Below are positions 1 to 11,165 of a DNA stretch of 11,165 bases, piece by piece (the stretch's first letter is position 1; each line of letters begins with the position of its first letter). Below the pieces are notes generated by a model that worked only from the letters and a program-made list of their open reading frames with translations, was not told the DNA's origin and did not search any database. The stretch comes from Prolixibacteraceae bacterium (GTDB taxonomy: Bacteria > Bacteroidota > Bacteroidia > Bacteroidales > Prolixibacteraceae), in assembly GCA_016788685.1 (NCBI GenBank), contig JAEUSS010000537.1, forward strand, positions 1 through 11,165. Direction: 5' to 3'. The translations under genes were made by a program, and so were the position numbers.

Positions 1-729
1 CAAAATCATGACATTACGGTTTGATATCATCTTAACCTTACGGTTAGGTTCTTTTTTAAGAGTGGAAGAAATCGGATGTTTGCAAATTGCCCGGTGATCG
101 TAATAGCATTTATACCCTAAGCGCCATGCCCTTATGCTTAGGTCCACGTCTTCAGAGTTGTAAGGATTAAAAATTTCATCGAACCCACCAACCTCCAATA
201 GCTTTTTTCTGTCGACCAATGCGTTGGCACCAAGTAGAAACAAACTTAAATGCGAAGACTGACCTTTGATCAGGTAATTGGTGCCCGGTCTTATCCGGCC
301 AAATGCTGAGGTCGGGTACTTGGCTCCGTCCTGGATAATTTTTGAATCCGGAGAGGTTATTTGCCCCATAACCCCAAAAGTGCCGGGGGAATCAAAATAG
401 GGGAGCAAGTGTTCGAAGTAGCAATCGGTAAGGATAACATCCGAATTCAAGATTAAAACCAGATCTTTATTTGCCCTGAAAATGCCACAATTGGTGTTTC
501 CTGAAAATCCTCTATTTACTTTGTTTTCAATGAGAATGATATCCGGATAGTTGCTTTTGAGAAAGTCAACCGATTGGTCTTTGGATGCATCATCGGTAAT
601 AATGATTTCAAAATCAGTTATTCCTGAAGTTTTTAATGCGTTGTAAACATGTGGGATATTTGATTCTAATAAGTCTTTTCCGTTGTAGTTAGGGATAACG
701 ATAGAGATACTTCTCTTCAATAAATTCAT
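1..729 (-). CDS. Family 2 glycosyltransferase, partial (3' end off the left edge)
   Basis: The minus strand stays open for 243 codons from an ATG at 729 to the window edge. The protein starts with the GT-A nucleotide-sugar fold of glycosyltransferase family 2: a first beta strand ending in IVIPNYNG (residues 10-17), ITDDASKD (44-51), and LILNSDV (92-98), whose NSD takes the place of the metal-binding DXD motif. LLGANALVDRKKLLEVGGFDE (165-185) and the acidic SEDVDLSIRAWRLGY (192-206) match the acceptor and catalytic-base region. Such enzymes transfer a sugar from a nucleotide donor at the cytoplasmic face of the inner membrane, usually for O-antigen, capsule or exopolysaccharide. Donor and acceptor cannot be told. 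The C-terminal part, where membrane helices may occur, is missing. Codon use is more A+T-rich than in the genes to the right, which fits a polysaccharide cluster extending leftward. The family is sure; the substrate is unknown. Confidence 0.93.
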   Translation of the reverse strand, partial: MNLLKRSISIVIPNYNGKDLLESNIPHVYNALKTSGITDFEIIITDDASKDQSVDFLKSNYPDIILIENKVNRGFSGNTNCGIFRANKDLVLILNSDVILTDCYFEHLLPYFDSPGTFGVMGQITSPDSKIIQDGAKYPTSAFGRIRPGTNYLIKGQSSHLSLFLLGANALVDRKKLLEVGGFDEIFNPYNSEDVDLSIRAWRLGYKCYYDHRAICKHPISSTLKKEPNRKVKMISNRNVMIL

Positions 730-802
730 CTTTTTATTCTGGTTGCACGCAAAGTGATTGAAAAAGCACCTGTGGTCCGATGCCGTTTATTTTATGAGGG
801 TG

Positions 803-835
803 CAAAAGTAATAAAAACAATGAAATGTATAACAA
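803..835 (-). promoter_or_regulatory. Candidate Bacteroidota promoter for the glycosyltransferase
   Basis: Read on the minus strand, TACTTTTG (positions 810 to 803) matches the Bacteroidota -7 consensus TAnnTTTG. It is preceded by TTG (835 to 833) with a 22-bp spacer, within the loose range expected for the -33 element. The start site would lie near position 796, giving a leader of roughly 65-70 bases to the ATG at 729. This is pattern matching only. Confidence 0.5.
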
Positions 836-889
836 TCAGGAGTGATCAGGAGTTGGCGAGATTGTACTGATTGCGTAAGAAAGGATATC

Positions 890-1309
890 TTAATGATCTT
901 GAATCCGAATCAACAAAGTGATTGTCAGCTCTTCAGGCTTTGATCCGGAGCCGGCCTTCGGGTAAGGTTTGGCATCAACAATCTGAATGGTATACCCGTC
1001 GGGCTGCTGCTGTTGATCGCGGATTACCGAATGGATTTCGAAGGTGGACCGGCGTCCGTCCGTAAACCATTCGCCTTTTATGGTGACTTCCCCCTGCCAG
1101 ATACACATTAATCCTTCGGGACAACGCGAGTCATTGATTTCGGTAAGCCTGATGGAGTGATGCCCGTCAGCCGAGGTGTAAGGCTGGTTGAGGCGGACAT
1201 TGATCTCCTTGCCAACGGTAAATGTGGGTTCAAGAACGGTTTCTTCGCAGCTCATTCCGGCGAAAAGGAAAAGAAACAACAGGCAGCTGATGGCGGATAT
1301 CCGTTTCAT
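890..1309 (-). CDS. Small predicted lipoprotein, unknown function
   Basis: The product has 139 residues. The N-terminus has two basic residues, a hydrophobic stretch (about 4-19) and a cysteine at position 21 (AGMSC), so it is very likely a type II signal peptide with a relaxed Bacteroidota lipobox; the mature protein would be lipid-anchored. The rest looks like a small beta-rich domain with no membrane segment. The most distinctive part is SRCPEGLMCIWQGEV (61-75): two cysteines six residues apart followed by W-x-G-E, a pattern I associate with short uncharacterised bacterial lipoproteins. The two cysteines could form a disulfide in the periplasm. A Gln-rich stretch (QQQQP) follows near residue 100. 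The start at 1309 is chosen because it gives the signal peptide directly. It is transcribed toward the glycosyltransferase with a 160-base gap, so co-transcription is uncertain. I cannot assign a function. Confidence 0.8.
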   Translation of the reverse strand: MKRISAISCLLFLFLFAGMSCEETVLEPTFTVGKEINVRLNQPYTSADGHHSIRLTEINDSRCPEGLMCIWQGEVTIKGEWFTDGRRSTFEIHSVIRDQQQQPDGYTIQIVDAKPYPKAGSGSKPEELTITLLIRIQDH

Positions 1310-1356
1310 TTTTCAATTGCAGTTTGTCTGATTAAGACGTGGAAAATCATGTTTTA

Positions 1357-1371
1357 GTTGCGTTAAGCAAC
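1357..1371. repeat. Short perfect inverted repeat in the lipoprotein/dusB divergent gap
   Basis: GTTGC and GCAAC form a perfect 5-bp inverted repeat around a 5-base centre (GTTAA). It lies between the divergent lipoprotein and dusB genes, about 20 bases upstream of the dusB -33 element. It could be a small operator or chance; the arms are short. Confidence 0.3.
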
Positions 1372-1391
1372 AGATAAAGAGCGAAAGTGCG

Positions 1392-1422
1392 TTGCCGCTT
1401 TGAGACTTTGTTGCTTACTTTG
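1392..1422 (+). promoter_or_regulatory. Candidate Bacteroidota promoter for dusB
   Basis: TTG at 1392-1394 is followed, after 21 bp, by TACTTTG (1416-1422), close to the Bacteroidota TAnnTTTG element and followed by CACC. Transcription would begin near 1430, about 25 bases before the GTG at 1456. Because the element lies downstream of the in-frame ATG at 1387, it argues against that ATG as the start codon. Confidence 0.55.
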
Positions 1423-1455
1423 CACCGGAATTCAATCATCGAAAATAAAAGAACT

Positions 1456-2469
1456 GTGAAAATCGGAACTATTGATCTGGGAGAGATGCCGCTGTTTCTG
1501 GCGCCAATGGAAGATGTAACGTACAAATCGTTTCGGTACATGTGCAAAAAATATGGCGCCGATGTGATGTACACCGAGTTTGTTTCGTCGGAAGCGCTGA
1601 TCCGCGACATTCAGAAAACCAAACAGAAAATGACTTTGTACGATTTTGATCGCCCGGTGGCTATCCAGATTTACGGACACGACATCAATTCGATGGTGGA
1701 GGCGGCCAAGGTTGCCGAAGAATGTCAGCCCGATTTTATCGACATCAATTACGGTTGTCCGATGAAAAAGATCATCCGGCACGGTGCCGGCGCCGGCATG
1801 TTGCTCGATCCGGAGAAAATGCAGCGGATGACCGAAGCCATTGTAAAAGCGGTTCAGTTGCCCGTGACAGCTAAAACCCGTCTGGGCTGGGACGAAAACA
1901 GCAAAATTATTGTCGACGTGGCCGAACGCCTGCAGGACGCCGGAGTTGCCGCACTGGCCATTCACGGGCGCACCCGTAGCATGCTTTATACCGGCGAGGC
2001 CGACTGGTCGCTGATTGCGGAGGTAAAGAATAATCCCCGCATGACGATTCCGGTTATCGGGAATGGCGATATCAATGGTCCGGAGAAGGCCAAAGCTTTC
2101 CTGGACCAGAGCGGGGTTGACGGACTGATGATTGGCCGCGGATCGATTGGGCGCCCCTGGATTTTTTCGGAAGTGAAACATTACCTGAAAACGGGCGAAT
2201 TGCTGCCTCCGCCAACCGTTGCCGATGTGGTTCAGAACGTGCGCGATCAGCTCAACATGTCGATTGAATGGAAAGACAATGTGCGCAGCGGAATCCTGAT
2301 GATGCGCCGCCATTTTGCCAAATATTTCCCGACTCTGCCCAACTTCAGGGAGCACCGCATTCGCTTGCTTCAGGCAGAAACACTCGAAGCGGTTCAGGAG
2401 GCTTTAATCCTGATTGAAGAACTTTACGGCGACATCCGGGTTGATTATACGAATGTTGGGTTGAATTAA
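1456..2469 (+). CDS. dusB: tRNA-dihydrouridine synthase, DusB type
   Basis: This is an FMN- and NADPH-dependent enzyme that reduces specific uridines in the tRNA D-loop to dihydrouridine in the cytoplasm. From the GTG start the protein has 337 residues, normal for the family. The TIM-barrel motifs appear in order: LFLAPMEDVTYKSFR (13-27, FMN site), FVSSEAL (42-48), QIYG (71-74), DINYGCPMKK (96-105) with the catalytic Cys101, VTAKTRLGW (137-145), AIHGRTRSMLYTGEADW (168-184), PVIGNGDI (199-206) and GLMIGRGSIGRPWIF (223-237). A helical tRNA-binding C-terminal domain follows. The frame is open to an ATG at 1387, but the extra 23 residues are unlike the family N-terminus and overlap the putative promoter, whereas VKIGTIDLGEMPL is the usual beginning. 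I therefore choose GTG 1456. The exact uridine modified cannot be read from the sequence. Confidence 0.92.
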   Translation: MKIGTIDLGEMPLFLAPMEDVTYKSFRYMCKKYGADVMYTEFVSSEALIRDIQKTKQKMTLYDFDRPVAIQIYGHDINSMVEAAKVAEECQPDFIDINYGCPMKKIIRHGAGAGMLLDPEKMQRMTEAIVKAVQLPVTAKTRLGWDENSKIIVDVAERLQDAGVAALAIHGRTRSMLYTGEADWSLIAEVKNNPRMTIPVIGNGDINGPEKAKAFLDQSGVDGLMIGRGSIGRPWIFSEVKHYLKTGELLPPPTVADVVQNVRDQLNMSIEWKDNVRSGILMMRRHFAKYFPTLPNFREHRIRLLQAETLEAVQEALILIEELYGDIRVDYTNVGLN

Positions 2470-2542
2470 AATGAAAACGGAGAACGAAAGAGGGAGTAAA
2501 TGACACAATTGATCCTGCAGCCTGTAACTCGAATCTCGAAGC

Positions 2543-2992
2543 ATGAAAAAATTTCGCACCATACAAATCGGGGCTAATCTGTACAGCCTTTTTTCCGATG
2601 AGTTCAAATCAGCCGGGTACCGCAAGCATTATTCGGATGCGTCATTCGGGGAGAAGCTGAAAAGGTATTCGAAAGAGGCCGGGATGAAGGTCGTCTATCC
2701 GGCTTTGTTGTTGCACTACCTGATGAAATCAAACGAAGTTCCGCTCAAAGCCAAGTTGATTTTATCGGCCGCTCTGGGTTATTTTATTTTGCCCGTTGAT
2801 TTTATTCCTGACTTTGCACCCTTGCTCGGATTTACCGACGATCTGGGCGTTCTGTTGCTGATTCTCCGCCAGATGGCTGCACACGTCACTCCCGAAATCA
2901 GGAGGCAAGCCCGCGAGCACGTAAGGAAGTGGTTTGGCGAAACCGACAGCACCAGTTTGGATTTGCTCGACAAAGAGTATTTGCTAAAGTAA
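2543..2992 (+). CDS. YkvA/DUF1232 family small membrane protein
   Basis: The product has 149 residues. Its centre (about 66-105) carries the DUF1232 (YkvA) signature: PLKAKLILSAALGYFILP, then VDFIPDFAPLLGFTDDLGVL, a hydrophobic helix closed by Pro-Asp pairs and a following DDL. The N-terminal 50 residues are basic and polar; the C-terminal tail is charged (EIRRQAREHVRKWFGE). One or two membrane-associated hydrophobic segments are likely (about 71-88 and 93-110). The biochemical role of the family is not established as far as I know. It begins 73 bases after dusB with no clear promoter of its own in the gap, so it may be read from the dusB promoter. The ATG at 2543 has no evident Shine-Dalgarno sequence, which is ordinary here. 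Confidence 0.85.
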   Translation: MKKFRTIQIGANLYSLFSDEFKSAGYRKHYSDASFGEKLKRYSKEAGMKVVYPALLLHYLMKSNEVPLKAKLILSAALGYFILPVDFIPDFAPLLGFTDDLGVLLLILRQMAAHVTPEIRRQAREHVRKWFGETDSTSLDLLDKEYLLK

Positions 2993-2998
2993 ATCACT

Positions 2999-3006
2999 TA
3001 CTTTTG
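2999..3006 (+). promoter_or_regulatory. Possible -7 element for the TauE/SafE permease gene
   Basis: TACTTTTG fits TAnnTTTG exactly and lies 22 bases before the ATG at 3029, directly after the stop codon of the preceding gene. No well-spaced -33 TTG is present: the nearest TTTG, at 2980-2983, leaves only 15 bp. This is a moderate candidate that would give the permease and methyltransferase genes their own transcript with a very short leader. Confidence 0.4.
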
Positions 3007-3028
3007 TGGCTTAATTTAAAATTACCAG

Positions 3029-3784
3029 ATGGAACTGCTTTCTTCACTGCACCTCAATGCCTTCGAATGGAGCATCATCATGGCCTGCGGGATGCTTATC
3101 GGCATGTCGAAAGTTGGGGTTCCCGGCGTTTCGATGATTGTAGTTCCGGCATTGGCTTTTATTTTCGGTGCCAGGCAATCCACCGGGGTATTGCTTCCCA
3201 TCCTGATGATGGCCGATATTTTCGGGGTGGCTTATTACCGCCGTCATGCCAACTGGAATCATCTGGTAAAAGTACTGCCCTGGGCTGTAGCCGGACTGTT
3301 GTTAGCCTTGTGGATCGGTAAGATTGTCAACGACGAGCAGTTTAAAGACCTGATTGCTGTTTTGGTTTTTCTGAGCATTGGGCTGATGTTGTGGCAGGAT
3401 AAGCGGAAAGGAACTCACTTTTTCCCCGATAAATGGTGGTTTGCGGCAGCAATGGGTATCCTGGGCGGGTTTGCCACCATGATCGGAAATGTGGCCGGTC
3501 CTGTTTTTGCTATTTACCTGTTGGCCATGCATCTTCCGAAGAACAGTTTCATCGGCACTGGAGCCTGGTTTTTCATGATCATCAATTTTACCAAATTTCC
3601 GCTGCAATTGTTTGTTTGGGAGAACATCAATACCGAAACTCTGCTTATTGATCTGATCACTTTACCCGCCATTGCCCTGGGCGCATTTCTGGGCTACCGA
3701 ATCGTAAAAATCATTCCTGAACATACTTTCCGTACATTCGTTATTATCATTACTGCAATTTCTGCATTCTTATTATTAATCTGA
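3029..3784 (+). CDS. TauE/SafE family inner-membrane permease
   Basis: The product has 251 residues, most of them in hydrophobic segments (about 12-26, 34-48, 53-70, 82-98, 107-122, 136-166, 175-195, 203-223 and 235-251), consistent with the seven to nine helices of TauE/SafE (DUF81) transporters. The two internally related halves each carry a conserved glycine-rich turn: GMSKVGVPGVSMIVVP (25-40) and GILGGFATMIGNVAGPV (143-159). Family members move small, often sulfur-containing or organic anions such as sulfite, sulfoacetate and related acids; the substrate here cannot be predicted. The gene is followed after one base by a methyltransferase gene, so the two are almost certainly translated from one message. 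No binding-protein or sulfur-metabolism gene stands beside it to identify the substrate. Confidence 0.9.
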   Translation: MELLSSLHLNAFEWSIIMACGMLIGMSKVGVPGVSMIVVPALAFIFGARQSTGVLLPILMMADIFGVAYYRRHANWNHLVKVLPWAVAGLLLALWIGKIVNDEQFKDLIAVLVFLSIGLMLWQDKRKGTHFFPDKWWFAAAMGILGGFATMIGNVAGPVFAIYLLAMHLPKNSFIGTGAWFFMIINFTKFPLQLFVWENINTETLLIDLITLPAIALGAFLGYRIVKIIPEHTFRTFVIIITAISAFLLLI

Positions 3785-3785
3785 T

Positions 3786-4499
3786 ATGGAACAGTTAGCT
3801 TCTTTCTTCTCCGGAAAAACGGTCAGTAACGTGTTGGACATTGGCACCGGAAGCGGTGATTTTATCAAACTGATTAGTTCGGTTTTTTCTGATAATGTAC
3901 ATATTACCGGAATTGATCCGAGTGAGGAAGCGCTGACAGAAGCTCGTCGTGGCAACGATTCGTCACAGGTTGAGTTTATCCGCATGGAAGGCGAAAAACT
4001 GGAATTTCCGGACCGGAGTTTTGATGTGGTTTGTTTATCGAACGCCATGCACCATCTGACCAATCCGGAGAAAACCTTTTCAGAAATGAAACGCGTGGTG
4101 AAGGCCGGAGGCTGGCTGCTTATCGCCGAAATTGTGTCCGACGGACTGAATGAAGCTCAGGAGAACCAGAAAATGCTGCATCATTTCAAAAGTTTTGTCG
4201 ACCGGAAATCCGGAATTACTCACCGCGAAACCTGGACGGAGGGCGAAGTTCTTGAAATCATTAAAACGAACGGAATGCAACCGGTCCTTACCTTTCCGTA
4301 TAACCGGATGGCCGAACCGGTAACTGATCCGGAAAAATTGGAGGGATGGATTAGTAACTTTGCCGGGAACCTGAGACAACTGGAAGGGGAGCCCGAGTAT
4401 GCAGAAAAATCCGTTCTTTTCGGACAGTTTAAAGACCGGCTGAAACTTTTTGGTTTTCAGCTGGCCCGCCAGGTTGTGGTTGTTGGGCGCTGCTGTTAA
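3786..4499 (+). CDS. Class I SAM-dependent methyltransferase, substrate unknown
   Basis: The product has 237 residues. The first half is a Rossmann-type Methyltransf_11 domain: motif I VLDIGTGSGDF (16-26) binds S-adenosylmethionine, GIDPSEEAL (42-50) holds the acidic residue contacting the ribose, FDVVCLSNAMHHL (79-91) is the motif II/acidic loop region, and VVKAGGWLLIAEI (104-116) is the post-core strand. The C-terminal part (about 125-237) is variable and probably decides substrate. The overall pattern resembles UbiE/COQ5-like and small-molecule methyltransferases, but I see nothing that fixes it to quinone biosynthesis. The protein should be cytoplasmic. The ATG lies 1 base after the stop of the TauE/SafE gene, so translational coupling is likely. 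No clear terminator follows the gene. Confidence 0.88.
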   Translation: MEQLASFFSGKTVSNVLDIGTGSGDFIKLISSVFSDNVHITGIDPSEEALTEARRGNDSSQVEFIRMEGEKLEFPDRSFDVVCLSNAMHHLTNPEKTFSEMKRVVKAGGWLLIAEIVSDGLNEAQENQKMLHHFKSFVDRKSGITHRETWTEGEVLEIIKTNGMQPVLTFPYNRMAEPVTDPEKLEGWISNFAGNLRQLEGEPEYAEKSVLFGQFKDRLKLFGFQLARQVVVVGRCC

Positions 4500-4624
4500 A
4501 AACAATTTTGCGGCAAAAGTTTATCGTTCACTTCAAATAAAAAGGCAGCCGCTATCTTCATTTTTAATTATTTCGTTGCATTTTAGCACTAATTAACCGA
4601 TTTGTAATCCGTTTCATTGCAGAT

Positions 4625-4639
4625 TACGTATATCACGTA
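4625..4639. repeat. Short inverted repeat, possible operator
   Basis: TACGT and ACGTA form a perfect 5-bp inverted repeat around ATATC. It overlaps a GATTAC unit (4622-4627) that is the inverse of the GTAATC seen at 4604-4609. It lies about 110 bases upstream of the putative -7 element of the phosphate operon. A distal regulator site is possible, but the arms are short enough to arise by chance. Confidence 0.3.
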
Positions 4640-4708
4640 GTCCTATCTGATTGATTTATTGGCTATTTTTAGTCGTGCAAGATTACAGTCCTGTTAAATT
4701 AATCGTTT

Positions 4709-4737
4709 TGTAATATTTCTGTAACAGGGGTGTAATT
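4709..4737 (+). promoter_or_regulatory. Putative Pho box: three TGTAA repeats at 11-bp period
   Basis: The pentamer TGTAA occurs at 4709, 4720 and 4731, exactly 11 bp apart, with 7-bp units TGTAATA, TGTAACA and TGTAATT. Known Pho boxes are direct repeats of about 7 bp separated by about 4 bp, giving the same 11-bp period, and sit about 10 bp before the promoter's downstream element. Here the last unit ends 9 bp before CATCTTTG. The enterobacterial unit is CTGTCA; the middle unit here, CTGTAACA, is close to it. The nearby phoB-like regulator is the natural candidate to bind. Repeat geometry is read directly; the regulator assignment is inference. Confidence 0.6.
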
Positions 4738-4746
4738 GCACGGTTT

Positions 4747-4754
4747 CATCTTTG
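4747..4754 (+). promoter_or_regulatory. Candidate -7 element of the phosphate operon promoter
   Basis: CATCTTTG differs from the TAnnTTTG consensus only in its first base. No -33 TTG stands at the proper spacing; that region is filled by the TGTAA repeats, as expected for an activator-dependent promoter. Transcription would begin near 4761, about 28 bases before the ATG at 4789. Confidence 0.5.
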
Positions 4755-4788
4755 TATCGGATTAAAATTTTAACCCACATTGAATCGA

Positions 4789-5778
4789 ATGATGAATAAA
4801 TTGGTATTGACAGCAGCAGCTTTACTTTTTTTCTCGGTTATGGTCATGTCGCAGGAAACTGCGGAAATATTTAAGCCGCACGGAAAGCCGGTTCTCCGCA
4901 TTTTCAGCAATGCGCACACCACATTTTCCGATGGTGCATCCCAGTCGGCGTTTGAGTTGACCCGCGTTTACCTGGGTTATGAACATCATTTCAGTAAAGA
5001 TTTTTCCGGAACCGTAGTTTTCGATGTCGGCAATCCGGGAGCCGGGAAAATGCAGATGACCGCCTTTGTTAAAAATGCGTTCCTGAACTATAATTACAAT
5101 CGTTTTTCGGTCGATTTCGGACTTATTCCGACGACCCAGTTTAAGGTTCAGGAGAATTTCTGGGGATACCGCTATATGGAAAAGGTATTTCAGGATGCCT
5201 ACGATTTTGCTTCGAGCGCCGATCTGGGAGCCAGTATCACCTATCAGTTTAGCGATAAGCTGAGCGCCGATGTGGCCCTGTACAATGGCGAAGGCTACAA
5301 AAAACTGCAGTCGGACAGCCTGCTGAAAACGGCGTTTGGAGTGACATTTACTCCTGTTAAAGAGCTTGTTATCCGCGGAATGGCCGATTTTATGGGCAAT
5401 GATGTTTCGCAAAATACCTACGCCGGATTTATCGGCTACAAAAGCAAGAAAATATCCTTGGCGGCTGAGTACAATTATCAGCGGAATCATCTGATGGCAG
5501 ATCAGCACGATTATTTCGGTCCGTCGTTTTACGGAACGCTGGTCGTGTCGAAAAAAGTAAAAGTCTTTGCGAGGTACGACGATCTTCAATCCAAAACGCC
5601 TTCAGGGCAAACACAGGACTGGAACCTGGCTAACGACGGCAAATTCTTTATGACGGGGCTGGAATATGCTCCGGTTAACGGAATAAAGTTCGCACCGAAT
5701 TACCGCGGCTGGAATCCGGGTGACAAAACCGCACCGTTCGTTTCCACGCTAATGTTGAATTGTGAAATCAAATTTTAA
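4789..5778 (+). CDS. Outer-membrane beta-barrel, phosphate-porin-like
   Basis: The product has 329 residues from ATG 4789 (ATG 4792 is equally possible; a TTG at 4780 would add three residues). A signal peptide is clear: MMNKLVLTAAALLFFSVMVMSQ, with cleavage probably near the SQE. The rest has no hydrophobic helix but many alternating amphipathic strands with aromatic residues (LTRVYLGYEH, FLNYNYNRFSVDFGLIP, SITYQFSDKLSADVALYNG, KISLAAEYNYQ, VKVFARYDD), and the last residues are LNCEIKF, ending in the aromatic residue typical of outer-membrane barrels. The early half resembles the OprO/OprP (phosphate-selective porin) style, but I cannot confirm the family by eye. It stands first in the operon, 17 bases before pstS, directly behind the putative Pho box. 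I infer that it lets phosphate or phosphorylated compounds through the outer membrane. A general porin is the main alternative. Confidence 0.82.
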   Translation: MMNKLVLTAAALLFFSVMVMSQETAEIFKPHGKPVLRIFSNAHTTFSDGASQSAFELTRVYLGYEHHFSKDFSGTVVFDVGNPGAGKMQMTAFVKNAFLNYNYNRFSVDFGLIPTTQFKVQENFWGYRYMEKVFQDAYDFASSADLGASITYQFSDKLSADVALYNGEGYKKLQSDSLLKTAFGVTFTPVKELVIRGMADFMGNDVSQNTYAGFIGYKSKKISLAAEYNYQRNHLMADQHDYFGPSFYGTLVVSKKVKVFARYDDLQSKTPSGQTQDWNLANDGKFFMTGLEYAPVNGIKFAPNYRGWNPGDKTAPFVSTLMLNCEIKF

Positions 5779-5795
5779 ACGCATAATCAGAAATT

Positions 5796-6860
5796 ATGAA
5801 AACAATTATTTCAGTCGTATTGCTGGCAGTTCTTTTCAGTTCATGCCAGAATTCAGGAAAGAAAACTGAAAAATCGTCGGGCGAAAAAGTTTCGCTGACA
5901 GCTGCCGGAGCAACCTTCCCTCTTCCATACTATAACCTGGTATTTAAGAATTATTCTGAAGCGAAGGGCACTCAGGTTACATACGGAGGTATTGGTTCAG
6001 GCGGAGGCATCCGCAGCCTGACCGACAAGGTGGTTGATTTCGGAGCTACCGATGCTTATCTGGAAGACAAGCAGCTGGCCGAAATGCCTGCCCCGGTTGT
6101 TCACATCCCGACCTGTTTGGGGGCAGTGGTGATTGCCTACAATTTGCCAGGAGTTGATGAACTGAAATTGTCTAACGAATTGCTTGAGAAAATCTTTTTA
6201 GGTGAAATTACCAAATGGAATGATCCGAAAATTGTAGCCAATAACCCGGGAGTTCAGTTTCCGGGCAAAGATATCATCTTTGTTCACCGTTCTGACGGCA
6301 GCGGAACTACCCATATCTTTTCGGACTACATGACTAAAATCAGCACCAAATGGGCCGAAAAAGTTGGTACCGGGAAATCGCTGAACTGGCCGGTAGGCAT
6401 GGGAGCCAAAGGAAATCCCGGGGTAGTGGGAACCCTCAGTCAAACTGAAGGTGCTATTGGCTACGTGGGCTCGGAGTTCGCATTTGCTCAAAAAATACAG
6501 ATGGCCAAAGTGCAGAACAGCCAGGGCGAGTATGTATTGCCGACGATTGCTTCGGTTAGCGCCGCTGCCAAAGGAAATATTCCGGACGACACCCGCATCA
6601 TGCTGACCAATTCGAGCGATGCCGAATCGTATCCGATCAGCGGTTTTACCTGGATTATTTTGTACAAAGAACAGGCATACAATGGCCGCTCACTGGCTCA
6701 GGCCGAAGAAACCGTAAAGTTGCTGGATTGGCTGGTTGGTCCTGAAGCTCAGGCCGAAGCTGCAAATGTTAATTATGCACCGCTTACCGAAGATGCCGCA
6801 GCTAAAGCCAAAGCCATTTTACGCACAATCACTTACGACGGGAAACCGATCCTTAATTAA
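5796..6860 (+). CDS. pstS: Phosphate-binding lipoprotein PstS
   Basis: This is the high-affinity phosphate receptor of the PstSCAB ABC importer. It has 354 residues. The signal peptide ends in LFSSC with Cys17, so it is a lipoprotein tethered to the membrane, unlike the soluble E. coli protein; a short Lys/Ser-rich linker (18-31) follows. All phosphate-contact regions of the PstS family are visible: AAGATFPLPYY (36-46), GGIGSGGGI (64-72), DFGATDA (81-87), HRSDGSGTTHIF (164-175), GAKGNPGVVGTL (203-214) and GAIGYV (219-224). The Asp in FGATDA and the Arg-Ser-Asp-Gly-Ser-Gly-Thr loop correspond to the residues that hold the dianion. The gene lies between the porin and pstC with short gaps on both sides (17 and 16 bases), so it is part of the same transcript. 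Confidence 0.97.
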   Translation: MKTIISVVLLAVLFSSCQNSGKKTEKSSGEKVSLTAAGATFPLPYYNLVFKNYSEAKGTQVTYGGIGSGGGIRSLTDKVVDFGATDAYLEDKQLAEMPAPVVHIPTCLGAVVIAYNLPGVDELKLSNELLEKIFLGEITKWNDPKIVANNPGVQFPGKDIIFVHRSDGSGTTHIFSDYMTKISTKWAEKVGTGKSLNWPVGMGAKGNPGVVGTLSQTEGAIGYVGSEFAFAQKIQMAKVQNSQGEYVLPTIASVSAAAKGNIPDDTRIMLTNSSDAESYPISGFTWIILYKEQAYNGRSLAQAEETVKLLDWLVGPEAQAEAANVNYAPLTEDAAAKAKAILRTITYDGKPILN

Positions 6861-6876
6861 GACTTAATTCAGCTAA

Positions 6877-7728
6877 ATGAACAGCGACAAGATTACCAAA
6901 ATCGTATTATTTTCTGTTTCATTTATCATCCTGATTTTGGCCGGAGGTATGGTATTTTCACTCGTTGGGGGTGCGATACCTTCGTTTAAAACTTTTGGTT
7001 TTGGTTTTATTACCTCGGCGCAGTGGGATCCCACCGAAGGGAAAGAGCAATACGGGGCATTACCGTTTATTGCCGGAACGCTGATTACCTCGCTGGGGGC
7101 ACTGATCATCAGCTTCCCGCTTTCGTTTGCCACCTCGCTGTTTTTGGGTGAGTATTACCGCAACACCCGGGTGGCCAAGGTGTTGGGAACAATGGTCGAT
7201 TTGCTCGCCGGAATTCCGTCCATCGTTTATGGTTTGTGGGGTTTTTATGTACTGCGTCCGTTTCTGATCAGTATTGGTTTTGACAACCAGGGTTTTGGAG
7301 TCTTTACATCCAGTCTGGTTCTGGCCATCATGATTATTCCTTATGCCACTTCGCTAAGTAACGAGATCATTTCAATGGTTCCGAACGACCTCAAAGAAGC
7401 GGCTTATTCGCTGGGGTCTACCCGATACGAGGTAATCAGGTATGTTACCGTTCCGGCGGCCCGCTCCGGAATTTTTGCCGGGTACATTCTGGCTTTTGGG
7501 CGGGCATTGGGCGAGACGATGGCAGTTACCATGCTCATCGGAAATGCGAACCGGATACCGGACAGTTTGTTTTCAACCGGAAATACGATGGCCTCGGTGA
7601 TTGCCAACCAGTTTGGTGAAGCCGACGGACTCAAACTCAGCGCCCTGATTTCTATCGGCCTGCTGCTTTTTGTCATTACCGGAATTGTAAACGGGATCGG
7701 GAAACTGATCATCAAAAAAATGAGCTAA
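6877..7728 (+). CDS. pstC: Phosphate ABC transporter permease PstC
   Basis: This is one of the two inner-membrane subunits forming the phosphate channel. It has 283 residues with hydrophobic segments near 8-30, 62-90, 105-125, 141-160, 198-222 and 255-280. The EAA loop that docks on the ATPase is clear: KEAAYSLGSTRYEVIRYVTV (173-192), with the invariant glycine at 180. FGRALGETMAV (207-217) carries the Arg and Glu that are conserved in the Pst permeases. It is slightly shorter than the E. coli protein, mainly in the loop regions. PstC is told from PstA by its first position and the FGRALGET form; PstA shows SRVIGET. It is separated from pstA by one base, so the two subunits are probably made in equal amounts by coupled translation. 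Confidence 0.95.
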   Translation: MNSDKITKIVLFSVSFIILILAGGMVFSLVGGAIPSFKTFGFGFITSAQWDPTEGKEQYGALPFIAGTLITSLGALIISFPLSFATSLFLGEYYRNTRVAKVLGTMVDLLAGIPSIVYGLWGFYVLRPFLISIGFDNQGFGVFTSSLVLAIMIIPYATSLSNEIISMVPNDLKEAAYSLGSTRYEVIRYVTVPAARSGIFAGYILAFGRALGETMAVTMLIGNANRIPDSLFSTGNTMASVIANQFGEADGLKLSALISIGLLLFVITGIVNGIGKLIIKKMS

Positions 7729-7729
7729 A

Positions 7730-8608
7730 ATGAAATCAGTCAGTGGAATAGATAATGTCGGGATACGAACAAAGAAAGATCGGATTTTTCTGGGACTGGT
7801 GGTGCTGTTGTCGGTTGTAACCGTCTCTCCGATCATCCTGATTATTTTTAAGCTAATTGCAAAAGGCTATAAACAACTCAGTTTTGGTTTCCTGGTCGAA
7901 AAAATGCCGGATACCATGCAGGCAATGACTGCGGTGGCCAACAACGAACTGATTCCGGGTGGTATTGCCAATGCGATACTCGGAACCTTACTGATGGTTG
8001 TTCTGGCTTCAGTAATTGCCATTCCGGTCGGAATTATCACGGGGGTTTACCTTTATGAAAATCAAGGGAAGTGGATGGCTAACCTGACCCGGAATGTATC
8101 AGATATCTTGCAGGGAGTTCCGTCGATTGTGCTGGGGCTGATTTCCTACATGTGGGTGGTTAAGCATGTCACCATGGGCTTTTCGGCATTGGCCGGAAGC
8201 GTTTCGCTGGCTATTATGATGCTGCCAATGATTGTCCGTTCGACTGAAGAAACCCTGAAGATGATTCCCCAGACCCTCAAAGAAGCCGGACTGGCGCTTG
8301 GGATTCCCTATTGGCGGGTGCTTTTCGGAATCCTGATTCCGACAGGTTTCAGCGGTCTGATGACCGGAATTCTCCTGGCTGTGTCGAGAGTAATTGGCGA
8401 AACAGCTCCGCTGATGCTTACGGCTCTTGGCAGTTCAGTAATTAATACCAATATTTCGAAGCCAACGAGCGCCATCCCTTTAGTAATCTGGGAGTTTTAC
8501 AACGACCCCAATATGGTGGACCTGATTTGGAGTTCATCACTTTTATTAATGATCATCGTACTTGTATTTAACCTGACTGCCAAACAGATTGCATCCAGAA
8601 GAAAATAG
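7730..8608 (+). CDS. pstA: Phosphate ABC transporter permease PstA
   Basis: This is the second inner-membrane subunit and pairs with PstC. It has 292 residues, the usual length. Hydrophobic segments are seen near 19-44, 78-108, 125-146, 152-170, 198-218 and 265-282. The ATPase-docking EAA loop is [20 protein letters not shown] (184-203), and [11 protein letters not shown] (219-229) is the conserved PstA motif. The N-terminal 18 residues are polar and cytoplasmic. It begins 1 base after pstC and ends 8 bases before pstB, so the three genes form a tight cistron group. No missing motif or frame break is seen. Confidence 0.95.
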
Positions 8609-8616
8609 AACAGAAT

Positions 8617-9396
8617 ATGAATACAAACATATTACAGATTAAAGACCCGATACTTTCCATTCATGACCTGTCAGTTGCTTATGACAAGAACGTGGCGGTA
8701 AAGAATGTGTCTGTCGGCATTAAAAAGAATAATGTTACCGCTATCATGGGACCATCAGGCTGCGGGAAAAGTACGTTGCTGCGTGCTCTGAACCGCATGC
8801 ACGAGCTTTACGAGAACATCACCACAAGCGGATCGGTGCTACTGAACGATGAAGATATTTTCAAAATGTCGCCCATCAAACTGCGCCGGAAAACAGGGAT
8901 GGTTTTTCAGCGGCCCAATCCTTTCCCGACTATGAGTATTTACGACAACGTAATTGCCGGCTACAAATTAAACGGTATCAGCCAGACGAAACAGGAACGC
9001 GATGAGATTGTGGAACGCTCATTGCGTGATGTTGCTCTGTGGGACGAGGTGAAAGATTCGCTTACCAAAAAAGGCACATTTTTGAGTGGGGGACAGCAGC
9101 AAAGACTTTGTATCGCTCGTGCATTGGCCTTCAACCCTGAAATAATCCTGCTCGATGAGCCCACCTCGGCACTTGATCCGGTGGCCACATCAAAGATTGA
9201 GGACTTATTGATCAAGCTGAAAGAAAACTACACCATCATTATGGTAACGCACAACATGTCGCAGGCTGCACGAATTTCCGATTATTCTTTATTTATGTAT
9301 CTTGGAGAGTTGGTCGAGTACGGCAAAACCAAAAACATGTTCACCAATCCGCAGGACCGGCGAACGGAGGAATACCTGACCGGAAAATTTGGTTGA
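8617..9396 (+). CDS. pstB: Phosphate ABC transporter ATPase PstB
   Basis: This is the cytoplasmic ATPase that drives phosphate import through PstC-PstA. It has 259 residues, standard for the family. The nucleotide-binding motifs are intact: Walker [10 protein letters not shown] (45-53), Q-loop VFQRPNPFP (96-104), ABC signature LSGGQQQR (156-163), Walker B IILLDEP (176-182) followed by TSALDP, and the H-loop VTHNM with His212. The Q-loop form FQRPNPFP with the following MSIYDNV is specific enough to separate PstB from other ABC ATPases. The end, [12 protein letters not shown], is the usual PstB C-terminus. The phoU ATG begins 29 bases after the stop. Confidence 0.97.
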
Positions 9397-9425
9397 TTTT
9401 CAATCTCAATTATAAACTACAAACC

Positions 9426-10154
9426 ATGTCAGTAAAAAAAGACGAAGCAATAAAAGATATCCTGACTGATTATGAGTCGCTGGCAAATCTGGTACTCAAT
9501 CAGCTCGACATTCTGGAAACCCTGATCTCGAACAGCGAGCTGCAGCTTTCTGAAGAGCAGCTTAGTGTTATCCGGGAAAATGAAAACAAACTCGATAAAT
9601 GGGAAGTTAAACTCAGTGATAATATCGTAAACACCATTGTACTTTATCAGCCTGTAGCTTCCGAAATCCGCAAATTAATAGCCCTTTACCGCATTGTGAT
9701 CAGTCTGGAGCGGATTGGTGATCTGGCCGTCAGCATTACCAACTTTATGAGGGAAATCAAGAACGAAAATGTATATGCGAGCTTGTCCGACTTCATTTCG
9801 AACATGATGATACTCAGCGTTAAAATGGTAAAAAATGCCATGCTTTCGTTTATCAACAAAGACATGGATCTGGCGATCTGGACCATCAGAAACGAAGCTG
9901 TAGTTGACGAGCTGAACCGGAAAATGTTGAAAAAGGCCATCGGCAAGGCTCAAAAAGCGGAAGAAAAGAAAAATATCCTGATCAGTTTTATCAACATCAA
10001 GGAGATGGTCTCGAACATTGAGCGAATCTCGGATCATGCGGCCAACATTGCCGAAGCTTCGATTTATGCCTACGAAGGAAAAGACATCAGGCACCACCGC
10101 AAACAGGAGCTCGAGGGAAAAACAAGATTATCAGATGATGAACGAAACGTATAA
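9426..10154 (+). CDS. phoU: Phosphate signalling regulator PhoU
   Basis: PhoU links the transporter to the PhoR sensor and keeps the Pho response off when phosphate is plentiful. From ATG 9426 the protein has 242 residues, like E. coli PhoU. An in-frame TTG at 9393 overlapping the pstB stop would add 11 residues with no PhoU character, so it is rejected. The protein is all-helical, with two similar three-helix halves. Each half has the metal-cluster motif: LERIGDLAVSITNF (94-107) and IERISDHAANIAE (198-210), the second followed by ASIYAYEGKDIRHH, a very typical PhoU ending. A charged tail (KQELEGKTRLSDDERNV) extends past the fold. Its 3' end overlaps the start of the response regulator gene by 17 bases, so their translation is probably coupled. 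Confidence 0.95.
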   Translation: MSVKKDEAIKDILTDYESLANLVLNQLDILETLISNSELQLSEEQLSVIRENENKLDKWEVKLSDNIVNTIVLYQPVASEIRKLIALYRIVISLERIGDLAVSITNFMREIKNENVYASLSDFISNMMILSVKMVKNAMLSFINKDMDLAIWTIRNEAVVDELNRKMLKKAIGKAQKAEEKKNILISFINIKEMVSNIERISDHAANIAEASIYAYEGKDIRHHRKQELEGKTRLSDDERNV

Positions 10155-10818
10155 AATATTAATTGTTGACGACGAAAAGGATTTGTGTGAAATCCTTCAG
10201 TTTAACCTGGCCAGCGAAGGTTTTGATATTGAGGTAGCCTATTCAGGAGAAGAAGCCCTGGCCAAAACGATCGATCGTTTTGATTTGCTGCTGCTCGATG
10301 TGATGATGGGTGGTATGTCGGGGTTTAAACTGGCTGACAAAATCAGGAAAGAACTCGGGCTTTCGGTTCCGATTATTTTCCTGACGGCCCGTGAAACCGA
10401 AAACGACATGCTCACCGGATTCAATGTCGGGGCCGATGATTACCTGTCAAAGCCATTTTCAATCAAAGAGCTTGTTGCCCGCATTCGTGCTGTTTTGCGC
10501 CGCGGGAAATCAGTTGAGGTTAAGGCCAAGGTGATTACGATTGACAGCATGGAACTCGATTTGAACCGCAAATCGGTGACCATCGACCGGACCCCGGTGT
10601 TGCTTACCCGTAAAGAGTTTGAGATTTTGTCGATGCTCGTTTTGCACAAAGGCAAATACCTCAGCAGGCAGGAAATTCTGGACCGGATATGGAGCGATGA
10701 TGTGATTGTTACCGAGCGAAACGTGGATGTGAATATTGCACGACTCCGAAAGAAAATCGGCGAATTCGGGCAATGCATCAAGGGTCGCTCCGGATACGGG
10801 TATTGTTTTGAAAATTAG
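10138..10818 (+). CDS. phoB: PhoB-like OmpR-family response regulator
   Basis: The product has 226 residues: a receiver domain (about 4-120) and a winged-helix DNA-binding domain (about 131-224). Receiver residues are complete: acidic pair D11/D12 in VDDE, phospho-acceptor D54 in LLLDVMM, T83 in FLTARE, and K105 in LSKPF. The DNA-binding domain shows LTRKEFEIL (156-164), the recognition helix region TERNVDVNIARLRKKIG (192-208) and the wing GRSGYGYCFE. An immediately preceding ATG (10135) would add one Met. The gene overlaps phoU by 17 bases and is followed by a sensor kinase, so it is most likely the PhoB of this locus. By its position it should bind the repeats upstream of the porin. OmpR-family regulators are alike, so the phosphate role rests mainly on context. 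Confidence 0.88.
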   Translation: MNETYKILIVDDEKDLCEILQFNLASEGFDIEVAYSGEEALAKTIDRFDLLLLDVMMGGMSGFKLADKIRKELGLSVPIIFLTARETENDMLTGFNVGADDYLSKPFSIKELVARIRAVLRRGKSVEVKAKVITIDSMELDLNRKSVTIDRTPVLLTRKEFEILSMLVLHKGKYLSRQEILDRIWSDDVIVTERNVDVNIARLRKKIGEFGQCIKGRSGYGYCFEN

Positions 10819-10838
10819 ACAATGAAAATGCCGGGCGG

Positions 10839-10861
10839 CGGAATGGCCGTTCCGTTTTTTT
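10839..10861 (+). terminator. Hairpin with T-run after phoB
   Basis: CGGAA (10839-10843) pairs with TTCCG (10850-10854) around a 6-base loop and is followed by seven T (10855-10861). It lies 20 bases after the phoB stop and before the sensor kinase. The stem is short but G+C-rich at its base, so it may stop only part of the transcripts. Confidence 0.6.
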
Positions 10862-10908
10862 ATTCAATATTGGTATTTAAAATATTTTGACTCTTAATCT
10901 CACAAGAT

Positions 10909-11165
10909 ATGATTGTACAACGCACATTCCGTCGACGAATATTCATCAACTTTTTTGTTGTATTTTCCATATTTACCCTGGCCGTCCTGGTGTATCAGTA
11001 CGACCGCGAGAAAAGCTACCGGACCGGGCAGCTCGAAAATATGCTCGATAATATTACCGAAGTAACTCACCGTTACATCGAGCATAAAAAGATTTTCGAA
11101 TCGGGTGATTTCAGCGCTCTGGATACGCTGAAATCGTTGTTGCCCATCGAAAATACGCGGCTCAC
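10909..11165 (+). CDS. phoR: PhoR-like sensor histidine kinase, N-terminal part only
   Basis: The frame is open from ATG 10909 to the window edge, 85 full codons. The visible part has a basic N-terminus (QRTFRRR), one membrane helix (about 11-29, IFINFFVVFSIFTLAVLVY), then a polar, probably periplasmic stretch beginning YQYDREKSYRTGQLENMLDNI and continuing at least to residue 85. This is the usual beginning of a membrane-bound histidine kinase with an extracytoplasmic sensor domain; the second helix and the H-box and ATPase domains must lie beyond the window. Identity as the kinase partner of the regulator just upstream is inferred from position. A terminator-like hairpin separates the two genes, so the kinase may have its own weak promoter: the A+T-rich stretch at 10864-10889 has TTG and a TATTTTG-like element, though not a good match. 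Confidence 0.75.
   Translation, partial: MIVQRTFRRRIFINFFVVFSIFTLAVLVYQYDREKSYRTGQLENMLDNITEVTHRYIEHKKIFESGDFSALDTLKSLLPIENTRL

Follow-up and report, generated by a model that had tools for sequence, protein, structure and literature searches.

Upstream of a phosphate-uptake operon in a Prolixibacteraceae bacterium (assembly GCA_016788685.1, contig JAEUSS010000537.1), four 7-bp half-sites, one every 11 bp, very probably constitute a PhoB operator of a Bacteroidota type, which would replace the missing −33 promoter element. The window, i.e., the whole 11,165-nt stretch that was analyzed, is one complete contig of the assembly. A preliminary description had pointed to three TGTAA units in front of the operon and proposed a candidate Bacteroidota Pho box, a proposal which is now supported by the association of the array with phosphate genes in relatives and by its presence at PhoB-dependent pst genes of Bacteroides fragilis.

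The three TGTAA words do start at 4709, 4720 and 4731 of the plus strand, at two intervals of 11 bp. A further unit precedes them, and the complete layout consists of four NKTAAY units with an 11-bp period, the last 7-mer being followed, after 9 bp, by a −7 box of the TTTG type:

4698..4704, plus strand: half-site 1, ATTAATC, conserved despite its degeneracy and in phase with the TGTAA words (11-bp unit 4698–4708)
4709..4715, plus strand: half-site 2, TGTAATA, from the sequence and aligned relatives
4720..4726, plus strand: half-site 3, TGTAACA, which is TTTAAT, ATTAAT, CTTAAC or TGCAAT in some relatives
4731..4737, plus strand: half-site 4, TGTAATT, promoter-proximal, from the sequence and aligned relatives
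4747..4754, plus strand: −7-like box CATCTTTG, 9 bp after half-site 4
4592..4609, plus strand: distal pair of units, ATTAACC at 4592 and TGTAATC at 4603, 106 bp upstream of half-site 1

The distance of 9 bp to the box, as described previously, holds for the 7-mer TGTAATT, but counted from TGTAA itself it amounts to 11 bp. The absence of a −33 element was also borne out: inspection of the window sequence by eye revealed neither TTTG nor TTG, the element typical of primary-sigma promoters in Bacteroidota, at that place, and the region is taken up by half-sites 3 and 4. If the CATCTTTG box spans −12 to −5, which is the placement of the −7 box in the available part of PMC9723704, transcription is predicted to start near 4759. 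No −7 box was recognized by eye after the distal pair; six of the 13 relatives (L003 and L005–L009, L005 with a poor score) likewise carry a distal array, whose distance from unit 1 is exactly 107 bp. The stretch just 5′ of unit 1 (4681–4697) reads GATTACAGTCCTGTTAA, is outside the 11-bp register, and is largely common to seven relatives of the genus (L003–L009), mostly as GATTACAAACCTGTTAA.

Behind the array, the following genes are read in the same direction:

4792..5778, plus strand: porin-like gene, first behind the array, with an ATG at 4789 or 4792 (identity read both in the preliminary description and here)
5796..6860, plus strand: pstS (TIGR00975, 337.7 bits, cut-off 205)
6877..7728, plus strand: pstC (TIGR02138, 303.1 bits, cut-off 196.45)
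7730..8608, plus strand: pstA (TIGR00974, 244.9 bits, cut-off 193.45)
8617..9396, plus strand: pstB (TIGR00972, 369 bits, cut-off 343.2)
9426..10154, plus strand: phoU (Pfam PhoU, 89 bits, cut-off 23.5)
10135..10818, plus strand: phoB, whose product is the candidate binder of the array (NF053854, RespRegPhoBBctds, 320.9 bits, cut-off 270)
10909..11165, plus strand, truncated at the edge of the window: first part of a further gene, by its position in the sequence probably the sensor kinase gene phoR

The PhoB of the window thus scores above the curated threshold that NCBIfam sets for PhoB of Bacteroidota, and phoU reaches 110.6 bits against TIGR02135, below its cut-off of 130.25. The porin-like protein, without a match in Pfam or NCBIfam, has relatives in 34 of 61 genomes according to a protein search, from which 30 loci were taken. 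A PstS gene follows the porin in 14 of them, the window included; the other 16 (L016–L031), without a pstS of this type, were omitted from the spacing histogram and the alignment, and served as negatives in the distal-array and unit-model tests.

Conservation upstream of orthologous operons, which the preliminary description had proposed as a check, was found at all 14 porin-pstS loci. In a gap-free alignment of these upstream regions, the four 11-bp units and their distance to the −7-like box coincide, and TTTG lies 9 bp past the last 7-mer in 13 of them. The place of unit 1 is occupied by ATTAATCG or TTTAATCG in 10 of the 13 relatives, and by TTTAATTG, ATTAATTA and TGTAACCA in L004, L012 and L013, respectively. 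Since it is ATTAATC or TTTAATC in most loci, the element has four half-sites, and the earlier idea that three units could mean one and a half dimer sites is ruled out by this conserved fourth unit.

Could the array be a product of chance, or merely of the shared ancestry of an AT-rich upstream region, with no function? Members of the genus do share long identical stretches here. Nevertheless, none of 1000 dinucleotide-shuffled versions of the window contained, on either strand, three TGTAA at a spacing of 11, and none of 1000 contained three at a constant interval of any length between 6 and 30; the exact pattern TGTAA(N6)TGTAA(N6)TGTAA occurs once, in the window, in the 3.76-Mb assembly (654 contigs), and its reversed control never. 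Moreover, the same layout stands before unrelated genes, and in the more diverged relatives (L010–L015) the units vary within the NKTAAY consensus, e.g., from TGTAAC to TTTAAT, while the period is constant. This explanation is therefore hardly credible.

Pairs of [GT]TAA[TC] at 11, 22 and 33 bp number 51, 31 and 15 in the 14 porin-pst upstream regions, against maxima of 4, 3 and 3 among 200 shuffle sets. With a unit model trained on 24 promoters of a different gene, that of the small secreted protein described below, the 14 porin-pstS loci score 27.3–42.1 bits (34.5 for the window), whereas the 16 loci of porin paralogues do not exceed 3.6 bits on the strand of the gene or 7.4 on the opposite strand; the best of 109,252 background positions gives 6.6 bits. 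An earlier unit model, used for phylum and background scoring, omitted B_L115, B_L116, A_L012 and A_L015. The negatives are not wholly blank, given two sites among the paralogues: at L029 (G033, same family), two TGTAACA units followed after 9 bp by TATTTATG, some 120 bp in front of the porin-like gene (3.6 bits), might be a pared-down version of this site, and at L026 a weak array faces a divergent phoB-like gene (7.4 bits).

The second set of promoters belongs to a stand-alone secreted CarbopepD_reg protein of about 115–140 amino acids, which was first spotted by motif search. A protein search of 61 genomes, with the upstream regions read, yielded 30 loci, one of which (L119, a long receptor) was not counted; the array with its spacing precedes the gene in 24 of the remaining 29, own genome included, and 4 of the 24 (G024, G025, G030, G031) are also motif matches. 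It is absent or unfit at L115–L118 and L120, four of which come from other families; L117, L118 and L120, without array, were omitted from the histogram and alignment, and L115 and L116 were kept though unfit (n = 26). In the window's own genome the gene is located as follows:

L153:1112-1456 (G000:C365:1851-2195), minus strand: small CarbopepD_reg gene, with orthologues L091–L116, L357 and L358

Its promoter reads TGTAACAAAAC ATTAATCGAAG CTTAATTCCGA TTTAATC, 9 bp, TACTTTTG. The position-specific matrix built from the porin set places it at background level (−21.9), a failure due to the near uniformity of that set; with a position-free unit model it scores 29.0, against a background maximum of 7.2. 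Pairs of [GT]TAA[TC] at 11, 22 and 33 bp number 70, 47 and 26 in the 26 small-protein upstream regions, with shuffle maxima of 4, 3 and 2. When porin-pst and small-protein promoters are taken together, a fit to HKTAAY is seen for three or more of the four units in 39 of the 40 aligned promoters, and for all four in 31; TTTG is at the fixed place in 34 (13 of 14 and 21 of 26, respectively). In some members of the genus the small-protein gene comes after genes for a MORN protein and a T9SS-sorted protein, and a SusC-like receptor of about 957 amino acids is encoded some kilobases away.

The preliminary description had suggested looking for the motif at other phosphate genes, and here the answer differs between the relatives and the genome itself. 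In 60 genomes of the family, the three-unit pattern gave 48 matches in 27 genomes, versus 2 for the reversed control. These correspond to 38 distinct sites, 17 of them before porin(-pst), porin O/P, pstS, phoU-phoB, phoB or PiT genes, 11 before the small CarbopepD_reg protein (one via the MORN gene) and 10 without a clear phosphate link, as judged from open reading frames, with ten of the proteins checked against Pfam. In two genus relatives (L032, G019, and L034, G020) the array stands directly before phoU-phoB, downstream of the same gene as in the window (TauE-like by eye), and the protein search finds no porin match in either genome. In the window's own genome, by contrast, no promoters other than those of pst and the small protein are conspicuous, that of the small protein being found by the protein search and by a pattern of two units plus box. 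A wide regulon there was considered but found no support, as the pattern with two mismatches gave 12 matches, mostly inside genes, versus 8 in the control.

At the genus level, two units, spacer and TANNTTTG gave 16 matches in 14 of 23 genomes, and none in the control. Twelve precede the small protein, including the sole match in the own genome; among the rest there are one TonB-receptor-like gene, one site about 190 bp before phoU-phoB and two unclear cases, and no pst promoter is found among these matches. Ten of the 16 loci were inspected, the other six coinciding in place with small-protein loci. At the order level, the strict form of the pattern is rare, with 16 matches in 14 of 198 genomes, versus 3 in the control, and 5 of the 16 lie before set genes: the small protein in two genomes of another family, a PiT gene, a DUF5690 gene, and a PhoB that passes the cut-off. 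Among 29 other PstS-like loci at the phylum level, only four exceed 5 bits, all with CTTAACA-type units; the half-site drifts across the phylum. Units of this type, with an 11-bp period, were seen around pstS at L121–L124 (G148, G175, G183, G140), in other families of Bacteroidota.

Another OmpR-family response regulator, controlling phosphate and envelope genes together, might be thought to use the array instead. Regulators of this family favor direct repeats of 10–11 bp; a search of the genome with the PhoB model yields 33 matches, i.e., many response regulators, and a paralogue is possible by sequence; moreover, 11 of the 38 family sites lie before the small secreted protein or its neighbor. 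We consider it unlikely, since the sites recur before pst, phoU-phoB, phoB, pstS and PiT genes, and since in B. fragilis arrays are found at phoB-dependent genes. According to the available part of PMC3547664, B. fragilis PhoB shifts in vitro a 512-bp fragment of the pstC promoter, a gel shift that does not locate the site, and in a phoB mutant under low phosphate the values are −428 for pstC, −103 for pstS and −52 for the permease BF3715. No motif, consensus or binding site for PhoB is named in that portion of the text. The published strain is YCH46 and the scanned one is Q1F2, and the fragment, too, differs from the sequence scanned; the equation of BF3715 with the scanned PiT-like gene is based on the neighboring kinase gene.

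In the genome of B. fragilis Q1F2, picked via a 16S pattern, the pstC array consists of six units followed, after 9 bp, by TTTCTTTG, and the same holds for B. finegoldii and B. salyersiae. The array is thus present at three of six Bacteroidaceae pstC loci; it was absent from the DNA around the B. mediterraneensis and Phocaeicola plebeius loci (L287, L288), and B. ilei (L289) has at most a partial array, upstream of pstS. The units of B. fragilis are more degenerate than those of the window (TGAAACA, CTTCAAA, ATTCACA). With the strict four-unit model B. fragilis pst scores weakly (at most 6.7 with the −7 box); a softened six-unit model gives 28.6–32.0 (0 of 400 shuffles), values that are partly after the fact, because this model was chosen once the array had been seen.

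Two units, the only ones that score, lie 9 bp before a TTTG-type box at the divergent pstS of Q1F2, and four units at the same distance from such a box at its PiT-like permease gene, which sits downstream of a gene resembling polyphosphate kinase (both identifications by eye). Genes for DUF5690 membrane proteins carry two units and, exactly 9 bp further on, TAnnTTTG both in Q1F2 (L346, G219) and in G308 (L368), hinting at a phosphate or phosphoester transporter. The pattern gave 10 matches in Q1F2 versus 3 in the control, five of the 10 without a known phosphate link. In eight Bacteroidaceae genomes, two units plus box gave 8 matches versus 1, located at pstS (two genomes), DUF5690, polyphosphate kinase, three TonB-type genes and one unknown gene.

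How does the array compare with described Pho boxes? At pstS of Escherichia coli K-12, four half-sites (CTGTCATAAAA CTGTCATATTC CTTACATATAA CTGTCAC) follow one another with an 11-bp period, as in the window; the third is a TT variant (CTTACAT), and the spacing between the last half-site and the start of TATTTT equals that to the −7 box here. The four-unit Bacteroidota model finds this box in register (0 of 400 shuffles). The core of the window is TGTAAY/TTTAAY instead of TGTCAY, and its downstream element is of the TAnnTTTG type instead of TATTTT. The PhoP box of Bacillus subtilis is composed of TTAACA-type direct repeats at 11 bp, with a TTAAC-like core, and by this description it is near the CTTAACA units of other Bacteroidota, although it belongs to another phylum and another promoter type. 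The consensus of the Pho box varies by species, and that of Streptomyces coelicolor PhoP, GTTCACC in direct-repeat units of 11 nt, is alike by description in period and different in unit (PMC4415409, available part). In view of this variability, the lack of the CTGTCAT core, which was not encountered in the window, bars only the E. coli subtype. Where a Pho box is expected to have at least two 11-nt direct-repeat units, with 7 conserved and 4 less conserved positions, the window has four; such arrays lie before phosphate genes (14 of 14 porin-pstS loci; 17 of 38 sites found by pattern), at a fixed distance from the core promoter (34 of 40 aligned promoters; 9 bp at four B. fragilis genes).

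This fixed distance also bears on whether PhoB binds but the promoter lies elsewhere, or the array represses, CATCTTTG not being the core promoter used. Exact TAnnTTTG is found in 0 of 14 porin-pst promoters versus 20 of 26 small-protein promoters, the window box being one mismatch away and those of all 13 orthologues deviating too, and the distal pair of units could likewise speak for another promoter. Yet the 9 bp to TTTG are seen at both gene sets, unrelated as they are, and again in Bacteroides, and the geometry equals that of the E. coli pstS promoter, which leaves little probability, somewhat less than for a different regulator, to such an arrangement.

With respect to the protein, the window PhoB is 37% identical to that of E. 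coli. In what we take to be the recognition helix, it retains R193, R201 and R203 (E. coli numbering); H198 and R200 are replaced by N and A, respectively, and in B. fragilis PhoB by N and T. In genomes with CTTAACA units at pst, the best PhoB-like regulators, which are below the cut-off, have H and R, with K for R201, a helix of the RTIDVHVRKIREK type. One might guess that changes in this helix explain why the second base varies between G and T.

The occurrence of the same layout before phosphate genes of related bacteria makes the array very probably a docking site for PhoB. Presenting one half-site (NKTAAYN) per 11 bp, the four would lie on one face of the DNA. Under low phosphate, two head-to-tail PhoB dimers would occupy them, the last protomer being placed just upstream of the −7 box, where the −33 element would otherwise be, and would recruit RNA polymerase to a co-transcribed porin-pstSCAB-phoU-phoB operon; with phoB inside its own operon, a positive loop would be established.

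Genes responding to phosphate starvation in Bacteroidota have been catalogued (PMC3547664, PMC8115612, available parts); in the open-licence PMC literature, in the portions available, no PhoB site or Pho box is named for the phylum (subscription papers, preprints and RegPrecise being outside this scope). Sequence comparison makes us highly confident that the array is a PhoB operator with a Bacteroidota-specific consensus, the preliminary description having been right in substance and one half-site short. It is somewhat probable, in addition, that a shared Bacteroidota code exists, consisting of two to six copies of (NKTAAYN5) and, at a constant distance from the last, a TAnnTTTG-type box, and having the E. 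coli geometry in spite of a different sigma factor and −7/−33 elements; it would expose new members of the Pho regulon, i.e., the small CarbopepD_reg protein, nearby TonB/SusC-type receptors and the transporter-like DUF5690 family, a possible importer of phosphate or phosphoesters.

The geometric identity with E. coli pstS suggests that promoters in different phyla are constrained by the way in which PhoB contacts polymerase. Once the half-site, its period and its distance to the −7 box are defined, regulons can be read from the genomes of this large group, PhoB dependence becomes directly testable, and the small secreted protein and DUF5690 gain a first functional context.
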